NCBI RefSeq assembly: GCF_001005315.1
Contig: NZ_LBMG01000023.1
Span: forward strand, 1-64,000
Reading direction: 5' to 3'
DNA from: Kordia jejudonensis
GTDB lineage: Bacteria; Bacteroidota; Bacteroidia; Flavobacteriales; Flavobacteriaceae
Length of the DNA: 64,000 nucleotides
In this document: one piece after another, positions 1 through 64,000 of the stretch
How the letters are laid out: the number at the start of each line of letters is the position of its first letter
Position numbering within the stretch: position 1 is the first letter of the stretch
Program-made: the position numbers and the translations under genes
The notes under the pieces: generated by a model
What the model was told of the DNA's origin: nothing
The model's input: the letters and a program-made list of their open reading frames with translations, nothing else
Database searches by the model: none

Positions 1-47
1 AACGGTTAAATTCGTGAAGTAATCTTTTTTAAACATATATTATCATT

Positions 48-79
48 AAAAGCTGTTCTTCATTGAACAGCTTTTTTTG
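48..79 (+). terminator. Rho-independent terminator of an upstream gene
   Basis: An 8-bp perfect stem (AGCTGTTC at 51-58 with GAACAGCT at 65-72) closes a 6-base loop and is followed by a run of seven T. It lies before the first complete gene, so it probably ends a gene that lies to the left of the window. Confidence 0.75.
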
Positions 80-93
80 TTTCCCTATATTTG
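63..93 (+). promoter_or_regulatory. Bacteroidetes-type promoter for the glycosyltransferase gene
   Basis: TATATTTG at 86-93 matches the Bacteroidetes -7 consensus TAnnTTTG, and a TTG lies 20 bases upstream at 63-65. The ATG at 98 starts only four bases after the -7 box, so any 5' leader would be absent or very short. The box overlaps the end of the terminator hairpin of the preceding gene. Confidence 0.5.
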
Positions 94-97
94 CGAT

Positions 98-1105
98 ATG
101 CAACTAAAATTCTCAATTATTGTTCCTGTCTATAACAGACCCGATGAAGTAGAGGAATTATTGGAAAGTATTGTCAAACAAACATTTCAACAAGATTTTG
201 AAGTGGTTATTGTGGAAGATGGCTCTACGATTCCAGCCAAACATATTGTGGAAAAATACCAAAGTAAACTTACTATAAGTTACTTCTTTAAGCCGAACTC
301 AGGTCCAGGTGACTCTAGAAATTACGGAATGCAACGCGCAAAAGGGAATTATTTTTTAATATTTGATTCTGATTGTATTTTACCGCCACAGTACCTAACT
401 GAAGTTGACATAGCACTAAAAGAAAATTATTACGATTGTTTTGGTGGACCAGATGCAGCACATAGCTCGTTTACAACTATACAAAAAGCAATTAGTTATG
501 CAATGACCGCTTTTTTAACAACTGGAGGAATCAGAGGAGGAAAAAAAGCAGTAAACAAATTTCAACCAAGAAGTTTCAACATGGGAATTTCCAAAGAAGC
601 TTTTGAAAAAACACAAGGTTTTGGGCAAATTCATCCAGGAGAAGATCCCGATTTAACCATACGAATCTGGAAATCAGGCTATGAAACCACATTGCTTCCA
701 AAGGCGTATGTATATCACAAACGGAGAATTTCGTGGGAAAAATTTCATATTCAAGTCAATAAATTTGGAATGGTACGCCCAATCTTAAATTTGTGGCATC
801 CTGAAACCGCAAAAATTACCTATTGGTTTCCAACACTATTCTGTATAGGTTTTATAATTTCAATACTCACAAGTATATTTTTAAAATTTCATTGGTTTTC
901 ATTCGGATATGGCGTATATTTTATTGCAATATTGTTAGATGCGTTGCGAACCACAAAAAATATCAAAATTGCTGTGTTGGCAGTATTTGCCGTTTGTATA
1001 CAATTTTACGGATATGGATGGGGATTTTTAAAATCGACACTTGCCATAAAGGTGTTCAAAAACGATCCAGAAAAAAGATTTCCTAAATTATTCTTTAAAA
1101 AATAA
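98..1105 (+). CDS. family 2 glycosyltransferase with C-terminal membrane segments
   Basis: Transfers a sugar from a nucleotide-sugar donor to an unknown acceptor at the inner face of the membrane. The GT-A fold is shown by the opening FSIIVPVYNRP (residues 5-15), VVIVEDGST (37-44) and the metal-binding DSD at residues 90-92. Two or three hydrophobic stretches follow from about residue 245 to 325, as in membrane-anchored GT2 enzymes. I chose the ATG at 98. A TTG at 77 in the same frame is less likely, because a TAnnTTTG promoter box lies between the two. It is followed 2 bases later by the YbbR gene and is probably cotranscribed with it and coaE. The acceptor cannot be told from the sequence. 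Confidence 0.85.
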   Translation: MQLKFSIIVPVYNRPDEVEELLESIVKQTFQQDFEVVIVEDGSTIPAKHIVEKYQSKLTISYFFKPNSGPGDSRNYGMQRAKGNYFLIFDSDCILPPQYLTEVDIALKENYYDCFGGPDAAHSSFTTIQKAISYAMTAFLTTGGIRGGKKAVNKFQPRSFNMGISKEAFEKTQGFGQIHPGEDPDLTIRIWKSGYETTLLPKAYVYHKRRISWEKFHIQVNKFGMVRPILNLWHPETAKITYWFPTLFCIGFIISILTSIFLKFHWFSFGYGVYFIAILLDALRTTKNIKIAVLAVFAVCIQFYGYGWGFLKSTLAIKVFKNDPEKRFPKLFFKK

Positions 1106-1107
1106 CT

Positions 1108-2070
1108 ATGTTCAAAGGGATTAAAAATATATTTTCAGAAATATTTAAAGGAAGAAAAATAAATACTTTCCTGATTTTTTTCTTCGTCTCTTTCATGTTA
1201 TGGACACTAATCAAGCTATCAAATACGTATACAGATACCATCAAAATGAACGTTACGTATACCAACTTATCAGATGATAAAATTCTATTAGGAAGTCAAG
1301 AAAATATAGTAGAAGCACAAGTAAAAACTACTGGTTTTCGAATGTTGCGACAGAAATTCTTCAAAAGTACCGTTGAAGTCGATTTAAAAAAAGTAAACAA
1401 ATTCAAAGAAGCAGAAACATTTTACGTGTTAGCTGACGATGCGATTAATAAACATCTTTATCAAGAAACGGAAATATTAAAAGTCTCGCCCGACACATTA
1501 TTTTTTAAACTGGGAAAAAACAAAACAAAAGAAGTGCCTGTAGTGCATCAATTAGCACTAGCATTTGAAAAAGGGTACAATTTATACGACTCATTACGAA
1601 TTGAACCCAAAACAATTACCATTTCAGGACCTGAAGATATTGTCGATGCTCAAAAAGTAGTATTTACGGAAATAAAGCAAATTGAAGCGATCAATAAAGA
1701 TATTGAACTTGACGTAAAGCTGCTAAAAAATGATTCCTTACAACGATTAACATACAATACTGAAAAAGTTAAGGCAATCGCTAAGGTTGATAAATTTACA
1801 GAAGGGAAACTCAATATTCCTTTGCAAGTAACCAATTTGCCCAAAGGCTATTCCATAAAATTATTTCCAAAAGAAGTAACGGTTACATTTACGGCAAACA
1901 TTTCTGACTTTGATCAAATAACAGAAAATGACTTTTCAATATTCTGTGATTACAAAGAAGTAGAAAATACGGAAGCTTCCTTTTTAATTCCAAAACTTGG
2001 AAAACTTCCCCCAAAAGTAAAAACATATCGAATTGATACTAAAAAAGTTAACTTCTTAATAAAAAAATGA
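1108..2070 (+). CDS. YbbR-like domain protein
   Basis: A 320-residue membrane-anchored protein with one transmembrane segment near residues 18-38 and an extracytoplasmic remainder of repeated beta-rich YbbR-like units. In Firmicutes the related CdaR regulates a diadenylate cyclase, but no such cyclase is next to it here, so that role cannot be assumed. In Bacteroidetes this family commonly sits directly before coaE, as it does here; its stop overlaps the coaE start (ATGA, 4 bases), which suggests translational coupling. Family assignment rests on size, topology, the beta-rich segments and gene order. Confidence 0.75.
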   Translation: MFKGIKNIFSEIFKGRKINTFLIFFFVSFMLWTLIKLSNTYTDTIKMNVTYTNLSDDKILLGSQENIVEAQVKTTGFRMLRQKFFKSTVEVDLKKVNKFKEAETFYVLADDAINKHLYQETEILKVSPDTLFFKLGKNKTKEVPVVHQLALAFEKGYNLYDSLRIEPKTITISGPEDIVDAQKVVFTEIKQIEAINKDIELDVKLLKNDSLQRLTYNTEKVKAIAKVDKFTEGKLNIPLQVTNLPKGYSIKLFPKEVTVTFTANISDFDQITENDFSIFCDYKEVENTEASFLIPKLGKLPPKVKTYRIDTKKVNFLIKK

Positions 2071-2660
2071 TTGTAGGACTCACAGGCGGTATCGGAAGTG
2101 GAAAAACAACCATCGCAAAAATGTTTCATGAACTAGGCGTTTCCATCTACATTGCAGATGTTGAAGCAAAAAAACTCATGAACACTTCTAAAATCATTCA
2201 AAAAGAATTGATAGAAACCTTTGGAGATGAAACCTATGTCGATGGAGAATTAAATAGAAGTTACCTTTCTAACATTGTATTTAACAATCCTGAAGAATTA
2301 CAAAAAATAAATGCAATTGTACATCCGCGCGTTGGCGAGCATTTTAAAAGTTGGTATCATGAACGTCGCAATGAAGCATACATCATCAAAGAAGTAGCTA
2401 TTTTGTTTGAAAATGGTTCCTATACACAATGTGACAAAATCATTACCGTTGTTGCACCTATCGAAGCACGTTTTCGTCGTCTCATACAAAGAGATCAAAC
2501 CACACGTGAAGCCATACAAAGTAGAATGAATAATCAATGGAGTGATGCGAAAAAAACAGCACTTTCAGATTACATTATTCATAACGACAACCTCGCAAAA
2601 GCAAAAGAACAAGTAAAAAAAATACACCAAGAAATATTGCTGAATAGCGAGAAAATCTGA
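2067..2660 (+). CDS. coaE: dephospho-CoA kinase
   Basis: Catalyses the last step of coenzyme A synthesis, ATP-dependent phosphorylation of the 3'-hydroxyl of dephospho-CoA, in the cytoplasm. The start MIVGLTGGIGSGKT carries the P-loop (residues 7-14), followed by the IADVEAKKLM region and VHPRVGEHF with the conserved His-Pro-Arg of the family. At 197 residues it has the usual length (about 195-205). The ATG overlaps the stop of the YbbR gene by four bases. About 70 bases separate it from the next gene, a histidine kinase with its own promoter-like box. Confidence 0.95.
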   Translation: MIVGLTGGIGSGKTTIAKMFHELGVSIYIADVEAKKLMNTSKIIQKELIETFGDETYVDGELNRSYLSNIVFNNPEELQKINAIVHPRVGEHFKSWYHERRNEAYIIKEVAILFENGSYTQCDKIITVVAPIEARFRRLIQRDQTTREAIQSRMNNQWSDAKKTALSDYIIHNDNLAKAKEQVKKIHQEILLNSEKI

Positions 2661-2719
2661 CAAAATTAACATATTTGTTAAGGTTTGGTTAAAAAGTTAA
2701 AATAACCGAGATTAAGCGT

Positions 2720-2727
2720 TAATTTTG
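2720..2727 (+). promoter_or_regulatory. -7 box (TAnnTTTG) of the two-component operon
   Basis: TAATTTTG lies five bases before the ATG of the histidine kinase gene. No TTG at the ideal distance was found, so only the -7 half is supported. The spacing again predicts a leaderless or nearly leaderless message. Confidence 0.4.
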
Positions 2728-2732
2728 ATCAA

Positions 2733-4310
2733 ATGAGTAAACGATTATTTATTGTTCTGGTCATTTTGATGAGTTTATCGCTCATCGGGATTATATTTGT
2801 GCAAGGATATTGGATTGCTTCTGCGGTAAAAGAAAAGCAGGAATCTTTCTCTCTAAATGCAAATCAAATTCTAACCAACGTTTCTGAAAGTATCAGCAAA
2901 TCAGAACACCTGAAATACTATACTAAATTTCAAGAATTAATTGATAGTATAGAAGAACCTGAAAGTTCACAAATCATAGGTGTTTTAGAAATACGAAGTA
3001 GAAACGAAAAAAATAATGAAACTAGTATTTACACTAGAGGAATTATAGAAGAAGATTACAATATTTTCCCTTCGTTCATTGATAACAAAGACGATAGTAC
3101 AAGCTTAAAAAACTATAAACGCGTTACCACACGTACCGTGTACAAAGAAGATTTGCTAGATGATGCCAACTTTAGTGGAATATCATTTGTGGAACGCATG
3201 CGTGAAGTAGATAATATCTCTATGAAAATGGCGCAATATCAGGAAGATATAGATGAGTTTACAAAGCAAGTGCCCATACACAAACGTGTATCTGTAGATT
3301 TTTTACACTTTCTGTTTAAAGATAATATCGATAAGCTTGGTATAAATTTAGATTATGAATTTGGTGTATATGATGATGGATTAGGAACAAAAATCAAATC
3401 TAAAAATTTCAAAATTACGGATAGCGGAATGTATGATGTTCCGATCTTTGAAACGTTAGAAGGCGAAAGTGGATATACATTATTTGTAAGTTTTCCGAAG
3501 CGTAACAAATACGTTTTATCGTCTATCATGGGAATGGCAATTATGTCAATTGTATTTACCTTAATTATCATCATTGCATATTCGAGTGCGCTGTATCAAC
3601 TAATTAAGCAAAAACAGATTTCAGAAATAAAAACTGATTTCATCAACAATATGACGCATGAATTTAAAACGCCTATTGCGACAATCAATTTAGCGTTAGA
3701 TGCAGTGCAAAATCCGAAAATAATTGATGACAGAGACAAAGTAAAACGATACCTGAGAATGATTCGTGAAGAAAACAAACGAATGCATGCACAAGTAGAA
3801 AACGTATTGCAAATCTCTAAACTAGAAAAAAATCAATTAGAAATTCGGAAAGATGAAGTTGATGTTCACGACCTAATTGAAGATGCAATGTCTCACATAG
3901 AACTCATTGTTGAAGATAGAAACGGATATGTGAAAACACATTTAGAAGCAAACGACTCAATGGTAATGGCAAATGATACACACTTTACCAATGTACTTGT
4001 GAACGTCTTAGACAACGCTATCAAATACACAGAAGGAGAACCAAAAATTGACATTTATACCGAAAAGGTAAAAAATAATATCATAATAAAAGTAAAAGAT
4101 CAGGGACAGGGAATGTCCAAATCAGTACAAAAAAGAATATTTGAAAAATTTTATAGAGAACATACCGGTGATATTCATAATGTAAAAGGACATGGACTCG
4201 GCTTAGCTTACGTAAAACGAATCATAGACGACCACGATGGTCAAGTATCCGTTGAAAGTGAAAAAGGCAAAGGAAGTACCTTTATTATCAAATTACCACT
4301 AATATCGTAA
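2733..4310 (+). CDS. membrane sensor histidine kinase (RprX-like)
   Basis: A 525-residue sensor kinase of the HisKA class. A transmembrane helix at about residues 5-28 and a second near 265-288 enclose a periplasmic sensor region of about 235 residues. The H-box NNMTHEFKTP has the phospho-accepting His at about residue 309. The ATPase domain follows, with an N-box (NVLDNAIKY) and G-boxes DQGQGM and GHGLGLAYV. The cognate OmpR-type regulator begins four bases after its stop. The pair resembles RprX/RprY of Bacteroides in architecture and order; the signal sensed is unknown. No HAMP domain is obvious. Confidence 0.9.
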   Translation: MSKRLFIVLVILMSLSLIGIIFVQGYWIASAVKEKQESFSLNANQILTNVSESISKSEHLKYYTKFQELIDSIEEPESSQIIGVLEIRSRNEKNNETSIYTRGIIEEDYNIFPSFIDNKDDSTSLKNYKRVTTRTVYKEDLLDDANFSGISFVERMREVDNISMKMAQYQEDIDEFTKQVPIHKRVSVDFLHFLFKDNIDKLGINLDYEFGVYDDGLGTKIKSKNFKITDSGMYDVPIFETLEGESGYTLFVSFPKRNKYVLSSIMGMAIMSIVFTLIIIIAYSSALYQLIKQKQISEIKTDFINNMTHEFKTPIATINLALDAVQNPKIIDDRDKVKRYLRMIREENKRMHAQVENVLQISKLEKNQLEIRKDEVDVHDLIEDAMSHIELIVEDRNGYVKTHLEANDSMVMANDTHFTNVLVNVLDNAIKYTEGEPKIDIYTEKVKNNIIIKVKDQGQGMSKSVQKRIFEKFYREHTGDIHNVKGHGLGLAYVKRIIDDHDGQVSVESEKGKGSTFIIKLPLIS

Positions 4311-4314
4311 CCAC

Positions 4315-5028
4315 ATGGAGATTCAAAACAAAAAGATTTTATTAGTAGAAGATGATCCGAATTTTGGAACAGTATTAAAAGACTATCTATCAATGAACGA
4401 TTATGACGTTGTTCATGCAAAGAACGGAATGGAAGGATTTGAAAAATTCAAAAAAGACAATTACGACCTTTGCATACTTGACGTAATGATGCCGTACAAA
4501 GATGGTTTTACGCTTGCGAAAGAAATCCGCGAGAAAAATACTGAAGTTCCAATCATTTTCCTCACTGCCAAAGCATTAAAAGAAGATGTGATGAAAGGAT
4601 ACAAAGTAGGCGCAGACGACTACTTAAACAAGCCTTTTGATTCGGAAGTATTATTGATGAAAATCAAAGCAATAATGCAACGAAAAACATCTGATTCTGT
4701 AGCTGATAGCAAACAATTCGAATTCGTAATTGGAAGATTTAGCCTAAACTCTAAATTAAGATTCTTAACATTTGATAATGAAGAACCTATCAAATTGTCT
4801 CCAAAAGAAAACGAATTATTGCGTTTACTAGCACTGCACGAAAATGATTTAATGCCTAGAGAATTGGCGTTGACGAAAATTTGGAGAGATGACAACTACT
4901 TTACATCCAGATCAATGGACGTGTATATTGCAAAACTACGTAAGTATCTAAAAAGAGATGAAGATGTAGAAATTCTTAATATTCACGGCGAAGGATTTAG
5001 ATTAGTTATCAAAAACAAAGCAGAATAA
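4315..5028 (+). CDS. OmpR-family response regulator (RprY-like)
   Basis: A 237-residue DNA-binding response regulator. The receiver domain (about 1-120) has the acidic pair ED-D at 12-14, the phospho-acceptor Asp56 in CILDVMMP and Lys106 in DDYLNKPF. A winged-helix output domain covers about 130-235, with the family pattern LSPKENELLRLLA and a recognition helix around TSRSMDVYIAKLRKYL. It follows its kinase by 4 bases, and a strong hairpin terminator closes the two-gene operon at about 5073-5096. Confidence 0.93.
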   Translation: MEIQNKKILLVEDDPNFGTVLKDYLSMNDYDVVHAKNGMEGFEKFKKDNYDLCILDVMMPYKDGFTLAKEIREKNTEVPIIFLTAKALKEDVMKGYKVGADDYLNKPFDSEVLLMKIKAIMQRKTSDSVADSKQFEFVIGRFSLNSKLRFLTFDNEEPIKLSPKENELLRLLALHENDLMPRELALTKIWRDDNYFTSRSMDVYIAKLRKYLKRDEDVEILNIHGEGFRLVIKNKAE

Positions 5029-5063
5029 AATAGAAATTATACACATTTGTTACCCCTAAACAA

Positions 5064-5100
5064 TTGAAATATAGTCGACTGTAATGTCGACTTTTTCAAT
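5064..5100 (+). terminator. Rho-independent terminator of the two-component operon
   Basis: AGTCGAC (5073-5079) pairs perfectly with GTCGACT (5086-5092) around a 6-base loop, followed by a T run. The wider sequence AATTGAA...TTCAATT also pairs. Confidence 0.8.
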
Positions 5101-5153
5101 TAATCCCTAGTAAGTCTATGGGATACACTTTTTAAGTAAATAATTAGCGTCTT

Positions 5154-5183
5154 ATTATTGATATTTTAATTTTTGTACATTTG
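5154..5183 (+). promoter_or_regulatory. promoter of the delta-60 repeat protein
   Basis: TACATTTG at 5176-5183 fits the -7 consensus and TTATTG at 5155-5160 is a candidate -33 element, with a slightly short gap. The ATG follows 16 bases after the -7 box. Confidence 0.4.
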
Positions 5184-5199
5184 TATAAACTGAGCTGCT

Positions 5200-6750
5200 A
5201 TGAAAAAATATTGCTTATTATTACTTCCCTTTTTAATTACTTGTAGTTCGTTATTTTCACAAAATTTAGACACGTATAATTTTATAAAGACCACTATTAA
5301 TGGTTATAATGTATGGGCTTATGATTTTGCCTATGATACCGCGGGAAATATTTATGCAGCGGGTAACATTGAAGACCCTAATACTGATTTTGAAGAAACA
5401 GCCGTTTTAAAATATCTGCCTAATGGTGTTTTAGATAACACATTTGGTATAGATGGAGTTTTTATCTATAATTTTGGATCAGAAAAGCAGACTGCTAGAG
5501 ATATTGAAATTGATAGCAATGGCAAAGTGGTAATAACTGGGATTGCTATACATTCAAATACTGAAAGAGATATTTTTATTGCCCGATTAACACAAAATGG
5601 AACATTAGATACTAGTTTTAACAGTAATGGAATTGTATCAATAGCCAATGGTTATGCGAATGATGTTCATAAAGTCCTTATTAGTAACGAGGGGAAGATT
5701 ATAGTAGGAGGAACTATAGCTACAAGTACAAACACATCTTTAGCACTTATCAGGCTGAATGATAATGGTTCATATGACAATACATTTAGTTTAAATGGAA
5801 TCAGCACTATAGATGTAAGTACGATTTTTCCAGGTGCTACCTCTACATATGTAGGTAATTCTATTCATGATTTGCATATTCTTTCAGATGGAAAAATACT
5901 TGCGTTTACTTCTGTAAACCATAACACAATGTTAGTTAAATACAATACTTCAGGTAGTTTAGATACTACTTACGGAGCTGGTGATGGTATGTTTATATAT
6001 AATCCACCTTCTGGAATTATACATTATCCACAGAAATTTCATGTAAATAATGATGGAAGCGTATTTATGTTTATTAGAGGATTCTGTTATAGCTGTAATG
6101 CTGGAAGCGGAAATGTTCTGTATTACTGGGTTTTTAAAATTGATGCCAACGGAGCATATGATATTACGTTCAGTGATGATGGACAATATTTTATATCAAA
6201 TATTTCTTTTCCGCAAACTGCTATAGCAGTTTCTGAAACGCAAGAAGTATATGTTGGCGTTGAAATATATAGTAATTTTGAAGTTAGAAAGCTTACCAGT
6301 ACAGGAAGTTTAGATACTTCTTTTCATGGTGATGGAAGTTGGAATCCTACAGAAGTAGAACGTAGAAAAATGTTTCCTTATGAAATGTCAGTAAATTCAA
6401 ATAATGAATTGATGATATTAGGGAAATTTTTCATTAGTGGTTTTTTGGATAATTTCTTTTTCTATTCCCCGTTACCAACACAAAACAATGTGATACTAAG
6501 TGTTGAAGAAGCGGTTTTAAATGGAGAATTTGCCTTATATCCAAATCCTACAAAAGATGTTTTTTATGTAAAAAACGACAATTTCAGCAGACCTGTAACA
6601 ATTGAAGTTTACAATAGTTTGGGAATGCGTTTATTTACCAAAGAAATCTCTACGATAGATAATACAGTTAGCTTAAAAGGATATGCAAGTGGTGTTTACT
6701 ACATAAAATTCTCAGGAACAAATACAACAAGTACGATTTTAAAAAACTAA
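5200..6750 (+). CDS. secreted delta-60 repeat protein with T9SS type A sorting domain
   Basis: A 516-residue protein with a signal peptide (about residues 1-21, ending LFSQ). Six delta-60 type repeats follow, each with a core such as NGVLDNTFGIDG, NGTLDTSFNSNG or TGSLDTSFHGDG, and are predicted to form a beta-propeller-like structure. The last 75 residues are a Por-secretion (T9SS type A) sorting domain, recognised by ALYPNPTKDVF, GVYYIKFSG and a final basic residue. The protein should therefore cross the outer membrane through the type IX system and be surface-attached or released. Its ligand is unknown. It is preceded by its own promoter and is a single-gene unit; the next gene is convergent. 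Confidence 0.9.
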   Translation: MKKYCLLLLPFLITCSSLFSQNLDTYNFIKTTINGYNVWAYDFAYDTAGNIYAAGNIEDPNTDFEETAVLKYLPNGVLDNTFGIDGVFIYNFGSEKQTARDIEIDSNGKVVITGIAIHSNTERDIFIARLTQNGTLDTSFNSNGIVSIANGYANDVHKVLISNEGKIIVGGTIATSTNTSLALIRLNDNGSYDNTFSLNGISTIDVSTIFPGATSTYVGNSIHDLHILSDGKILAFTSVNHNTMLVKYNTSGSLDTTYGAGDGMFIYNPPSGIIHYPQKFHVNNDGSVFMFIRGFCYSCNAGSGNVLYYWVFKIDANGAYDITFSDDGQYFISNISFPQTAIAVSETQEVYVGVEIYSNFEVRKLTSTGSLDTSFHGDGSWNPTEVERRKMFPYEMSVNSNNELMILGKFFISGFLDNFFFYSPLPTQNNVILSVEEAVLNGEFALYPNPTKDVFYVKNDNFSRPVTIEVYNSLGMRLFTKEISTIDNTVSLKGYASGVYYIKFSGTNTTSTILKN

Positions 6751-6764
6751 CATATTCTAAGAAA

Positions 6765-7280
6765 TTAACGTGTTAACTTATGAATAATGTCCGAATGTTG
6801 AGGATATTTTTCTTGTAAGGTTGAACGATCCGCTAATTCAAAATCATCAAAATCAAATCCTGGTGCTACGGTGCAACCTACAAACGCGTACGAATCTTTT
6901 ACTGATACGCTTGACGCAAACCAACAACCTGCAGGAACTACCAATTGCGGCTGTTCTCCGTTGCTAAAATTCATTCCGACTTTATGTTCAGTATAAGCGC
7001 CGTTTTCGTCAATCACATGAACCGACAATGAGCTTCCACCATAAAAATGCCAAATTTCATCTTGTTTAATTCTGTGAAACGCAGAAAAATTCTCAGAAGT
7101 GAGCAAAAAATAAATGCTCGTACAATAATTACGATCGCCCGAAAAATCATTTGGCAACGCAGCTTTAGGAATCACTGACGAACTTCTATATACTTCCTTA
7201 TAAAATCCACCTTCTGGATGCGGAAGGAGTTGTAAGCTTTCCACTAATTTTTCTATTTGGTATTTGTTCGCTGCGCTCAT
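6765..7280 (-). CDS. DUF985-family cupin protein
   Basis: A 171-residue cytoplasmic protein of the cupin_5 (DUF985) family. The family patterns PHPEGGFYKEVYRSS near the start and HRIKQDEIWHFYGGSSL in the middle are visible, followed by PAGCWFASSV and the acidic C-terminal half. Members are single beta-barrels of unclear function; some are proposed sugar epimerase-like proteins, and I cannot assign a substrate. The start codon is immediately followed upstream by a degenerate repeat (7281-7395) and then the TTTACTC array, so its promoter is displaced or lies within repeats. Confidence 0.85.
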   Translation of the reverse strand: MSAANKYQIEKLVESLQLLPHPEGGFYKEVYRSSSVIPKAALPNDFSGDRNYCTSIYFLLTSENFSAFHRIKQDEIWHFYGGSSLSVHVIDENGAYTEHKVGMNFSNGEQPQLVVPAGCWFASSVSVKDSYAFVGCTVAPGFDFDDFELADRSTLQEKYPQHSDIIHKLTR

Positions 7281-7396
7281 GGTATGTTAGTATGTTGGTA
7301 TTTTGGTATGTTAGTATTTTGGTATGTTGGTATTTTAGTATGTTGGTGTATTGGTATGTTAGTATGTTGGAATATTGGTATTTTAGTATGTTGGTA
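7281..7396. repeat. degenerate 8-bp tandem repeat, (A/G)GTAT(G/T)TT type
   Basis: About fourteen imperfect copies of an octamer such as GGTATGTT, AGTATTTT and GGTATTTT, directly upstream of the cupin start codon. The unit drifts far more than in the heptamer array next to it, which suggests an older array. Confidence 0.8.
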
Positions 7397-7419
7397 GTTA
7401 AATTAAATTTTTAACTTTC

Positions 7420-7923
7420 TTTACTCTTTACTCTTTACTCTTTACTCTTTACTCTTTACTCTTTACTCTTTACTCTTTACTCTTTACTCTTTACTCTTTA
7501 CTCTTTACTCTTTACTCTTTACTCTTTACTCTTTACTCTTTACTCTTTACTCTTTACTCTTTACTCTTTACTCTTTACTCTTTACTCTTTACTCTTTACT
7601 CTTTACTCTTTACTCTTTACTCTTTACTCTTTACTCTTTACTCTTTACTCTTTACTCTTTACTCTTTACTCTTTACTCTTTACTCTTTACTCTTTACTCT
7701 TTACTCTTTACTCTTTACTCTTTACTCTTTACTCTTTACTCTTTACTCTTTACTCTTTACTCTTTACTCTTTACTCTTTACTCTTTACTCTTTACTCTTT
7801 ACTCTTTACTCTTTACTCTTTACTCTTTACTCTTTACTCTTTACTCTTTACTCTTTACTCTTTACTCTTTACTCTTTACTCTTTACTCTTTACTCTTTAC
7901 TCTTTACTCTTTACTCTTTACTC
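7420..7923. repeat. 72 perfect tandem copies of TTTACTC
   Basis: The 504 bases are an uninterrupted array of the heptamer TTTACTC (GAGTAAA on the other strand); the phase is constant along all of it and no variant copy was found. It ends in a T-rich stretch at 7924-7933. The array lies between the convergent ends of the cupin upstream region and miaA and encodes nothing supportable. Perfect homogeneity points to recent expansion by replication slippage. Confidence 0.97.
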
Positions 7924-7970
7924 TTTTTTTTTTACTCTTGTCCTTTGTGTCTGTTAATTTGATTTCTTTA

Positions 7971-8434
7971 CGAATCAACGAATCAACGAATCAACGAATC
8001 AACGAATCAACGAATCAACGAATCAACGAATCAACGAATCAACGAATCAACGAATCAACGAATCAACGAATCAACGAATCAACGAATCAACGAATCAACG
8101 AATCAACGAATCAACGAATCAACGAATCAACGAATCAACGAATCAACGAATCAACGAATCAACGAATCAACGAATCAACGAATCAACGAATCAACGAATC
8201 AACGAATCAACGAATCAACGAATCAACGAATCAACGAATCAACGAATCAACGAATCAACGAATCAACGAATCAACGAATCAACGAATCAACGAATCAACG
8301 AATCAACGAATCAACGAATCAACGAATCAACGAATCAACGAATCAACGAATCAACGAATCAACGAATCAACGAATCAACGAATCAACGAATCAACGAATC
8401 AACGAATCAACAAATCAACAAATCAACGAATCAA
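7971..8434. repeat. 58 tandem copies of CGAATCAA
   Basis: 464 bases are 58 octamers: 55 perfect CGAATCAA, two variant CAAATCAA copies (8411-8426), then one perfect copy. The array extends into the 3' end of miaA, which reads its last codons and stop from the repeat on the minus strand. Because eight is not a multiple of three, the plus strand shows a long artefactual open frame with the 8-residue period NQRINEST, which I do not regard as a gene. Confidence 0.97.
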
Positions 8435-9323
8435 CCTTTTCTACAACTGTTTCAATCTCCGTTTCATAATCAAACCAAATCGTTTGTGCATCTCTTCGAA
8501 ACCAAGTTCCTTGCCGTTTGGCAAATCTCCGTGTATTTTTCTTAATCTCACTTACAGCAAAATCTAAGGTAAAATCGCCATCAAAATAGCTGAATAATTC
8601 TCGATAGCCAACAGTTTGTAAGGCATTCAATGTTTTGTGTGGATACAACTGTTGAGCTTCTTCAAGCAAACCTTCTTGCATCATTATGTCAACGCGTCTA
8701 TTAATTCGGTCGTATATAATTTCTCTATCTGCGGTCAATCCAATTTTAATCGAAGTAAAATTGCGTTTCGTATTTTCAGCTTTCAAAAAGCTCGAATACG
8801 GTTGTCCACTTCCAATACAAATCTCCAAGGCACGAATCAAACGATGTGGATTCTCTAAGGCAACTTTTTCGTAATATACGGGATCAAGTTTTTGTAATTT
8901 CTCTTGCAATGAAACAATGCCTTTTTCTTCCAATTCTTGATTTAAATATTCTCTGATTTGGGGATCTACATTAGGAAATTCGTCCAAACCTTTCAAAACG
9001 GCATCGACATACAAACCACTTCCGCCAACCATAATGACAACTTTGTGTTTTTGAAACAATGCATCAAGTTTGGCAATGGCATCTTTTTCAAACTGACCAA
9101 CATTATACGCGTCAAAAATACTAATATGTTGTATAAAATGATGTGTCGCCGCGTTTAGTTCTTCTTCCGATGGAACCGCAGTTCCAATAGTCATTTCCTT
9201 AAAAAACTGACGTGAATCACAAGAAATAATTTCCGTATTGAAATATTGTGCAAGTTTAATACTTAAAGCCGTTTTTCCAATAGCCGTAGCGCCAACAATA
9301 GAAATCAGATAGTTCTCAGACAT
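8415..9323 (-). CDS. miaA: tRNA dimethylallyltransferase
   Basis: Adds a dimethylallyl group to N6 of A37 in tRNAs that read UNN codons. The N-terminal P-loop GATAIGKTALS (residues 10-20), ISCDSRQFFKEM, and the GGSGLYVDAVL motif are all clear; at 302 residues it is of normal length. The last residues (VDSLIC) and the stop codon are encoded inside the CGAATCAA array, so array growth has replaced or reset the natural C-terminus. The functional core ends before this point. It is followed upstream by a K+ channel gene on the same strand, 8 bases apart. Confidence 0.95.
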   Translation of the reverse strand: MSENYLISIVGATAIGKTALSIKLAQYFNTEIISCDSRQFFKEMTIGTAVPSEEELNAATHHFIQHISIFDAYNVGQFEKDAIAKLDALFQKHKVVIMVGGSGLYVDAVLKGLDEFPNVDPQIREYLNQELEEKGIVSLQEKLQKLDPVYYEKVALENPHRLIRALEICIGSGQPYSSFLKAENTKRNFTSIKIGLTADREIIYDRINRRVDIMMQEGLLEEAQQLYPHKTLNALQTVGYRELFSYFDGDFTLDFAVSEIKKNTRRFAKRQGTWFRRDAQTIWFDYETEIETVVEKVDSLIC

Positions 9324-9331
9324 ACAATACG

Positions 9332-10162
9332 TTAATCAGTTTCTTCAGGATGTAAGCCTTCTCCGCAATTGTAGCAATACTCAGCTTTATTTCGATGTTT
9401 TTCCGCAGCGCAATTTGGACACGATTGCGTATTCAAATCTACGCCACCTTTACTGTGTTGATTGGCAAATTCAGCCGTTACAATTCCAGTAGGAACCGCA
9501 ATAATTCCGTATCCTAAAATCATGATAATTGAAGCGATAAATTGTCCCAAAGCGGTTAATGGAGCAATATCGCCATAACCAACAGTTGTTAGCGTTACAA
9601 TTGCCCAATATATACTTCTAGGAATGCTGGTAAAGCCACTATCTTGACCACTTTCAATCAAATACATTACAGAACCTAGAATGGTACACAAAATCAAAAT
9701 AAACATGATAAATACACCAATTTTGATTTTACTTGCATTCAACGCACGCATAATATTGTTTGATTCTCCAATGTAACGCGCCAACTTTAACACTCTAAAA
9801 ATTCGCATCAATCGTAAAGCACGTAAGGCAATCAGTGATTGCGAACCGATAATAAATAATGATAAATATTTTGGAACGGTAGATAACAAATCGATGATTC
9901 CGTAAAAGCTAAAAATATATTTTGTTGGTTTTTTTATCGAAATAATTCGAGCAAAATATTCAATAGTAAAAAGAATTGTAATTACCCATTCTGCAATGTT
10001 CAGAAAATCGCCGTGTTTGGTGGCAAATTCATTAACACTTTCGAGCATTACCAATAAAATACTCGCCAAAATGAGGATGAGTAATATTACATCAAACAGT
10101 TTTCCTGCGGGCGTATCTGCTTCGTAAATAATTTCGTGAAGTTTCGATTTCCAATTTGCCAT
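9332..10162 (-). CDS. voltage-gated-type potassium channel with C-terminal zinc ribbon
   Basis: A 276-residue ion channel of the six-transmembrane class. S1 begins near residue 20, S4 is the arginine-rich RALRLMRIFRVLKLARY (about 117-133), and the selectivity filter TTVGYGD follows the pore helix near residue 195. After S6 a cytoplasmic tail carries two CxxC pairs (CPNCAAEK and YCYNCGEG), a small zinc-ribbon-like module that is unusual for prokaryotic Kv channels. It probably conducts K+ across the inner membrane. It ends eight bases before miaA and is likely cotranscribed with it. Confidence 0.9.
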   Translation of the reverse strand: MANWKSKLHEIIYEADTPAGKLFDVILLILILASILLVMLESVNEFATKHGDFLNIAEWVITILFTIEYFARIISIKKPTKYIFSFYGIIDLLSTVPKYLSLFIIGSQSLIALRALRLMRIFRVLKLARYIGESNNIMRALNASKIKIGVFIMFILILCTILGSVMYLIESGQDSGFTSIPRSIYWAIVTLTTVGYGDIAPLTALGQFIASIIMILGYGIIAVPTGIVTAEFANQHSKGGVDLNTQSCPNCAAEKHRNKAEYCYNCGEGLHPEETD

Positions 10163-10252
10163 AGTTGCAATTTACCATTTATTTTAATCAAACTCAATTT
10201 CAAGAAATCTTTTCAACTAAACTTACAAACAATGCTTGGTAGCTTTTACCAA

Positions 10253-12214
10253 TTACAGTTTTTTTCTTATGGTCAAACGTGTATTACTTTCCAACGTTGA
10301 CAAATCATTAAAAAATGCTTTCAGTTCTTGATATTCATCTGCTTTAAAATGAAAATCGTTGATTACTAGCTTGAAAGTCATATTCAATTGTCCATCTTTT
10401 GCAACGGATTTCATACCGCAAATGGCTTTCGTTCCTGCAAGTTTGAGTGTTTTATTTTCTGGAAGATTCACATATTCATAACCTTCAGGAATCGACATAA
10501 TAAATCGTGAAGTGTATATTCTTGGATATGCAAAATCTACTGGATATTTACGTTCTTCAAGTCGAAAAGGATTTGATGGAAACAGTTTAAAGAAAAACGG
10601 ATCTATGTATGTGTTTTCACTTGAAATATCATCAATGAAATCGAGCATAAAAAATTCTTTAATCTGTGTATTGACATCAGTACGTCCTTCCACATCATAT
10701 TTAGAAACTTCTATAAAAGGAATTCGTTTTTCAACAGCGTCTAAGTAGCTATCTTCATCAGTATCCTCGAGTTCTTTTCGTTTTTCATATGCCAAATATC
10801 CTGTGCCAACGAGCGAAATTTTACCTTTAACGCTTCCATCTTCATCCACCACAATATTAATCATGGTATTTTGACGGTTTTCTGCAAACGGGTTTATGGT
10901 ATGCCAATAACTCGGATTTTTAAAATCCATTGCTCTTCCAAGGTAGTTTAATGCTCTAACTTGTGTCAAACCAAACGAAAGTAATTTGTCCGAAGCATCT
11001 AATAAAAACACTTCCTTGCCAATAGTTACTTTGGCAACTACATAATTAAAATCGGACATGACAGGATGCAATTGCGTTGGCAATCCTCTTGATCGTGTGG
11101 AAAGCATGACGGTTTCGGCTTTTAAATTTGCACCAAGCAAACTATTGACCAATGACAAGTTGATTTCGGCAACATTTCCAATTTTATTTTGAAATGCTTG
11201 TCTTACATTTGAATCTTTAAAAAGTCCGTATTCTCCATTCCACGTATAATGTTCTTTGATAAAGTCGTATACTTTTCTAGCCCGATCGTACTCAGATCCT
11301 TCATTTAAAATAGACTCAGGAAGCTGATTTTTAAAGAATTTTTTACGTTTCACTTGCGCACCAATATCTCTATCGGTTCGCATTTCTTTATCTACAGCTT
11401 TCCACGTTTTGGTATACACATCTTTTCCGCCATCAAAATGATAATATTCAGACATTTCAAAAGCTATTTTTGACATGTAATTATTTTTGGAAAGCATATA
11501 CGCTTCTTCCTTAAATGCAGGAATGTCTCTCATGGCATATTTAAACACTTCACAATCAGCTTTATCGGCAAGTCCAGGCACGTAAAAGCATCTTTTCTTT
11601 ACATTCGATTTGTTGATTGCCAGTTTTAAAAAACCTTTCAAAGATCTGTTGTATCGATAGTTTCCAGGAATTTTAGCACTAAACTCACTATACTCTTTTG
11701 GAATGTCGCTCTGAAAATCCCAACCTTCAAAATTGTATACAAAAGGCGTTTCCAACGTGTATTGATATTCCAACACACTTCCAGGTTTTACGCTTGGAAA
11801 CGTAAACCGTTTTGCAGACCAATTCTCGGTATGATCTATCGTAAACACTTGATTATCTGTAAGTCGAACTTTTCCATCAGCATTATGGGTTATTGCTTTT
11901 ATGTCCTTAATTTTTTCTTTAGATTTTTTTGTGTGGTAATATGGAATTTCAATATCAGCATGTTGTACACCATCTTTATCTAAAACTTTGATTTTTGTGT
12001 AATAATGTTTCACTAACAAGATTCGATCTTTGATCAATTGAAACGAAACATCGCCATATTCTTCCAAAACGACCGCATGTGCAGTGGTATCTTTTTCATA
12101 TACACGCATATTGATTTCTTCTTTGGAAACCGCACCAAATTTTTCACTCAAAGGGTTTTGTCCGACACACACAAACGTGATTAGGAAAAGAAAAGACAAG
12201 CAATATAATTTCAT
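10253..12214 (-). CDS. DUF3857 / transglutaminase-like protein, probably non-catalytic
   Basis: A 653-residue exported protein with a signal peptide ending at VCVGQ. DUF3857 covers roughly residues 55-210 and a transglutaminase-like fold about 290-420. The region that normally holds the catalytic Cys reads GNVAEINLSLVNSLL and the usual His position reads FNYVVAKV, so Cys and His are both absent while LLDASD (Asp) remains. The domain is thus probably structural. A beta-rich C-terminal part follows. The gene ends 38 bases before the start of a DUF3857-unrelated K+ channel and starts 3 bases after the exonuclease gene's stop, suggesting one operon with it. Confidence 0.85.
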   Translation of the reverse strand: MKLYCLSFLFLITFVCVGQNPLSEKFGAVSKEEINMRVYEKDTTAHAVVLEEYGDVSFQLIKDRILLVKHYYTKIKVLDKDGVQHADIEIPYYHTKKSKEKIKDIKAITHNADGKVRLTDNQVFTIDHTENWSAKRFTFPSVKPGSVLEYQYTLETPFVYNFEGWDFQSDIPKEYSEFSAKIPGNYRYNRSLKGFLKLAINKSNVKKRCFYVPGLADKADCEVFKYAMRDIPAFKEEAYMLSKNNYMSKIAFEMSEYYHFDGGKDVYTKTWKAVDKEMRTDRDIGAQVKRKKFFKNQLPESILNEGSEYDRARKVYDFIKEHYTWNGEYGLFKDSNVRQAFQNKIGNVAEINLSLVNSLLGANLKAETVMLSTRSRGLPTQLHPVMSDFNYVVAKVTIGKEVFLLDASDKLLSFGLTQVRALNYLGRAMDFKNPSYWHTINPFAENRQNTMINIVVDEDGSVKGKISLVGTGYLAYEKRKELEDTDEDSYLDAVEKRIPFIEVSKYDVEGRTDVNTQIKEFFMLDFIDDISSENTYIDPFFFKLFPSNPFRLEERKYPVDFAYPRIYTSRFIMSIPEGYEYVNLPENKTLKLAGTKAICGMKSVAKDGQLNMTFKLVINDFHFKADEYQELKAFFNDLSTLESNTRLTIRKKL

Positions 12215-12217
12215 AAT

Positions 12218-13582
12218 TTAGGGTAAAAGGATAATTTTAAATCTATTTTTTTTGCGAAGATGACTTTGAATAATATGTTGTACATCTCTATTATTCTCCA
12301 TTGGTGTAATAATTGATTTCAGGACTTCCGTGTTGGTTACTTGATAGTTTAAACTATAAAAACCAAATCCTTTGTAAATCCCGTTTTCTATCAAAATAGC
12401 GCTGCGTTCGTCGTGTACACGACCTTTGTCAATAATCAGCATGTTTTTATTTTGATAACTATATTTTTCAATTGCTTCCTGAACACGTTTGTTGTAACTT
12501 TCTACGGCTTCTTCCTGAATACATGCGCCGTTACATTCTTTAATTGTGTAGGGAAAACACTGCGTTTTAGAAGGATCTAATTCATTTATTTTTTGACAGA
12601 GACGAAATTCAGCCGTTAATTTAAACATCACATGTTTGGCTTGCGACATGTTTGTAAACGTTGTAATGTGCTTTTTTCGTCCATCCGCTTTTTCAATTCG
12701 CAATCCAATATAACCGTTCGCGTCTTTGTAGGAAGCCATTGCATACTGAAAAACAGTTTTTCGTTGCGCTCTGTTATACATTGGCTTTTTACGTTTAATC
12801 TCTTCACTTTCCTTCAAAAGTGCGATCAATTCACTTCCTGTACGTTCAAAAGTTACCGTAGCGACTTGTTTTTGAATCTTTTTGGATTTATTGTTTGTTC
12901 CAGTAAAATGCTGATTGACACGTTTTTTAATGTTTTTACTTTTGCCAATGTAAATAATATCGCCTTTCACATTGTGCATATAATACACGCCAGTTGCCGA
13001 AGGTAAATTTTCTACAATGTCAAGTAGGCGAGTGGCCACTTTTTTACGAATCTCGGTTTTAACAGCTTGTTGTATGATGTTTTTCTCAACATCTTTATCG
13101 AGTAGTACTTTAAAGAGTTTTACGGTTGCCAATGCATCGCCAGAAGCACGATGTCTGTCACTCATTGGAATTCCCAAGGCACGAACCAATTTTCCAAGTT
13201 TGTACGATTCCATTTCTGGAATTAACTTTTTGGATAATTCTACCGTGCATAATGATTTTCGATTGAATGGAAATCCTAAGCGCTTAAATTCGAGTTGTAA
13301 AATGCGATAATCAAACATGGCATTGTGCGCCACAATGATACAATCTTGTGTAATTTCTACAACACGTTTGGCAATTTCATAGAATTTTGGGGCATCACGA
13401 AGCATTTTGCTATTAATTCCTGTCAAATTCACGACAAATGGTTGAATGTCGCGTTCAGGATTTACTAAGCTTATGAACTGATCTACAATTTCATGTCCAT
13501 CAAACTTATAGATCGCAATTTCGGTAATTCCTTCTTCATTGTATTTTCCTCCAGTCGTTTCTATGTCTACTATTGCGTACAA
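12218..13582 (-). CDS. DnaQ-like exonuclease fused to a GIY-YIG (UvrC-N-like) domain
   Basis: A 454-residue DNA-processing protein. Residues 1-165 are a DEDD 3'-5' exonuclease: DIETTGG (Exo I), VAHNAMFDYRIL (Exo II) and HRASGDALAT (Exo III, DEDDh type). Around 195-275 a GIY-YIG nuclease domain begins with GVYYMHNVKGDIIYIGKSKN and resembles the N-terminus of UvrC and Cho. The remaining 180 residues are not recognised in detail and contain several Cys (CFPYTIKECNGACIQ), as in UvrC-like proteins. A repair role is likely: incision plus resection by one polypeptide. The fusion is known in Bacteroidetes, often annotated as polymerase III epsilon subunit, but it is not the replicative proofreader. 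Confidence 0.88.
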   Translation of the reverse strand: MYAIVDIETTGGKYNEEGITEIAIYKFDGHEIVDQFISLVNPERDIQPFVVNLTGINSKMLRDAPKFYEIAKRVVEITQDCIIVAHNAMFDYRILQLEFKRLGFPFNRKSLCTVELSKKLIPEMESYKLGKLVRALGIPMSDRHRASGDALATVKLFKVLLDKDVEKNIIQQAVKTEIRKKVATRLLDIVENLPSATGVYYMHNVKGDIIYIGKSKNIKKRVNQHFTGTNNKSKKIQKQVATVTFERTGSELIALLKESEEIKRKKPMYNRAQRKTVFQYAMASYKDANGYIGLRIEKADGRKKHITTFTNMSQAKHVMFKLTAEFRLCQKINELDPSKTQCFPYTIKECNGACIQEEAVESYNKRVQEAIEKYSYQNKNMLIIDKGRVHDERSAILIENGIYKGFGFYSLNYQVTNTEVLKSIITPMENNRDVQHIIQSHLRKKNRFKIILLP

Positions 13583-13640
13583 GCTATGCGTCTTCGTTTT
13601 TTGTTTCGGGTATAAATATAAAAATATCCAAAGGATTTAT

Positions 13641-14309
13641 TTAGTTCGATGACGTATAATTTCGAGCGCCAAAAATACTACTGCCAATTCTGACCATGGT
13701 ACTGCCTTCTTCAATTGCCAAATTGTAATCGCCACTCATGCCCATAGAAATGATTTCTAAAGACGGATTTTTGGTGTGTAAATCGTCAAAAGTAGCTTTT
13801 AAGTGTTTAAATTCATTTTGAACTTGCGCCGTATTATCTGTAAATGTTGCCATGCCCATAACACCGACAATTTGGATGTTTTCTAACTGTGTAAATTCTG
13901 CGGAAGCGAGCAAATAAGCAGCATCAGAAGCATCCATGCCAAATTTAGAATCTTCTTCGGCAATTTTTATTTGTAGCAAACAACGTATAATTCGGTTGTA
14001 TTTTTTAGCCTGTTTGTTGATTTCTTTTAAAAGTTTGAAACTATCGACACCGTGAATTAGATCGACAAATTCCGCCATGTATTTTACTTTATTTCGCTGT
14101 ACATGACCAATCATATGCCAAGAAATATCTTTGGGCAATTGCGCCCACTTTTCTGCCATTTCCTGAATTTTATTTTCGCCAAATACACGTTGTCCAGCGT
14201 CATATGCTTCTTGCAAGTCGCTTATAGGCTTCGTTTTGGAAACTGCCACGAGCGTTACGTGGTTGGGTAATGTAGTATGTAATTCTTTTATTTTTTCTGA
14301 AATTGACAT
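13641..14309 (-). CDS. YggS-family PLP-binding protein
   Basis: A 222-residue single-domain PLP carrier/homeostasis protein (YggS/PROSC/YBL036C). The PLP lysine is in LVAVSKTKP (residues 20-28); VFGENKIQEM, WHMIGHVQRNK, KFGMDA and the phosphate-binding C-terminus GMSGDYNLAIEEGSTMVRIGS are all present. Such proteins keep free PLP low and affect amino-acid and vitamin B6 metabolism, without known catalysis. The next gene on the same strand, DUF1015, lies upstream beyond a 160-base repeat-like stretch. Confidence 0.95.
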   Translation of the reverse strand: MSISEKIKELHTTLPNHVTLVAVSKTKPISDLQEAYDAGQRVFGENKIQEMAEKWAQLPKDISWHMIGHVQRNKVKYMAEFVDLIHGVDSFKLLKEINKQAKKYNRIIRCLLQIKIAEEDSKFGMDASDAAYLLASAEFTQLENIQIVGVMGMATFTDNTAQVQNEFKHLKATFDDLHTKNPSLEIISMGMSGDYNLAIEEGSTMVRIGSSIFGARNYTSSN

Positions 14310-14318
14310 CTTTTAAAT

Positions 14319-14468
14319 TGTAAATGTTGAATGGTAAATGTTATATGTTGAATTTTATATGCTAAATGCTAAATTTTAAATTTTTTCCCTAATTCCCAAG
14401 ACCCAAGACCCAAGACCCAAAACCAAAAACCCAAGACCAAAAACCCAAGACCCAAAACGAAAACCCCC
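14319..14468. repeat. low-complexity intergenic repeats, including CCCAAGA heptamers
   Basis: Degenerate copies of 'TGTTGAATGGTAAA' and 'GCTAAATGCTAAA' strings are followed by three perfect CCCAAGA heptamers (14395-14415) and further CCCAAGACC/CCAAAAC variants. The same CCCAAGACC words recur at 62342-62360 and 62500-62520, in another intergenic region of the window. Confidence 0.75.
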
Positions 14469-14472
14469 AAAA

Positions 14473-15711
14473 TCAAAACTCATAAATCGCAACACCGCTT
14501 CTTAACTTTGGTTCTATATAGGTACTTTTTGGTGGCATGGTCAATCCGTCATCGGCAATTTGTTTCATTTCGTCAACATTTGCAGGCACCAAGCCAAAAC
14601 CAACGGCAAATTCTTTTTGATCGATTCGGTTTTTCATTTCAATGACATTGTGTTTGTCGTATCCGTAATCTATCCGTTGATCGTTGCGCAAATCGGTAAT
14701 TCCTAAAATGGGTTTCAGGATCGTAATATAAAGAATATGTGTGTCGAGTTTGCTTAACGAATCGGTAAATTCATAATTCGTCCTACGTAAGTATAAAGAA
14801 TAAAACTCTCCGTCCAAATACATGCTAAAATGATGTTTTTTTGACGGTTTGTACAATTCTAAACCACGATTTTCGATTCGGAAAAACTGATCGAGTTTCA
14901 ACAAAAACTGTTCTTTAGACAAACCATTTAAGTCTTTTACCAATCGGTTAAATTCGTGAATGCGTAATTCAGATTCAGGAATCAAAAAACTCATAAACGC
15001 GTTATACGGTTCGTTTCCCGTATGTTCAGGATTCGATTGTTTTAAATCTTCTCCCAAAAGAAATGACGAAGCCGAACGATGATGTCCGTCAGCAATGTAA
15101 ATTTCGTCCATGCGCTCAAATGCGGCTTGAATCACTTGAATATCGTCTGTATTTTCCATTTTCCAGAAATAATGTGTATCTCTGTATGTAGTTGTAAACT
15201 CGTATTCAGCGCGCGTTTTGGTATATTTTTCTAAGACGGAATTAATTTTGTCAGAATCAGGATACGTTAACAACACAGGTTCTGCATTGAAACCAACGGT
15301 TTTTAGGTATTCTTTAAAAACTTGCTCGCGATATTCAATAGTATCTTCATGTTTTTTGATGACATTATTTTTATAATCTTCATTGCTCGCGGCAGCTACA
15401 ATGCCTGTAAAAACTTGCTTTTCACGATTGACAATTCTATAAATATAAAAACAAGCCGTTTCATCTTGTATAAAAATATCATCTTCTTTAAACTCCAAAT
15501 AACGATTCCGAACTAAGGTATAACGCTCCTTTCCAGAGATTTCTTTGTGATATTTATAACCAGGATTTACAATATGTAGAAACGAAAACGGATTGTAATC
15601 TAAGCGAGCTTCGCGTTCATCTTGCGTGTAACTTTGATACGAGCGAGAAGCGACTAAACTAACTTTGTCACGCGTTGGACGCACCGCTTTGAATGGTTTT
15701 ATCGTTGCCAA
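14473..15711 (-). CDS. DUF1015 family protein
   Basis: A 412-residue cytoplasmic protein of the DUF1015 family. It opens with the family's IKPFKAVRPT and YNPFSFLHIVNPG segments and carries the DGHHRSAS motif, with conserved His residues, near residue 210. The function is not established; in many genomes it sits by serine-biosynthesis genes. Here it precedes YggS and follows an M23 peptidase (two-base gap), all on the minus strand. Length is normal for the family. Confidence 0.88.
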   Translation of the reverse strand: MATIKPFKAVRPTRDKVSLVASRSYQSYTQDEREARLDYNPFSFLHIVNPGYKYHKEISGKERYTLVRNRYLEFKEDDIFIQDETACFYIYRIVNREKQVFTGIVAAASNEDYKNNVIKKHEDTIEYREQVFKEYLKTVGFNAEPVLLTYPDSDKINSVLEKYTKTRAEYEFTTTYRDTHYFWKMENTDDIQVIQAAFERMDEIYIADGHHRSASSFLLGEDLKQSNPEHTGNEPYNAFMSFLIPESELRIHEFNRLVKDLNGLSKEQFLLKLDQFFRIENRGLELYKPSKKHHFSMYLDGEFYSLYLRRTNYEFTDSLSKLDTHILYITILKPILGITDLRNDQRIDYGYDKHNVIEMKNRIDQKEFAVGFGLVPANVDEMKQIADDGLTMPPKSTYIEPKLRSGVAIYEF

Positions 15712-15712
15712 A

Positions 15713-16333
15713 TTATTTTCTGTTAGATGTTATAAATTTTGTAGGATTTACGTATCCTGTCGTATTTTTACTGTAGCCGCCACCAATATCCATGAGAATA
15801 CGATCGCGAATTTCTAGGTGTAAATGTGCATAGTACGTGCCATTTGCATTGCCAATAGTGCCAATTTGCATGCCTTTCGTTACAAAATTACCCTTTTTTA
15901 CGGAGATTTTGTCACAATGTGCGTATAAGGATTCGTAATATTCGCCTTTATATTTGTGAATAATTCGAATGACATTTCCCCAGCCGCTGCCAATGTCTTC
16001 GGCAAAATTTACATATCCATTTGCAATACTGTAAATAGGATCGCCCAAATCTGTATTTCCGCCGCCTGTGCCATTCCAGTCATCACCTAAATGATCATTA
16101 ACGGTAAATTTTTGCGCATTGTAATAACCGTTTGCATTGGGTTTTCCTACGGGGAAATCGAAACCTGAAGCTATATACGTTGATTTTTTACTAAATATAG
16201 AATCAAAAAAGACGAATGCAGATGACACAGCTTTCGTCTTTTTCGGTTTGTTATTTTCCGTATTTTTTTGAGGAGTCGTTTGTTGACAACCAAAAAAACA
16301 CAGACATAATAATATGAAGGTAAGTTGCTTCAA
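15713..16333 (-). CDS. M23 family metallopeptidase (LytM-like), lipoprotein
   Basis: A predicted peptidoglycan endopeptidase or LytM-factor. I start it at the TTG at 16333 (206 residues), not at an ATG 99 bases upstream that would lie within the YcxB-like gene. The TTG start gives a clean lipoprotein signal, LKQLTFILLCLCFFGC, with lipobox Cys, and overlaps the upstream stop as TTGA, a translational-coupling arrangement. The catalytic zinc ligands are visible: DHLGDDWN (His, Asp), YAHCDKI and the AHLHLEIR (HxH) motif. It probably acts in the periplasm on cell-wall cross-links. Confidence 0.85.
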   Translation of the reverse strand: MKQLTFILLCLCFFGCQQTTPQKNTENNKPKKTKAVSSAFVFFDSIFSKKSTYIASGFDFPVGKPNANGYYNAQKFTVNDHLGDDWNGTGGGNTDLGDPIYSIANGYVNFAEDIGSGWGNVIRIIHKYKGEYYESLYAHCDKISVKKGNFVTKGMQIGTIGNANGTYYAHLHLEIRDRILMDIGGGYSKNTTGYVNPTKFITSNRK

Positions 16334-16770
16334 ACGTTTACTAGTTTTTTGAATGTAGCTTTGTCTTGTTCCGTCAAAAATATATTTTTTGGAACATATA
16401 TATATTTTGCGCTTGTTATATATAGTAACCAATACTTTTCTTCCTCAACTACTTTTTTTAATCGTAAAAAATGCCATGAAGCAGTACTTCCATTTTTTGT
16501 GAGATGTATAAGTTCTTCATCAAATTGCAATTGTGTTTCCGAAAAGAAAGGTTTTAAGTTTTTTAACGCAAACCAAAAAAGTAGTATAAAACTGATGATG
16601 AATAGTGCAAAGACAATGTATACCATTAAAAGATAACTAATGCGCCAACTCATTAACAAACCCCAAATTAATACAAAAGGAATCAGTTTCAATACATTTT
16701 TGCGCAACGTGTTCCATACGATGCGCATGTATTGTTTTTTAGTAAGTTGATACATTTTTGTATCAATCAT
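16330..16770 (-). CDS. YcxB-like membrane protein
   Basis: A 146-residue protein with two adjacent transmembrane helices (about residues 30-50 and 52-70) and a cytoplasmic C-terminal domain resembling YcxB: ASWHFLRLKKVVEEEKYW, then YIYVPKNIFL and a final FKKLV. Function is unknown. Its start overlaps the stop of the upstream dehydrogenase by one base (TAATG) and its stop overlaps the M23 start (TTGA), so the three genes are tightly coupled. A second ATG five codons in is an alternative start. Confidence 0.7.
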   Translation of the reverse strand: MIDTKMYQLTKKQYMRIVWNTLRKNVLKLIPFVLIWGLLMSWRISYLLMVYIVFALFIISFILLFWFALKNLKPFFSETQLQFDEELIHLTKNGSTASWHFLRLKKVVEEEKYWLLYITSAKYIYVPKNIFLTEQDKATFKKLVNV

Positions 16771-17657
16771 TATCGAAACATTTTTGCTACTTTTTCTGCT
16801 TTTCTACTTTCTGAATAATCGTAGAAACCTTCTCCAGATTTTACGCCTAACTTTCCAGCCATTACCATATTTACCAATAATGGGCATGGTGCGTATTTTG
16901 GATTTTTAAATCCTTCATACATTACATTTAAGATGGATAAACAAACATCTAGCCCAATAAAATCAGCCAATTGCAATGGTCCCATCGGATGAGCCATTCC
17001 TAATTTCATTACCGTATCAATTTCTTGAACACCTGCAACACCGTTGTATAAGGTTTCAATAGATTCGTTGATCATTGGCATTAAAATTCTGTTTGCTACA
17101 AATCCAGGATAATCGTTCACTTCCGTTGGCACTTTATTCAGTTTTTTCGAAAGTTCCATGATAGTATTGGTAACTTCGTCAGAAGTGTTGTAACCGCGAA
17201 TAATTTCTACCAATTTCATGATCGGAACAGGATTCATAAAGTGCATTCCGATAACCATTTCAGGACGCGATGTTACGGCGCCAATTTGTGTAATAGAAAT
17301 AGAAGAAGTGTTGGTTGCCAAAATGGTATCTTCTGGACACAATTCGTCTAAATCTTTAAATATCTTCAACTTTAAATCTACGTTTTCCGTTGCAGCTTCA
17401 ACCACCAAACCAGCATATTCAACTCCTTCTTTTATGCTTGTAAATGTGGCAATATTGTTTAATGTATGTTGTTTTTCTTCTTCTGAAATCTTTTCTTTAG
17501 CAACCATACGATCTAAGTTTTTCGTGATTGTTGCCATTCCTTTGTCTAAAGAAGCTTGCGAGATATCAATGAGTTGTACTTTAAAACCAAACTGAGCAAA
17601 AGTATGCGCAATTCCATTTCCCATAGTTCCAGCTCCGATAACAGCTACGTTTTTCAT
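16770..17657 (-). CDS. 3-hydroxyacyl-CoA (3-hydroxybutyryl-CoA) dehydrogenase
   Basis: Oxidises a 3-hydroxyacyl-CoA to the 3-ketoacyl-CoA with NAD+. The Rossmann motif GAGTMGNGIA (residues 8-17) starts the protein; NTSSISIT, the catalytic His in GMHFMNPVP and the C-terminal helical domain with FVANRILMPMINE and GPLQLADFIGLD follow. At 295 residues it is the short monofunctional type (Hbd/PaaH-like), not the large FadB fusion. It heads the coupled trio with the YcxB-like and M23 genes. Chain-length preference cannot be read from the sequence. Confidence 0.93.
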   Translation of the reverse strand: MKNVAVIGAGTMGNGIAHTFAQFGFKVQLIDISQASLDKGMATITKNLDRMVAKEKISEEEKQHTLNNIATFTSIKEGVEYAGLVVEAATENVDLKLKIFKDLDELCPEDTILATNTSSISITQIGAVTSRPEMVIGMHFMNPVPIMKLVEIIRGYNTSDEVTNTIMELSKKLNKVPTEVNDYPGFVANRILMPMINESIETLYNGVAGVQEIDTVMKLGMAHPMGPLQLADFIGLDVCLSILNVMYEGFKNPKYAPCPLLVNMVMAGKLGVKSGEGFYDYSESRKAEKVAKMFR

Positions 17658-17667
17658 AGTATATAGT

Positions 17668-18360
17668 TTATTTAGTCTGTAATTTTAGTTTTTTTCCGTG
17701 CCACGGACAGTATTTCCAGTTTCCGTTTACCAATTCGTCATCTTCTGGACACATTTTTTCTTCTACCATACTTGCTAATGGGAGCTTGATATTAAATCTT
17801 GATTTTTGATTCATTACAATAGAAAACTTTGAAAATTCAGTCATTGGCGTAATAAGTTTACCTTGTTTGTCTCTTTTTTTGAATACATGAAATTTTAACT
17901 GCTTTCCAAGTTCTCCCAGCGTTTGTGTCATGGAAGGTTTTAATACAGATAGCACTTCAAGATATTCAGCAGAAATTTCAGATTCTTCTAATTCATCATA
18001 CACAGTTCCTGATTTGTCTAGTATCTGAATGTTAGAATATTTCGGTTTAAAATTACCATATGCGGTAAGTTCTGAATTCATAGATGCTACTAAAACATAC
18101 TCGTCAAGAATAGTTACAAACGAATTGATATCTTTCGAATTTACAATTCTACTTCCGTTCATGACTACTTCCCAGTATTCTGTTGGAATCCACCAAATCA
18201 TTTTAAAATTGTCTTTATTCTTTTTGACGATTTGAATATCTTTTGTTAAATCAGAAATGTCGATTTGGTCAATATTTTTTAATACTATCTTTTCTTGTGC
18301 AAACGAAAACGTTATCGTAAAAAAGGCAAGAAGTACGATTGCTTTTTTGGTACTTAACAT
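17668..18360 (-). CDS. exported protein of unknown function
   Basis: I do not recognise this 230-residue protein. A signal peptide is clear (about residues 1-22, ending SFAQE). The mature part is predominantly beta with an acidic middle. The C-terminus holds a small Cys/His cluster, MCPEDDELVNGNWKYCP followed by WHGKK, that could bind a metal. It lies between the dehydrogenase (10 bases) and the Gfo/Idh gene (4 bases) on the same strand, so it belongs to this operon. Confidence 0.6.
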   Translation of the reverse strand: MLSTKKAIVLLAFFTITFSFAQEKIVLKNIDQIDISDLTKDIQIVKKNKDNFKMIWWIPTEYWEVVMNGSRIVNSKDINSFVTILDEYVLVASMNSELTAYGNFKPKYSNIQILDKSGTVYDELEESEISAEYLEVLSVLKPSMTQTLGELGKQLKFHVFKKRDKQGKLITPMTEFSKFSIVMNQKSRFNIKLPLASMVEEKMCPEDDELVNGNWKYCPWHGKKLKLQTK

Positions 18361-18364
18361 AAAT

Positions 18365-19330
18365 TTAGTTGTTGAATTTTTCTATAATTTGAATGGCGAT
18401 ACGCAACGCTTCTGTTCCTTGTTCTAACGAAACAATTGGTGTCGTATCATTATTAATAGCATCTGCAAACGTTTCCAATTCGTCTAAAATGGCGTTGTTT
18501 TGATGAATGTCAGGATTTTCAAAATAGATTTGCTTTTTCACACCTTCTGCATTTTGAAGAATCAACGCGAATTCATCCACTTTTTTTGGCGCATCTTTCA
18601 TTTTTACGACTTCAACTTTCTTTTCTAAAAAATCGACAGCAATGTACGCATCACGTTGAAAGAAACGAGTTTTACGCATGTTTTTCATAGAAATACGACT
18701 TGAAGTCAGATTGGCAACGCAACCATTTTCAAATTCCAAACGCGCATTGGCAATATCTGGCGAATTGCTAATAACCGAAACTCCACTTGCGTGAATATCT
18801 TTTACTTTAGAATTTACCACACTTAAAATAGCATCAATATCGTGAATCATCAAATCTAATACCACAGGAACATCTGTTCCACGCGGATTAAATTCTGCCA
18901 AACGATGAGTTTCAATAAACATTGGCGAATTGATTTGATCTTTTACAGCTTTAAATGCAGGATTAAAACGTTCTACATGTCCTACTTGCCCTTTTACATT
19001 GTGTTTTGTTGCTAAAGCGATTAATTCCTCTGCTTCTGCAACCGTATTTGTAATTGGTTTTTCAATAAAAACATGCTTTCCTTTTGTAATTGCTTTCTTT
19101 GCACATTCGTGATGTGAAAGTGTTGGAGTAACGATATCTACTACATCTACGGCGTCAATTAGGGCTTCAATTGTGTCAAAATAGATGTATCCAAATTCGG
19201 CTACTATTTTCTGCGCATATTCAGGATTTGCGTCATAAAAACCTATAAGTTCGTATTGAGATGATTGTTCTAATAATCGTAAGTGAATTTTTCCTAAGTG
19301 TCCAGCACCTAAAACTCCAGCTTTTAGCAT
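18365..19330 (-). CDS. Gfo/Idh/MocA family oxidoreductase
   Basis: An NAD(P)-dependent sugar or polyol oxidoreductase of 321 residues. The N-terminal Rossmann signature GVLGAGHLGKIHLRLL, then TPTLSHHECAKKAI and the EKP motif in HVFIEKPIT, are typical; the second domain contains DLMIHDIDAIL. I start at the ATG at 19330, since the upstream GTG at 19348 abuts a TAnnTTTG promoter box (19348-19355, minus strand) and would be untranslated. The substrate is not predictable; many relatives act on glycoside or inositol derivatives. Confidence 0.88.
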   Translation of the reverse strand: MLKAGVLGAGHLGKIHLRLLEQSSQYELIGFYDANPEYAQKIVAEFGYIYFDTIEALIDAVDVVDIVTPTLSHHECAKKAITKGKHVFIEKPITNTVAEAEELIALATKHNVKGQVGHVERFNPAFKAVKDQINSPMFIETHRLAEFNPRGTDVPVVLDLMIHDIDAILSVVNSKVKDIHASGVSVISNSPDIANARLEFENGCVANLTSSRISMKNMRKTRFFQRDAYIAVDFLEKKVEVVKMKDAPKKVDEFALILQNAEGVKKQIYFENPDIHQNNAILDELETFADAINNDTTPIVSLEQGTEALRIAIQIIEKFNN

Positions 19331-19347
19331 AAAAAAAGTGTTTTCCA

Positions 19348-19355
19348 CAAAAATA
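19348..19355 (-). promoter_or_regulatory. -7 box for the Gfo/Idh operon
   Basis: TATTTTTG on the minus strand fits TAnnTTTG and ends 17 bases before the ATG at 19330. This supports the ATG start over the GTG that overlaps the box. Confidence 0.45.
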
Positions 19356-19402
19356 ATTTATTTTTTGAAAACCTTCGGGATATCCGTAATATTTATTATT
19401 TT

Positions 19403-19450
19403 GATTGAAAGATTGAAAGATTGAAAGATTGAAAGATTGAAAGATTGAAA
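19403..19450. repeat. six perfect copies of GATTGAAA
   Basis: An uninterrupted 48-base array of the octamer GATTGAAA, followed by diverged TTCAAATTCAATTTC words. Two to three copies of the same octamer occur independently at 38968-38990. Confidence 0.9.
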
Positions 19451-19591
19451 GTTCAAATTCAATTTCAATTTCAGTTCAAAGTTCAATGTTGTAAACAAAT
19501 CAACAATCGTACATCGTGAATCAAATCACTTCGCAGTCAGGAAGTTGAGTTTTTCCAGAATTATTTTTATTAATAGATAAAAAATACGCTT

Positions 19592-19599
19592 ATTTTTGT
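19592..19599 (+). promoter_or_regulatory. -7 box of pcm
   Basis: TATTTTTG ends six bases before the ATG of pcm at 19606; it fits the Bacteroidetes -7 consensus and predicts an extremely short leader. Confidence 0.4.
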
Positions 19600-19605
19600 G
19601 CGAGG

Positions 19606-20247
19606 ATGAAAGACACGTTTAAACATAGAGGAATGCGAAATCAGCTAGCACAAGTGGTTGCTGACAAAGGAATTACAGATGAAAATGTCCTAAATGGAAT
19701 TCGAAACATTCCACGTCATTTATTTATGGATTCTAGCTTTGAAGCACATGCGTATCAAGACAAAGCGTTTCCTATTGGCGCCGATCAAACCATTTCGCAA
19801 CCGTATACAGTAGCTTTTCAAACTGAATTATTAGAAATTACAAAAGGATCAAAAATTCTTGAAATCGGTACAGGAAGCGGTTACCAAACTGCCATGTTAC
19901 TCGAACTTGGCGCAAAAGTATACAGCATAGAACGACAAAAAGAATTATTTAAGCGTACGAGTTTATTCTTGCCAAAATTGGGCTATCGTCCAAAACGACT
20001 CATCTTTGGAGACGGTTACAAAGGATTGCCCGAAGAAGCACCATTTGATGGAATTGTAGTAACGGCTGGCGCTCCATTTGTACCAAAACCGTTACTTTCA
20101 CAACTAAAAATAGGAGGAAAGCTGGTCATTCCTGTGGGCGATACTTCACAAATTATGACACTTTTCGTAAGAACATCTGAAAAAGAATTTACCAAAAAAG
20201 AATTTGGCAAATTTCGTTTTGTGCCAATGTTAGAAGATAAAAACTAA
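19606..20247 (+). CDS. pcm: protein-L-isoaspartate O-methyltransferase
   Basis: Repairs proteins by SAM-dependent methylation of isoaspartyl residues. Of 213 residues, the PCMT signature is clear: the substrate loop AFPIGADQTISQPYTVAFQ (about 56-74), SAM motif I ILEIGTGSGYQTAML (85-99), the Glu in VYSIERQ, and FGDGYKGLPEEAPFDGIVVTAG. Length is normal for bacteria. It is a single gene between a divergent oxidoreductase and the downstream megasynthase, about 196 bases away. Confidence 0.95.
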   Translation: MKDTFKHRGMRNQLAQVVADKGITDENVLNGIRNIPRHLFMDSSFEAHAYQDKAFPIGADQTISQPYTVAFQTELLEITKGSKILEIGTGSGYQTAMLLELGAKVYSIERQKELFKRTSLFLPKLGYRPKRLIFGDGYKGLPEEAPFDGIVVTAGAPFVPKPLLSQLKIGGKLVIPVGDTSQIMTLFVRTSEKEFTKKEFGKFRFVPMLEDKN

Positions 20248-20265
20248 AAAGTACGTACACATATC

Positions 20266-20280
20266 TACGTTTTTCACGTA
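20266..20280. promoter_or_regulatory. ACGT-containing inverted repeat upstream of the megasynthase
   Basis: TACGT and ACGTA flank a 5-base spacer (20266-20280) in the 196-base gap between pcm and the adenylation/oxoamine synthase gene. A related arrangement, ACGTG-8-CACGT, lies at 59028-59045. Either could be a regulator binding site; this is a suggestion only. Confidence 0.25.
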
Positions 20281-20443
20281 ATAAAAAGGCTTGTATTTAT
20301 TTTGAACTTGCAGAATTTAATCATAGCTTTATTCACATAAAAACAACACTGAATTACCTAATGTATCACTAGATAATTCTGGACTTTCCCTAATCCATTA
20401 GACTTTATTAAAATTAGTTAATAACAAATAAAATAAAGGACCT

Positions 20444-23400
20444 ATGGAGACAGTAACTCAAAGCATTGAGGATATCTCAGCTACAACAATTTGTGGACTT
20501 ATTAAAGTGCAAATGCTAACACATCCTGATCGGATAGCAATTGTGGATGGAAAAATTAATATTGACTACAAACGTTTGCTTGCCAAAGCGAATCAAGTTG
20601 CTGGTGCGCTTCAACATCGTAAGATTCCAAAAGGATCGTTAATTGGTGTTTGCATGCATCGTTCATGGGAATTAGTAGCGACATTAATTGGCGTTATGCA
20701 AGCTGGTTGCGCGTATGTTCCATTAGATCCTACCTATCCGAAAGATCGTATCAAATACATGCTAGAAGATTCTAAAGCGAAAGCGGCAGTTGTATCCGAT
20801 GGAACGACTGCGAATTTGTGTGCAGGAGTTGAAAATGTAGTGTGGATTGATGCACTTGGAGATCATTCGGATGAAAATATACACGCTTCAAAAAACGAAT
20901 TAGCGTATGTTATTTATACTTCAGGTTCTACAGGAAAACCAAAAGGTGTAGCTGTTGAACATAAAAATATAGTAGCCATGCGGGCATCTGTTCGGCAAAT
21001 GTTTAGCGATAAAGAATTGAACGGAATGCTCGCTGCTGCTTCGGTTTGTTTTGATACTTCGGTAATGGAAATTATGGGAACACTTTCGCTAGGGGGAAAG
21101 ATAATATTAGTTCAAAATGCATTAGAATTAACTAAAATTCCCGCATTAGATCAAGTACGAACCTTTGTGATGGTTCCGTCGTCTGTTCAAGCATTATTGG
21201 CAACAGAAACATTGCCCAAAAATATAAAATGTGTCGTTTTTGGAGGAGAAGCTTTAAAACGATCGTTAGTTGAGCAAGTGTATGCGCACGATTCTGTAGA
21301 ACGCGTATTAAACGCATACGGACCAACGGAAGACACTGTATATTCTACTATTTCAGAAGTGTCGAGAGATACAAAAATAGTAACGATAGGAAAATCTGTT
21401 CTAAACTCACGAGCTTATATTTTAAACGAAAATCTTCAACCAGTTTCCAATGGCGATGCTGGCGAATTGCACTTAGCGGGAACAAAACTGGCACGCGGTT
21501 ATTTGTATGATGAAGCAAAAACAAACGAACGTTTTATAGAAATTGAACCTACTGAAGCCATTCCTGATCGCAGATTATATAAAACGGGCGATTTATGTCG
21601 TTGGGCAGAAAATGGAGAAATTGAATTTTTAGGAAGAGTCGATCAGCAAGTAAAAATACGAGGTTTCCGCATTGAACTTGAAGAAATAGAATCTACACTT
21701 GAAACCATGGAAGGCATTCATGCTGTTGCGGCCGCTGCTGTTGAAGGCGGAATTAGGCAAAAAATGTTATTGCTTTATGTGGTTAAAAAAGATGATTCTA
21801 TCACCACAGAGCACATAAAATCATACATCGCTGCACGTTTGCCAAAGTACATGATTCCACAAGTTGTAAAGTATTTGGACGAATTGCCATTGTTGCCAAA
21901 TGATAAGCTCGATCGAAAGAAACTCATGCAATTGGCGCAAAAATCATCATCCAAAGAAACGACAACGGAAAATCTTTTGGGACAATTTAAAAGCTCAAAT
22001 GAAAGCTTAAAAGAAGCCGTCTTGGAAACGATTCAACGTGAAGTTGCCACCATTATGAATATTGATGATTCAAAAACGATTTTGCCGAATCAACCTTTTG
22101 ACGAACATGGACTCGATTCGTTGTCTACGTTAGAATTTAGCAGTAGACTTTCTAAATCATTAGGAAAAAAAATAACCGCGCCAATTATTCTTAGACATCC
22201 AACACCAAATGCTTTGACAAATTATGTCGTAGATATTACAGAAAATGGAGGAGAAGTTGTCGAAAATGCATCTTGTAAGGTGTTTAGTGATACATTGGCG
22301 AAGTTTCAATTTGACATTCAATCGAGTTTTCCAACGTTTCAAGCAGCAAATGCAACGGCTTGGAGTGCAGATGATAAAAGTAAGCTTGTGCAAGAAGTAT
22401 TGCGTATGGTAAATGACAATCGTAGAAATCCGTATGGGAAAGTATTACGCACAGGAAGTGCCGCTACAGGAGTTGTGGGCGATGCGTTTAATGACGAAGA
22501 ACAAGAAGCAATTATTTGGTCAACAAACTTGTATTTTGGACTCAACAGAGATGATAGAGTAATTAAAGAAGCAACGTTGGCACTAGAAAAATTTGGAACA
22601 GGCATGGGGATTTCGGCGTCTGCATCTGGAATGACGAATCAGCATGTAGCTTTTGAAAAAGAATTTGCAGATTTGGTCGGAAAAGAAGACGCTTGCTTAT
22701 TTCCTACTGGCTATACGGCAAATGTAGGTGCGATTTCTGGAATTCTTGGAAAAAATGATGTCGTTGTCATCGATCAACTTTGTCATGCTTCTATTGTAGA
22801 TGGTGCGCGTTTGAGTGGTGCCGAAATACGAACATTTAAACATAATGATGCCAAAGATTTAGAAACCGTATTACAATCGGAAGTGTCTCCATATCGTACA
22901 GTTTTAGTCGTGTTGGAAAGTGTATACAGTATGGGCGAAGGAACAGCGCCAGTTGCGGAAATTGTAAAAATGGCAAAAAAATACAACGCATTGACTTTTG
23001 TTGACGAAGCGCATTCTTTTGGTTTTTATGGAAAAAATGGTGCTGGAATTTGTGCCGCGCAAGGTGCTACCGAAAATGTAGATTTTTTAATGACAACACT
23101 CAGCAAAGCGTTGGGAAGTATTGGCGGAATTATTGCCGCAAGTCGTGAACATATTGGTTTGTTAAAAGCATCATCAAGAGCGTACATATTTCAGGCGTCT
23201 ATCAGTCCTGCGGATATTGCTGCTGCGTTGACTTCCTTGCGATTGCTTCGTGCCGATGAAAAATTGCGCGAACAGTTGTGGGACAGAACGCGATACATGC
23301 GTCGACGATTTGAAGAAGCTGGATATGATTTAGGCACAGGAGACGGACCAATTATTACACCACATTTTGGCGATAAAGACAAATTGTATGCGATTGTACA

Positions 23401-24007
23401 GAGTTTATATAAACGTGGTGTACAAACTTTGGCGGTAACGTATCCGATTGTGGAAATTGGTCGTGGACGTTTACGATTTATCTGTTCTGCGGCGCATACG
23501 CGAAAAGATATTGATAAAACGGTTGAAGCACTTATTGAAGCCGAACGCGAAGTAGATGCACAAATGGTAATTACACAAAAAGAACAGAAAAAGGAAAGTG
23601 TTTCGAATGAAGCGTTACAAGAATGGGCAACTACTTTTACTTCTTATATAAAGCATTGGTTGACACAAATCACGGGCGCTACGCCAAACCTTATGATTTC
23701 TGTACGAAGTTCTGATGACAAGAATCCAATTAGAATAGTCATAAATGACGGCGTGTGTACACAAACTGATCAGGTCGTTTCAGGATTACCTTCTTGTGCT
23801 GTATGTGTTGAAAATAAAGAAGCGTTAATTGCTATACAATCGTGTGATATGCAAGCGATATTGAATCATATTTCTAACGGAAATTTTGTGCTAAACGGAC
23901 AAGTGGAAGCTTTTATTTGGCTTTTTGCACGATTGGTAGACTTTCAAAAAGTGATGCAAGCAAGTTCAAATTATACACAGAAGGAATCAGAAGAAGTGAT
24001 TGTTTAA
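20444..24007 (+). CDS. adenylation / carrier / alpha-oxoamine synthase megasynthase
   Basis: A 1187-residue biosynthetic enzyme. An NRPS adenylation domain covers about 1-500: YTSGSTGKPKG (158-168), AYGPTE (291-296), YKTGDL (379-384), GRVDQQVKIRGFR (397-409) and the A10 Lys488 in PNDKLDR; Asp204 in CFDTSV corresponds to the Asp that binds the alpha-amino group in amino-acid-activating domains. A carrier domain at about 525-600 has Ser559 in GLDSL. A PLP alpha-oxoamine synthase (about 645-1050) has LFPTGYTAN, His781, VDEAHSFG (Asp854) and Lys888 in TLSKALG. The last 120 residues may be an SCP2-like lipid-binding fold (low confidence). No condensation or thioesterase domain is present. It likely loads an acyl or aminoacyl unit and condenses it with an amino acid to a ketone; the product is unknown. 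Confidence 0.9.
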   Translation: METVTQSIEDISATTICGLIKVQMLTHPDRIAIVDGKINIDYKRLLAKANQVAGALQHRKIPKGSLIGVCMHRSWELVATLIGVMQAGCAYVPLDPTYPKDRIKYMLEDSKAKAAVVSDGTTANLCAGVENVVWIDALGDHSDENIHASKNELAYVIYTSGSTGKPKGVAVEHKNIVAMRASVRQMFSDKELNGMLAAASVCFDTSVMEIMGTLSLGGKIILVQNALELTKIPALDQVRTFVMVPSSVQALLATETLPKNIKCVVFGGEALKRSLVEQVYAHDSVERVLNAYGPTEDTVYSTISEVSRDTKIVTIGKSVLNSRAYILNENLQPVSNGDAGELHLAGTKLARGYLYDEAKTNERFIEIEPTEAIPDRRLYKTGDLCRWAENGEIEFLGRVDQQVKIRGFRIELEEIESTLETMEGIHAVAAAAVEGGIRQKMLLLYVVKKDDSITTEHIKSYIAARLPKYMIPQVVKYLDELPLLPNDKLDRKKLMQLAQKSSSKETTTENLLGQFKSSNESLKEAVLETIQREVATIMNIDDSKTILPNQPFDEHGLDSLSTLEFSSRLSKSLGKKITAPIILRHPTPNALTNYVVDITENGGEVVENASCKVFSDTLAKFQFDIQSSFPTFQAANATAWSADDKSKLVQEVLRMVNDNRRNPYGKVLRTGSAATGVVGDAFNDEEQEAIIWSTNLYFGLNRDDRVIKEATLALEKFGTGMGISASASGMTNQHVAFEKEFADLVGKEDACLFPTGYTANVGAISGILGKNDVVVIDQLCHASIVDGARLSGAEIRTFKHNDAKDLETVLQSEVSPYRTVLVVLESVYSMGEGTAPVAEIVKMAKKYNALTFVDEAHSFGFYGKNGAGICAAQGATENVDFLMTTLSKALGSIGGIIAASREHIGLLKASSRAYIFQASISPADIAAALTSLRLLRADEKLREQLWDRTRYMRRRFEEAGYDLGTGDGPIITPHFGDKDKLYAIVQSLYKRGVQTLAVTYPIVEIGRGRLRFICSAAHTRKDIDKTVEALIEAEREVDAQMVITQKEQKKESVSNEALQEWATTFTSYIKHWLTQITGATPNLMISVRSSDDKNPIRIVINDGVCTQTDQVVSGLPSCAVCVENKEALIAIQSCDMQAILNHISNGNFVLNGQVEAFIWLFARLVDFQKVMQASSNYTQKESEEVIV

Positions 24008-24030
24008 TAATTTTGAATCTTTGAAATTGT

Positions 24031-24067
24031 GCACATTCGGGAGCTTTTTAGATGTGCTTGTTTTTTT
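24031..24067 (+). terminator. terminator of the megasynthase gene
   Basis: GCACAT (24031-24036) pairs with ATGTGC (24052-24057), followed by TTG and a run of T. Confidence 0.65.
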
Positions 24068-24099
24068 ATTGAAATTAATACAATGTTTATGCTTAATGA

Positions 24100-24119
24100 C
24101 TTGTTATAAAAAGGTATAA
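24100..24119. repeat. possible left-end site of the cassette array
   Basis: GTTATAAAAAGGTATAAC is an inverted repeat with GTTATA/TATAAC ends, followed by TAACAG. The ends resemble the boxes of the other intergenic palindromes (28297-28343, 25624-25740). The site is far shorter than the others, so it may be a remnant of the last cassette junction. Confidence 0.3.
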
Positions 24120-24192
24120 CTAACAGAAAAATTTAGAAAAAACAAAAATAATATAACAAGCAATTATATGCTGTCAATATTGCTTACTGTAT

Positions 24193-24975
24193 TTATTTCA
24201 TCAATTCAATTTGATACTTTGTAGCATCAAAAGCCATTTGTAAACCTCTTAGGTTATACTCAGATTTATTTTGTTGAAATAATGTATTCAAGTATTCCGT
24301 TTGCTTACTAATATTGTCATTTTCTCTTTTAAAGATTTGGTATTTTAAGAGAATTAAATTCGCCATAATTTTATCCGAAATATTTATATCAGTTTGATTT
24401 AAATACGCTTCTATCGTACTTTTTATCTTGGAATCATTTTCAGGTAGTTCATCGAATAGATACGCATTTGCCAAGTCAGATTTATTCATACTAGCGTAAT
24501 CATTCTGATTGGACATATCTTTTCGGTAAGTCATTTTATTTGCATTTAGAAAATACCATCTAGTGTAAGAATCATTTTCCATTTTAATTTCTTTTTCAAA
24601 CTTCTTTTTCTTTACACTCCAGTTTGTGAAAGCAATTAAAAGTTCAGTTTCATCATCTTTCTTTAAAATAGCAAATCGAATCAAGTAATTTCTTTTTCCG
24701 GGCTTTTCAATTTCAATATCCAACTTATTTTCTACTGAAACATATTTTTTCAGCGCTTTTAGAATAGCGGAGACCTCTTTATGACTTGCTTCTGGAAATA
24801 GATTTTCTCTTAAAAATAAATCAATGTACAGATAATGAGTCAAATAAAAATCATCCATTTTAAGATAATTCGCTTCTGTCAAATGATCTGTTTTAATGTT
24901 GATTTTATCAGATTGTGCGTGCCCAAAATTTGTGAATAAAGCTAAAAGTAGAAGTGTAATTAATTTTCGGTTCAT
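24193..24975 (-). CDS. exported protein of unknown function (cassette gene)
   Basis: Not recognised. It has 260 residues with a signal peptide ending NFGHAQ. The mature part is rich in Lys, Asn and Asp and looks mainly helical in its second half, with alternating Leu/Asn stretches. It is the last gene of the minus-strand array of unrelated genes (24193-33330) and has no partner in the same operon. The 166-base gap upstream of it holds a single GTTAGC box near 25110 rather than a full palindrome. Confidence 0.6.
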   Translation of the reverse strand: MNRKLITLLLLALFTNFGHAQSDKINIKTDHLTEANYLKMDDFYLTHYLYIDLFLRENLFPEASHKEVSAILKALKKYVSVENKLDIEIEKPGKRNYLIRFAILKKDDETELLIAFTNWSVKKKKFEKEIKMENDSYTRWYFLNANKMTYRKDMSNQNDYASMNKSDLANAYLFDELPENDSKIKSTIEAYLNQTDINISDKIMANLILLKYQIFKRENDNISKQTEYLNTLFQQNKSEYNLRGLQMAFDATKYQIELMK

Positions 24976-25106
24976 TTTGTTGGTTTATATTTAGTACAAA
25001 TAGTTTTATATGAAACGTAATATGCGAAAAGATACTAAATTCCCAGTTCAATACATAGCAGATTTTTTAAATTTTAGCCACTTTCTAAAAATGTCCAAAC
25101 CTTTGT

Positions 25107-25126
25107 GTTAGCAGCAACTTACGCTA
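25107..25126. repeat. half palindrome of the cassette-site type (GTTAGC box)
   Basis: GTGTTAGCAGCAACTTACGC lies 16 bases beyond the stop codon of the DUF4345-like gene on the minus strand; there it reads GCTAAC next to the gene end, like the box at other junctions. The adjoining AAATTTTAGCCACTTTC resembles the inner part of the site at 30012-30211. A matching second arm before the next gene was not found, so this copy looks degenerate. Confidence 0.4.
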
Positions 25127-25141
25127 TTTTTATATATAATA

Positions 25142-25564
25142 TTACTTACTGACTTTTTCAGCAATAGTATTCATTTCGCCATATTTTTTAAGTTGGTACA
25201 TGGAATAAAAACCGAGTACAAATTCTGCTATGATTCCGAAAACGTAGCCACCTGTTGGCAATCCATCCATTACCATGCTTAATGCTCGTCCAATAGCAAG
25301 AGATATCATAAATACTATATTCAATTCCGTGGCGATTTTCCAGTATTCAGCTTTCCAAATTCCGATAATCCAAACGAGTGATATTCCGATATATAGACAC
25401 ATAATAGCTTTCAGCATATTTGAAAGGTCAATTGTTTTTACTTGTATGTTTAAGTGTTCAGGTAAAACTGATGGCGAACCATAAATTATTGCTGTCGGAA
25501 CTACAATTAATAAGGATACGATGAGATGTAGATTTTTTAGAATCCAATTTAGTTTACTTTTCAT
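25142..25564 (-). CDS. DUF4345-like four-helix membrane protein (cassette gene)
   Basis: A 140-residue membrane protein with four predicted transmembrane helices. The pattern MLKAIMCLYIGISLVWI and, later, AIGRALSMVMDGLPTGG agrees with the DUF4345 family (conserved GR and DG-P). Function is unknown. It is alone between two palindromic junctions in the minus-strand array; its start lies about 60 bases from the arm ending at 25624. Confidence 0.65.
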   Translation of the reverse strand: MKSKLNWILKNLHLIVSLLIVVPTAIIYGSPSVLPEHLNIQVKTIDLSNMLKAIMCLYIGISLVWIIGIWKAEYWKIATELNIVFMISLAIGRALSMVMDGLPTGGYVFGIIAEFVLGFYSMYQLKKYGEMNTIAEKVSK

Positions 25565-25623
25565 ATTTTTTATTGCGATAGTTGAATTCCGCTTTGCTTT
25601 TTTTAGCTTGTTGGTAAAACGGT

Positions 25624-25743
25624 CTAGTATAACCGTCAGTTACGGGCTTATATACTTTAATATTCGGTTTGGTACTGATGCTCGCAATTCCAAGTGGATT
25701 CGGACGTAGTCGAATTCGCCGTAATTGCGGTTATACATTGTAG
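25624..25743. repeat. attC-like imperfect palindrome, TATAAC/GTTATA type
   Basis: Arm CTAGTATAACCGTCAGTTAC (from 25624) pairs imperfectly with GCCGTAATTGCGGTTATAC (25718-25736). About 70 bases separate the arms and contain smaller inverted words (GGATTCGG and similar). On the minus strand the order is TATAAC box after the RidA-like gene stop, GTTATAC box before the DUF4345-like gene. Confidence 0.6.
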
Positions 25744-25757
25744 TGCGTTCGTATTTT

Positions 25758-26276
25758 TTATTCCGATTTGTGTACTTCAAGTTCAATTTCAACCATAAAT
25801 TCAGGTAATGCTAATCCTTTTACTTCAAGCCAAGAACCAGTCGGAAATCCGTTTTTATAAATTTCAGCTCGATATGCTGATTTTTCTAGCATTTGTGCCA
25901 TATCAGTTGTGAAAATATCTTCTTTTACCACATCGTCAAATGTACAATCAAAGTGTTTTAATATTTTTTCTAAATCAGCATAACAGTTTTTCATCTGCTG
26001 TTCTATATCGCCAATCGCAGTTGGATTTCCTTCATCGTCCATACTTACAGCTCCAGAAATTTTAATGTTATTTCCAATTTTTACAGCGTGTGAATATCCA
26101 TATGCTTTTTCCACTTCCAGTCGAAGTGAAAAATATTCAGGTTTTTCGGATTCAACTATTACTTCTTTTTCCACTTCTTTCTTTTCTTCCTTTTGTTTTT
26201 TTTCACAACTTTGGAATCCAAAAGCCAATACAAAAAGTACTGTGAGTAAAGTCAGTCGGTTAGTTGGTTTTTTCAT
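25758..26276 (-). CDS. RidA-family lipoprotein (cassette gene)
   Basis: A 172-residue lipoprotein: signal LLTVLFVLAFGFQSC with lipobox Cys, a charged Lys/Glu linker, then a RidA (YjgF/UK114) domain of about 115 residues. In typical RidA the enamine-deaminase Arg sits in a PARxxV segment; here the equivalent reads FPTGSWLEVKGLALP, so the Arg is replaced and deaminase activity is doubtful. The ATG at 26276 is preferred over an ATG 12 bases upstream because it gives the usual Lys-Lys signal start. RidA proteins are normally cytoplasmic; an exported one is unusual. Confidence 0.75.
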   Translation of the reverse strand: MKKPTNRLTLLTVLFVLAFGFQSCEKKQKEEKKEVEKEVIVESEKPEYFSLRLEVEKAYGYSHAVKIGNNIKISGAVSMDDEGNPTAIGDIEQQMKNCYADLEKILKHFDCTFDDVVKEDIFTTDMAQMLEKSAYRAEIYKNGFPTGSWLEVKGLALPEFMVEIELEVHKSE

Positions 26277-26355
26277 ATTTCTGATCATTTAGAGCCTACT
26301 TTGGTCGGTTTTCGGCTATCCCGTTTTTCTTATGAGTTTCGTTTTTCAGTATGAC

Positions 26356-26490
26356 GCACAATGTGTTTGTGTATGGTTTGTTGTATGTTTAAGCACTAAA
26401 GTAGCAAATAAACCACAGATAGAAAGTCCATGAGGATTTTCGTAAGTAGGCTAGAACTTAGCAATTGATTTTATACGGTGTTGTAAACAG
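26356..26490. repeat. attC-like imperfect palindrome, homologous to 32144-32270
   Basis: Left arm GCACAATGTGTTTGTGTATG (from 26356) pairs imperfectly with GCAATTGATTTTATACGGTG followed by TTGTAAAC (26461-26488). The centre carries GGATTTTCGTAAGTAGGCTA (26434-26453), shared with the site at 32144-32270. It lies between the RidA gene and the 92-residue gene. Confidence 0.65.
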
Positions 26491-26493
26491 AAT

Positions 26494-26772
26494 TTATTTC
26501 AACCATATTTGTTTCCTAACGAAACTTGGGATTTGTAATATCCAAAAATGGTCTTTTGTTTTATCTAAATCAATATTCAAATTTGCTTTGTTATACATAT
26601 TCATTAAAGTCAGATTATGTAATTGACTTTCTGTTACGAAATATAGATTCGCTAAATCAAACTCGTCTTTTAATGGATATGCATCTTTATCGTGTTTATA
26701 AATGTAATCTCCTTTTTCGAGATGTTGATTTAATTTTAAAAACTCTTTTATATAGATGTATTCTAATTCCAT
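26494..26772 (-). CDS. small protein of unknown function (cassette gene)
   Basis: A 92-residue protein that I do not recognise, rich in Tyr, Leu, Asp and Lys (for example YIYIKEFLKLN and KANLNIDLDKTKDHFW). It has no signal peptide or membrane helix. It begins 3 bases after the stop of the 26776-27339 gene, so the two form a pair in one cassette, which suggests a two-component unit such as an enzyme with a partner or immunity protein; no similarity supports a specific call. Confidence 0.5.
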   Translation of the reverse strand: MELEYIYIKEFLKLNQHLEKGDYIYKHDKDAYPLKDEFDLANLYFVTESQLHNLTLMNMYNKANLNIDLDKTKDHFWILQIPSFVRKQIWLK

Positions 26773-26775
26773 AAT

Positions 26776-27339
26776 TTACGCTTGTTCGTAAAATTTACCT
26801 TGATATTTTAAAATTAAATCGGGCAAATTTAAATTCATATTCATTTGTTTTTTTGCTACGTCAATTACTACAGCCCAAGTTCCGATTGGGCTTATTGGTG
26901 AATTTGATAAATAATCCGAAAGATTGATATTTTGCACCATTATTGTTTGTGGACTAAATTCAAGACCAGAAACAGCACCATATTCAATATTGTGTACTTT
27001 ATCAGTCTCAATATCTATATCGTTTATAATTGGTGCATTTCTTGCTTCTTCTTGTAAAGTTTTTGTGATTGCTATATCAAAAACTTTTCCATTTATTTCA
27101 ATCCAAGAATGGTCAAAAAAATAGTCGTTAGCTTTGACCTCACCTAATTTCCATTTGCAATCAATTCCAGATTCTTTTAGTAAAACATATATCGCTGAAC
27201 TACTCTCGTGACAAGCTCCTGTCCAATCTAATCTATAAGTTATATCTAAAAACTCATTGAAAACCTTTCCAATAATATCTTTCTTTTCAAAATTCGCAAT
27301 CACTTCATTTAGATTGTCTGTCCAATGTTTGTTCAGCAT
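26776..27339 (-). CDS. putative transglutaminase/papain-like protein (cassette gene)
   Basis: A 187-residue soluble protein. A possible Cys-His-Asp catalytic set is visible in order: Cys in WTGACHESSSAIYVLL (about residue 43), His in FFDHSWIEINGK (about 75) and Asp in VFDIAITK shortly after, the spacing found in transglutaminase-like cysteine enzymes. The first 20 residues are charged and helical. It overlaps the upstream CFI-box gene by 35 bases and precedes a 92-residue gene by 3 bases. Its ATG directly follows CTGTTTACAACA, the same word found at the end of the palindrome at 26356-26490. Confidence 0.5.
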   Translation of the reverse strand: MLNKHWTDNLNEVIANFEKKDIIGKVFNEFLDITYRLDWTGACHESSSAIYVLLKESGIDCKWKLGEVKANDYFFDHSWIEINGKVFDIAITKTLQEEARNAPIINDIDIETDKVHNIEYGAVSGLEFSPQTIMVQNINLSDYLSNSPISPIGTWAVVIDVAKKQMNMNLNLPDLILKYQGKFYEQA

Positions 27340-28270
27340 TGTTGTAAACAGTTTTTTTTATGTATTTATAAATAGGGTTGAATATCTTTTTTCTTAGATT
27401 TTTTTTGGTTGTTGCTTTAGTGCTAATTGTTCGTGCAATTTGTGGTGACATTAGATAATATAGATTTACAGAAATTCTCCCTAAAACTGTTGTATTCAGT
27501 TTTTCATCTCTAAATTGTCTAAATAGAAGAACTTCTTCTGATTCAGATGAATCATAAACAGCTGTTGCAATAAAACAACGACTATCTTTATTATTAATTC
27601 CATCAACGACAACTTTCGGCGTTTTTGGATGATTTAAAAAAAGTGCTTTCCTTTCAGGTTTGTAAACAATATTTACATTTCGTATTATCTGATATATTCT
27701 TTCAATAATTTCGGCAGGTGTATTTGGATTTCGCATTAATCCATCATAGTAGTCCAAATTAAGGTCTTCATAGAAATTCAATTTTGGATTAAGAATAGCT
27801 CTTTTCAAAATCTTTTCATTAACTCGATTATTATAAGAAAAAGCTCTAAGAACTTCAATATTACTATCAAAAGATAAAGTTTCTAAAAGTTTCTCAGGCG
27901 TAGATGGGTTTTTAACAACATTAGCTCTTACAGCACTTAAAATGTGTTTTGCCAATTCGTGTAGAGTTTTTTCAGGTGCTAATGGATTTTTAGAAAGTTC
28001 AGTATTTAATTTAGTTGAACTTGCGATTTGATTAATGATATTGATAAATTTTGATTCAGCTGCAAGTTTACTTTCATTAGTGTAATTATAACGAATTTCA
28101 ATGTTCTTACAGAATTTCAAAATGTATAATTGTAAATCTTCAGGTATTTTATTTGTTGTCAATTGGCCAATACTCAATCCATATTCCCCTTTTTCAATTT
28201 CAGATTTTTTATCAGAAATTAAGAAATTAAGTTCCTCAATGTTATTGGGTTGTAATGTGGTTACTGACAT
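27305..28270 (-). CDS. variant leucine-rich repeat and CFI-box C-terminal protein (cassette gene)
   Basis: A 321-residue protein with several repeats built on N-P-x-T/A-P-x-x-x-L (NPLAPEKTLHELAKH, NPSTPEKLLETL, NPNTPAEIIERI, HPKTPKVVV), resembling variant LRR units, then a C-terminal CFI-box region beginning CFIATAVYDSSESEEV and containing LFRQFRDEKL and the YYLMSPQIA pattern of that family. The last 14 residues are read through the junction word CTGTTTACAACA and into the start of the next gene, so the tail was probably changed when the cassette was joined. Function is unknown; CFI-box tails are found on diverse Bacteroidetes proteins. Confidence 0.65.
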   Translation of the reverse strand: MSVTTLQPNNIEELNFLISDKKSEIEKGEYGLSIGQLTTNKIPEDLQLYILKFCKNIEIRYNYTNESKLAAESKFINIINQIASSTKLNTELSKNPLAPEKTLHELAKHILSAVRANVVKNPSTPEKLLETLSFDSNIEVLRAFSYNNRVNEKILKRAILNPKLNFYEDLNLDYYDGLMRNPNTPAEIIERIYQIIRNVNIVYKPERKALFLNHPKTPKVVVDGINNKDSRCFIATAVYDSSESEEVLLFRQFRDEKLNTTVLGRISVNLYYLMSPQIARTISTKATTKKNLRKKIFNPIYKYIKKTVYNNAEQTLDRQSK

Positions 28271-28296
28271 TTCGTTTAAATTGTTTACAATGGTAA

Positions 28297-28352
28297 ATAT
28301 AACAAACGTCGCTGACCCAAAGGGCAGCTATGTTTTGTTATATAGTGTTAGC
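28297..28352. repeat. compact attC-like palindrome, ATATAACAAAC type
   Basis: Arm ATATAACAAACGTCGCTGAC (from 28297) pairs with GGGCAGCTATGTTTTGTTATAT (28322-28343) around AAA; about 17 of 22 positions pair. GTTAGC follows at 28347-28352, and the stop codon of the 28348-29994 gene (TAA) lies inside this GCTAAC box on the minus strand. The size and the AACAAACG/GTTATA ends resemble Vibrio-type attC sites. Confidence 0.65.
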
Positions 28353-29994
28353 TGCTAGCTTTGTATGTTAATGTTCCGGTAATCTTTTCAGGTTCATTTT
28401 TACAAGTGATTTCATAGTCAATTGTAAAATCAGTATGACTTTTTACAAGAATATAAGAAGGAAAAGCCATAGTTTCATTTGTGTTTAGTTCTTTAAAATA
28501 GCATTCGATTATAGTTTGATTTGGTTTGTCATAGTAATAATTATAGTCAAAATAATAATTTAACATTGAGCGAAATTTATCTTCTTCCTGTCCTTTTCGC
28601 TCATAACCAAACATACCAAAGTTTATAAATTGAGGTATTATATTTCTTGGGTTATATTCATTAACGACACTATTTTGATTCTGTTTTAAGCTATTAAATA
28701 AAAAGCTATTATCTGAGTTCAAATCTTCTATATTTTGAAACATTTTTGGAATAGGAACTTTTTTTGATTTAATAACTTTTACATTTTCAGGAATTGAAAG
28801 TTGAACTCTGATTTCTTCGTTATGCTGTTTTCCTGTATTTGTGATGACAATTGGTAATAAAGAAAGTTTCGATAATTTTTTCCAAAAGTCCATTAAATCA
28901 AGTAATTCATTAATTTTCCAGTAAAAATCCTTATATAATTTTTTCTTTTCCTTCTCTATTTCACTGCCTATTAAGGTTGTTTTATTTGGAGTTAGTGGAA
29001 ATCCTATACTCATTGTTTTGGTTTCTTTAAGTTCTCCAAAATTGAAGAACTCTTTTTCTGGTTCTACATTTAGAAGTTTTTTTAGTCCTCTAGTAATTAA
29101 TTTAATCTCATAATTGCTTATAACAACGGGTTCATTACTATACTCAAATGAACTTTTTAAAGTAGAGAATGTACTGAAATCATTTATATCAAACTCTTTC
29201 TCAAAAGTTTTTACTTTAAAATCGTACTTGCTAATTTTCTCAAACAATTCTTTTACCTTTTGTTTTTTGCTAGAAAAGAGGTTTGAATTTTTGATATCAG
29301 CGATTTTAATATCTGATATTATTTTTTTTGAAAATACTTTGTTATGGTAGAATTGAAGTTGGAAGTTCGCTTTGTTTAAGGTTACCTGCTCCGAATAGTT
29401 ATATAAAATCCAGTCGAGTAAATGACTCTCAAATTCATTTTTATGAACGATCTTTCCTAAAGTTGAAATTTTGATTATTTGATTTACCATTCCATTGGCA
29501 ATCAATTTTTTAGTTGGGTAGTCCGTTAAAATATCTTTTGAGAAAAAGAATTTGTCAATACCCGCAACTAATGCATCCTCTAGAGTTTCAATATTATTCG
29601 GTTCAAAGTAAACTCTTAACCTATTTTTTATTTTATGTAGGCTTTTAAATTTTTCTGGAAATTCTGTTTCTTGTTTGTCCTTTATTGAGTTGAATAACAA
29701 TTTTGTTGAGTGAGAGGAATTCCCAACTAAATAAATGGAATAGATTTTAGCGGCGCTATAATCTAAAGTAAGATTTTGAAGCCACTGGAAAATATCATTT
29801 GTTCTAAAATTATTTATTGACGACTTCACTTGACTTATTTCCATACTTTGGTCGGGAAATGTCCATATAATGTCAACTTTATCGTAATCTGTTTTAGGTT
29901 CAACGCAAATTGAATTCCAATCACCATTCAAAGATTTTAAGACAGCAATTAGCGATTGAAATAAATATCCTCTAATACTTTCTTGTCCACTCAT
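28348..29994 (-). CDS. putative DUF4297-like dsDNA nuclease (cassette gene, possible defence effector)
   Basis: A 548-residue soluble protein. Its N-terminus, SIRGYLFQSLIAVLKSLN, then CVEPKTDYDKVDIIW and the ISQVKSS motif (about residues 10-60), has the Gly-x-x-x-Gln / Asp-x-x-Glu-x-Lys-like order of Cap4/DUF4297 nucleases, with D and QVK as candidate active-site residues. The remaining 480 residues are not recognised; they contain helical stretches and a beta-rich C-terminus. No cyclic-nucleotide synthase or other Cap protein is adjacent, so a CBASS role is not supported. An anti-phage nuclease is an inference only. Its stop codon lies in the GCTAAC box of the downstream palindrome, and its ATG is 18 bases from the GCTAAC/GTTAGC arm at 30012. 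Confidence 0.5.
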   Translation of the reverse strand: MSGQESIRGYLFQSLIAVLKSLNGDWNSICVEPKTDYDKVDIIWTFPDQSMEISQVKSSINNFRTNDIFQWLQNLTLDYSAAKIYSIYLVGNSSHSTKLLFNSIKDKQETEFPEKFKSLHKIKNRLRVYFEPNNIETLEDALVAGIDKFFFSKDILTDYPTKKLIANGMVNQIIKISTLGKIVHKNEFESHLLDWILYNYSEQVTLNKANFQLQFYHNKVFSKKIISDIKIADIKNSNLFSSKKQKVKELFEKISKYDFKVKTFEKEFDINDFSTFSTLKSSFEYSNEPVVISNYEIKLITRGLKKLLNVEPEKEFFNFGELKETKTMSIGFPLTPNKTTLIGSEIEKEKKKLYKDFYWKINELLDLMDFWKKLSKLSLLPIVITNTGKQHNEEIRVQLSIPENVKVIKSKKVPIPKMFQNIEDLNSDNSFLFNSLKQNQNSVVNEYNPRNIIPQFINFGMFGYERKGQEEDKFRSMLNYYFDYNYYYDKPNQTIIECYFKELNTNETMAFPSYILVKSHTDFTIDYEITCKNEPEKITGTLTYKASS

Positions 29995-30011
29995 ATTTTT
30001 TTCGGCTTGCA

Positions 30012-30211
30012 GCTAACGTGTTTGTGTATGGCTCGTTGCTCGTTGCGTGCAAATTAGCGATTATTTTTCGGTTGGGCACAAGCCAGATTTTTAAATTTTA
30101 CTATTTATCCTTTTCTTGGAAATCGTCAAATTTAAAAATTTGGCGACTTTCCAAATATGCTTTAACTTCGATTGAACAACTGATTAGCAATGAGCTATAC
30201 ACGTTGTTAGC
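30012..30211. repeat. large attC-like palindrome, GCTAACGTGTTTGTGTATGG type
   Basis: The outer arms GCTAACGTGTTTGTGTATGG... (30012-30039) and ...AGCTATACACGTTGTTAGC (30187-30211) pair imperfectly; inner arms CCAGATTTTTAAATTTTAC (30083-30101) and GTCAAATTTAAAAATTTGG (30125-30143) pair with two or three mismatches. The site fills the gap between two cassette genes: the stop of one is 5 bases from the right arm and the start of the other 18 bases from the left arm. Confidence 0.7.
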
Positions 30212-30216
30212 AACAG

Positions 30217-31188
30217 TTATTTGTTCCAATGAATAATATCAATTGGCAAATATTCAGCTCCTAATTTCGCGTTGGGAACTTTTGTTTGAAAACAATCCAC
30301 CATTTCTTGTGGAATTGCTAATTCACTATTTGGATTAGTTATCATCACTTTAAAAGGAAACTCATCTTTTCTGCCATAATCTAAAGGATGTTGATATAAA
30401 TCGGGTAGCAATTCATCACGAGTTCCATTTTTAATGGGTAATAAGTGTCTTGTTATTATTACACAATCAACATTTTCAAATTTTAATAATGTGCCTTGCT
30501 TGTCTTTTGCAAAAGAATCTTGAGTAAATAAACCAGCTTGAGGACTTGAAATAGCAGAGATAGGTTCATAAATGAAGTCGTCCCATACAATAACAAGAAC
30601 GCAGTAAATATTCGGGTTATCATTTTTAAATCCCTCAAATTTTGAGTTTGCACTAATCAAAAAGTCCTTTACTACGTTATCTCTAGGCAACATAGTTTTT
30701 GAAGTGTCAACTGCTTTTATAAGGTCACTTCTGGACGGTAATTGAGTAGGATTATCTGCTCTTTCATTGTGTTTTTTAACAAATTCAGGCGATTTTACTT
30801 CTATCGCTAACTCTAAATTATCGGTTGTTACAATAATTTCAGGATTTTTTTGTGAAGTAGAGGATTTAGGTTCGTATTCAATTTTTTTTAAACTATCCCA
30901 TTCATGAGTCACAGTTTTATTTACAATCAGCAATTCAGCCAATACTTGCAGTAATTGGTCGTAATGAGCAGTTTCATTTTCCTTTGAATTGATATTTGCT
31001 ATTTTTTTTAGATAATCTTTTCCAGCATTTGGAATGGCTTTTTCTATATTTATTATTGCATCGATAATCGATTTGGCAAGTGGATGTTCTAATCCACTTT
31101 TATAAAATTCAAAATGATATTTGAAGAAATGCCATTTGTTGAAAATGTCAGAATTAAAAATCTGTTTAATTATTTCTCCTTTGGTCAT
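30217..31188 (-). CDS. putative PD-(D/E)xK nuclease-like protein (cassette gene)
   Basis: A 323-residue soluble protein with no family I can name. NPEIIVTTDNLELAIEVKSP (about residues 115-135) has the Asp/Glu-x(n)-Glu-Val-Lys arrangement of a PD-(D/E)xK nuclease core, preceded by ELLIVNKTVTHEW as a possible first helix and strand. The second half contains VLVIVWDDFIYEPI and CVIITRHLLPI, consistent with an alpha/beta core. A role in restriction or phage defence would be natural for an isolated cassette gene but is not demonstrated. It is flanked by the palindromes at 30012-30211 and 31200-31516. Confidence 0.45.
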   Translation of the reverse strand: MTKGEIIKQIFNSDIFNKWHFFKYHFEFYKSGLEHPLAKSIIDAIINIEKAIPNAGKDYLKKIANINSKENETAHYDQLLQVLAELLIVNKTVTHEWDSLKKIEYEPKSSTSQKNPEIIVTTDNLELAIEVKSPEFVKKHNERADNPTQLPSRSDLIKAVDTSKTMLPRDNVVKDFLISANSKFEGFKNDNPNIYCVLVIVWDDFIYEPISAISSPQAGLFTQDSFAKDKQGTLLKFENVDCVIITRHLLPIKNGTRDELLPDLYQHPLDYGRKDEFPFKVMITNPNSELAIPQEMVDCFQTKVPNAKLGAEYLPIDIIHWNK

Positions 31189-31199
31189 TTCTAATTGTT

Positions 31200-31516
31200 G
31201 CTAACGCATGAATATACAGAATTCCTGTTTTTATACTAAATACAGTAAATAACAGGAACTAATTTTACAACAACTTCCTCTTATTCTCTCTAAATGTAAA
31301 ACAAAGATTACACATACGCAATGCGGTTTTCCACAAAACCACTAAAATACTTCGTGAGTTCGTGACAAAAAAGATAAAAATGGATTCCTGCCTGCGCAGG
31401 AATGACAGAGTGTTAACTTTAATAACTACGTAATAATTCAGGATGATGTAAAAAGGGTATTTTATGAATTCTGTTACATATTGCCAATTCTCCTATGCGG
31501 TATATGGAATGTTAGG
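31200..31516. repeat. attC-like palindrome enclosing a 212-bp dispersed repeat
   Basis: Left arm GCTAACGCATGAATATAC (from 31200) and right arm GTATATGGAATGTTAGG (31500-31516) pair imperfectly. The interior, 31201-31412, is nearly identical to 33357-33570. It contains TGGATTCCTGCCTGCGCAGG, an 18-base hairpin-forming word. On the minus strand the right arm reads CCTAAC, which fits the RYYYAAC box exactly, and provides the stop codon (TAA) of the upstream gene. Besides this repeat I see nothing coding in the 323-base gap. Confidence 0.65.
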
Positions 31517-32123
31517 TATAAAAATCAGTCGTTTTTATAGTTACCTTTTCTTTTATATTTCTTCGCACGATTATTGGGACAAGAATTAATAGAATTCCAA
31601 ATACGATAATAATTACTACATCTCCATTACCGTTTTTTAGTTTACTTTCAAAAGAAGTAAGATCGATTTTATTGCGAAACATTGAATAATTTCCGCAAGG
31701 TTTATTTGACTCAATATCTACTTTTAAGTATTCAGTTCTACAGACAAAAAAATCATATTCAGTAGTTTCAGAATTATTTAATGGATTTGGCGAGATCAAG
31801 TAATATCCGTTGAGTTCAAAATTAGATAAGTAAGGTCGGCACATGATTCCATTGTCTCCGAAAATTGTAATTCTTTTTCTATTTTCTTTTCCTTTGTATT
31901 TTTTAATGATTTCGACAGTCATTGAATAAGGTATTTTTCTGTCATAATCAGTTATCTTACGGTCAAGATATTCATCAAAGGAAATTATTTTGACCAATGC
32001 AACAAATTCAGAATTTCTTGCTGTCAAACTAAAAGAATCATTCCAACGACGTGAACAACTACAAGCGAATAATTCGAAAGATGAAAATAGGATGAATACT
32101 AAAAATAGAAATTTCTGTCTCAA
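31512..32123 (-). CDS. membrane-anchored exported protein, possible TIMP-like (cassette gene)
   Basis: A 203-residue protein with a signal sequence (FLFLVFILFSSFELFAC) leading into CSCSRR, and a C-terminal helix at about 165-185 (VVIIIVFGILLILVPIIV) followed by basic residues, so the bulk faces the periplasm or outside. The Cys-x-Cys start, beta strands with VEIIKKYKG and DNGIMCRPYL, and a late Cys pair (CRTEY, KPCGNY) recall the TIMP/netrin-like fold, but I am not certain. The start is a TTG at 32123 with no in-frame ATG upstream; the GTTGAAAT box of the neighbouring palindrome lies only about 15 bases away. Confidence 0.5.
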   Translation of the reverse strand: MRQKFLFLVFILFSSFELFACSCSRRWNDSFSLTARNSEFVALVKIISFDEYLDRKITDYDRKIPYSMTVEIIKKYKGKENRKRITIFGDNGIMCRPYLSNFELNGYYLISPNPLNNSETTEYDFFVCRTEYLKVDIESNKPCGNYSMFRNKIDLTSFESKLKNGNGDVVIIIVFGILLILVPIIVRRNIKEKVTIKTTDFYT

Positions 32124-32143
32124 GGATGGTTTTTTTATGATTT

Positions 32144-32270
32144 CAACGTGTTCGTGTATGATTAATTGCGTGGTTTAGTACGTAATTTAGCAAATAAAAA
32201 CCGAATAGAAAATCCGCGAGGATTTTCGTAAGTAGGCTAGAACTAGCAATAAATTATATACGATGTTAGC
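32144..32270. repeat. attC-like palindrome, homologous to 26356-26490
   Basis: Left arm CAACGTGTTCGTGTATGATT (from 32144) pairs imperfectly with GCAATAAATTATATACGATG (32246-32265) followed by TTAGC. The interior GGATTTTCGTAAGTAGGCTA is identical to that of the site at 26434. It separates the genes 31512-32123 and 32272-33330. Confidence 0.65.
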
Positions 32271-32271
32271 T

Positions 32272-33330
32272 TTAGTTATTTTCGCTAAATTCCAATTGTT
32301 GTAATGATTGATATTCTATGTTAATAATTCTTTTTATTTCTAATTTTATTGAATTAAGGATATTCAATTCTGGATATTCTTTTATTAATAGGTATTGGTT
32401 CTTTTCAGCAGATTCTTGATGGTAAATTATGCTGGAAAAATTTTGAAAATGAAATATATCTTCCAAAGTTTTTATATGATTGTTGGTCTTGAAAGTTGTT
32501 TTTGCTAATTCACTTCTTAATTGAGGATAGAATATCCAAAACAAATCTTCTTTAGTTCCATTCTCTGATATTCCTACAGGACAAATTCCCATAATTCGTG
32601 ATTCTGTAATTGAACGACATTTATCAAAATAATAAACTTCTGATATTTTATATCCAATAATATTGTTTGAATGTGATTTTAAAATGCTTGTGATTTCATC
32701 ATTGTTATATTCTTTGTAAAAATCAGATGTTTTGTAAATCTTATTTTTTGGATTTAATTTAATCTGGTTTTTAATTGTTTTCCATAAAAGATTGTTTTTA
32801 AAAAGTAACTTATTGTTAAAGTTGTTTGGAATGTATTTATAGTAACGACTCCAAGAAAAATTGCAAGAATCAGCAACAAAAGGATATTCAATATAGTTTT
32901 CATTATTCTTATTTAATGAATCTATGACGAATATCTTTTGATTTGACTTTAAAGATTTGAATTGGTATGAATTAAAATATTTTCGTTTATTAATTAATTT
33001 CCCTGATTTGTCATAATATCTCCAAATTCCAGATTTTTGATTTTCATTATAGTGACCTTTTAATATTAGTTTTTTTTCAGGATTCCAGATTTTGATTTTT
33101 TTATCAAATTTACCTTTAAGAGTATCAATTTGAAATGAGTAGTTCAAAGTGTCAATATAAATTATCTCTGAACCAGTTATTTCTTTTTGTTTTGTTGAAT
33201 CTCCAATGAACGATGCAGGATATTTAGTTCTTTTCCATTTGGTTCTTAATATTTCCACATCATCAATTATTTGACAAAATGAAAATGATGAATTTAGCAC
33301 CATTAGTAAAAGCAAATATTTAAAAGACAT
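32272..33330 (-). CDS. exported MORN-repeat-like protein of unknown function (cassette gene)
   Basis: A 352-residue protein with a signal peptide (ending SSFSFCQ). The central part contains MORN/YwqK-like units such as KLILKGHYNENQKSGIWR followed by YYDKSGKLINKRKYF, in which a G-W/I-Y-pattern is repeated. The rest is rich in Asn, Lys, Tyr and Ile and not recognised. It is the first gene of the minus-strand array, next to the array end near smpB. A weak GCTAAC box lies 25 bases upstream of its start. Confidence 0.55.
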   Translation of the reverse strand: MSFKYLLLLMVLNSSFSFCQIIDDVEILRTKWKRTKYPASFIGDSTKQKEITGSEIIYIDTLNYSFQIDTLKGKFDKKIKIWNPEKKLILKGHYNENQKSGIWRYYDKSGKLINKRKYFNSYQFKSLKSNQKIFVIDSLNKNNENYIEYPFVADSCNFSWSRYYKYIPNNFNNKLLFKNNLLWKTIKNQIKLNPKNKIYKTSDFYKEYNNDEITSILKSHSNNIIGYKISEVYYFDKCRSITESRIMGICPVGISENGTKEDLFWIFYPQLRSELAKTTFKTNNHIKTLEDIFHFQNFSSIIYHQESAEKNQYLLIKEYPELNILNSIKLEIKRIINIEYQSLQQLEFSENN

Positions 33331-33355
33331 TGAACTAAGTTTGGTTTTAATTAAA

Positions 33356-33380
33356 GCTAACGTATGTATATACAGAATTC
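33356..33380. repeat. left half of an attC-like site at the array end
   Basis: GCTAACGTATGTATATACAG (from 33356) closely matches the left arm of the site at 31200-31516 and is followed by the same 212-bp repeat. The opposite arm is not found before smpB, so the end of the array appears decayed. Confidence 0.5.
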
Positions 33381-33769
33381 CTGTTTTTATACTAAATAGG
33401 GAAAATAACAGGAACTAATTTTACAACAACTTCCTCTTATTCTCTCTAAATGTAAAACAAAGATTACACATACGCAATGCGGTTTTCCACAAAACCACTA
33501 AAATACTTCGTGAATTCGTGACAAAAAAAAGATAAAAATGGATTCCTGCCTGCGCAGGAATGACAGAGTGGTTACTGAAATAATTATGTGCTAGTAAAAA
33601 AATCTTTAGGGAATCAAATTAGAGTTGTTGCAAATCTACAGCTTTTGTTTTCCGCAAAACCACTAAAATACTTCGTGAATTCGTGACAAAAAAAAGATAA
33701 AAATGGATTCCTGCCTTACTGAATCAAGTTCAGCACAGGTCGCAGGAATGACAGAGTGGTTACTGAAAT
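33357..33769. repeat. dispersed repeat copies next to smpB
   Basis: 33357-33570 duplicates 31201-31412 with few differences. A partial third copy, 33647-33769, starts at TTTTCCGCAAAACCACTAAA, and its TGGATTCCTGCC hairpin is widened by a 20-base insertion (TTACTGAATCAAGTTCAGCA). The three copies share CGTGAATTCGTGACAAAAAA and AGGAATGACAGAGTG. No gene is visible in this 459-base gap. Confidence 0.8.
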
Positions 33770-33789
33770 TTTAAAATGATTGTAGAAAC

Positions 33790-34248
33790 TTAACGGAAAC
33801 TTTTCTTGATACGATCCAAATTTCGCTTGTTGTCACGATCTTTTATCGTTTCACGCTTGTCATGGATCTTTTTTCCTTTGGCAAGTGCAATAGTTAGTTT
33901 TGCCAAGCCTTTTTCATTTAGAAATAAACGTAGTGGAACAATCGTCAATCCTGAGTTTTTAACTTGTTTGTTCAAACCGCGCAATTCTTTCTTATTCAAT
34001 AATAATTTACGCGTACTACGTGGTTGATGATTGTAATGTGTTCCAAACGCATATTCTTCAATATACATATTGACCACAAAGAGTTCGCCTTGTTCATTGA
34101 ACTCGCAGAAACTTTCGGCAATAGAAGCTTTGCTCATTCGAATAGATTTAATCTCAGTTCCCGTCAAGACAATTCCTGCCGTGAATTTCTCTAAGATTTC
34201 ATATTGAAAGCGCGCCTTCTTGTTTTGTATGTTGATGTTTTTTTGCAT
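33790..34248 (-). CDS. smpB: SsrA-binding protein
   Basis: Binds tmRNA and carries it to stalled ribosomes for trans-translation. At 152 residues from the ATG at 34248, NKKARFQYEILEKF, TGTEIKSIRMSKASIAESF, FVVNMYIEEYAFGTHYNH, RKLLLNKKELRGL and the basic tail KGKKIHDKRETIKDRDNKR are the hallmark segments. A TTG four codons upstream would also be in frame but overlaps a TATATTTG promoter box (34258-34265), so ATG is the start. The gene borders the right end of the cassette array. Confidence 0.96.
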   Translation of the reverse strand: MQKNINIQNKKARFQYEILEKFTAGIVLTGTEIKSIRMSKASIAESFCEFNEQGELFVVNMYIEEYAFGTHYNHQPRSTRKLLLNKKELRGLNKQVKNSGLTIVPLRLFLNEKGLAKLTIALAKGKKIHDKRETIKDRDNKRNLDRIKKSFR

Positions 34249-34257
34249 AAATGGACG

Positions 34258-34265
34258 CAAATATA
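34258..34265 (-). promoter_or_regulatory. -7 box of smpB
   Basis: TATATTTG on the minus strand ends nine bases before the ATG at 34248. It includes the alternative TTG codon and so decides the start of smpB. Confidence 0.5.
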
Positions 34266-34511
34266 GCTATTTCACTGTAAATTTTATCGAATTAACTTCG
34301 AGAACTCAAAAAAATACAAAATTGATCTCAATTATTTTAAAAAAGGAAAGATTGTTAAATTCGATGTGTAATTCTTTAAAATATGTAAGATTTTGTCACT
34401 GTTCAATTTATAAATTGAATAGCTTTTGTTTTATAAATCAGAAAGTATAATGCTTGATAATGTGGTGTTTACGTTGTAGTTTTATTCCAATATTAATTAA
34501 AACCAAATATT

Positions 34512-34676
34512 ATGAGAAAACAAAAATTAAACACGTTAAAGCTCAACAAAGAGTCCATTACAAACTTAGATGGAAACCAAATTAAAGGTGGACACGGTTG
34601 TCCTACTCAACACTACAGTTGTCAAAATTCGTGCTGGTGCGATGTAACAAGAGTTGCTGAACGCTGCCCAGTTTAG
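34512..34676 (+). CDS. GG-leader small cysteine-rich peptide (RiPP-like precursor)
   Basis: A 54-residue peptide. The leader MRKQKLNTLKLNKESITNL ends at IKGG (residues 24-27), after which a 27-residue core carries five Cys (30, 37, 41, 43 and 52) and a Trp. The leader pattern L-x-L-x-K-x-x-I/V-x-x-L...KGG is the same as in the five other peptides of this window and matches the 'GG-Bacteroidetes' natural-product precursor type. It starts after a 260-base upstream region and is followed by a terminator-like hairpin; no maturation enzyme or exporter is adjacent. The product is unknown. Confidence 0.75.
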   Translation: MRKQKLNTLKLNKESITNLDGNQIKGGHGCPTQHYSCQNSCWCDVTRVAERCPV

Positions 34677-34707
34677 TAGGATACATACCAACTTTGTGTA
34701 AATATAT

Positions 34708-34843
34708 AAAAGGCTGTCAAAAAAGCATAAAAAAGCGTCATTCTGAATTCAATTCAGAATCTCATTGCACTGATTTTCAATGGTTATGAGAAACCGAATC
34801 AAGTTCGGCTTGACGAAAATTTAACTTTTCAGGCAGCCTTTTT
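34708..34843. repeat. large compound hairpin downstream of the GG peptide
   Basis: AAAAGGCTG (34708-34716) and CAGCCTTTTT (34834-34843) enclose inner hairpins, for example ATTCTGAATTCAATTCAGAAT (34740-34760 region; ten-base arms) and CCGAATCAAGTTCGG. It may end transcription of the peptide gene and of the convergent phosphatase gene; the inner words resemble dispersed hairpin elements also seen in the repeat at 33700. Confidence 0.55.
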
Positions 34844-34864
34844 AAAATTATAAGGAATATTTTT

Positions 34865-35392
34865 CTAATTAATCGTGAGCAATTGAACGGTTTTTGTATC
34901 TCCAGTAACAGTCACAATATATACATTTCCATTATTGGAATCGTCAATAGATTCAAACATTTCTTTGCTTAACAATCTATTTGTAATAGCTGGAGTCGTG
35001 TTGCTATGTCCAACAATTAAGACCGTTTTTCCTGCGGTATCTTTTAAAAACTTTGGAAGATCTAATCGAAACGGATGATACGATTTAATTTCTAATTCGT
35101 TAGCATCTGCCGTTGGTTTTGCCGTTTGTATTGTTCGGTTGTATTCTGTAGAATAGACCGCATCAAATTTTACATTTTTAAATACATCTGCCCAATAAGC
35201 GGCTCTATTGTGTCCGTCTTTTGTTAATTCAGGATCTTTATTTGATTTGTCGCTCCGATTTTTTTCCGCATGGCGAATAAGATAATATACCGAAGTTTCA
35301 ACTTCTTTGGCGTCTTTTGCTTTGGTTTCTTGTGCGAAGCAATTCATTACTAAGAACAGACTGAATAGTAGTACAATGTTTTTTTTCATCAA
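34865..35392 (-). CDS. exported histidine-phosphatase-family protein (SixA/PGAM-like)
   Basis: A 175-residue protein with a signal peptide ending NCFAQE. The catalytic RHAEKNR motif (about residues 40-46), YSTEYNRTIQTAKPTA (Arg-Thr-x-x-T) and the second His in VLIVGHSNTTP are conserved, as in PGAM-like phosphatases. Because it is exported, its substrate is likely periplasmic. It follows deoD by 16 bases and is probably in the deoC-deoD operon. Confidence 0.85.
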   Translation of the reverse strand: MMKKNIVLLFSLFLVMNCFAQETKAKDAKEVETSVYYLIRHAEKNRSDKSNKDPELTKDGHNRAAYWADVFKNVKFDAVYSTEYNRTIQTAKPTADANELEIKSYHPFRLDLPKFLKDTAGKTVLIVGHSNTTPAITNRLLSKEMFESIDDSNNGNVYIVTVTGDTKTVQLLTIN

Positions 35393-35408
35393 TAATTGTT
35401 TTTTAGGT

Positions 35409-36107
35409 TTAGATGATGGCTAGTGCAATTTCAATCATTTCTTTGAAAGTTTGTGCGCGTTCCTCAGAAGTTGTGGTTTCATGAGTCACTAAACTATCAG
35501 AAATTGTCAATAAAGATAATGCTTTTACTTGAAATCGTGCAGCTAAGGTGTATAAAGCGGCAGTTTCCATTTCTACACATAAAACTCCATATGCTGCCCA
35601 TTTTTTATAATATTCTTCGTCTTCTTGATAAAAAACGTCGCTTGTTAGTATGTTTCCAGCTTTTACGGCAATGTTTTTTTCTTTCGCGGCATTGATGGCA
35701 GCTAAGAACAATTCGGCATTCGCTGTAGGTGCAAACGTTTCTCCATGAAAAGGCAAATCGTTCATGCTACTGTTTGAAGATGAAGACATGGCAACGACAA
35801 TGTCTCGAATACGAATTTCTTTTTGATACGAACCTGCGCTACCAACTCTAATTAGTTTTTGAACATCATATTCGTTGATCAATTCATGTGCATAAATGCT
35901 AATGGAAGGCGCGCCCATTCCTGTTCCTTGTACGGAAATTGGTTTCCCTTTGTATGTTCCTGTGTAGCCAAACATCCCGCGAACATCGTTGTACAGTTTG
36001 GGATGTTCAAAATAGGTTTCTGCAATCCATTTGGCACGCATGGGATCGCCAGGCAATAAAACTGTTGGTGCAATTTCTCCTTTTTTTGCGTTGATGTGAA
36101 TGCTCAT
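35409..36107 (-). CDS. deoD: purine-nucleoside phosphorylase
   Basis: Splits purine (deoxy)ribonucleosides with phosphate to base and (deoxy)ribose-1-phosphate. The 232-residue DeoD-type signature is clear: [15 protein letters not shown] (about 18-32), [30 protein letters not shown], the EMETAALY motif, and SDSLVTHE. It overlaps the salvage step of deoC, whose stop lies 3 bases upstream of its start. Length is normal. Confidence 0.96.
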
Positions 36108-36110
36108 AAG

Positions 36111-36776
36111 TTAGTATGTATTTGTTGATGATGTTCCTGTAACAATGGTAATTCCGTTGGAAGTTCCTAAACGGGAAACACCTAAATCGATATATTTTTT
36201 GGCAGTTTCAAAGTCTCGGATTCCGCCAGAAGCTTTTAGTTTTGCCTTTCCGTTTACGGTTGTTTTCATGAGTGTAATATCTTCAAAAGTAGCGCCGCCA
36301 GTTCCGAATCCTGTTGAGGTTTTTACAAAATCAGCATTGGCTTCTACGGCTAATTGACATGCTTTTATTTTTTCTTCTTCCGAAAGATAACACGTTTCAA
36401 TGATAACTTTTAGGATATGATTTCCAGCCGCTTTTTTGAGTTGTTGTATTTCTTCTTTTACTAGATTTTCTTTGCCAGATTTTAACCAGCCAATGTTGAT
36501 GACCATATCAAATTCGTCAGCGCCATCGTGTTTTGCTTGCAGTAATTCGGAAACTTTTGCTTCGGTACTCATCGCGCCAAGCGGAAAACCAATCACGCTG
36601 CATACTTGAACAGTAGCTGTATTTTCTAAGTATTTTTTAGCGAAAGCGACATGACAACTGTTGACACAAACCGAATAAAAATCATGTTCAATAGCTTCCT
36701 TACAGAGTTGTTGAATATCTGCAATTGTTGCCGTAGGTTTTAGTAATGTGTGATCGATGTAACGATTGATGTGCAT
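36111..36776 (-). CDS. deoC: deoxyribose-phosphate aldolase
   Basis: Cleaves 2-deoxyribose 5-phosphate to acetaldehyde and glyceraldehyde 3-phosphate. The 221-residue protein opens with INRYIDHTLLKPTAT, has SVCVNSCHVAFAKKYL, the Lys/Asp set in GADEFDMVINIGWLKSG and KVIIETCYL, and the Schiff-base Lys in FVKTSTGFG. It is the first gene of deoC-deoD-phosphatase on the minus strand, with 3- and 16-base gaps. Confidence 0.96.
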   Translation of the reverse strand: MHINRYIDHTLLKPTATIADIQQLCKEAIEHDFYSVCVNSCHVAFAKKYLENTATVQVCSVIGFPLGAMSTEAKVSELLQAKHDGADEFDMVINIGWLKSGKENLVKEEIQQLKKAAGNHILKVIIETCYLSEEEKIKACQLAVEANADFVKTSTGFGTGGATFEDITLMKTTVNGKAKLKASGGIRDFETAKKYIDLGVSRLGTSNGITIVTGTSSTNTY

Positions 36777-37097
36777 ATTATTTTTAAAATTCTATGATTA
36801 AATATATTATAAATAACAACCTAAGATTAGTATAAAACCTTTCTCGTTCTTTTCTTTGCTTGCCCAAAGAAAATGAACCAAAAGAAATGGCACTTTTATG
36901 AGGAATTTTTAGTTCTTCTTTTTGGGAAGTACTAAAACCGTCATCCAAACACTAAATTTTTTCCAAGGCTTCAAAAATTCTTAACGTGTTTGCATGTCTA
37001 TTCTACATAAAAGAAACACTTAGGTAATCATTTATTCTTGTTCGTTATTTAACTGTGTAAATATATTTAAAAAATAAGCGAGTGAAGCTGATATTTA
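36777..37097. repeat. intergenic region with a dispersed flavobacterial repeat
   Basis: No gene is supported in these 321 bases. About 36840-36960 contains TTTGCTTGCCCAAAGAAAAT, GAACCAAAAGAAATGGCAC and TTTTTGGGAAGTACTAAAAC, words that I know as a dispersed element in Flavobacteria (inference from memory, not searched). Confidence 0.5.
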
Positions 37098-37586
37098 TCA
37101 CGAAACCGTTGCCATGCGTAAATTTTTCACGCGTTCGTCAAAATTGGTTTCTGTAATAGGAAGAACAACATTGGTAAACAATTCCATAAAGTATTCATTG
37201 TGTTCGTGCGTTTTTCCTTTGAGAATGTTAAAGTGAATAAATGAACTCCATAACACACATTTGAGTTCCGTTTTTGCTTCGTTCCACATGCGAATTTCTA
37301 CCAATAATTGCTTTTTGCCAAATTGAATCAACTGTGATTCTACGGAAACGGTTTCCATGACAAAAGCAGGCTTTACATAAGCAATTTGATGTGAACCAAC
37401 AACCCAAGTTGTGCCAGTATTTTTCGCATTTTCAAAGATGTCAATATTATAATAGTCAATAAGTTGATCTTCTCTTGCGTTGATAAGATAATCTAAGTAT
37501 TTGCTGTTGTTTAAGTGATTTAATGGATCACAATCTTGAAAACGAATTTTGGTTTTACTGTTTAAAATTTTTGGTAATTGTTTCAT
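37098..37586 (-). CDS. acyl-CoA thioesterase, 4HBT/hotdog family
   Basis: A 162-residue hotdog-fold thioesterase. The conserved Asp segment DCDPLNHLNNSKYLDYLINARE (about 19-40), a central hydrophobic helix region and GTTWVVGSHQIAYVKP are typical of the YbgC/FcbC-like group. It hydrolyses an acyl-CoA to the acid and free CoA; the acyl chain is unknown. It lies 54 bases from the divergent or upstream TetR regulator gene, and the palindrome ATACCAATTGGTAT in the gap suggests that regulator controls it. Confidence 0.85.
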   Translation of the reverse strand: MKQLPKILNSKTKIRFQDCDPLNHLNNSKYLDYLINAREDQLIDYYNIDIFENAKNTGTTWVVGSHQIAYVKPAFVMETVSVESQLIQFGKKQLLVEIRMWNEAKTELKCVLWSSFIHFNILKGKTHEHNEYFMELFTNVVLPITETNFDERVKNLRMATVS

Positions 37587-37601
37587 ATCTTGTTGTTTAG
37601 T

Positions 37602-37621
37602 AATATACCAATTGGTATATT
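37602..37621. promoter_or_regulatory. 20-bp perfect palindrome, probable TetR operator 1
   Basis: AATATACCAATTGGTATATT is a perfect inverted repeat in the gap between the thioesterase and TetR genes. A second copy of its core (ATACCAATCGGTAT, 38261-38274) lies upstream of tetR. Confidence 0.8.
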
Positions 37622-37640
37622 TTAAGTAAAAAAAATAGTT

Positions 37641-38237
37641 TTATGCTCTTAATTCTTCGTTGATCATTTTATCAATTTGATTCATGGTGTCCTGTATGTA
37701 AAAATCATCATCCATTGTATATGCCATAAAAATTGCACCTTGAATCATGGTGTCAATTCGTTTGGCAGTGTACATAGCGTTAATTTCTGTCGAAATTTCT
37801 CCGAGTTCAATTCCTTCTTCAATAATAGTCGCCAACTGATCTTGAATTCGTTGAATGATGGTGCGTACTTTTTCTAGTAGTAATGTATTTTGATGATTGG
37901 AATCTACACCAACATTTAAAATTGGACAACCGCCCATTTTGTTGGTATATCTATAATAATTACGATAAAAATCGGAGATGAGCAAAAGCTTTTCAATAGG
38001 AGAATCACTTTTATCCATGTGTTTTACAATTTCCCGCATTAAGCTTTTTACCATGAATTTAAATGCGGCAATCGCGAGTTGTTCTTTGTTTTCAAAATTG
38101 CCATAAATCGCGCCTTTTGTCAAACCTGTAGCTTTCGTAATGTCAGCAATACTGGTAGCTGCGTATCCATTTTTGTTAAAAATAGGCGCCACTGTTTCAA
38201 TAATGAATGCTTTTGTTTTTTCCGCTTTGGTAATCAT
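37641..38237 (-). CDS. TetR/AcrR family transcriptional regulator
   Basis: A 198-residue repressor. The N-terminal helix-turn-helix (about 9-55) has IADITKATGLTKGAIYGNFENKEQL; the C-terminal ligand domain contains the CPILNVG core. The two palindromes flanking the gene (37602-37621 and 38261-38274) share the half-site ATACCA and are presumably its operators, implying autoregulation and control of the thioesterase downstream on the same strand. The ligand is unknown. Confidence 0.9.
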   Translation of the reverse strand: MITKAEKTKAFIIETVAPIFNKNGYAATSIADITKATGLTKGAIYGNFENKEQLAIAAFKFMVKSLMREIVKHMDKSDSPIEKLLLISDFYRNYYRYTNKMGGCPILNVGVDSNHQNTLLLEKVRTIIQRIQDQLATIIEEGIELGEISTEINAMYTAKRIDTMIQGAIFMAYTMDDDFYIQDTMNQIDKMINEELRA

Positions 38238-38260
38238 ATTTCAAATATAATTAAAAAAAT

Positions 38261-38274
38261 ATACCAATCGGTAT
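38261..38274. promoter_or_regulatory. probable TetR operator 2
   Basis: ATACCAATCGGTAT is 23 bases upstream of the tetR start codon and matches the core of the palindrome at 37602-37621 with one substitution, so the regulator probably binds both. Confidence 0.7.
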
Positions 38275-38380
38275 AAAAATTATTTTTATTGTAAAAACGT
38301 AGTTCTTGTATTGTTTGTGTGTAGTTGTAAGTGTTTGATTATTAGTAAATTTAATTCACTAATAATTTAAAACCTAGGAT

Positions 38381-38569
38381 ATGAAGAAAAGAAACCTACC
38401 TGTAAAGCTGTATTTAAAAAAGCGAAGTATTGCTTCTTTGGATTTGAAAATGATTAAAGGAGGAACAGATCCTACAAATGATCCGACAGCAACAGAATCG
38501 CTCGGGAAGCAGAGTACATGTCCTATAGAAACATGTACATGTCTCGTAGGTGCGCCAGTGCGAGTTTAA
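38381..38569 (+). CDS. GG-leader small peptide (RiPP-like precursor)
   Basis: A 62-residue peptide. The leader MKKRNLPVKLYLKKRSIASL is followed by DLKMIKGG; the core TDPTNDPTATESLGKQSTCP has three Cys further on (CPIETCTC). It starts after a 140-base leader region and is followed 47 bases later by a second peptide of the same type, with a shared terminator at 38911-38948. No processing enzyme is adjacent. Confidence 0.75.
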   Translation: MKKRNLPVKLYLKKRSIASLDLKMIKGGTDPTNDPTATESLGKQSTCPIETCTCLVGAPVRV

Positions 38570-38616
38570 GAGTATTTACGTATTAATATAGTACCATATT
38601 TTAAAAAATAATAATC

Positions 38617-38859
38617 ATGAAGAAAAAGAATTTCGTAGCAAAATTATCATTAAACAAGAAAAATGTAGCCATATTAGAAACAGAAAAGCTTATCGGCGGA
38701 ACTGGTTATACCGCAGATTGTCCACCATTTACAATTGCAGCTTTGTGTGGCACCGGCGGAACAGGAACAGCAGGTTGTGGAACTTATAATACGTGTTTAA
38801 CAGATGCCGCGTTGAGTTGCACACCAAGAGGTTGTGGAAATACATTGTTTAATTGCTAA
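38617..38859 (+). CDS. GG-leader cysteine-rich peptide (RiPP-like precursor)
   Basis: An 80-residue peptide: leader MKKKNFVAKLSLNKKNVAIL with a variant LIGG end (residues 25-28), then a Gly/Thr/Cys-rich core of about 52 residues with eight Cys and repeated GT/CG dipeptides (TGGTGTAGCGTYNTC). It follows the 38381 peptide and probably shares its message. Ser/Thr residues with many Cys are compatible with thioether (lanthipeptide-type) modification, which I cannot verify since no lanthipeptide synthetase is nearby. Confidence 0.75.
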   Translation: MKKKNFVAKLSLNKKNVAILETEKLIGGTGYTADCPPFTIAALCGTGGTGTAGCGTYNTCLTDAALSCTPRGCGNTLFNC

Positions 38860-38910
38860 AATCTGAATTATATACCTACTATAATTATAAATTTTGAGTT
38901 AGTTAAGGGA

Positions 38911-38948
38911 GATAGAAGTGTGTGTAAATGTGCTTCTATCTTTTTTTT
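38911..38948 (+). terminator. terminator of the two-peptide operon
   Basis: GATAGAAG (38911-38918) pairs with CTTCTATC (38933-38940) and is followed by eight T. Confidence 0.85.
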
Positions 38949-38967
38949 GAAGATTTAATAATTAAAA

Positions 38968-38990
38968 GATTGAAAGATTGAAAGATTGAA
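38968..38990. repeat. short GATTGAAA repeat
   Basis: Two perfect GATTGAAA octamers (38968-38983) and a partial third, then GAATTTAAAGATTGAAGG. The unit is the same as the array at 19403-19450. Confidence 0.7.
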
Positions 38991-39044
38991 GAATTTAAAG
39001 ATTGAAGGATGTTCTGCCATGAATTCACGAATCTTATTATCATA

Positions 39045-40139
39045 TCATATACTTTGCAAAATTGTGTAGAGTTCTTTGGTTTTCAGTTTTCCTCGCAATT
39101 CTTTGTTTCCAACGGAAATTGTTTGAAATTCTTCTTCCAATTGCAACGAATCATGTAATTCTTTTGAGATGAGAATGTCTACACCAATTGTATTGCAAAG
39201 TGATTGTATTCTCGCAGTTGCATTTAAAACATCTCCTGTAAAAATGATATCTTTTTTAAGACTTCCAATCTCGCCCGTGGTAACAGTTCCTAAATGAATT
39301 CCTGCTTTGAATGATAGTTGCATCTTGAATGTTGCTTGAAACCAATCTTGCTTTGCTTGCAAATCTTTTTTCATGTCAAAAAAACAGTGAATGCAATTAT
39401 TTTTTGCGATTCCATTTTTATAATTCCAAGAAATGACCATTTCATCACCCACATATTGATATATTTCTCCAGAATGTTTTATAACAGCTTCCGATAGAAT
39501 GTTGTAATATTCTTTAAGCAGTTTGAAATATTCAGTATGTCCCAACTTTTCAGCAATTGTAGTGGAAGATTTCATATCAAGAAACATGAAAATTCGATCT
39601 TCTTCTTTTGGTTTGTGATATTTTCCTCTGATAATATTCACTAAAATTCCATGTCCAATATTTTCACTTATTTCTGAATAAAACAATGAAGCGCCTAAGG
39701 AAACAGCCATTTGAAGTACTGTACTCAGGAAGCTTATATTCGTTAAATACTCTAAAAATTTATTCCAAACTTTAGGATCAAAGATGTTCGTTTCTAGTTC
39801 AATACTTGCCGCAATTGGATACATAATGCAAATAATTAGAAATAGAAAAAGGGAATATATGATGATTTTTCCAATAATTTTTATGAGAAAGCTGCTTCTA
39901 GAAAAATAGCGATTGAGAAATAATAACTCGATAGTTCCAATCAAAAAACCTACAAAAGTAACTGCAATCATAGCAAATACTACTATTTTGAAGCTAAGAT
40001 TGATAACTCCATCAGGCATGAATTCGTAGTCTTTTGTAGCTGCAAATTCAACAGTTAAAAAAATGATTCCAAAAAGTAGCCAAATGATTCCAAATGGTAG
40101 AATTCGGGCAATATTTCTTTTTAGTTGTGGAGAAAGCAT
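39045..40139 (-). CDS. class III adenylate/guanylate cyclase with membrane N-terminus
   Basis: A 364-residue protein. About residues 10-160 hold four hydrophobic segments; the cyclase homology domain follows (about 185-350), with metal-binding Asp in FMFLDMKSSTTIAEKLGH and IYQYVGDEMVISW, then LSFKAGIHLGTVTTGEIG and LNATARIQSL. It should make cAMP or a related nucleotide on the cytoplasmic side; nucleotide specificity is not clear. It lies between the GG peptides and clpB, on the minus strand. The signal is unknown. Confidence 0.88.
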   Translation of the reverse strand: MLSPQLKRNIARILPFGIIWLLFGIIFLTVEFAATKDYEFMPDGVINLSFKIVVFAMIAVTFVGFLIGTIELLFLNRYFSRSSFLIKIIGKIIIYSLFLFLIICIMYPIAASIELETNIFDPKVWNKFLEYLTNISFLSTVLQMAVSLGASLFYSEISENIGHGILVNIIRGKYHKPKEEDRIFMFLDMKSSTTIAEKLGHTEYFKLLKEYYNILSEAVIKHSGEIYQYVGDEMVISWNYKNGIAKNNCIHCFFDMKKDLQAKQDWFQATFKMQLSFKAGIHLGTVTTGEIGSLKKDIIFTGDVLNATARIQSLCNTIGVDILISKELHDSLQLEEEFQTISVGNKELRGKLKTKELYTILQSI

Positions 40140-40352
40140 TTATTTCTTTTCAGTTTGTAGCTATAACTTACAAAATATAAAGTTAGGAAAAGATATAGAA
40201 TTCTATATTTAAAAAATTGGGATATGATTTTACGTGTGCTAATTTCTCAAAACTTTAACTTTTCCCAATAAAATAAAGCGTTCCGAGTAGCGTTTATATA
40301 CTGAATCTTGTAGTTCAGGAACTAGAAATAGTTTCTGTCTTTGTTAGTAAAT

Positions 40353-40383
40353 GCAAAGCGCAACTAAATTAGTTGCGCTTTGT
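40353..40383 (-). terminator. hairpin after clpB
   Basis: A 12- to 13-base stem (CAAAGCGCAACT with AGTTGCGCTTTG, about 40354-40382) lies 5 bases past the clpB stop. The T run is weak, so it may be an imperfect terminator. Confidence 0.65.
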
Positions 40384-40387
40384 GTGT

Positions 40388-42994
40388 TTATGATGGATCT
40401 GCAATTAAATCTGTTTGATTTCGAAATACGAGTTCATCATCAAATTCATCCAATAGAATGATGCTATCTACCGTAACTTTTCCACTCAGAATTTCTTTTG
40501 AAAGCTGATTGAGTACTTTGCGTTGAATGACACGTTTTACAGGTCGCGCACCAAATTGTGGATCGAATCCATGCTTGGCTAAATACGCAATAGCTTCTTC
40601 GGTAGCATCCAATGTAATTTGCTGTTTCGCCAACATTTTGATAATATTTTTGAATTGTAAGCGTACAATTTCTTTGATATTACTTTGTGTTAATGGCGTA
40701 AACATGACAATATCATCAATACGATTTAAAAATTCTGGGCGAACCGTTTGTTTCAACAAACCTAAGACTTCCACTTTGGCAGCTTCCATCGCAGTATTTA
40801 CATCTTGCACAGCTTTGAATTTTTCTTCAATGATATGACTTCCCATGTTTGATGTCATAATGATGATGGTATTTTTGAAATCTGCAATTCTCCCTTTGTT
40901 GTCTGTCAATCGTCCTTCATCGAGCACTTGTAATAATACATTAAAGGTATCAGGATGCGCTTTTTCAATTTCATCTAACAATACTACAGAATATGGTTTT
41001 CTTCGTACGGCTTCTGTCAATTGGCCACCTTCATCATAACCTACATATCCTGGAGGCGCACCAACCAAGCGACTTACCGAATGTGATTCTTGATATTCGC
41101 TCATGTCAATTCGGGTCATGGCGTTTTCATCATCAAATAAGTAGGAGGCAAGTGCTTTTGCTAATTCAGTTTTTCCAACACCTGTAGTTCCTAAAAATAG
41201 GAAGGAACCAATTGGACGATTTACATCTTGCAATCCTGCACGACTTCTACGAACAGCATCTGAAACTGCAATGATGGCTTCTTCTTGTCCCACTACACGT
41301 TTGTGCAATTCTGTTTCCAATTGTAACAGTTTTTCACGTTCGCTTTGCAGCATTTTGGTCACAGGAATTCCTGTCCACTTTGCCACAACTTCCGCAATAT
41401 CTTCGTTGGTAACTTCTTCTTTAATGAGTGCATGATCTTCTTGTAGGGCTAAATCTTGCTGTAACGCATCTAGTTTTGCTTGTGCTTCTTTGATTTTTCC
41501 ATAGCGCAATTCGGCAACTTTTCCATAATTCCCTTCGCGTTCTGCTCGTTCCGCTTCCGCGCGATAGTTCTCAATAGCTTCTTTTGTCGCTTGTACTTGA
41601 TCGACGACATCTTTTTCAGATTGCCATTTTGCGAAAATTTCGTTGCGTTCGTCTTTGATGTTTGCCAATTCAGCATTTAACGATTTGAGTTTGACTTCAT
41701 CATTTTCACGCTTAATTGCTTCAATTTCAATTTCTAACTGCATGATGCGTCTGTCTAACACATCTAAATCTTCAGGTTTAGAGTTGATTTCCATGCGGAG
41801 TTTAGAAGCAGCTTCATCAATTAAATCAATGGCTTTGTCTGGCAAGAAACGATTCGTAATATAGCGTTGTGAAAGTTCAACTGCTGCAATAATCGCTTCG
41901 TCTTTGATACGTACTTTATGGTGTGTTTCGTACTTTTCTTTGATTCCTCTTAAAATAGAAATTGCACTTTCCGTATCAGGTTCGTTTACCATAATCTTCT
42001 GAAAACGACGTTCTAAAGCTTTGTCTTTTTCAAAGTATTTTTGATATTCATCTAAAGTTGTTGCTCCAATAGCTCTCAATTCGCCACGTGCTAAAGCAGG
42101 TTTTAAAATGTTTGCAGCATCCATGGCGCCTTGTCCGCCACCAGCACCAACTAAGGTGTGAATTTCGTCAATAAAAAGTACAATATCGCCATCAGCAGAA
42201 GTTACTTCTTTGATGACAGCTTTTAAGCGTTCTTCAAATTCTCCTTTGAATTTTGCACCAGCAATTAATGCGCCCATATCAAGCGAATAGATTTGCTTGT
42301 CTTTTAGATTTTCAGGAACATCGCCTTGTATGATTCTGTGCGCTAAACCTTCTGCAATAGCGGTTTTACCAACACCTGGCTCTCCAACTAAAATTGGATT
42401 GTTTTTCGTTCTTCTGGATAGTATTTGCAAAACTCTACGGATTTCTTCATCGCGTCCAATAACAGGATCAAGCTTTCCATCATTTGCTAATTGATTCAAA
42501 TTATTTGCATATTTGTTTAGCGAATTATACGTTTCTTCAGCATTTGCCGAAGTTACAGGTTCGCCTTTGCTCAATTCTAAAATGGCAGCTTTTAAATCTT
42601 TTTCGGTTACCCCTTGATCTTTTAAAATCTGCGCTATTTTACTTTTCGATTTAAATATTGCCAGCACCAAGTGTGACGTAGAAACAAATTCGTCGCCCAT
42701 ATCTTTTGCAATAATACTGGCATCCGTCAGTGTTTTTCCTGTAGCAGGCGAAAGCATGATATTTCCGCCACTAACTTTTGCAAAACTTGTCAGCGTACTG
42801 TCTAATATTTGAGTTAATAATGCAACATTTACATCTAGTTTTTTTAGAAGAAATGGTAATACATTGTCGTCAACTTCCATAATGGCTTTGAAAAGATGTT
42901 CATTTTCAATGAGTTGATGTCCAAATGTTTGTGTAAGTTGCTGCGCTTGTTGTACAGCTTCTTGCGATTTTATAGTATAATTATTAAAATTCAT
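40388..42994 (-). CDS. clpB: ATP-dependent chaperone ClpB
   Basis: Disaggregates proteins with DnaK. The 868-residue protein has the Clp N-domain (about 1-150), AAA1 with P-loop [15 protein letters not shown] (about 203-217) and Walker [18 protein letters not shown], a coiled-coil middle domain of about 400-525 with the repeated Glu/Lys heptads, then AAA2 with [16 protein letters not shown], and [13 protein letters not shown]. Length and domain order are canonical. It is single on the minus strand; a hairpin follows its stop. A heat-shock promoter was not located. Confidence 0.97.
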
Positions 42995-43162
42995 AGCGTT
43001 GTATTGTGTGTTTTTTGATAATTTTACAATTCTTGTTCCATTTACGGATTCAAGACAAAATGGCGGTTAAACGTAATGTTTTCAAGACATTTTGACATTT
43101 TTACAAATATTGAAAGTTTTCAAAAGTACTTTCGACTCACTCTTTAAATTTAGTACATACTT

Positions 43163-43558
43163 ATGGGAATATTCAATAAAATATTCGGAAATTCTGATAC
43201 TTCTGAAACTCCAGAGCCTTCAAAAATCCATTGGACACCTTTGACAGATATGGATCAATTGGACACTATTGTGGAAACGTCTAAAACACAACCTGTAGCT
43301 ATTTTTAAGCACAGCACACGTTGTGGAATTAGCAACATGGTCATTAAACAGTTTGAAAAATCGTATGATTTGGAAGCAAACCAAATGAAGGTTTATTATT
43401 TAGATTTGTTGAATTACCGCCCAATTTCACAAGAGATTGCTGCACGTTTTCAGGTATGGCATGAAAGTCCACAGTTGATTGTTATAAAGAACGGTAGTAC
43501 TGTTGCGCATGCTTCTCACAGTCAAATTAACGCGCTTCCGTTGGCACAATTTGTATAA
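43163..43558 (+). CDS. ytxJ: bacillithiol-system thioredoxin-like protein YtxJ
   Basis: A 131-residue monothiol thioredoxin-like protein. The motif IFKHSTRCGISNMVIKQFEK (about residues 49-68) carries the single Cys, and the LNYRPISQEIAARFQVWHESPQ segment with cis-Pro-like ESPQL is typical of YtxJ, which is associated with bacillithiol redox in Bacteroidetes and Bacillus. It may reduce bacillithiol mixed disulfides. It lies alone between clpB (divergent) and an AraC-type gene. Confidence 0.88.
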   Translation: MGIFNKIFGNSDTSETPEPSKIHWTPLTDMDQLDTIVETSKTQPVAIFKHSTRCGISNMVIKQFEKSYDLEANQMKVYYLDLLNYRPISQEIAARFQVWHESPQLIVIKNGSTVAHASHSQINALPLAQFV

Positions 43559-43678
43559 CAATTGCTCCTTTTTTAGCTTAGCATACGAATTAAGAATTTT
43601 TTAAGAGAGATTTTACTTTCTTATTTGTACATTGATTGGACAACATTCAATCAATCAACAAACGTTCTTAACACTGCT

Positions 43679-44800
43679 ATGAAAGCTACCATTAACTTAT
43701 GGATAATGCTATTTTTTGCATTTGCCATACAATCGTTCGTACTCGCTATTTTATTTTTTTTGAAGCGAAAAGGAGACAGAATTGCGAATAGTATTTTCGG
43801 AATTTTTCTCATGTTGTTCTCGTACAATCTACTTTTTAATTGTGCGTATTGGTCTAACTATCAAGGCTCTTTTGTAGAGCATATGTCGTTTACCAATTTT
43901 ATTCCTTGGGTTTCTTATGGCCCATTACTTTATGTATATATCAAACGCGTTTTAAAGCAACGTCCTTTTACGTGGACAGATTTTAGACATGCCATTCCAG
44001 TTATTTGGATCTTAATGGTATTTGGACGTTTTTACTTTTTACCCTACGATGTAAAATTAACGGTCGCGGCAGAGAACACCTATGAAAATTATGTGAATTG
44101 GTGGCCAATTCCTAGAGAATACATGGTGTACACTGTTATGCTGTTGATGTTTGTCTACGTTTTTAAAATTTATGCTTTTTACAAGAAAGAAAAAGGCAAC
44201 GTACCTGAGCCGCAACGGTTGTGGATAAAGTCGTTATGGCTTTGTTTTTCAGGGTTTGCCTTTGTGTTTTTTATCTACTTTGTACTGATTTATATGCGTT
44301 TAATGACGATTTCCAATGATTATTTAATTGGTTATGCCATGATATTTTTTATCGGAATTGTCTCGTATTTCAGTTTTATGCAACCTAATATTTTTTCAGG
44401 AACAATCCAGTTTCCATTTGCTAAATATCAAAATAATGGATTGTCCAGAACCATAGCCAATGAAATGAAAGATAAGTTGGTTTTTTTGATGGAATCGGAT
44501 AAATTATTTTTAGATAATTCGCTTACGCTAGATGTGTTAGCGGAGCGATTGAACTTATCTCGACATCATACTTCACAGTTGATCAATGAATATTTCAGGG
44601 TAAACTTCTTCGAGTTTGTCAATAACTATCGGATTGACGAAGCCAAAAAGCTTTTGCAAGATCATAACAATACGTTAAATATCAATCAGATAATTTACGC
44701 TGCTGGATTTAACAATAGAACTTCATTTTACAACGCATTCAAGAAAAAGACAGGTGTTTCGCCCAAATCCTACAGAAATACACACAGGAAGACTTCATGA
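43679..44800 (+). CDS. membrane AraC-family transcriptional regulator
   Basis: A 373-residue protein from the ATG at 43679; a TTG 54 bases upstream is an alternative. About seven hydrophobic segments fill the first 230 residues, and a C-terminal AraC-type DNA-binding domain (about 275-373) has LAERLNLSRHHTSQLINEYF and IIYAAGFNNRTSFYNAFKKKTG with the terminal SPKSYR. This '7TM plus AraC' arrangement is common in Flavobacteria. Directly downstream, 150 bases on, begins a run of GG peptides, which it might control; this is inferred from position only. Confidence 0.88.
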   Translation: MKATINLWIMLFFAFAIQSFVLAILFFLKRKGDRIANSIFGIFLMLFSYNLLFNCAYWSNYQGSFVEHMSFTNFIPWVSYGPLLYVYIKRVLKQRPFTWTDFRHAIPVIWILMVFGRFYFLPYDVKLTVAAENTYENYVNWWPIPREYMVYTVMLLMFVYVFKIYAFYKKEKGNVPEPQRLWIKSLWLCFSGFAFVFFIYFVLIYMRLMTISNDYLIGYAMIFFIGIVSYFSFMQPNIFSGTIQFPFAKYQNNGLSRTIANEMKDKLVFLMESDKLFLDNSLTLDVLAERLNLSRHHTSQLINEYFRVNFFEFVNNYRIDEAKKLLQDHNNTLNINQIIYAAGFNNRTSFYNAFKKKTGVSPKSYRNTHRKTS

Positions 44801-44904
44801 TTTTTAAAATTTTGTTTTTGTAAACCTTTATCGGTTGGGATGTTTTTGTACACTTTTCTGATTTCCTTTATTCCTGAAATAAACGGCCATTTATTCAGAA
44901 TAGG

Positions 44905-44936
44905 GGAAGCCGAAAAACTAAAAGAGTAGGCATATT
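44905..44936 (+). promoter_or_regulatory. duplicated 5' leader element, copy 1
   Basis: GGAAGCCGAAAAAC...GAGTAGGCATATT (44905-44936) lies before the first of three GG peptides and is nearly repeated at 45161-45192 before the second. GCC and GGC in the element may pair. It is either part of a recently duplicated unit or a conserved regulatory leader. Confidence 0.55.
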
Positions 44937-44950
44937 GTAAATAAAACATC

Positions 44951-45148
44951 ATGAAAAAACAAGAGTTAACATCAGTATTAAAGTTAAAGAAGTCGGTAGT
45001 ATCAAATTTCAATACGTTGAAAGTAAAAGGAGGAACTATTGGCATTGAATCTGCTGACAGGTTGCACTGTGAAACAGAAGATTGTACGCAAAATTGTTTC
45101 ACATTATTGTATACAAACTGTTATCAATGTCCAAATACGACTTGTTAA
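44951..45148 (+). CDS. GG-leader cysteine-rich peptide (RiPP-like precursor)
   Basis: A 65-residue peptide. The leader MKKQELTSVLKLKKSVVSNF ends with KVKGG (about residues 24-28), followed by a 37-residue core with six Cys (for example HCETEDCTQNC and YQCPNTTC). It is the first of a group of three downstream of the AraC-type gene and shares its untranslated leader element with the second. No processing enzyme is seen. Confidence 0.75.
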   Translation: MKKQELTSVLKLKKSVVSNFNTLKVKGGTIGIESADRLHCETEDCTQNCFTLLYTNCYQCPNTTC

Positions 45149-45160
45149 GCAATGCAAACG

Positions 45161-45192
45161 TGGAAGCCGAAAAACGTACGAGTAGGCATATT
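45161..45192 (+). promoter_or_regulatory. duplicated 5' leader element, copy 2
   Basis: Differs from 44905-44936 at only a few positions (TAAAAGAG against GTACGAG) and stands at the same distance upstream of the next peptide start. Confidence 0.55.
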
Positions 45193-45208
45193 TAAAAAAC
45201 AATTCATC

Positions 45209-45403
45209 ATGAAGAAAAAAAGCAACGTAAAATCGTTAAAGATTAATAAATCAAGTGTCGCAAGTTTATCAGATAAAAAAGTAGACATGATCAAAGGCGG
45301 ATCAGCAGTTCCACATTTGTGTCCAACTTTCATTCCGATACTTTGCTTAGTTACCTATCGTTCATGCAACTTTACGGAAACGTTTCGATCGTGTCCTGTA
45401 TAA
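45209..45403 (+). CDS. GG-leader peptide (RiPP-like precursor)
   Basis: A 64-residue peptide from the ATG at 45209 (an earlier in-frame start at 45152 would place the leader element inside the gene). The leader MKKKSNVKSLKINKSSVASL runs to DMIKGG; the core of about 34 residues has four Cys and hydrophobic residues (LCPTFIPILCLV). It is the second of three peptides in the 44951-45629 group. Confidence 0.75.
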   Translation: MKKKSNVKSLKINKSSVASLSDKKVDMIKGGSAVPHLCPTFIPILCLVTYRSCNFTETFRSCPV

Positions 45404-45449
45404 TTTTGCATCATTTAAATTATTTATAAATCATTAAAACCGAAACATT

Positions 45450-45629
45450 ATGAAAAAATCAGTGATCAAAAATTCATTACAGATTAAAAAAGCAACCATT
45501 GCGCAGTTACATGATACACAAGTTGATTCCATAAAAGGTGGATCTACCATTGCAACTTCCGTATTGGCAGCATTGTGTAGAACTATTAACCCACTAGATT
45601 GTTCAATGAGTGCATTTTGTGCATATTAG
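45450..45629 (+). CDS. GG-leader peptide (RiPP-like precursor)
   Basis: A 59-residue peptide: MKKSVIKNSLQIKKATIAQL with SIKGG at residues 27-31, then a 28-residue core with three Cys (LCRTINPLDCSMSAFC). It is the third of the group and is followed by a terminator at 45651-45687. Such a short gene is easily missed by length filters. Confidence 0.7.
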   Translation: MKKSVIKNSLQIKKATIAQLHDTQVDSIKGGSTIATSVLAALCRTINPLDCSMSAFCAY

Positions 45630-45650
45630 ATTGATTCAATTTTTTGTGAT

Positions 45651-45687
45651 TGACAACTTCAGGCTTCGGTTTGGAGTTGTTTTTTTG
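45651..45687 (+). terminator. terminator of the three-peptide cluster
   Basis: ACAACTT (45653-45659) and GAGTTGT (45674-45680) form a stem around a GC-rich loop, followed by seven T. Confidence 0.7.
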
Positions 45688-45745
45688 TGTAAACATATGA
45701 CAAACTCAACTTTTCTAGTAACTTGCGGTCAAATTGAGCGTTTTC

Positions 45746-46495
45746 ATGTGTGATCCAATAATTTATGTACTTTTAGGTTTGGCAGTTGGCTATATTGGCG
45801 GTTTTGCAGGTATTGGTGGCGGACCGTTTTTAGTATCATTTCTAGTTTTATACTGTGGAATGTCGCAATTAGCCGCACAAGGAAATGTACTGACCATGAT
45901 GTTAGGTCCAATGAGTTTATTAGGCGTCATGTCTATGTATGAATATGTCAAAAAACAATGGATTCATATTGCCATTGGTGTGATTTCCTATTGTGTTTTC
46001 TCGTATTTTGGCGCCGTCTTTGCTTTTTATATTGGAGAGACAGACTTAAAATATTACTTCGCCGTATTATTAATCATTATTGCTTTTCTTCAATTTAAAT
46101 CATATTTGAAAAAAAACGCAAAAGCTTCTGACAAAGAACACATTGCCTATCATTGGATATTTATTTTAGCCGCTTGTACAGGAATTTTAGGAGGTATGTT
46201 TGGCATTGGAGCTGGTGTTTTAATGGTTCCAATACTAATTAGCGGATTTAAGCTTAAAAAGGAATATGCACGCGCTTTGAGTTTAGCCATCCTAATTCCA
46301 CCTGTGAGTTACGGCGCATTTATAAAATATAACTTTGAAAATCCTGTCGATTGGCAATTGGTTGGCATCCTTTTTGGCACTTACTTCATTTCAAACTTCT
46401 TCGGAGCTAAGATGGGCAGCAAAGTTTCAGGGAAAGCATTCACGCTTGTGTATGGCATCATTTTGTTATCTATTGCCATTATATATTTAGTCTAA
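45746..46495 (+). CDS. TauE/SafE family sulfite-exporter-like membrane protein
   Basis: A 249-residue integral membrane protein with seven to eight transmembrane helices. The duplicated TauE/SafE motif is visible as VGYIGGFAGIGGGPFLVSFL near the N-terminus and ILGGMFGIGAGVLMVPIL in the second half. Members transport sulfonates or related anions, with poorly defined substrates. I start at the ATG at 45746; a TTG 12 bases upstream is in frame. It is separated from the peptide cluster by a terminator. Confidence 0.88.
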   Translation: MCDPIIYVLLGLAVGYIGGFAGIGGGPFLVSFLVLYCGMSQLAAQGNVLTMMLGPMSLLGVMSMYEYVKKQWIHIAIGVISYCVFSYFGAVFAFYIGETDLKYYFAVLLIIIAFLQFKSYLKKNAKASDKEHIAYHWIFILAACTGILGGMFGIGAGVLMVPILISGFKLKKEYARALSLAILIPPVSYGAFIKYNFENPVDWQLVGILFGTYFISNFFGAKMGSKVSGKAFTLVYGIILLSIAIIYLV

Positions 46496-46641
46496 TGACT
46501 ATTTAATACAACTTCACAATAATTCCTAGTTTTCTTTTTTTAACAATCTTGTAGTAAAAATGTTACAGATTTAACACTTTACTAAAACCATATCTATTTT
46601 ATGGTTTTACATGTAATTATACACTTTTTTTTGTCGTATAA

Positions 46642-46679
46642 TTGGTTAACCAAATTGGAAAACCAGTTTGGTTAACCAG
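46642..46679. promoter_or_regulatory. twin TGGTTAACCA palindromes upstream of the alginate lyase
   Basis: TGGTTAACCA occurs at 46643-46652 and 46669-46678, 26 bases apart centre to centre, about 30-60 bases before the ATG at 46706. The palindromic core is of the type bound by GntR/FadR-family and LacI-family regulators, so a dimeric or looping repressor could control the gene (inference). Confidence 0.6.
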
Positions 46680-46705
46680 AAATTTAACCAAAAACCATTT
46701 AAATC

Positions 46706-48007
46706 ATGAAACATTTTTTTTCGAATGTAACGTACAAATTATTAAAAATTGCAACTGTGGTCTGCCTTATCTTTTGCTATGTAGCATGCTCCGAAGATAC
46801 AATTACTGAAACAGACGAAGTACTTTTAGTAGATGAAGACTTGACATTGCAAGCAAAGAACTCTGAAATTATACCTGTGAGCGTTTCTGCTAACGGCGAT
46901 GATGGAAATGTTCCCCAAAACACATTGGACGGAAGCCTAGGAACACGTTGGTCATCAAATGGCTATAATGGAAAATACATTACCTACGATTTGGGAAGTG
47001 TAAAGTCCGTTTCGTCAGTTAAATTAGCTTTCTACAAAGGAAATCAGCGAAAAGCATACTTTAAAATTAGAGTGGGAACATCTATTTATAATTTACAAAC
47101 AATTGTAGACAAAAAAACATCAGGGAGTAGTGGAAACACAAACGGATTAGAAACCTACACTTTCAATACAGTTAATGTACGCTATGTACGTATTTCATGT
47201 TTTGGAAATTCTTCAAGTTCTTGGAATAGTATTACAGAAACAGAAATTTATGGAACTGGCGGAACTACTGGCGGTGGAAACTCACCTGGAGATGTTTTAG
47301 GTTTGACATCAAATGACTGGAAATTGAATGGATTTACAGGAAGTCCAGGAGCAAACGCAACGTATAGAGACAATGTATTGGCTTCTACAGGACAAACGTT
47401 TTCAACATATAACGATCCTAATTATTTTTATACAGATGGCGAATGGACATTTTTTAAATGCTACAGAGGTTTAGGTGGATCTGCAAATTCTGGAAATCCT
47501 AGAGTGGAATTACGAGAAATGAGCAATGGAAATTTAGCCAGTTGGAACGGTGGATCTGGAAATAATACGATGACATTTACAGTGAGAGTTGATCGTTTGC
47601 CGCAAGATGCTGATAATAATGGTGGAGTTTTATGTTTTGCACAAATTCACGGTCCGTCAAATACGGTTGATGATGTGATTAGAGTACAATTTATAGGAGA
47701 TGAAAATCAAACTTCTGGAAATGTACGTCTTAAAATTAGCGGTTACATCACTGAAGATGTTCAAGGAAAAAGTCTAATTATTGACAATGGCTACAAACTT
47801 GATACAAGTTATACGTTTAAAATTCAGTACAACAATGGAGTTGTAAAAGTTTTTGATGGTGGTTCTGAAATTTTCTCACAAGCAATTGGAACAAACACTT
47901 CAGGAAACTATTTCAAAGTTGGAAACTACTTGCAATCAGTTCAAGGAGCTAGTTATACAGGTTCGCACGGAATTGTACGCATTAAGAATTTAAGTATTAC
48001 ACACTAA
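46706..48007 (+). CDS. alginate lyase, PL7 family, with F5/8-type C domain
   Basis: A 433-residue secreted lipoprotein that cleaves alginate by beta-elimination. Signal plus lipobox: VVCLIFCYVAC with Cys28. A discoidin-like carbohydrate-binding domain follows (about 50-160; NTLDGSLGTRWSSNGYNGKY), and the PL7 domain (about 195-433) has the three conserved regions RVELREM, FAQIHGPS and YFKVGNYLQS, with Arg, Gln/His and Tyr/Lys residues typical of this family. It stands alone with no SusCD pair beside it in the window and is preceded by twin TGGTTAACCA operators. Confidence 0.92.
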   Translation: MKHFFSNVTYKLLKIATVVCLIFCYVACSEDTITETDEVLLVDEDLTLQAKNSEIIPVSVSANGDDGNVPQNTLDGSLGTRWSSNGYNGKYITYDLGSVKSVSSVKLAFYKGNQRKAYFKIRVGTSIYNLQTIVDKKTSGSSGNTNGLETYTFNTVNVRYVRISCFGNSSSSWNSITETEIYGTGGTTGGGNSPGDVLGLTSNDWKLNGFTGSPGANATYRDNVLASTGQTFSTYNDPNYFYTDGEWTFFKCYRGLGGSANSGNPRVELREMSNGNLASWNGGSGNNTMTFTVRVDRLPQDADNNGGVLCFAQIHGPSNTVDDVIRVQFIGDENQTSGNVRLKISGYITEDVQGKSLIIDNGYKLDTSYTFKIQYNNGVVKVFDGGSEIFSQAIGTNTSGNYFKVGNYLQSVQGASYTGSHGIVRIKNLSITH

Positions 48008-48085
48008 GCTTTTCAAGTATTTGAAAAGTGAAATTCTGAATTTATTTCAGCATCAAACTATTTTATTTTTCTCGAATTAGCACAA

Positions 48086-48116
48086 AAAAACTCCCAATGT
48101 AAGTATTGGGAGTTTT
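48086..48116. terminator. bidirectional terminator between the lyase and fahA genes
   Basis: AAAACTCCCAAT (48087-48098) pairs with ATTGGGAGTTTT (48104-48115) across a 5-base loop; A and T runs flank it on both sides, so it can serve both convergent genes. Confidence 0.88.
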
Positions 48117-48134
48117 ATGTATATAAATGGTACT

Positions 48135-49424
48135 TTATTTTTTCTTCGGTTGAAAAACGGGCAATAATTTTGAAGAAACTTCTCCAAAACCAATACGTAC
48201 ATGTTCATTTTTACAATGTCCGCGCATGGTTACCGTATCGCCATCATTGATAAACGTTCGTTCAGATCCATCATTTAATTTCACAGGGTTTTTTCCTGCC
48301 CAAGACAATTCTAACATAGAACCATACGAATCAGGTGTTTTTCCAGAAAGCGTTCCACTTCCCATCATATCGCCAGAATTTACAGGACAACCATTTACCG
48401 TATGATGCGTCAATTGCTGAACCATGTTCCAATACATGTATTTAAAATTAGAACGCGCAACAATAGTTTCTTCACTATTTTCAGGTGTAATACCTACTTC
48501 TAAATGAATATCATAACTTTTCTTTCCTGAATATTGTAAATATTCTAACTGTGGTTTTAAAGGTTTTGGACTTTCTACTCTAAATGGCTCTAAAGCATCC
48601 ATAGTAACGATCCAAGGAGAAATTGACGATGCAAAACTCTTTCCTAAAAATGGTCCTAATGGTACATATTCCCACTTTTGAATGTCACGTGCACTCCAAT
48701 CATTAAACAATACAACACCAAAAATATAATCTTCTGCTTCATCAATAGGAATTGGTTCTCCTAAATTGTTAGCATCTGTAGTAATGAATGCCATTTCCAA
48801 TTCAAAATCAACACGCTGCGAAGGACCAAAAACAGGTGTTTCTGCTCCAGCGGGCAATGTTTGTCCTTGCGGACGATGAATCGGAATTCCAGATGGAATA
48901 ATCGAAGAACTTCTTCCATGATATCCTACAGGAACGTGCAACCAATTTGGCATTAATGCGTTATCGGCACCACGAAACATAGTACCTACATTTGTCGCAT
49001 GTTCAATACTTGAATAAAAATCAGTATAATCACCAATTTGAACTGGCAATTGCATTTCTATTTCATCTAAAGTAAAAATAATTGTATTTCTATGTTCTGC
49101 ATGATCGCGCAAATCGCCATTATCGGCATCAAAAATGTCTCCAATACGATTACGAACCAAGCGCCATGTTTTCTTTCCGTCCGAAATAAAATCATTCAAG
49201 CTATCTTGAAGAAAAATATCATCTGTCAACGGAATTCCATCAAAGTATCCAAGTTGGTGTAGTGCTCCTAAATCTATGGCAAAATCGCCTATACGTGTAC
49301 CAATGGTAATCACATCATCTCTAGTGAGGAAAACTCCAAAAGGAATGTTTTGTATAGGGAAGTCACTATCAGGAGCAACTTCTAGCCATGTTTTTCTATT
49401 GGGATTATTTGTAGTATCTGGCAT
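48135..49424 (-). CDS. fahA: fumarylacetoacetase
   Basis: Hydrolyses 4-fumarylacetoacetate in the last step of tyrosine breakdown. The 429-residue protein has the FAH N-domain (FPIQNIPFGVF, DFYSSIEHATNVG) and the catalytic core HVPVGYHGRSSSI, DFELEMAF, VLFNDWSARDIQKWEYVPLGPFLGK and the GTLSGKTPDSYGSML stretch, with the metal-binding Glu/Asp residues in place. Length is like eukaryotic FAH. It is divergent from glyA at 49547; no other tyrosine-degradation gene is in view. Confidence 0.95.
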   Translation of the reverse strand: MPDTTNNPNRKTWLEVAPDSDFPIQNIPFGVFLTRDDVITIGTRIGDFAIDLGALHQLGYFDGIPLTDDIFLQDSLNDFISDGKKTWRLVRNRIGDIFDADNGDLRDHAEHRNTIIFTLDEIEMQLPVQIGDYTDFYSSIEHATNVGTMFRGADNALMPNWLHVPVGYHGRSSSIIPSGIPIHRPQGQTLPAGAETPVFGPSQRVDFELEMAFITTDANNLGEPIPIDEAEDYIFGVVLFNDWSARDIQKWEYVPLGPFLGKSFASSISPWIVTMDALEPFRVESPKPLKPQLEYLQYSGKKSYDIHLEVGITPENSEETIVARSNFKYMYWNMVQQLTHHTVNGCPVNSGDMMGSGTLSGKTPDSYGSMLELSWAGKNPVKLNDGSERTFINDGDTVTMRGHCKNEHVRIGFGEVSSKLLPVFQPKKK

Positions 49425-49546
49425 GGTTGTGTTGAATATTTATAATTTGATAAAAATTGTTATTTCTATTCAAATATATGAGTTTTCTATATGAGTTATG
49501 GAATCTATATCATATTTTTGGATTTTATTAACATAGACTCAAAATA

Positions 49547-50821
49547 ATGCAACGCGACGAACAAATTTTTGAATTAATTCAAGCCGAAAAAGAAAGACAA
49601 AAAGAAGGATTAGAGTTGATCGCTTCTGAAAACTTTGTAAGCGACCAAGTAATGGAAGCTGTTGGCTCTGTACTGACTAATAAATACGCAGAAGGATATC
49701 CTGGAAAACGTTACTACGGCGGCTGTGAAGTTGTAGATGAAGTAGAAAATATAGCTATTGAAAGAGCAAAAGCTTTATTTGGTGCCGAATACGTTAATGT
49801 ACAACCACATAGTGGAAGTCAAGCAAATACAGCCGTTTTTGCAGCGTGTTTGAAACCAGGAGACAAAATCTTAGGATTCGATTTATCTCATGGTGGACAC
49901 TTAACACATGGTTCTCCCGTAAACTTCTCTGGAAAATTATACACACCAACTTTTTACGGAGTAGAAGAGGAGACAGGCGTATTAAATTATGATAAAATTC
50001 AAGAAATTGCTACCAAAGAGCAACCAAAAATGATCATCGCTGGTGCATCTGCATATTCAAGAGATATCGATTTTGAACGCTTTCGCGAGATTGCTGATAG
50101 TGTAAATGCACTATTATTAGCCGATATTTCACATCCTTCTGGATTGATTGCTAAAGGCCTATTAAACGATCCAATTCCACATTGTCATATTGTTACGACA
50201 ACCACACATAAAACCTTGCGTGGACCTCGTGGTGGACTCATCATGATGGGGAAAGATTTTGAAAATCCTTTTGGACTCAAATTGAAGAATGGAAACTTAC
50301 GCAAAATGTCTTCATTACTAGATAGTGGCGTTTTTCCAGGAAACCAAGGCGGACCTTTAGAACATGTCATTGCAGGAAAAGCAATTGCTTTTGGAGAAGC
50401 ATTGACAGATGCCTTTATGCACTACATTTTACAAGTTCAAAAAAATGCAAAAGCTATGGCGGCAGCATTTGTAGCCAAAGGATATCATATTATTTCTGGT
50501 GGAACAGACAATCACATGATGTTAATTGATCTTAGAAATAAAAACATCACAGGAAAAGATGCTGAAAAAGCACTTGGAAAAGCTGATATTACGGTGAATA
50601 AAAATATGGTTCCGTTTGACGATAAAAGTCCGTTTGTAACGTCTGGAATTCGTGTTGGTACTGCAGCAATAACAACCAGAGGTCTTAAAGAAGACGATAT
50701 GGCACTTATTGTTGAATATATCGATGAAGCGTTGATGAATTACGAAAGTGATGAAAAATTAGAAAGCATTGCATTTAAAGTAAATGTAATGATGTCTGAT
50801 AAGCCATTATTTCAAGCATAA
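49547..50821 (+). CDS. glyA: serine hydroxymethyltransferase
   Basis: Interconverts serine and glycine with tetrahydrofolate. Of 424 residues, [68 protein letters not shown], and the PLP Lys in [15 protein letters not shown] are all present; the C-terminal [14 protein letters not shown] is also typical. Length and motifs are canonical. It is single and divergent to fahA, with about 120 bases between. Confidence 0.98.
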
Positions 50822-50995
50822 GTCCTAAAAAAGAGCGCAATAGTATAACGTTTTAACATAAAATTAAGATTTATTATATTTGCAATGAGATGTAAAAAAT
50901 TGCAAATATGAAATACGCTATTCAGATTTGTAACATAAATTGAAAAGTGAGTAGCGAATTCCATCTGCCATTACTGTATTCTAAACAATAAACAG

Positions 50996-52708
50996 ATGAA
51001 AAGTTATACTATTGCTGTATTAACGTGCCTGTGTATTTCCCTAGCAAGCGCACAAGTACTTTTTGAAGACAAAGCTTTTGAACTCGGTATCAATATTACT
51101 GGAAACGCAAGTACACAACTTGGTGGCGTGAGTTTCTACGATTACGATAATGATGGTTGGGACGACTTAACCTTTGCGAGTAAAGAAAATTTCCCCGTAC
51201 GATTTTTTAAAAACAATTCAGGAACGTTTGTAGAAGAGACATTCAACATTACTATCGGAAATCATTCCAAACAGGTATTGTGGGTCGATTATGATAACGA
51301 TGGCGATAATGATTTGTTTGTGACAAAATTTGATGCGTCAAACAAATTGTACCAAAACGATGGAAATTTCAATTTTACAGATGTGACCGCTATTGCGGGA
51401 TTTCCCTCAACAACATTATTTACCTATGGCGCTTCTTTTGGCGATTATGACAATGATGGCGATTTAGATTTATTCTTAAGTAATAAAGATGATGCTAAAA
51501 TCATTCCGAATCAATTGTATAGAAATAACGGAAACGGAACATTTACAGATGTTTCGTTGATAGCTGGCATCAGTTCGGTTGGACATTTATCATTCTGTTC
51601 TTCATTTTTTGACTATGATAATGATGGCTTTTTAGATATTTATATTTCCAATGACCGATTTGCCAATACAAATATTCTCTACAAAAACAACGGAAACGGA
51701 ACCTTTACAGATGTAAGTTTGGCTTCTGGTGCTGGCGTTGCGGCAAATGCAATGTCTACCACAATTGACGATTACAATTATGATGGTTTTCTAGATATTT
51801 ACGTTACGAATACCACAGAAGGAAATCATCTTCTCAAAAATAATGGCGACGGAACGTTTACAGATGAAGCTACTGCTTCAGGAACCATTTTTAATAGCAT
51901 AGGTTGGGGCGCAAATTTCTTTGATGCAGACAATGATACCGATTTAGATTTGTATGTTTCTAGTATGATAAACGATCCAAATTCAGGATTGTTAACCACC
52001 GCTTTTTATGAATGTGATGCAAATTATACGTATACAATTCCTGCAAATGCTGGATTTACAACAGACACATACACAAGTTTCTCAAATGCCATTGGCGATG
52101 TCAATAATGATGGTTATCAGGATTTTGTGGTCATCAATTTGGCGCCAGATAACAATTCGTTATGGAGAAGTACTGGCGGAACAAACAATTGGTTAAAAGT
52201 CAAGCTGGACGGAACTACGAGTAACAAAGCAGGAATTGGCGCAAAAATAAAAGCAACTATCAATGGAGCGCCAATGTACAGATACGTATTGTGTGGCGAA
52301 GCATTTTTAGGACAAAACTCTGCTACAGAACTTTTCGGATTGGGCACAGCAACTACAATTGATATGCTCGAAATCTTCTGGCCAAGCGGCATTACAGATA
52401 CATATACAAACGTAAATGCCAATCAATTACTTACTGTAACCGAAGGAAGCACATTAGGAATACAAGAAGAAAATGCTGGGAGTTTCAGCGTGTATCCAAA
52501 TCCTGCAACGGATTACATTATCGTTTCAACTACAGTTTCTGAATCCTACACAAGTACGATTTATGACAGTTTGGGCAAACAAGTATTTTCTCAGAAATCA
52601 CAAGGTTTGCATTCAAAATTGGATGTTTCAAATTTATCTAGTGGAATTTTCTTTTTAGAAATTCGTACTGAAAGCAGTAAAACTGTTCAAAAAATCATTA
52701 TTTATTAA
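50996..52708 (+). CDS. CRTAC1-like FG-GAP (VCBS) protein with ASPIC/UnbV and T9SS sorting domain
   Basis: A 570-residue exported protein (signal peptide ending SLASAQ). Several VCBS/FG-GAP repeats follow, each with a calcium-binding DYDNDG or similar (FYDYDNDGWDDL, FGDYDNDGDLDLFLS, DDYNYDGFLDIYV), forming a beta-propeller of about residues 30-390. An ASPIC/UnbV segment at about 395-480 (NWLKVKLDGT, NKAGIGAKIKATI, IDMLEIFWPSG) and a C-terminal T9SS type A sorting domain (FSVYPNPATDYIIVS, ending KTVQKIIIY) complete it. It is likely cell-surface or secreted and calcium-binding; its partner is unknown. Confidence 0.9.
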   Translation: MKSYTIAVLTCLCISLASAQVLFEDKAFELGINITGNASTQLGGVSFYDYDNDGWDDLTFASKENFPVRFFKNNSGTFVEETFNITIGNHSKQVLWVDYDNDGDNDLFVTKFDASNKLYQNDGNFNFTDVTAIAGFPSTTLFTYGASFGDYDNDGDLDLFLSNKDDAKIIPNQLYRNNGNGTFTDVSLIAGISSVGHLSFCSSFFDYDNDGFLDIYISNDRFANTNILYKNNGNGTFTDVSLASGAGVAANAMSTTIDDYNYDGFLDIYVTNTTEGNHLLKNNGDGTFTDEATASGTIFNSIGWGANFFDADNDTDLDLYVSSMINDPNSGLLTTAFYECDANYTYTIPANAGFTTDTYTSFSNAIGDVNNDGYQDFVVINLAPDNNSLWRSTGGTNNWLKVKLDGTTSNKAGIGAKIKATINGAPMYRYVLCGEAFLGQNSATELFGLGTATTIDMLEIFWPSGITDTYTNVNANQLLTVTEGSTLGIQEENAGSFSVYPNPATDYIIVSTTVSESYTSTIYDSLGKQVFSQKSQGLHSKLDVSNLSSGIFFLEIRTESSKTVQKIIIY

Positions 52709-52720
52709 AATGATCTCAAA

Positions 52721-53080
52721 CTAAAAAAGATAAATTAGCGCAAAAATAAGTAGCGTAATTCCGATAATAACTTTAAAAGGCATTAATTTTTTGGAAATCT
52801 TTACCAATACTCCGCCAACAGCTGGAATTTGACTTACCACATGCGTCAATAACAATAAGCCGCCTGAAACTGCTACCAATTCATATAGAAAGCCACCTTT
52901 TGAGAAAATAAGCAGAAAAAGTCCAAGACCAAATGAAATACCTCCGATAATAAGAGTAAACGGCATTAATTTCTTGGCGACATTATTAAAGAAATTGCTT
53001 TCGCCATCAAGTTTGTCTAGTGCGGTAATTCCGAGTAGAATTCCTGCTAATATATTGGCAATGTCAAAAATAAATCCCAT
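52721..53080 (-). CDS. small four-helix membrane protein with internal duplication
   Basis: A 119-residue membrane protein with four hydrophobic helices. Two half-repeats are clear: KKLMPFTLIIGGISFGLGLF (about residues 36-55) and KKLMPFKVIIGITLLIFALI (about 97-116), each following a GGVL/NIL-type helix. I do not know a function. It is on the minus strand, just after the convergent CRTAC1-like gene, and 180 bases from the broken hydrolase. Confidence 0.6.
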   Translation of the reverse strand: MGFIFDIANILAGILLGITALDKLDGESNFFNNVAKKLMPFTLIIGGISFGLGLFLLIFSKGGFLYELVAVSGGLLLLTHVVSQIPAVGGVLVKISKKLMPFKVIIGITLLIFALIYLF

Positions 53081-53260
53081 GGTTTTTTGAATTTAGTGTT
53101 AAACTATTCTTTGTTTTTATTGTAATACCAATATACAAATAAAAAAAGCATCTTAACAGCATGTTTGTCTTTTAGAATACTATTCGATATAAGGATTTTT
53201 TTTTGGATGAATTCAAATAGGTTTTAAGAAAGAATATCTTGTTTGTTAAAAATGGAATGC

Positions 53261-54230
53261 TTAATTCTTTTCAGTGGTTATGATTGGCATTGTGTTTTCG
53301 ATAATTATTTTTTGGAATTCTTCTCTATGTTCATAAGGAATCAAATGTCCAGCTTTTTCAAGTGTAAATAATTCTTTTTGAGTTGCTTGTAGAAGGTTGT
53401 AATAACTTTGTGTTAGTTTTGAGTTGGTTTGATAATCACGCTCGCCAATTATAAAAAATACAGGACAGTCAATTTTTTTTAAAGATTGAAATAAATTTTC
53501 TTGACTTGCTTCGTTAAAAAGTGGTAACCAAGTATTTGCCCACGACAATACTCGTTTTTTAAATGATTTTTTCTTAGCATATTTTTTCCCTTCAAAATCA
53601 AAAAGCCATTTTCTTGCATAATATAATTCTTCTGCCGTTTTAAACGGAATAGATACTTTAGACAGTTCATTTATTGCCTTGGTATTCTTCTGTTCTTTAG
53701 CATGTTTTTTTAGCATTTCTAGTGTTAGAAGTTCACTTTCACTCTGATGTACTAGTGGATTCGTTGCTATAAAAGCGTGAATAAGTTCAGGATGATTTTT
53801 CGCTATATGAAAGCCAAGTAATGTACCATATGAATGTGCTACCAGTACAATTTTTTTCTTATTAAACTTTTGAAGAAGATATTGTATGAGTATATAAGTG
53901 TCATTTTTAAAAAAGTTCTTGACTGAGATCAACTTCTAAATTCTTTAAATGTAACGTTTTACCTGTCTTTCGTTGATCCCACAATACTACAGTAAAGTCT
54001 TGTTGAAGTTTCCCAAACATTTTATCAATTTGGGTCATTACAGAATCTCCCGGACCACCATTTATATAAAGGAGTACTGGATTTTCAAGATAATCTCCTT
54101 TAATGCGAATTACTTGCTCTGAATTGGAAATACGTACTGTTTCAGTTGTATCAATTTTGGTGTTGGTTGTTTGACTATGTCCCAAATATCCATAAAGTAC
54201 TATTAGTAGTAGCGTAATTGCTCGTCCCAT
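53261..54230 (-). pseudogene. alpha/beta hydrolase broken by a one-base frameshift
   Basis: Two overlapping frames (54230-53907 and 53932-53261) together encode one alpha/beta hydrolase. The first has a signal sequence, LLYINGGPGDSV (oxyanion-hole type NGGPG) and VVLWDQRKTGKTL; it stops after LSQELF. The second holds the nucleophile elbow VAHSYGTLLG, the FFIIGERDYQTN Asp region and the His in KAGHLIPYEH. The minus strand reads GAACTTTTTTAAAAATGAC; with five T rather than six, LSQELF continues straight into KNDTYILIQ. A single extra T in a homopolymer at 53909-53914 thus splits the gene; sequencing error or frameshifting on the run is possible. Related to proline-iminopeptidase-like enzymes. 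Confidence 0.8.
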
Positions 54231-54332
54231 TATATATGATTGAAAATTCTAAAACATTCAATCAAAAAGTATTCCAAAAACAGCCTTCGTGTTTAGTTAA
54301 CACTTAAGCTTTTTTGACATCAATTAATGGTT

Positions 54333-55907
54333 TTAATCATCTTCAAAAATCACATTTTGATACGCGCCTGCATCAGTTTTGTTATTTGGTGCAGTAGTTC
54401 GGTTAGTTCCTAAAATATCATTTGGAGCAAACATTGAAGTTATTGTCGGATTTCCAATTCCGATTGCATCAGAATCTGCACCGATCATAAATTCGTTTTC
54501 TTCAGGATTTTTAAAGTCTATTGAATTCGAACTTAATAACAAGGAAACTTCATCAAATAGCGTTGATTCATTAAAGTTATATAGCGGATCGGTTGTAAAT
54601 CTATTTTGAAAATCATCAAATTTAATCAAGCAATTCTGAAAATTATACACAAAGGCAGCGCTTTCATTTGCATCTAAAACTAGCTCAATATTATTATTTC
54701 CATCAATGATACAGTTTAAAAATGTAGCATCAATTGGTTCCAATAGTGGAAAACTTCCATCTTGCAAATCAAAATAGTTGTCCAATAATACTGTTGGAAA
54801 TACTCTGAAACTATTTGTCCAATAATTGGCAAATGTACAATGCGTAAATCTATATTGTCCACCAAAATTACAGTATAAAGAAGCTTGTCCTGCATTTCCA
54901 ATAACCGTATTTGTAGCTTCTACAAAACCAGTTCGTGCGAGTAAACCAACGGTAGCACTGTTATGAATTTGAGAATTGTTGAGTGTCAATGTCGGATTTG
55001 CAGTTCCGTCATTATTATCTGCCAAAATTCCTACGGAAGCATTTTTTATAGTTGCATGATTGATGAAGTTATTGGTACTTCCATCTGTCAGCCAAATGGT
55101 TCCCCATTGTCCTGGAACGTTCGCAAAAACAGGCTCTAAACGATCGCCTTCAAAAATAACTTCGCCTTCGAGTTCTTCTGTTGTACTTGTGGTTCCATTC
55201 ACTTGCAATGAACCTTCATTGGCGACAATAATGCCCGAATTTGCATGAAAATGAACTCTTGCGCCTGCATCAATAGTTAAGACTTTATTTTGCCCAACGG
55301 CGGCATATCCGTAAATGACGTAAGGTTTATCATTTGTCCAGTTGAGTTCTGTATCTTCTAAAAAGAAACCTTCTATTCGTGTTTCATTGCCTTCATCATC
55401 AACACTTAACAACAATGTTTCAACAGTTCCGTCATTAAATTGTTGTGGATAGAGAAAAACAGCATCTTGCACAAGCGTGACGAGTTCTACTTTTTGCTGA
55501 TTTCCACCTGTATCAAATTGTATGGCATCTGTATATAAAAACTGATCGCCACTCGCAAAATCATTGATATTCACGGTCGTTTCTACAAATATGAACAAAC
55601 TGTCATTGGCTAATAATTCAACATTTTCAAATACTTTTCCAGCAATTCCATCAACATTTAAACGATATTTAGACGTTTCGCCTTCGCCCAATTGTATTGT
55701 TGGAATATTAATATCATCATCACTTCGGTTGTATACTTTTAGGTTATACGTACTTGAACCAATATTGGTAAAAATGGTGTCAAGGTATACGGTGTCTTTA
55801 GAAAATTCTAATTGTCCAGAACTCGGAACGGTTACAAAATCTTTTCGACATGAACTCCAAAGTATGGCAATTGCGAAAATTAAAAAAGCATATAAAAGTT
55901 TCTTCAT
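54333..55907 (-). CDS. lipoprotein with right-handed beta-helix domain
   Basis: A 524-residue lipoprotein (signal AFLIFAIAILWSSC). The first 130 residues form a beta-rich anchoring domain with VYLDTIFTNIGSSTYNLKVYN, common in Bacteroidetes surface proteins, and the later part has repeated Asn/Gly-rich stretches (NFINHATIKNASVGIL, PTLTLNNSQIHNSATVGLL) typical of parallel beta-helix proteins, often carbohydrate-binding. Ligand and enzymatic activity are unknown; no catalytic motif is visible. Confidence 0.75.
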   Translation of the reverse strand: MKKLLYAFLIFAIAILWSSCRKDFVTVPSSGQLEFSKDTVYLDTIFTNIGSSTYNLKVYNRSDDDINIPTIQLGEGETSKYRLNVDGIAGKVFENVELLANDSLFIFVETTVNINDFASGDQFLYTDAIQFDTGGNQQKVELVTLVQDAVFLYPQQFNDGTVETLLLSVDDEGNETRIEGFFLEDTELNWTNDKPYVIYGYAAVGQNKVLTIDAGARVHFHANSGIIVANEGSLQVNGTTSTTEELEGEVIFEGDRLEPVFANVPGQWGTIWLTDGSTNNFINHATIKNASVGILADNNDGTANPTLTLNNSQIHNSATVGLLARTGFVEATNTVIGNAGQASLYCNFGGQYRFTHCTFANYWTNSFRVFPTVLLDNYFDLQDGSFPLLEPIDATFLNCIIDGNNNIELVLDANESAAFVYNFQNCLIKFDDFQNRFTTDPLYNFNESTLFDEVSLLLSSNSIDFKNPEENEFMIGADSDAIGIGNPTITSMFAPNDILGTNRTTAPNNKTDAGAYQNVIFEDD

Positions 55908-55983
55908 TGTAATATTTTAATCATGATACATCTTCAAGTAGACATACATTTAGCTGTAAAAATATAACTTTTTGAAGTTCTAA

Positions 55984-57171
55984 TTATTGTTTATCGCTCG
56001 ATTTTTTATTTTCAGCACGTTTTGCAGCTCTTTCTGCTTTGCGTGCTGCTCTCTCTGCGCGTCTTTTTTCACGTTTTTCACGCCATTTTTTCTTTTGAAA
56101 CGCAAAGTAGTTTTGAATGCGGAGTTTATTTTCTGTTTGCACTTTGGTCACTGGTTTATCATTATCTTCTATCAATGGCTCAGATGATATCACATATCCA
56201 CCAACAGTAACAATTTCTCCTAAAACGTTTGATTATAATTGTACATCATGCTTATTTTTTGTGACTTTAATTTCTGTAGATTCATACCCAATATAATTAA
56301 CGATTAACGTATCGTTTCTCTTCATATACAGTATGTAATGACCATCAAAATTTGTAGTTACGCTAGTTTCCGTATTTTTTACTTTCACTGTTGCACCAGC
56401 TAAAGGAAGTCCTGCATCATCGGTTATTGTTCCATTAACTGCTAGACTATCATTTCGCTTCTGTATATCTTCAGCAGTAACAATTGCCACAGCTCCAATA
56501 TTTACTTTGACTAATCTTGAATTGGGAATTGGCAGTATTTGCGATTCACCCAAGCTATTGTCCGTTTGTAATACGACATTAATTTTTTCCTTCGTTACTT
56601 TTATTTCAGCAGTGATATATCCAACATAACTTACTATGAGTACATCATTTTTATTCACATTAAGTGTATAATTGCCATCAAAATCTGTAATTATTCCTTG
56701 TTGGGTTCCTTTAATTTTGATAGTTGCACCTGGCAATGGGAATCCAGTATCATCTGTAATTATACCACTAACTGTAATGCTTTCTTTTTGCTTGTGAAGC
56801 GATCCAATATGTAACGAAGTATATGTAGTAGCATTCGTGTGTTCCGTTTTTGGTTTTTCGATTGTATTTTTTTTCACTTCTTGAGAAAAAAGTGTGATGG
56901 GAAGCAAAAATGAAGCCGCATATGATAACCAATGATTTCGTTTTTTTCTATCGACAATTAGTTTCCGATCTAATTGAGAAGTATGAAAACGTCCGCAAAC
57001 ATTGTCATTTTTCTGAAAATGTTGTATAATTTGTTCATCACTTTCAGCGGTAAAATCAATAACTTCTTTCGTGCAAACGTTACAAAACTTACCTTTTTGT
57101 GTTGGTGTCATTTCATTCCAATCTTCATGACAAGGTTCTGGAATACGAATAGTTATTTTTGGATGTTTCAT
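55984..57171 (-). pseudogene. CarboxypepD_reg-like protein interrupted by an in-frame TAA
   Basis: The protein starts with MKHPKITIRIPEPCHEDWNEM and a CxxC (FCNVCTKEV), then a transmembrane helix around SYAASFLLPITLF and two carboxypeptidase-regulatory-like domains (VSGIITDDTGFPLPGATIKI and VNGTITDDAGLPLAGATVKV). It ends ...KHDVQL, TAA at 56233-56235. Thirteen codons later in the same frame (SNVLGEIVTVGGY) the reading continues into a 69-codon stretch with a basic coiled-coil tail (REKREKRRAERAARKAERA), ending at 55984. The typical end of this family runs on past the stop, so a nonsense change probably truncated the gene; the remnant is not an independent gene. Start at 57171 preferred over 57204. 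Confidence 0.7.
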
Positions 57172-57275
57172 ATGTTTATATTGAATATATTTCAAATAAA
57201 ACATAAAAACATAAAAACATAAGGTAGAAAACCGACAATGAGTGAAGCACTCTTTTTAGTGAGTTAACGTATATG

Positions 57276-58451
57276 CTATACAGATTTCTTTCTTCTTCGG
57301 ATTGCTAGTAATCCAACGATTGGTCCTAACGCCAATATGCTAAATACTATTGGTGTATCAGTTACTGTTTGCAATGCATTCAATAATTGTATACTTATGA
57401 TTGTGATTGAAAACCCAATACAATTTACAATGGTTAGTGCGGTACCTTTTAATGCTACTGGCGCATTTTGTGCAACCAATGTAGAAAATAGTGGCGAATC
57501 TGCAATAACGACTATTCCCCAAAAAAGGAGAAATGCAATGAAAATTTCCAACGAATTTATATAAAATACAAACGGAAGCAAAAGGCAACAGATACACGAC
57601 AATAATAACGATAAGTAGGCAATCTGTTTTACGTTGAATTTTTGAACTAAATAACCACCAAGTACACAACCCAAACCACCAATTGCAATTATTATAAAGG
57701 AAAGAAAAGGAATCGCATTTGTCATTTCAGCATGTTTTTCCATGTAGCGTTGAAGTATCACGGGAACAAATGCCCAAAAAGCGTATAATTCCCACATGTG
57801 TCCAAAATATCCAAAGGCAGCAGCTCGGAAATTCGATTCTTTAAAAATGGTAGGAATCGCGGAAATATTGATGTGTTGACTTGGTTTTCTATACGGACCA
57901 TTGGGCACTAAACCAAACATCAATATACCGCCTAATGTCGCAATAGCAGTAGTGATCATCACAACCGATTCCCACGGTAAACTTCCTTTGATGTCTTTCA
58001 ATAAGTGTGGAAAAGCAGTTCCAATAACAAGCGCACCAACCAAATATCCTAGCGATTTGCCAAGTCCTTTTTCAAAATAATCGGCGGCAATTTTCATGCC
58101 TACTGGGTAAATTCCCGCAAGGAAAAACCCTGTTAGAAATCGAAAACTAAGAATCGTAACAAATGTATTTCCTTTCCAAATGATGCACATATTAAACATT
58201 GCGCCTAAAAAAGCACACATCATAAAAACTTTCGATGGCGAATACCGATCGGCTACTGAAAGAAGCGCAAAAATTAAAGTACCAACAATAAATCCGAATT
58301 GCACACTAGAAGTAAGATAGCCCAAAGCACTTTCTCCGAGATTAAAATTTGATTCCAATTCGGGCATAATTCCGTTTCCTGCAAACCACAAGGATGTACA
58401 AAAAAATTGTGAAATTACTATAATAGGAAGAATGTGTTTAGGGACGTTCAT
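57276..58451 (-). CDS. MFS transporter
   Basis: A 391-residue major facilitator superfamily transporter with about twelve helices. The loop between helices 2 and 3 is ALLSVADRYSPSKVFMMCAF, a D-R-x-x-R/K-like motif, and a second conserved segment, GGYLVQKFNVKQIAYLS, marks the second half. It resembles aromatic-compound or CynX-like transporters, but I cannot name the substrate. It is the last gene before a terminator-bounded unit. Confidence 0.85.
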   Translation of the reverse strand: MNVPKHILPIIVISQFFCTSLWFAGNGIMPELESNFNLGESALGYLTSSVQFGFIVGTLIFALLSVADRYSPSKVFMMCAFLGAMFNMCIIWKGNTFVTILSFRFLTGFFLAGIYPVGMKIAADYFEKGLGKSLGYLVGALVIGTAFPHLLKDIKGSLPWESVVMITTAIATLGGILMFGLVPNGPYRKPSQHINISAIPTIFKESNFRAAAFGYFGHMWELYAFWAFVPVILQRYMEKHAEMTNAIPFLSFIIIAIGGLGCVLGGYLVQKFNVKQIAYLSLLLSCICCLLLPFVFYINSLEIFIAFLLFWGIVVIADSPLFSTLVAQNAPVALKGTALTIVNCIGFSITIISIQLLNALQTVTDTPIVFSILALGPIVGLLAIRRRKKSV

Positions 58452-58547
58452 TAAAGTTAATACACGTTGTTGGTATTTGTGATGGCTAAAACTACAATAA
58501 TCTTATCCAATTGAGAAATGAACAGTAAGAGTTTTGTGAAGTATAAA

Positions 58548-58584
58548 AAAAACTCCTTTATTCAATACAGAAATAAAGGAGTTT
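58548..58584. terminator. hairpin terminator downstream of the 93-residue gene
   Basis: AAACTCCTTTATT (58549-58562) pairs with AATAAAGGAGTTT (58572-58584) around an 8-base loop. It ends the minus-strand gene at 58607 and could also act from the other side. Confidence 0.8.
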
Positions 58585-58606
58585 GTTATTGAAAAGATAC
58601 TTATAA

Positions 58607-58888
58607 TTACAACTCGTCTACAATAAAATTGAAACCACTTGCAACTGGCGTATACACACCATCTACGACTTGAAACACTTGCATGGTAAATCCGTTGTTA
58701 TACGAATATAATATATAGGATAATCCTGGTATTTGTAATGTTTGAGATACTACTACAGAAGCTCCGTCATTTACATTTCCGTTGTAACTAATAGTATATT
58801 TCTGTTGTCCAGAATCATACTGACATGAAAAGTTATTGTTACTGATAATTTGACCGTTTGAAGCGACCGATCCGCAAAAAATTGACAT
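58607..58888 (-). CDS. small beta-rich protein of unknown function
   Basis: A 93-residue protein that I do not recognise, with many Asn, Ser, Tyr and Val residues in alternating patterns (YTISYNGNVNDGASVVVSQT), suggesting a beta-sheet fold. There is no signal peptide. It is divergent from the 59134 operon, with a 245-base shared upstream region that contains an ACGT-rich palindrome (59028-59045). Confidence 0.6.
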   Translation of the reverse strand: MSIFCGSVASNGQIISNNNFSCQYDSGQQKYTISYNGNVNDGASVVVSQTLQIPGLSYILYSYNNGFTMQVFQVVDGVYTPVASGFNFIVDEL

Positions 58889-59027
58889 AATGTTAAGGTT
58901 TTAAAAATGATTAATAATTAGTTGATAAAACATCTCGTATATTGCTCAGCGCTAAGCCATTAATTTGATGTTGTTTTGGTATGATTCAAAAGTAGATGGT
59001 TTTCAAACGAAGTAAAAGATAGCTACT

Positions 59028-59045
59028 ACGTGATTTAAAACACGT
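59028..59045. promoter_or_regulatory. ACGTG/CACGT inverted repeat upstream of the 59134 operon
   Basis: ACGTG (59028-59032) and CACGT (59041-59045) are separated by eight bases, about 90 bases before the start of the 59134 gene. It could be the site of the NarL-type regulator encoded in the operon; this is an inference. Confidence 0.35.
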
Positions 59046-59133
59046 GTTATAAGCAATGCAAACGCGTAGAAATACGTATGTGTAATTGTCTTATTTACAA
59101 TAATTTAGTAAAAACCTTAAAACTATTTTAATT

Positions 59134-59913
59134 ATGGCTTTAGAACCAATTGATAACTTCGATGAAATGAAGTTAGGAAAAGCGGCAGTTTTAACAGCAA
59201 ACTGGCGAAAAGAAAATGTAATAAAAGCATTCCTCTTTCATAAAAACGATATTGAATGTTTGGCACAAGAAGAAGGTGTCGTTGGTGTTCGATTTTACAT
59301 AGGAATTACCACAAAAGAAAATGGAGAAGATGCTCCTGATATGATTGCGGTTGGCGTTAATGATCAAAATGAAGATATTATTAATGAAACATCAGAAGCA
59401 AAAAGCATAGATGAATTCAGCGGCATTTACGATTTTGCATTGCCATGTCCAGAATTGTGCGACCCTGAAAGTATATTATTTAAAGCAATTGGAAACGTAA
59501 ATCCTATCAGGACAACAAGTATGATGAAAACAGTACAACATTCTACGGAAAATGAATGTTTCATTAAATTAGGAGAAATTAGTGAACAAGAAGCTGTTGA
59601 TCGTGTTTCCATTTGGCAATGTGAAATGAATAAAGAATTGATATCTATCTATTTTAACATTGAAGATTTAGATGCTGTATTTAATGAATTCACAATTATT
59701 AACGAAGATACCAATGCTTTACGTGTGTATTTTGGATTAGAAGATGGAGTTCATCGTGTTATACTTATTGGAGCTACTAATAGCGTAAATGATTATTATA
59801 GCGATATTGATACACCAGAAGTATATGTAAATACCGCAGCACCATGTACAGGAAATGGAGAAGTTTCATGTGCTGTAAATAGAATTTTATACACAACCTG
59901 TACTGAATCATAA
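59134..59913 (+). CDS. duplicated-domain protein of unknown function
   Basis: A 259-residue soluble protein made of two similar halves: in the first, AAVLTANWRKENVIKAFLFH, then VRFYIGI and MIAVGVND; in the second, DRVSIWQCEMNKELISIYFN, then LRVYFGLEDG and VILIGATNS. I do not recognise a family. The pattern of a positive helix plus a beta-hairpin in each half suggests a ligand-binding or sensory module. It is the first gene of a tight four-gene operon with a membrane protein, a kinase and a regulator, so it may be the sensed or sensing partner. Confidence 0.6.
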   Translation: MALEPIDNFDEMKLGKAAVLTANWRKENVIKAFLFHKNDIECLAQEEGVVGVRFYIGITTKENGEDAPDMIAVGVNDQNEDIINETSEAKSIDEFSGIYDFALPCPELCDPESILFKAIGNVNPIRTTSMMKTVQHSTENECFIKLGEISEQEAVDRVSIWQCEMNKELISIYFNIEDLDAVFNEFTIINEDTNALRVYFGLEDGVHRVILIGATNSVNDYYSDIDTPEVYVNTAAPCTGNGEVSCAVNRILYTTCTES

Positions 59914-59919
59914 ATAACG

Positions 59920-60582
59920 ATGCTTTCAAGAACTTTTTTAGCAACCATTAGTGAAATTGCGCAATTGTCATTGGCGCTACCAATACTAGTAATGATATTC
60001 AGATTCAAACGTTTTACTAAGTTATTCTGGACGCTGGCAATACTACTCATTGTAGCAGCCATTATTTCGTACAGTGCATATCTTATCTATCTAGAAAAAG
60101 AAAATAATATGTACTTATTGCATATGTACACTGTTTTAGAATATGCGCTTTGGAGTGTATTTTACTATCAATTGTTTGAAAATAAAGTTGTTAAAAAAGT
60201 AATTGTAAGCATGTTAATCATATTTGTAATTTTTTCAGTTACAAATACCATTTATTGGCAATCGTTAACAACGTTCAATTCATATAGTAGGTCTGTTGAA
60301 GGTGCATTTTTATTATGTTTTGCGATTGCATGGTTTTACAAAGTCTTTGTCGATCGTACGATTGTACGACTAGAAACACATCCAGTATTTTGGATCAATG
60401 CAGGTGTTTTGGTGTATTTTTCTGGTTCTTTTTTATTATTCATTTCGAATAATTTTTTAGTTCATATTTCTAGACAACATTTCTTTGAAGCTTGGACATT
60501 GCATGGACTATTCTTAATAATTCATTATCTTTTTATCGCAATAGGCATATGGTTAATCAAGCACAAGAAGGAACTTCACTAA
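59920..60582 (+). CDS. polytopic membrane protein of unknown function
   Basis: A 220-residue protein with six to seven transmembrane helices (for example ISEIAQLSLALPILVMIF, TLAILLIVAAIISYSAYL, FINAGVLVYFSGSFLLFI-like segment and LHGLFLIIHYLFIAIGIWL). It ends in a basic HKKELH. It starts six bases after the 59134 gene and overlaps the kinase gene by 34 bases. It might be a membrane sensor for the kinase; unknown otherwise. Confidence 0.6.
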   Translation: MLSRTFLATISEIAQLSLALPILVMIFRFKRFTKLFWTLAILLIVAAIISYSAYLIYLEKENNMYLLHMYTVLEYALWSVFYYQLFENKVVKKVIVSMLIIFVIFSVTNTIYWQSLTTFNSYSRSVEGAFLLCFAIAWFYKVFVDRTIVRLETHPVFWINAGVLVYFSGSFLLFISNNFLVHISRQHFFEAWTLHGLFLIIHYLFIAIGIWLIKHKKELH

Positions 60583-61319
60583 TATTATACGGTGGCATGT
60601 TGGGAATGTTTTTCCTAGCAATTGCCATTGTTGGATTTGTTTTAATTTATAAAAAGCGATTGTTACAGCAAAAAATCACGCACCAACAACAGTTGTTAGA
60701 TAGTGCTATAGAAATTCAAGATGAAGAGCGAAAACGTTTTGCGGCCGATTTACACGATGAAATTGGTGGCGGAATATCAACCATTTTATTGAGTGTTTCT
60801 AAATTGAAAAAAGAAGCTGCGCCAGATGAAATACTTGTAGAGCAATCTGACATGGTTCGGGTGCAATTGGATGATTTGTTGAAAAAAGTTCGTGAAATTT
60901 CATACAATATCATGCCGCCAACTTTAGAAGATTTTGGTCTAAACGAAGCACTAAGCGATGTATGTTACACCTTAAACGAAACAGGAGTACTCAACGTTGA
61001 TTACGAATGGAATGGAAGTGAAAAACGATTGAAATTTTCAACCGAACTTGCCATATATCGTATTATAAAAGAACTCATTACAAACGTTGTAAAACATGCA
61101 GCTGCGAATACGATTGCAATACAAATCACCAATAATGATGCACATTTCAAATTAATTATAAAAGATGATGGTAAAGGTTTTGATCCAGAAACAGTAAAAA
61201 AAGGTGCAGGATTGCGTAATATTTACGATCGTGCATTGATTTTAGGTGCAAATCTTGCCATTTCATCTAAAAAACAACAAGGAACAATAACAACACTTCA
61301 ACTAAAGAAAAATATATGA
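60549..61319 (+). CDS. HisKA_3-type sensor histidine kinase
   Basis: A 256-residue kinase from the ATG at 60549 (a TTG at 60492 would run further into the upstream gene). One transmembrane helix at about 12-34 is followed by a dimerisation region with the phospho-acceptor His69 in FAADLHDEIGGGIS, then the ATPase domain with ELITNVVKHAAAN, DDGKGFD and GLRNIYDRA. It lacks its own sensory domain, so it needs a partner, such as the membrane protein overlapping it by 34 bases. Its stop overlaps the regulator start (ATGA). Confidence 0.9.
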   Translation: MVNQAQEGTSLILYGGMLGMFFLAIAIVGFVLIYKKRLLQQKITHQQQLLDSAIEIQDEERKRFAADLHDEIGGGISTILLSVSKLKKEAAPDEILVEQSDMVRVQLDDLLKKVREISYNIMPPTLEDFGLNEALSDVCYTLNETGVLNVDYEWNGSEKRLKFSTELAIYRIIKELITNVVKHAAANTIAIQITNNDAHFKLIIKDDGKGFDPETVKKGAGLRNIYDRALILGANLAISSKKQQGTITTLQLKKNI

Positions 61320-61966
61320 TTGGAATAGGATTAGTAGACGATCACTTACTATTTAGAGAAGGCATAAAGGCGATATTTCAAGATGAAAAACACATGGGAA
61401 TTCTTCTTGAAGCTTCAAATGGTAGCGAATTTCTTGAAGCATTACAAAGTTCTGTACTAAAGCCCGAAGTCGTATTATTAGACATTAGAATGCCAATAAT
61501 GGACGGATACGAAACGGCAAAAATAGTGTTGGAGAAATATCCAGATATGAAAATCATTGTGTTAACCATGCATGAAGAAGAACGGCATATCATCAAAATG
61601 ATTGAATTGGGCGTCAATGGATATCTCATGAAAAATGCAAGTCCAGAAGAAGTAATTGATAGCATTCGTTGTGTGATGGAATACGATTATTATTTCAACA
61701 ATAAAATAACCAACATCATGCGAAAAGTAATGATGTACAAAGGAAAACGAACTACGAATCATATCACTTTTGATCTTTCTGAACGTGAAACAGAAATTTT
61801 AGCATTAATCTGTAAAGAATACACCGCCAAAGAAATAGGGGAGAAGCTTTTTATAAGTTACCGAACTGTAGAAGGACATCGGAAAAAACTATTGGCAAAA
61901 CTCAACGTACGAAACACTGCTGGTTTGGTGGTTTTGGCGATAAAGAATGAAATTGTGAAGATTTGA
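61316..61966 (+). CDS. NarL/FixJ-family response regulator
   Basis: A 216-residue regulator: receiver domain (about 1-125) with DDH at 8-10 and Asp56 in VLLDIRMP, and a LuxR-type HTH at about 150-210 (LSERETEILALICKEYTAK, then FISYRTVEGHRKKLLAKL). It is coupled to its kinase by a 4-base overlap, closing the operon. Its targets are unknown; the ACGT palindromes at 59028 and 20266 are candidates. Confidence 0.93.
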   Translation: MIGIGLVDDHLLFREGIKAIFQDEKHMGILLEASNGSEFLEALQSSVLKPEVVLLDIRMPIMDGYETAKIVLEKYPDMKIIVLTMHEEERHIIKMIELGVNGYLMKNASPEEVIDSIRCVMEYDYYFNNKITNIMRKVMMYKGKRTTNHITFDLSERETEILALICKEYTAKEIGEKLFISYRTVEGHRKKLLAKLNVRNTAGLVVLAIKNEIVKI

Positions 61967-62028
61967 GTTGTATTTTGGATGATAGGTTTTGGGTCTTTGG
62001 TTTTGGGTGTTAAATGTTTCTCTAACTT

Positions 62029-62095
62029 AACAAAGAACAAAGAACAAAGAACAAAGAACAAAGAACGAACAACAAACAACGAACAACGAAGTTAA
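62029..62095. repeat. AACAAAG heptamer repeat and variants
   Basis: Five perfect AACAAAG copies (62029-62063) followed by AACGAAC/AACAAAC variants. This is one of several 7-base arrays in the 880-base gap between the regulator and the cyclotransferase. Confidence 0.85.
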
Positions 62096-62150
62096 AATGT
62101 TGAATGCTACCTGTTGAATTTTAAATTAGAAAAATAGTTCTTTTTACCAG

Positions 62151-62190
62151 CAACAAGCAACAAGCAACAAGCAACAAGCAACCAGCAACA
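62151..62190. repeat. CAACAAG heptamer repeat
   Basis: Four perfect CAACAAG copies (62151-62178), then CAACCAG and CAACAAA variants. Confidence 0.85.
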
Positions 62191-62254
62191 AATAACGAAT
62201 ATCGAATTAGAAATTAGGGATGAGGGATGAGGTATGAGGAAAGAATCGAGACAT

Positions 62255-62745
62255 TTCATCTAAAAGACTCCACAAAAAACAAATCAACAACAAATGAAGT
62301 TTAATAAAATGCGTTTCAATTAGAATGATAGTTAAGAATGTCCCAAGACCCAACACCTAAGACCAACAAACAGTTGAAACATGATTCAAAATTATGAGAG
62401 TATTGAGAAATTTCAAATACACAGCTTTACAAAAAACAAATCAACAACAAATGAAGTTTAGTAAAATACGTTTCAGTTTGAATGATAGTTACAAATGTCC
62501 CAAGACCCAACACCTAAGACCAACAAACAGTTGAAACATGATTCAGAATTATGAAAGTATTTAGAGATTTCAAATACACAGCTTTACAAAAAACAAATCA
62601 ACAACAAACGAAGTTTAGTAGAATGCGTTTCAATTTGAATGATGGTTACAAATGTACCAAGATCCAAGACCTAAGACCAACAAACAGTTGAAACATGATT
62701 CAGAATTATGAAAGTATTTAGAGATTTCATCTAAAACGACTCCAC
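62255..62745. repeat. three tandem copies of a 157-bp unit
   Basis: The words AAAAAACAAATCAACAACAA (from 62274, 62431 and 62588) recur at an exact 157-base period, as do AACAGTTGAAACATGATTCA and CAAGACC runs. The copies differ by scattered substitutions, so the triplication is not brand-new. No reading frame of note is conserved, and I see no gene in 61967-62847. Confidence 0.88.
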
Positions 62746-62805
62746 AAAGAACAAAAAGGAAATTAAAAATGTAAAATACTAAATGTAAAATATAAAAGTT
62801 TCTTT

Positions 62806-62840
62806 CAACCATCAACCATCAACCATCAACCATCAACCAG
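62806..62840. repeat. CAACCAT heptamer repeat
   Basis: Four perfect CAACCAT copies (62806-62833) and a partial CAACCAG, eight bases before the convergent gene end at 62848. Confidence 0.85.
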
Positions 62841-62847
62841 AAACTAA

Positions 62848-63912
62848 CTACTTTTCTATAATCTCCACTTCAAAAAGCTTGTCCCAGTATTTTCCTGTAA
62901 CGAAATATGTATTTGTTTTTGCGTTGTATGCAATTCCGTTAAACACATCAATTGCAGGATGATTGGTCACTTTTTCTTTCAATCCTCTAAAATCAATAAT
63001 ACCTTCCAAAGCTCCATTTTTCGGATTAATTATCATCATGCTTGGTTTTTGATAACTATTGGCAAAGATTTTCCCATCAATAAATTCCAATTCGTTTGCC
63101 TTTACATACGTACGTTTGTTATCGCACACTTGAATTGCATATTGTTCCTGTAATGTTGAAGGATCTAAAATCCAAATTTTCTCCGTTCCGTCACTCTTGT
63201 ATAGCTTTTCTCCATCATTACACAATCCCCAACCTTCTTTGCTCTCTTGATATAAAAAAGTGTCTAAACGTTTCAAAGTATTCGGATCAAACACAAAACC
63301 AGCTTTTGCACGCCAAGTAAGCATGTACAATTTATCATTCAATATAGTGATGCCTTCTCCAAAATACACATTGTCTAAATCAATTTTTTGATACACTTTT
63401 CCTGTTTTATAATCTACTTTACGTAAAGAAGATTCGCCACGTTGTCCTGTACTTTCAAATAAAGTATCTCTGTAAAACTCTAAACCTTGTGTATATGCTT
63501 TTTGATCGTGTGGAAATGTATTTACAATCTTATACGTGTAAATTTTCGGAGTTGTATTTGAAACAATCATCAAGTTCTTAGAAATAGTATCCGTTTTTCC
63601 GTCAGCAAAGGAAATAATTGCTTCTAAAGCTTGATGTCCTAATAAAAGATCCGCAGGAATTGTTGTTTCTAAAACTAACGGATTTGCGCTTGTATTTTTC
63701 AACTCAGTATCATTAATTCGATACGTAACAGCGTTTACAGTTTGCTCATTTTTGTTCACAACTGTAGCTTTTAACGCTGAAGTAAGCGGGAATTTTGCGG
63801 ATTCTCCATCAATTTTTAAAGAAAACGATGGTGTATTGGAATTTTTTTCGCCACCACAAGCAGAAAATAGTAAACTTAAAAATATGATTATGAATGTATT
63901 ATATAATTTCAT
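62848..63912 (-). CDS. glutaminyl-peptide cyclotransferase, lipoprotein
   Basis: Converts N-terminal glutamine of peptides to pyroglutamate. It is of the plant/bacterial (papaya-type) beta-propeller family, about 354 residues. Signal and lipobox: FIIIFLSLLFSACGG. The propeller repeats include HDQKAYTQGLEFYRDTLFES, GQRGESSLRKVDYKTGKV, VYFGEGITILNDKLYMLTWR and the HPAIDVFNGIAYN segment typical of the family. An N-terminal domain of about 110 residues precedes the propeller. It should act on secreted or periplasmic substrates; T9SS cargo often has N-terminal pyroGlu, a plausible role. Confidence 0.85.
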   Translation of the reverse strand: MKLYNTFIIIFLSLLFSACGGEKNSNTPSFSLKIDGESAKFPLTSALKATVVNKNEQTVNAVTYRINDTELKNTSANPLVLETTIPADLLLGHQALEAIISFADGKTDTISKNLMIVSNTTPKIYTYKIVNTFPHDQKAYTQGLEFYRDTLFESTGQRGESSLRKVDYKTGKVYQKIDLDNVYFGEGITILNDKLYMLTWRAKAGFVFDPNTLKRLDTFLYQESKEGWGLCNDGEKLYKSDGTEKIWILDPSTLQEQYAIQVCDNKRTYVKANELEFIDGKIFANSYQKPSMMIINPKNGALEGIIDFRGLKEKVTNHPAIDVFNGIAYNAKTNTYFVTGKYWDKLFEVEIIEK

Positions 63913-63965
63913 TGGAATTCTTAATTTCTGGCAAGTTAATTCATTAAAATCAGTTTAAAAAATGG

Positions 63966-63995
63966 TTGCTAAAATGTAAAAACATTTTATCTTTG
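63966..63995 (+). promoter_or_regulatory. consensus Bacteroidetes promoter reading out of the window
   Basis: TTG at 63966-63968, a 19-base gap and TATCTTTG at 63988-63995 match the Bacteroidetes -33/-7 arrangement. It points rightwards, away from the divergent cyclotransferase gene, so a gene should start just beyond position 64000. Confidence 0.6.
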
Positions 63996-64000
63996 CATCG

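Follow-up and report, generated by a model that had tools for sequence, protein, structure and literature searches.

This study reveals that a single gene of Kordia jejudonensis probably encodes a self-contained, single-chain enzyme that forms a carbon-carbon bond, joining a carrier-bound aminoacyl thioester to a free amino acid to give an alpha-amino ketone, and that the chain ends in a predicted SCP2-like tail. The gene lies at 20444..24007 on the forward strand of the stretch of DNA analysed here (64,000 nucleotides, hereafter the window). Its open reading frame starts with ATG and encodes a protein of 1187 amino acids with 18 full-length orthologues in other genomes, nine in Kordia and nine in Microbulbifer. 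A sequence-only reading of the window had proposed that an NRPS-type adenylation (A) domain with the amino-acid Asp, a carrier with Ser559 and a full PLP alpha-oxoamine synthase (AOS) with Lys888 are fused in this chain. Pfam and TIGR01733 confirm the layout, and the residues are correctly numbered and kept in 19/19 sequences. The interpretation given there is supported overall, while its suggestion that the protein makes a small amino ketone, lipid or signal molecule on its own was inferential.

Results

All domains lie on the forward strand. The A domain core (residues 23-354, 20510..21505) matches PF00501 AMP-binding at 2e-73 and the amino acid adenylation model TIGR01733 with 382 bits against a cut-off of 317.4. 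It is followed by an AMP-binding_C subdomain (residues 414-488, 21683..21907; PF13193, 33.6 bits, cut-off 24.5) that includes Lys488. The carrier domain (PP-binding, residues 529-595, 22028..22228) scores 44.1 bits with PF00550, whose cut-off is 20.8, and Ser559 in its GLDSL motif (codon 22118..22120) is the predicted phosphopantetheine site. The AOS domain covers about residues 641-1040 (22364..23563), with a PF00155 Aminotran_1_2 match of 3.1e-46 at 690-1030, and its PLP Schiff-base lysine, Lys888 (codon 23105..23107), lies in a TLSKAL motif that aligns with TFSKSL of serine palmitoyltransferase (SPT). The putative SCP2-like domain occupies about residues 1054-1180 (23603..23983). The protein has the carrier of an NRPS-type module and lacks the condensation domain that an elongating NRPS module requires; in agreement with the earlier claim that condensation and release domains are absent, no condensation, thioesterase or reductase family is found in the chain by Pfam-A at E up to 1. 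Identity to the orthologues is 57-70% over nearly the full length and across two phyla, and all 19 frames are free of internal stops, which rules out a chance origin of the frame or a frameshift artefact. The full-length structure model was set aside because its mean pLDDT is 44.4, and contacts between the domains are therefore without support.

Sequence alignment of the 19 orthologues reveals that Ser559, His781, Asp854, His857, Lys888, Arg1011, Asp204 and Lys488 are invariant, so the possibility raised beforehand, that catalytic residues might be missing from alignments, is not borne out. His781, Asp854, His857, Lys888 and Arg1011 align with SPT residues and make up the set that characterises the AOS superfamily, namely the PLP lysine, an Asp, two His and the carboxylate Arg. 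Milano et al. assign PLP- and substrate-binding roles to His137, His212 and Arg366 of SPT (PMC3870968, in extract). The AOS domain is also the most conserved part of the protein, with 235/395 columns (59%) invariant among the 19 sequences, against 31% in the A domain, 10% in the carrier and 8% in the tail, and its nearest solved sequence is an SPT (3a2b, 2.1e-68). The known equivalogs were ruled out, since all of them score below their curated cut-offs: BioF (320 of 426 bits), KBL (317 of 460), ALAS (270 of 339), three SPT models (319 of 500, 307 of 640 and 250 of 670) and the CqsA-type model NF005526 (200 of 428). In the S-R-xxx-G loop, the Arg present in 11/14 stand-alone AOS proteins of the compared loci is Ala in 19/19 orthologues, a replacement that, judged from the alignment, would fit an altered acyl donor. 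However, Ser takes its place in 3/14 of the stand-alone proteins, so loss of this Arg does not suffice to establish a new donor. Milano et al. describe the CoA-interacting residues, which might include the loop Arg, as kept in their embedded AOS group (PMC3870968, in extract).

All fatty acyl ligase models among the matches listed for the A domain fall below their own cut-offs and below its TIGR01733 score, the best reaching 197 of 476 bits. We take the invariant Asp204 to be the amino-acid Asp (Asp235 in GrsA numbering) and Lys488 to be the A10 lysine. The pocket code is presumably D-T-M-M-V-G-A-V-Y-K, which equals no code known to us and shares 5/10 positions with Ile- and Val-type codes, a weak agreement. 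Six pocket positions (236, 239, 278, 299, 322 and 331) vary in the 19-sequence alignment, and the loaded amino acid may therefore differ among members of the family.

The C-terminal region had been called unassigned and possibly SCP2-like, and both descriptions agree with our results. Pfam gives no match for it at E up to 10, and its predicted structure, whose core mostly exceeds a pLDDT of 90, has an SCP2-like fold by Foldseek and VIA-align. The best Z is 10.3, to 4uei over 115 residues, where the tool warns that best Z values of 7 to 8 are common without a clear match; Z is 9.9 to 1ikt over 109 residues, and Foldseek gives 1.2e-4 to UbiJ-SCP2. The predicted fold resembles the SCP2 domains of UbiJ, SCP-2 and alkylsulfatase, but identity to them is 8-16% in the ten best VIA-align rows. 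The SCP2 profile PF02036 has no match in the own genome at 0.01 and matches in 6/14 control genomes. Going by the model, the tail most likely binds a hydrophobic product, a partner or the membrane, although a common SCP2 fold is not by itself proof of lipid binding. To our knowledge, no AOS or NRPS protein carries an SCP2-like domain, and a literature search revealed none by title.

Full-length orthologues occur in 10/11 Kordia genomes, the own included, and in 9/48 Microbulbifer genomes. In an rpoB tree of 30 of the 48 Microbulbifer genomes (the 9 carriers and 21 of the 39 others), the carriers form one clade with support 100/99. In G005, a genome without an orthologue, a condensation domain can be seen by eye after the best match (L034, 35%), which is thus an ordinary NRPS; the remaining matches there are either A domains that belong to NRPS frames or AOS proteins that stand alone. 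The fusion of A domain, carrier and AOS was found in none of 394 other Bacteroidota, searched with the AOS profile at 1e-85 (up to four candidates per genome, which gave four stand-alone AOS proteins) and with the full protein at 1e-105 (the two best for most genomes), and in none of 273 other genomes of Microbulbifer's class. Among 397 other Pseudomonadota, with the top two candidates scored for most genomes, the sole match is an A domain that belongs to a frame of 4516 residues. Outside Kordia and Microbulbifer these searches covered partial genome samples and scored few top candidates per genome, so distant fusions can have escaped detection. A plasmid search gave a single match, in Nostoc, that spans the A and carrier domains only.

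The surroundings of the gene were compared at 19 loci, 10 from Kordia and 9 from Microbulbifer, over about 8 kb per side (shorter in L057, at a contig end). None of the 296 neighbouring ORFs of at least 70 residues resembles an NRPS when compared with eight NRPS reference stretches at 1e-4. Seven neighbouring proteins in the window were scanned with Pfam and comprise pcm, a 3-hydroxyacyl-CoA dehydrogenase, a RidA-type (L-PSP) protein, a transglutaminase-like protein, an LRV protein and two without assignment. Among 30 neighbours from other loci, 5 of which have no listed Pfam match, there is no condensation or ketosynthase family; PKS genes were sought only in these 37 scanned proteins and in the starts listed for shared gene families. 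The neighbour scans and the lack of NRPS-like ORFs argue against membership in a recognisable local biosynthetic cluster, and a consistent link to a characterised cluster, which would have told against the original interpretation, is not recognisable in the 19 loci. Besides the enzyme itself, no gene family is common to the Kordia and Microbulbifer neighbourhoods. The claim that the gene does not sit beside biosynthetic genes thus holds as far as NRPS-like ORFs are concerned. However, a TetA-like MFS gene directly adjoins it in 5/9 Microbulbifer loci, where the enzyme gene is therefore not entirely without a candidate partner. This MFS gene is present in 8/9 Microbulbifer carriers (it was not found in the fragmented G745) and in 0/39 non-carriers at E up to 1e-60; in three carriers it lies at a separate locus, adjoining an acetolactate synthase gene, and it has no match in the 11 Kordia genomes at 1e-10. 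Since its carriers form one clade, the co-occurrence amounts to about one event and provides no independent support. Enzyme genes seen at one locus each, and shared by none of the others, encode a class V aminotransferase (L059), a zinc alcohol dehydrogenase and, in an operon, a cyclopropane synthase (both L055), and a desaturase (L058). Repeats relevant to the gene were not found around it, in a search made without shuffle controls, and promoter and terminator signals did not rise above shuffled sequence.

Discussion

From the architecture, the invariant catalytic residues and the distribution of the protein, together with the predicted fold of its tail, we infer a reaction in which substrates, order of steps, product and role of the tail would be as follows. 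The A domain would use ATP to activate an alpha-amino acid, probably a hydrophobic one, and load it on the phosphopantetheine of Ser559. In the AOS domain, PLP (Lys888) would form an external aldimine with the second amino acid, which is free and would be held by Arg1011, and the resulting carbanion would attack the aminoacyl thioester with loss of CO2, so that one condensation step would both couple the two amino acids and release the product. This product would be an alpha-amino ketone. If the loaded unit retains its amino group, the ketone would bear a second amine, which makes an alpha,alpha'-diamino ketone the probable product, and the SCP2-like domain would hold a hydrophobic product or partner.

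Several known systems resemble parts of this scheme. SxtA of saxitoxin biosynthesis is a carrier-AOS fusion that performs a decarboxylative condensation of a carrier-bound acyl group with an amino acid, but it differs in its methyltransferase/GNAT loading, its propionyl donor and its large cluster. PigH of prodigiosin biosynthesis is likewise a carrier-AOS fusion, with two carriers and a PLP domain. The latter is predicted to decarboxylate L-serine, but PigH as described has no A domain in its chain and belongs to a pigment cluster (PMC3870968, in extract). Three rhodobacterial SPTs prefer acyl-AcpR, which a dedicated synthetase loads, and so provide a precedent for carrier-bound donors (PMC9386255, in extract). 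The AasR/AcpR/SPT system of Caulobacter follows the same logic, from an adenylating enzyme through its own carrier to an AOS and an amino acid, but it consists of three proteins and uses a fatty acyl group, whereas the Kordia enzyme has everything in a single chain, its A domain is of the amino-acid type and it ends in an SCP2-like tail (PMC9386255, in extract).

More than 20 NRPS A-domain stretches occur in the own genome, all on other contigs, and the enzyme could serve those NRPS lines in trans as a release module that takes their chain or supplies an amino ketone, in which case its pathway would not be autonomous. An N-terminal extension of 60-70 residues in three Kordia orthologues (L010, L013 and L017) could dock with such partners. 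However, the window protein lacks this extension, which has no Pfam match above cut-off, and a C domain for accepting or passing a chain is absent by Pfam; with 0/296 NRPS-like neighbours and no neighbouring family common to both genera, we consider such service unlikely. In a lipid-forming role, the A domain would load a fatty or hydroxy acid, the AOS domain would couple the long-chain acyl group to an amino acid in the way that sphingolipids or sulfonolipids are made, and the tail would hold the acyl chain. The SPT kinship of the AOS domain fits this proposal, as do the fatty acid in an SCP2 domain (1pz4, by structure title) and the dedicated synthetase-carrier-SPT set of Caulobacter (PMC9386255, in extract). 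The retention of the amino-acid Asp in 19/19 A domains, the TIGR01733 score, which exceeds those of the listed fatty acyl ligase models, and the unreached SPT equivalogs make it quite unlikely.

Alpha-amino ketones dimerise spontaneously, and the enzyme might make a diffusible signal, a dihydropyrazine or pyrazine formed in this way, with a role like that of CqsA-type autoinducers. The retention of a lone gene without a recognisable cluster in 10/11 Kordia genomes and the exporter-like MFS gene that adjoins it in 5/9 Microbulbifer loci would be consistent with this role. We consider it very unlikely, as the two genera have no neighbouring family in common, hence no sensor either, and the CqsA-type model is not reached.

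We therefore prefer the self-contained amino ketone synthase. More tentatively, we speculate that these proteins form a new family in which one protein would carry out a decarboxylative Claisen condensation to alpha,alpha'-diamino ketones and would shelter the unstable product in a built-in SCP2-like domain, and that horizontal transfer explains why both Kordia and one Microbulbifer clade have it. For AOS enzymes, acyl-CoA is the best-known substrate. If the diamino ketone reading is true, two amino acids would here be linked by a carbon-carbon instead of a peptide bond, and one gene for a compact protein would be enough to reach diamino ketones and pyrazines. Kordia includes an algicidal species, and presence in 10/11 Kordia genomes and one Microbulbifer clade points to a useful metabolite, which cluster-based mining may miss because the gene has no surrounding cluster.

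A search of openly licensed PMC papers by titles and abstract starts revealed nothing about a Kordia-type enzyme, and the extract of PMC11285056 mentions neither oxoamine nor aminoketone. The layout itself was tabulated in 2013: Table 2 of Milano et al. lists A1ZVW4 (Microscilla marina) and A3ZWL3 (Blastopirellula marina) as A-CP-PLP2, so the Kordia enzyme is a variant of an already known layout (PMC3870968, in extract). Compared by domain layout, both have adenylation, carrier and AOS-type PLP (Aminotran_1_2) domains in the same order. Table 2 assigns them neither cluster nor product and gives no SCP2-like tail, yet a Pfam scan misses the Kordia tail too. Members of the embedded AOS group are, according to that study, often beside NRPS/PKS genes, unlike the Kordia-type gene in the loci compared here (PMC3870968, in extract). 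The Kordia algicida entry of the same table, A9ECY5, is a different protein, with a Beta_elim_lyase domain.

Results

The enzyme is encoded on the plus strand by a frame at 20444-24007 that opens with ATG and specifies 1187 residues. Pfam-A places an adenylation (A) domain at residues 23-354 and its C-terminal subdomain at 414-488, followed by a carrier at 529-595 and an Aminotran_1_2 domain at 690-1030. The remaining above-cut-off matches are two PLP-superfamily models, both over the alpha-oxoamine synthase (AOS) stretch; the matches include no condensation, thioesterase or reductase family. With 382 bits, the A domain exceeds the cut-off (317.4) of the curated model for amino acid adenylation. 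Against the BioF, serine palmitoyltransferase (SPT) and KBL models the AOS domain scores about equally and reaches no cut-off, and it is therefore an AOS of no named equivalog; its best solved sequence relatives are serine palmitoyltransferases.

Pfam finds no family match in tail residues 1033-1187. The sequence-only reading had guessed an SCP2-like tail, and the predicted fold now backs that guess. An AlphaFold2 model built from five aligned sequences has a mean pLDDT of 83.3, with values of at least 90 at 103 of 155 residues. All nine Foldseek matches at E <= 0.001 are UbiJ-SCP2 or SCP2 proteins (TM-scores by query length 0.44-0.48), and VIA-align 2 returns Z-scores of 10.3 (4uei), 9.9 (1ikt, human MFE-2) and 9.2 (1pz4), the top matches aligning over 106-115 residues; alkylsulfatase SCP2 domains reach Z of about 7-9. 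The tail is again among the best parts of the failed full-length model, which used the same alignment rows (block means about 77-88).

Ser559, Lys888, His781, Asp854, His857, Arg1011, Asp204 and Lys488 are invariant in all 19 aligned orthologues. To judge from this alignment, the enzyme conserves its condensation chemistry most strictly, because the AOS has the highest share of invariant columns (235/395, 59%), followed by the A domain (159/505, 31%), the carrier (8/81, 10%) and the tail (11/143, 8%). The S-R-xxx-G loop carries its Arg in 11 of 14 stand-alone AOS proteins from the examined loci and Ala in all 19 family members. The A-domain pocket, in GrsA numbering and with positions placed by eye from motifs, reads D-T-M-M-V-G-A-V-Y-K in the window protein, its only charged residues being Asp and Lys; the amino acid loaded is probably hydrophobic. 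It may also differ between family members: position 278 is Thr or Ser in all nine Microbulbifer proteins and Met in all ten from Kordia, positions 236 and 322 are Pro and Val in three Microbulbifer members, and positions 322 and 331 are Phe in two Kordia members. Three Kordia orthologues (L010, L013, L017) bear a related N-terminal extension of 60-70 residues that the window protein lacks; the two that were scanned with Pfam have no match above cut-off.

At E <= 1e-150 the full-length protein occurs in 10 of 60 genomes (our own, 10 others of the genus and 49 further genomes), all of them Kordia (10/11 of the genus); the exception, G005, has NRPS A domains and stand-alone AOS only. A scan of named genomes gave a match in Microbulbifer variabilis SaN7-12 at 64% identity, and 9 of 48 Microbulbifer genomes carry the enzyme (57-64% identity). 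Partial sampling of 394 further Bacteroidota, 273 additional genomes from the class of Microbulbifer and 397 further Pseudomonadota turned up no other full-length member. A 4.3-kb contig filed under Dokdonia (CAKZKZ010000437.1) ends in residues 6-430, the A domain, at 73% identity, and is possibly a mis-binned Kordia contig.

The nine Microbulbifer carriers form one clade (support 100/99) in an rpoB tree that covers 30 of the 48 genomes, so one acquisition is enough for that genus. The AOS-domain tree, for which the program warned of long outgroup branches, separates the 19 family members as one group from the 14 stand-alone AOS (100/100), with the Microbulbifer rows grouped at 83/99 and the Kordia rows without resolved grouping. 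The G+C content of the gene exceeds that of its flanks in 10/10 Kordia and 7/9 Microbulbifer loci.

In the window, pcm (19606-20247, PF01135) lies upstream, 196 bases before the start, and an unassigned convergent ORF (24193-24975) lies downstream. The 8-mer GAAAGATT is repeated in tandem about six times at 19399-19454, between an ORF ending at 19348 and pcm, and the array is possibly a variable promoter element. The gene pcm is upstream on the same strand in eight of ten Kordia loci, once with an intervening 331-residue DUF6438 ORF and once with two small ORFs between; in G004 and G006 the enzyme gene is at another site, adjoining a helicase-like protein of 1.6 kaa (by eye). In one Kordia genome two adjacent caspase-domain (Peptidase_C14) proteins are encoded at a distance of a few kb (L062:3817-5792). 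The Microbulbifer loci represent several genomic contexts. A TetA-like MFS protein (125.5 bits, TetA model cut-off 475) is the direct opposite-strand neighbour in 5/9 of them, in two contexts; at 1e-60 this protein (L052:11688-12920 and homologues in seven further Microbulbifer genomes) occurs only in enzyme carriers (8/48), and 11 Kordia genomes gave no match. The 19 loci contain 296 ORFs besides the enzyme, and NRPS reference stretches matched none of them. Pfam scans of 30 of these neighbour ORFs gave transporters, regulators, dehydrogenases, peptidases, a helicase, other families or nothing, with no condensation or ketosynthase family, and Kordia and Microbulbifer have no neighbouring gene family in common.

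Discussion

The enzyme is an orphan with an A-carrier-AOS layout that is already known. Milano et al. 2013 list A-CP-PLP2 proteins from Microscilla and Blastopirellula, to which they assign neither a cluster nor a product, and name PigH as the only member of the group with experimental characterisation (PMC3870968). In searches of the open PMC literature, which leaves subscription journals mostly outside, none of the listed titles or abstract starts concerns this protein or an AOS-SCP2 fusion.

From the families of its domains we propose that the enzyme would convert an amino acid and ATP to aminoacyl-AMP and pass the aminoacyl group to phosphopantetheine on Ser559; a second amino acid would form an external aldimine and then a carbanion, which would attack the thioester with loss of CO2 and release of a free amino ketone. 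The predicted product is an alpha,alpha'-diamino ketone. Such ketones tend to dimerise or cyclise, and we conjecture that a hydrophobic binding domain in the same chain would suit such a product. The proposed chemistry is unusual and testable. AOS enzymes with carrier-bound donors have a precedent in three rhodobacterial SPTs, which favour acyl-AcpR made by AasR (PMC9386255); unlike the AasR/AcpR/SPT system described there, the enzyme unites all three functions in one chain, and its donor should be aminoacyl.

Elsewhere in the window, a 548-residue protein (28348-29994, minus strand) hits PDLC00735, the 'Effector' endonuclease model of PADLOC, with its first 197 residues (9.1e-25) and has no Pfam match at 0.5; it is a possible anti-phage defence effector. 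The same genome holds more than 20 NRPS A-domain stretches, on contigs C1, C146, C156, C177, C183, C194, C199 and others, several of them within open frames 2000 to 4120 residues long.
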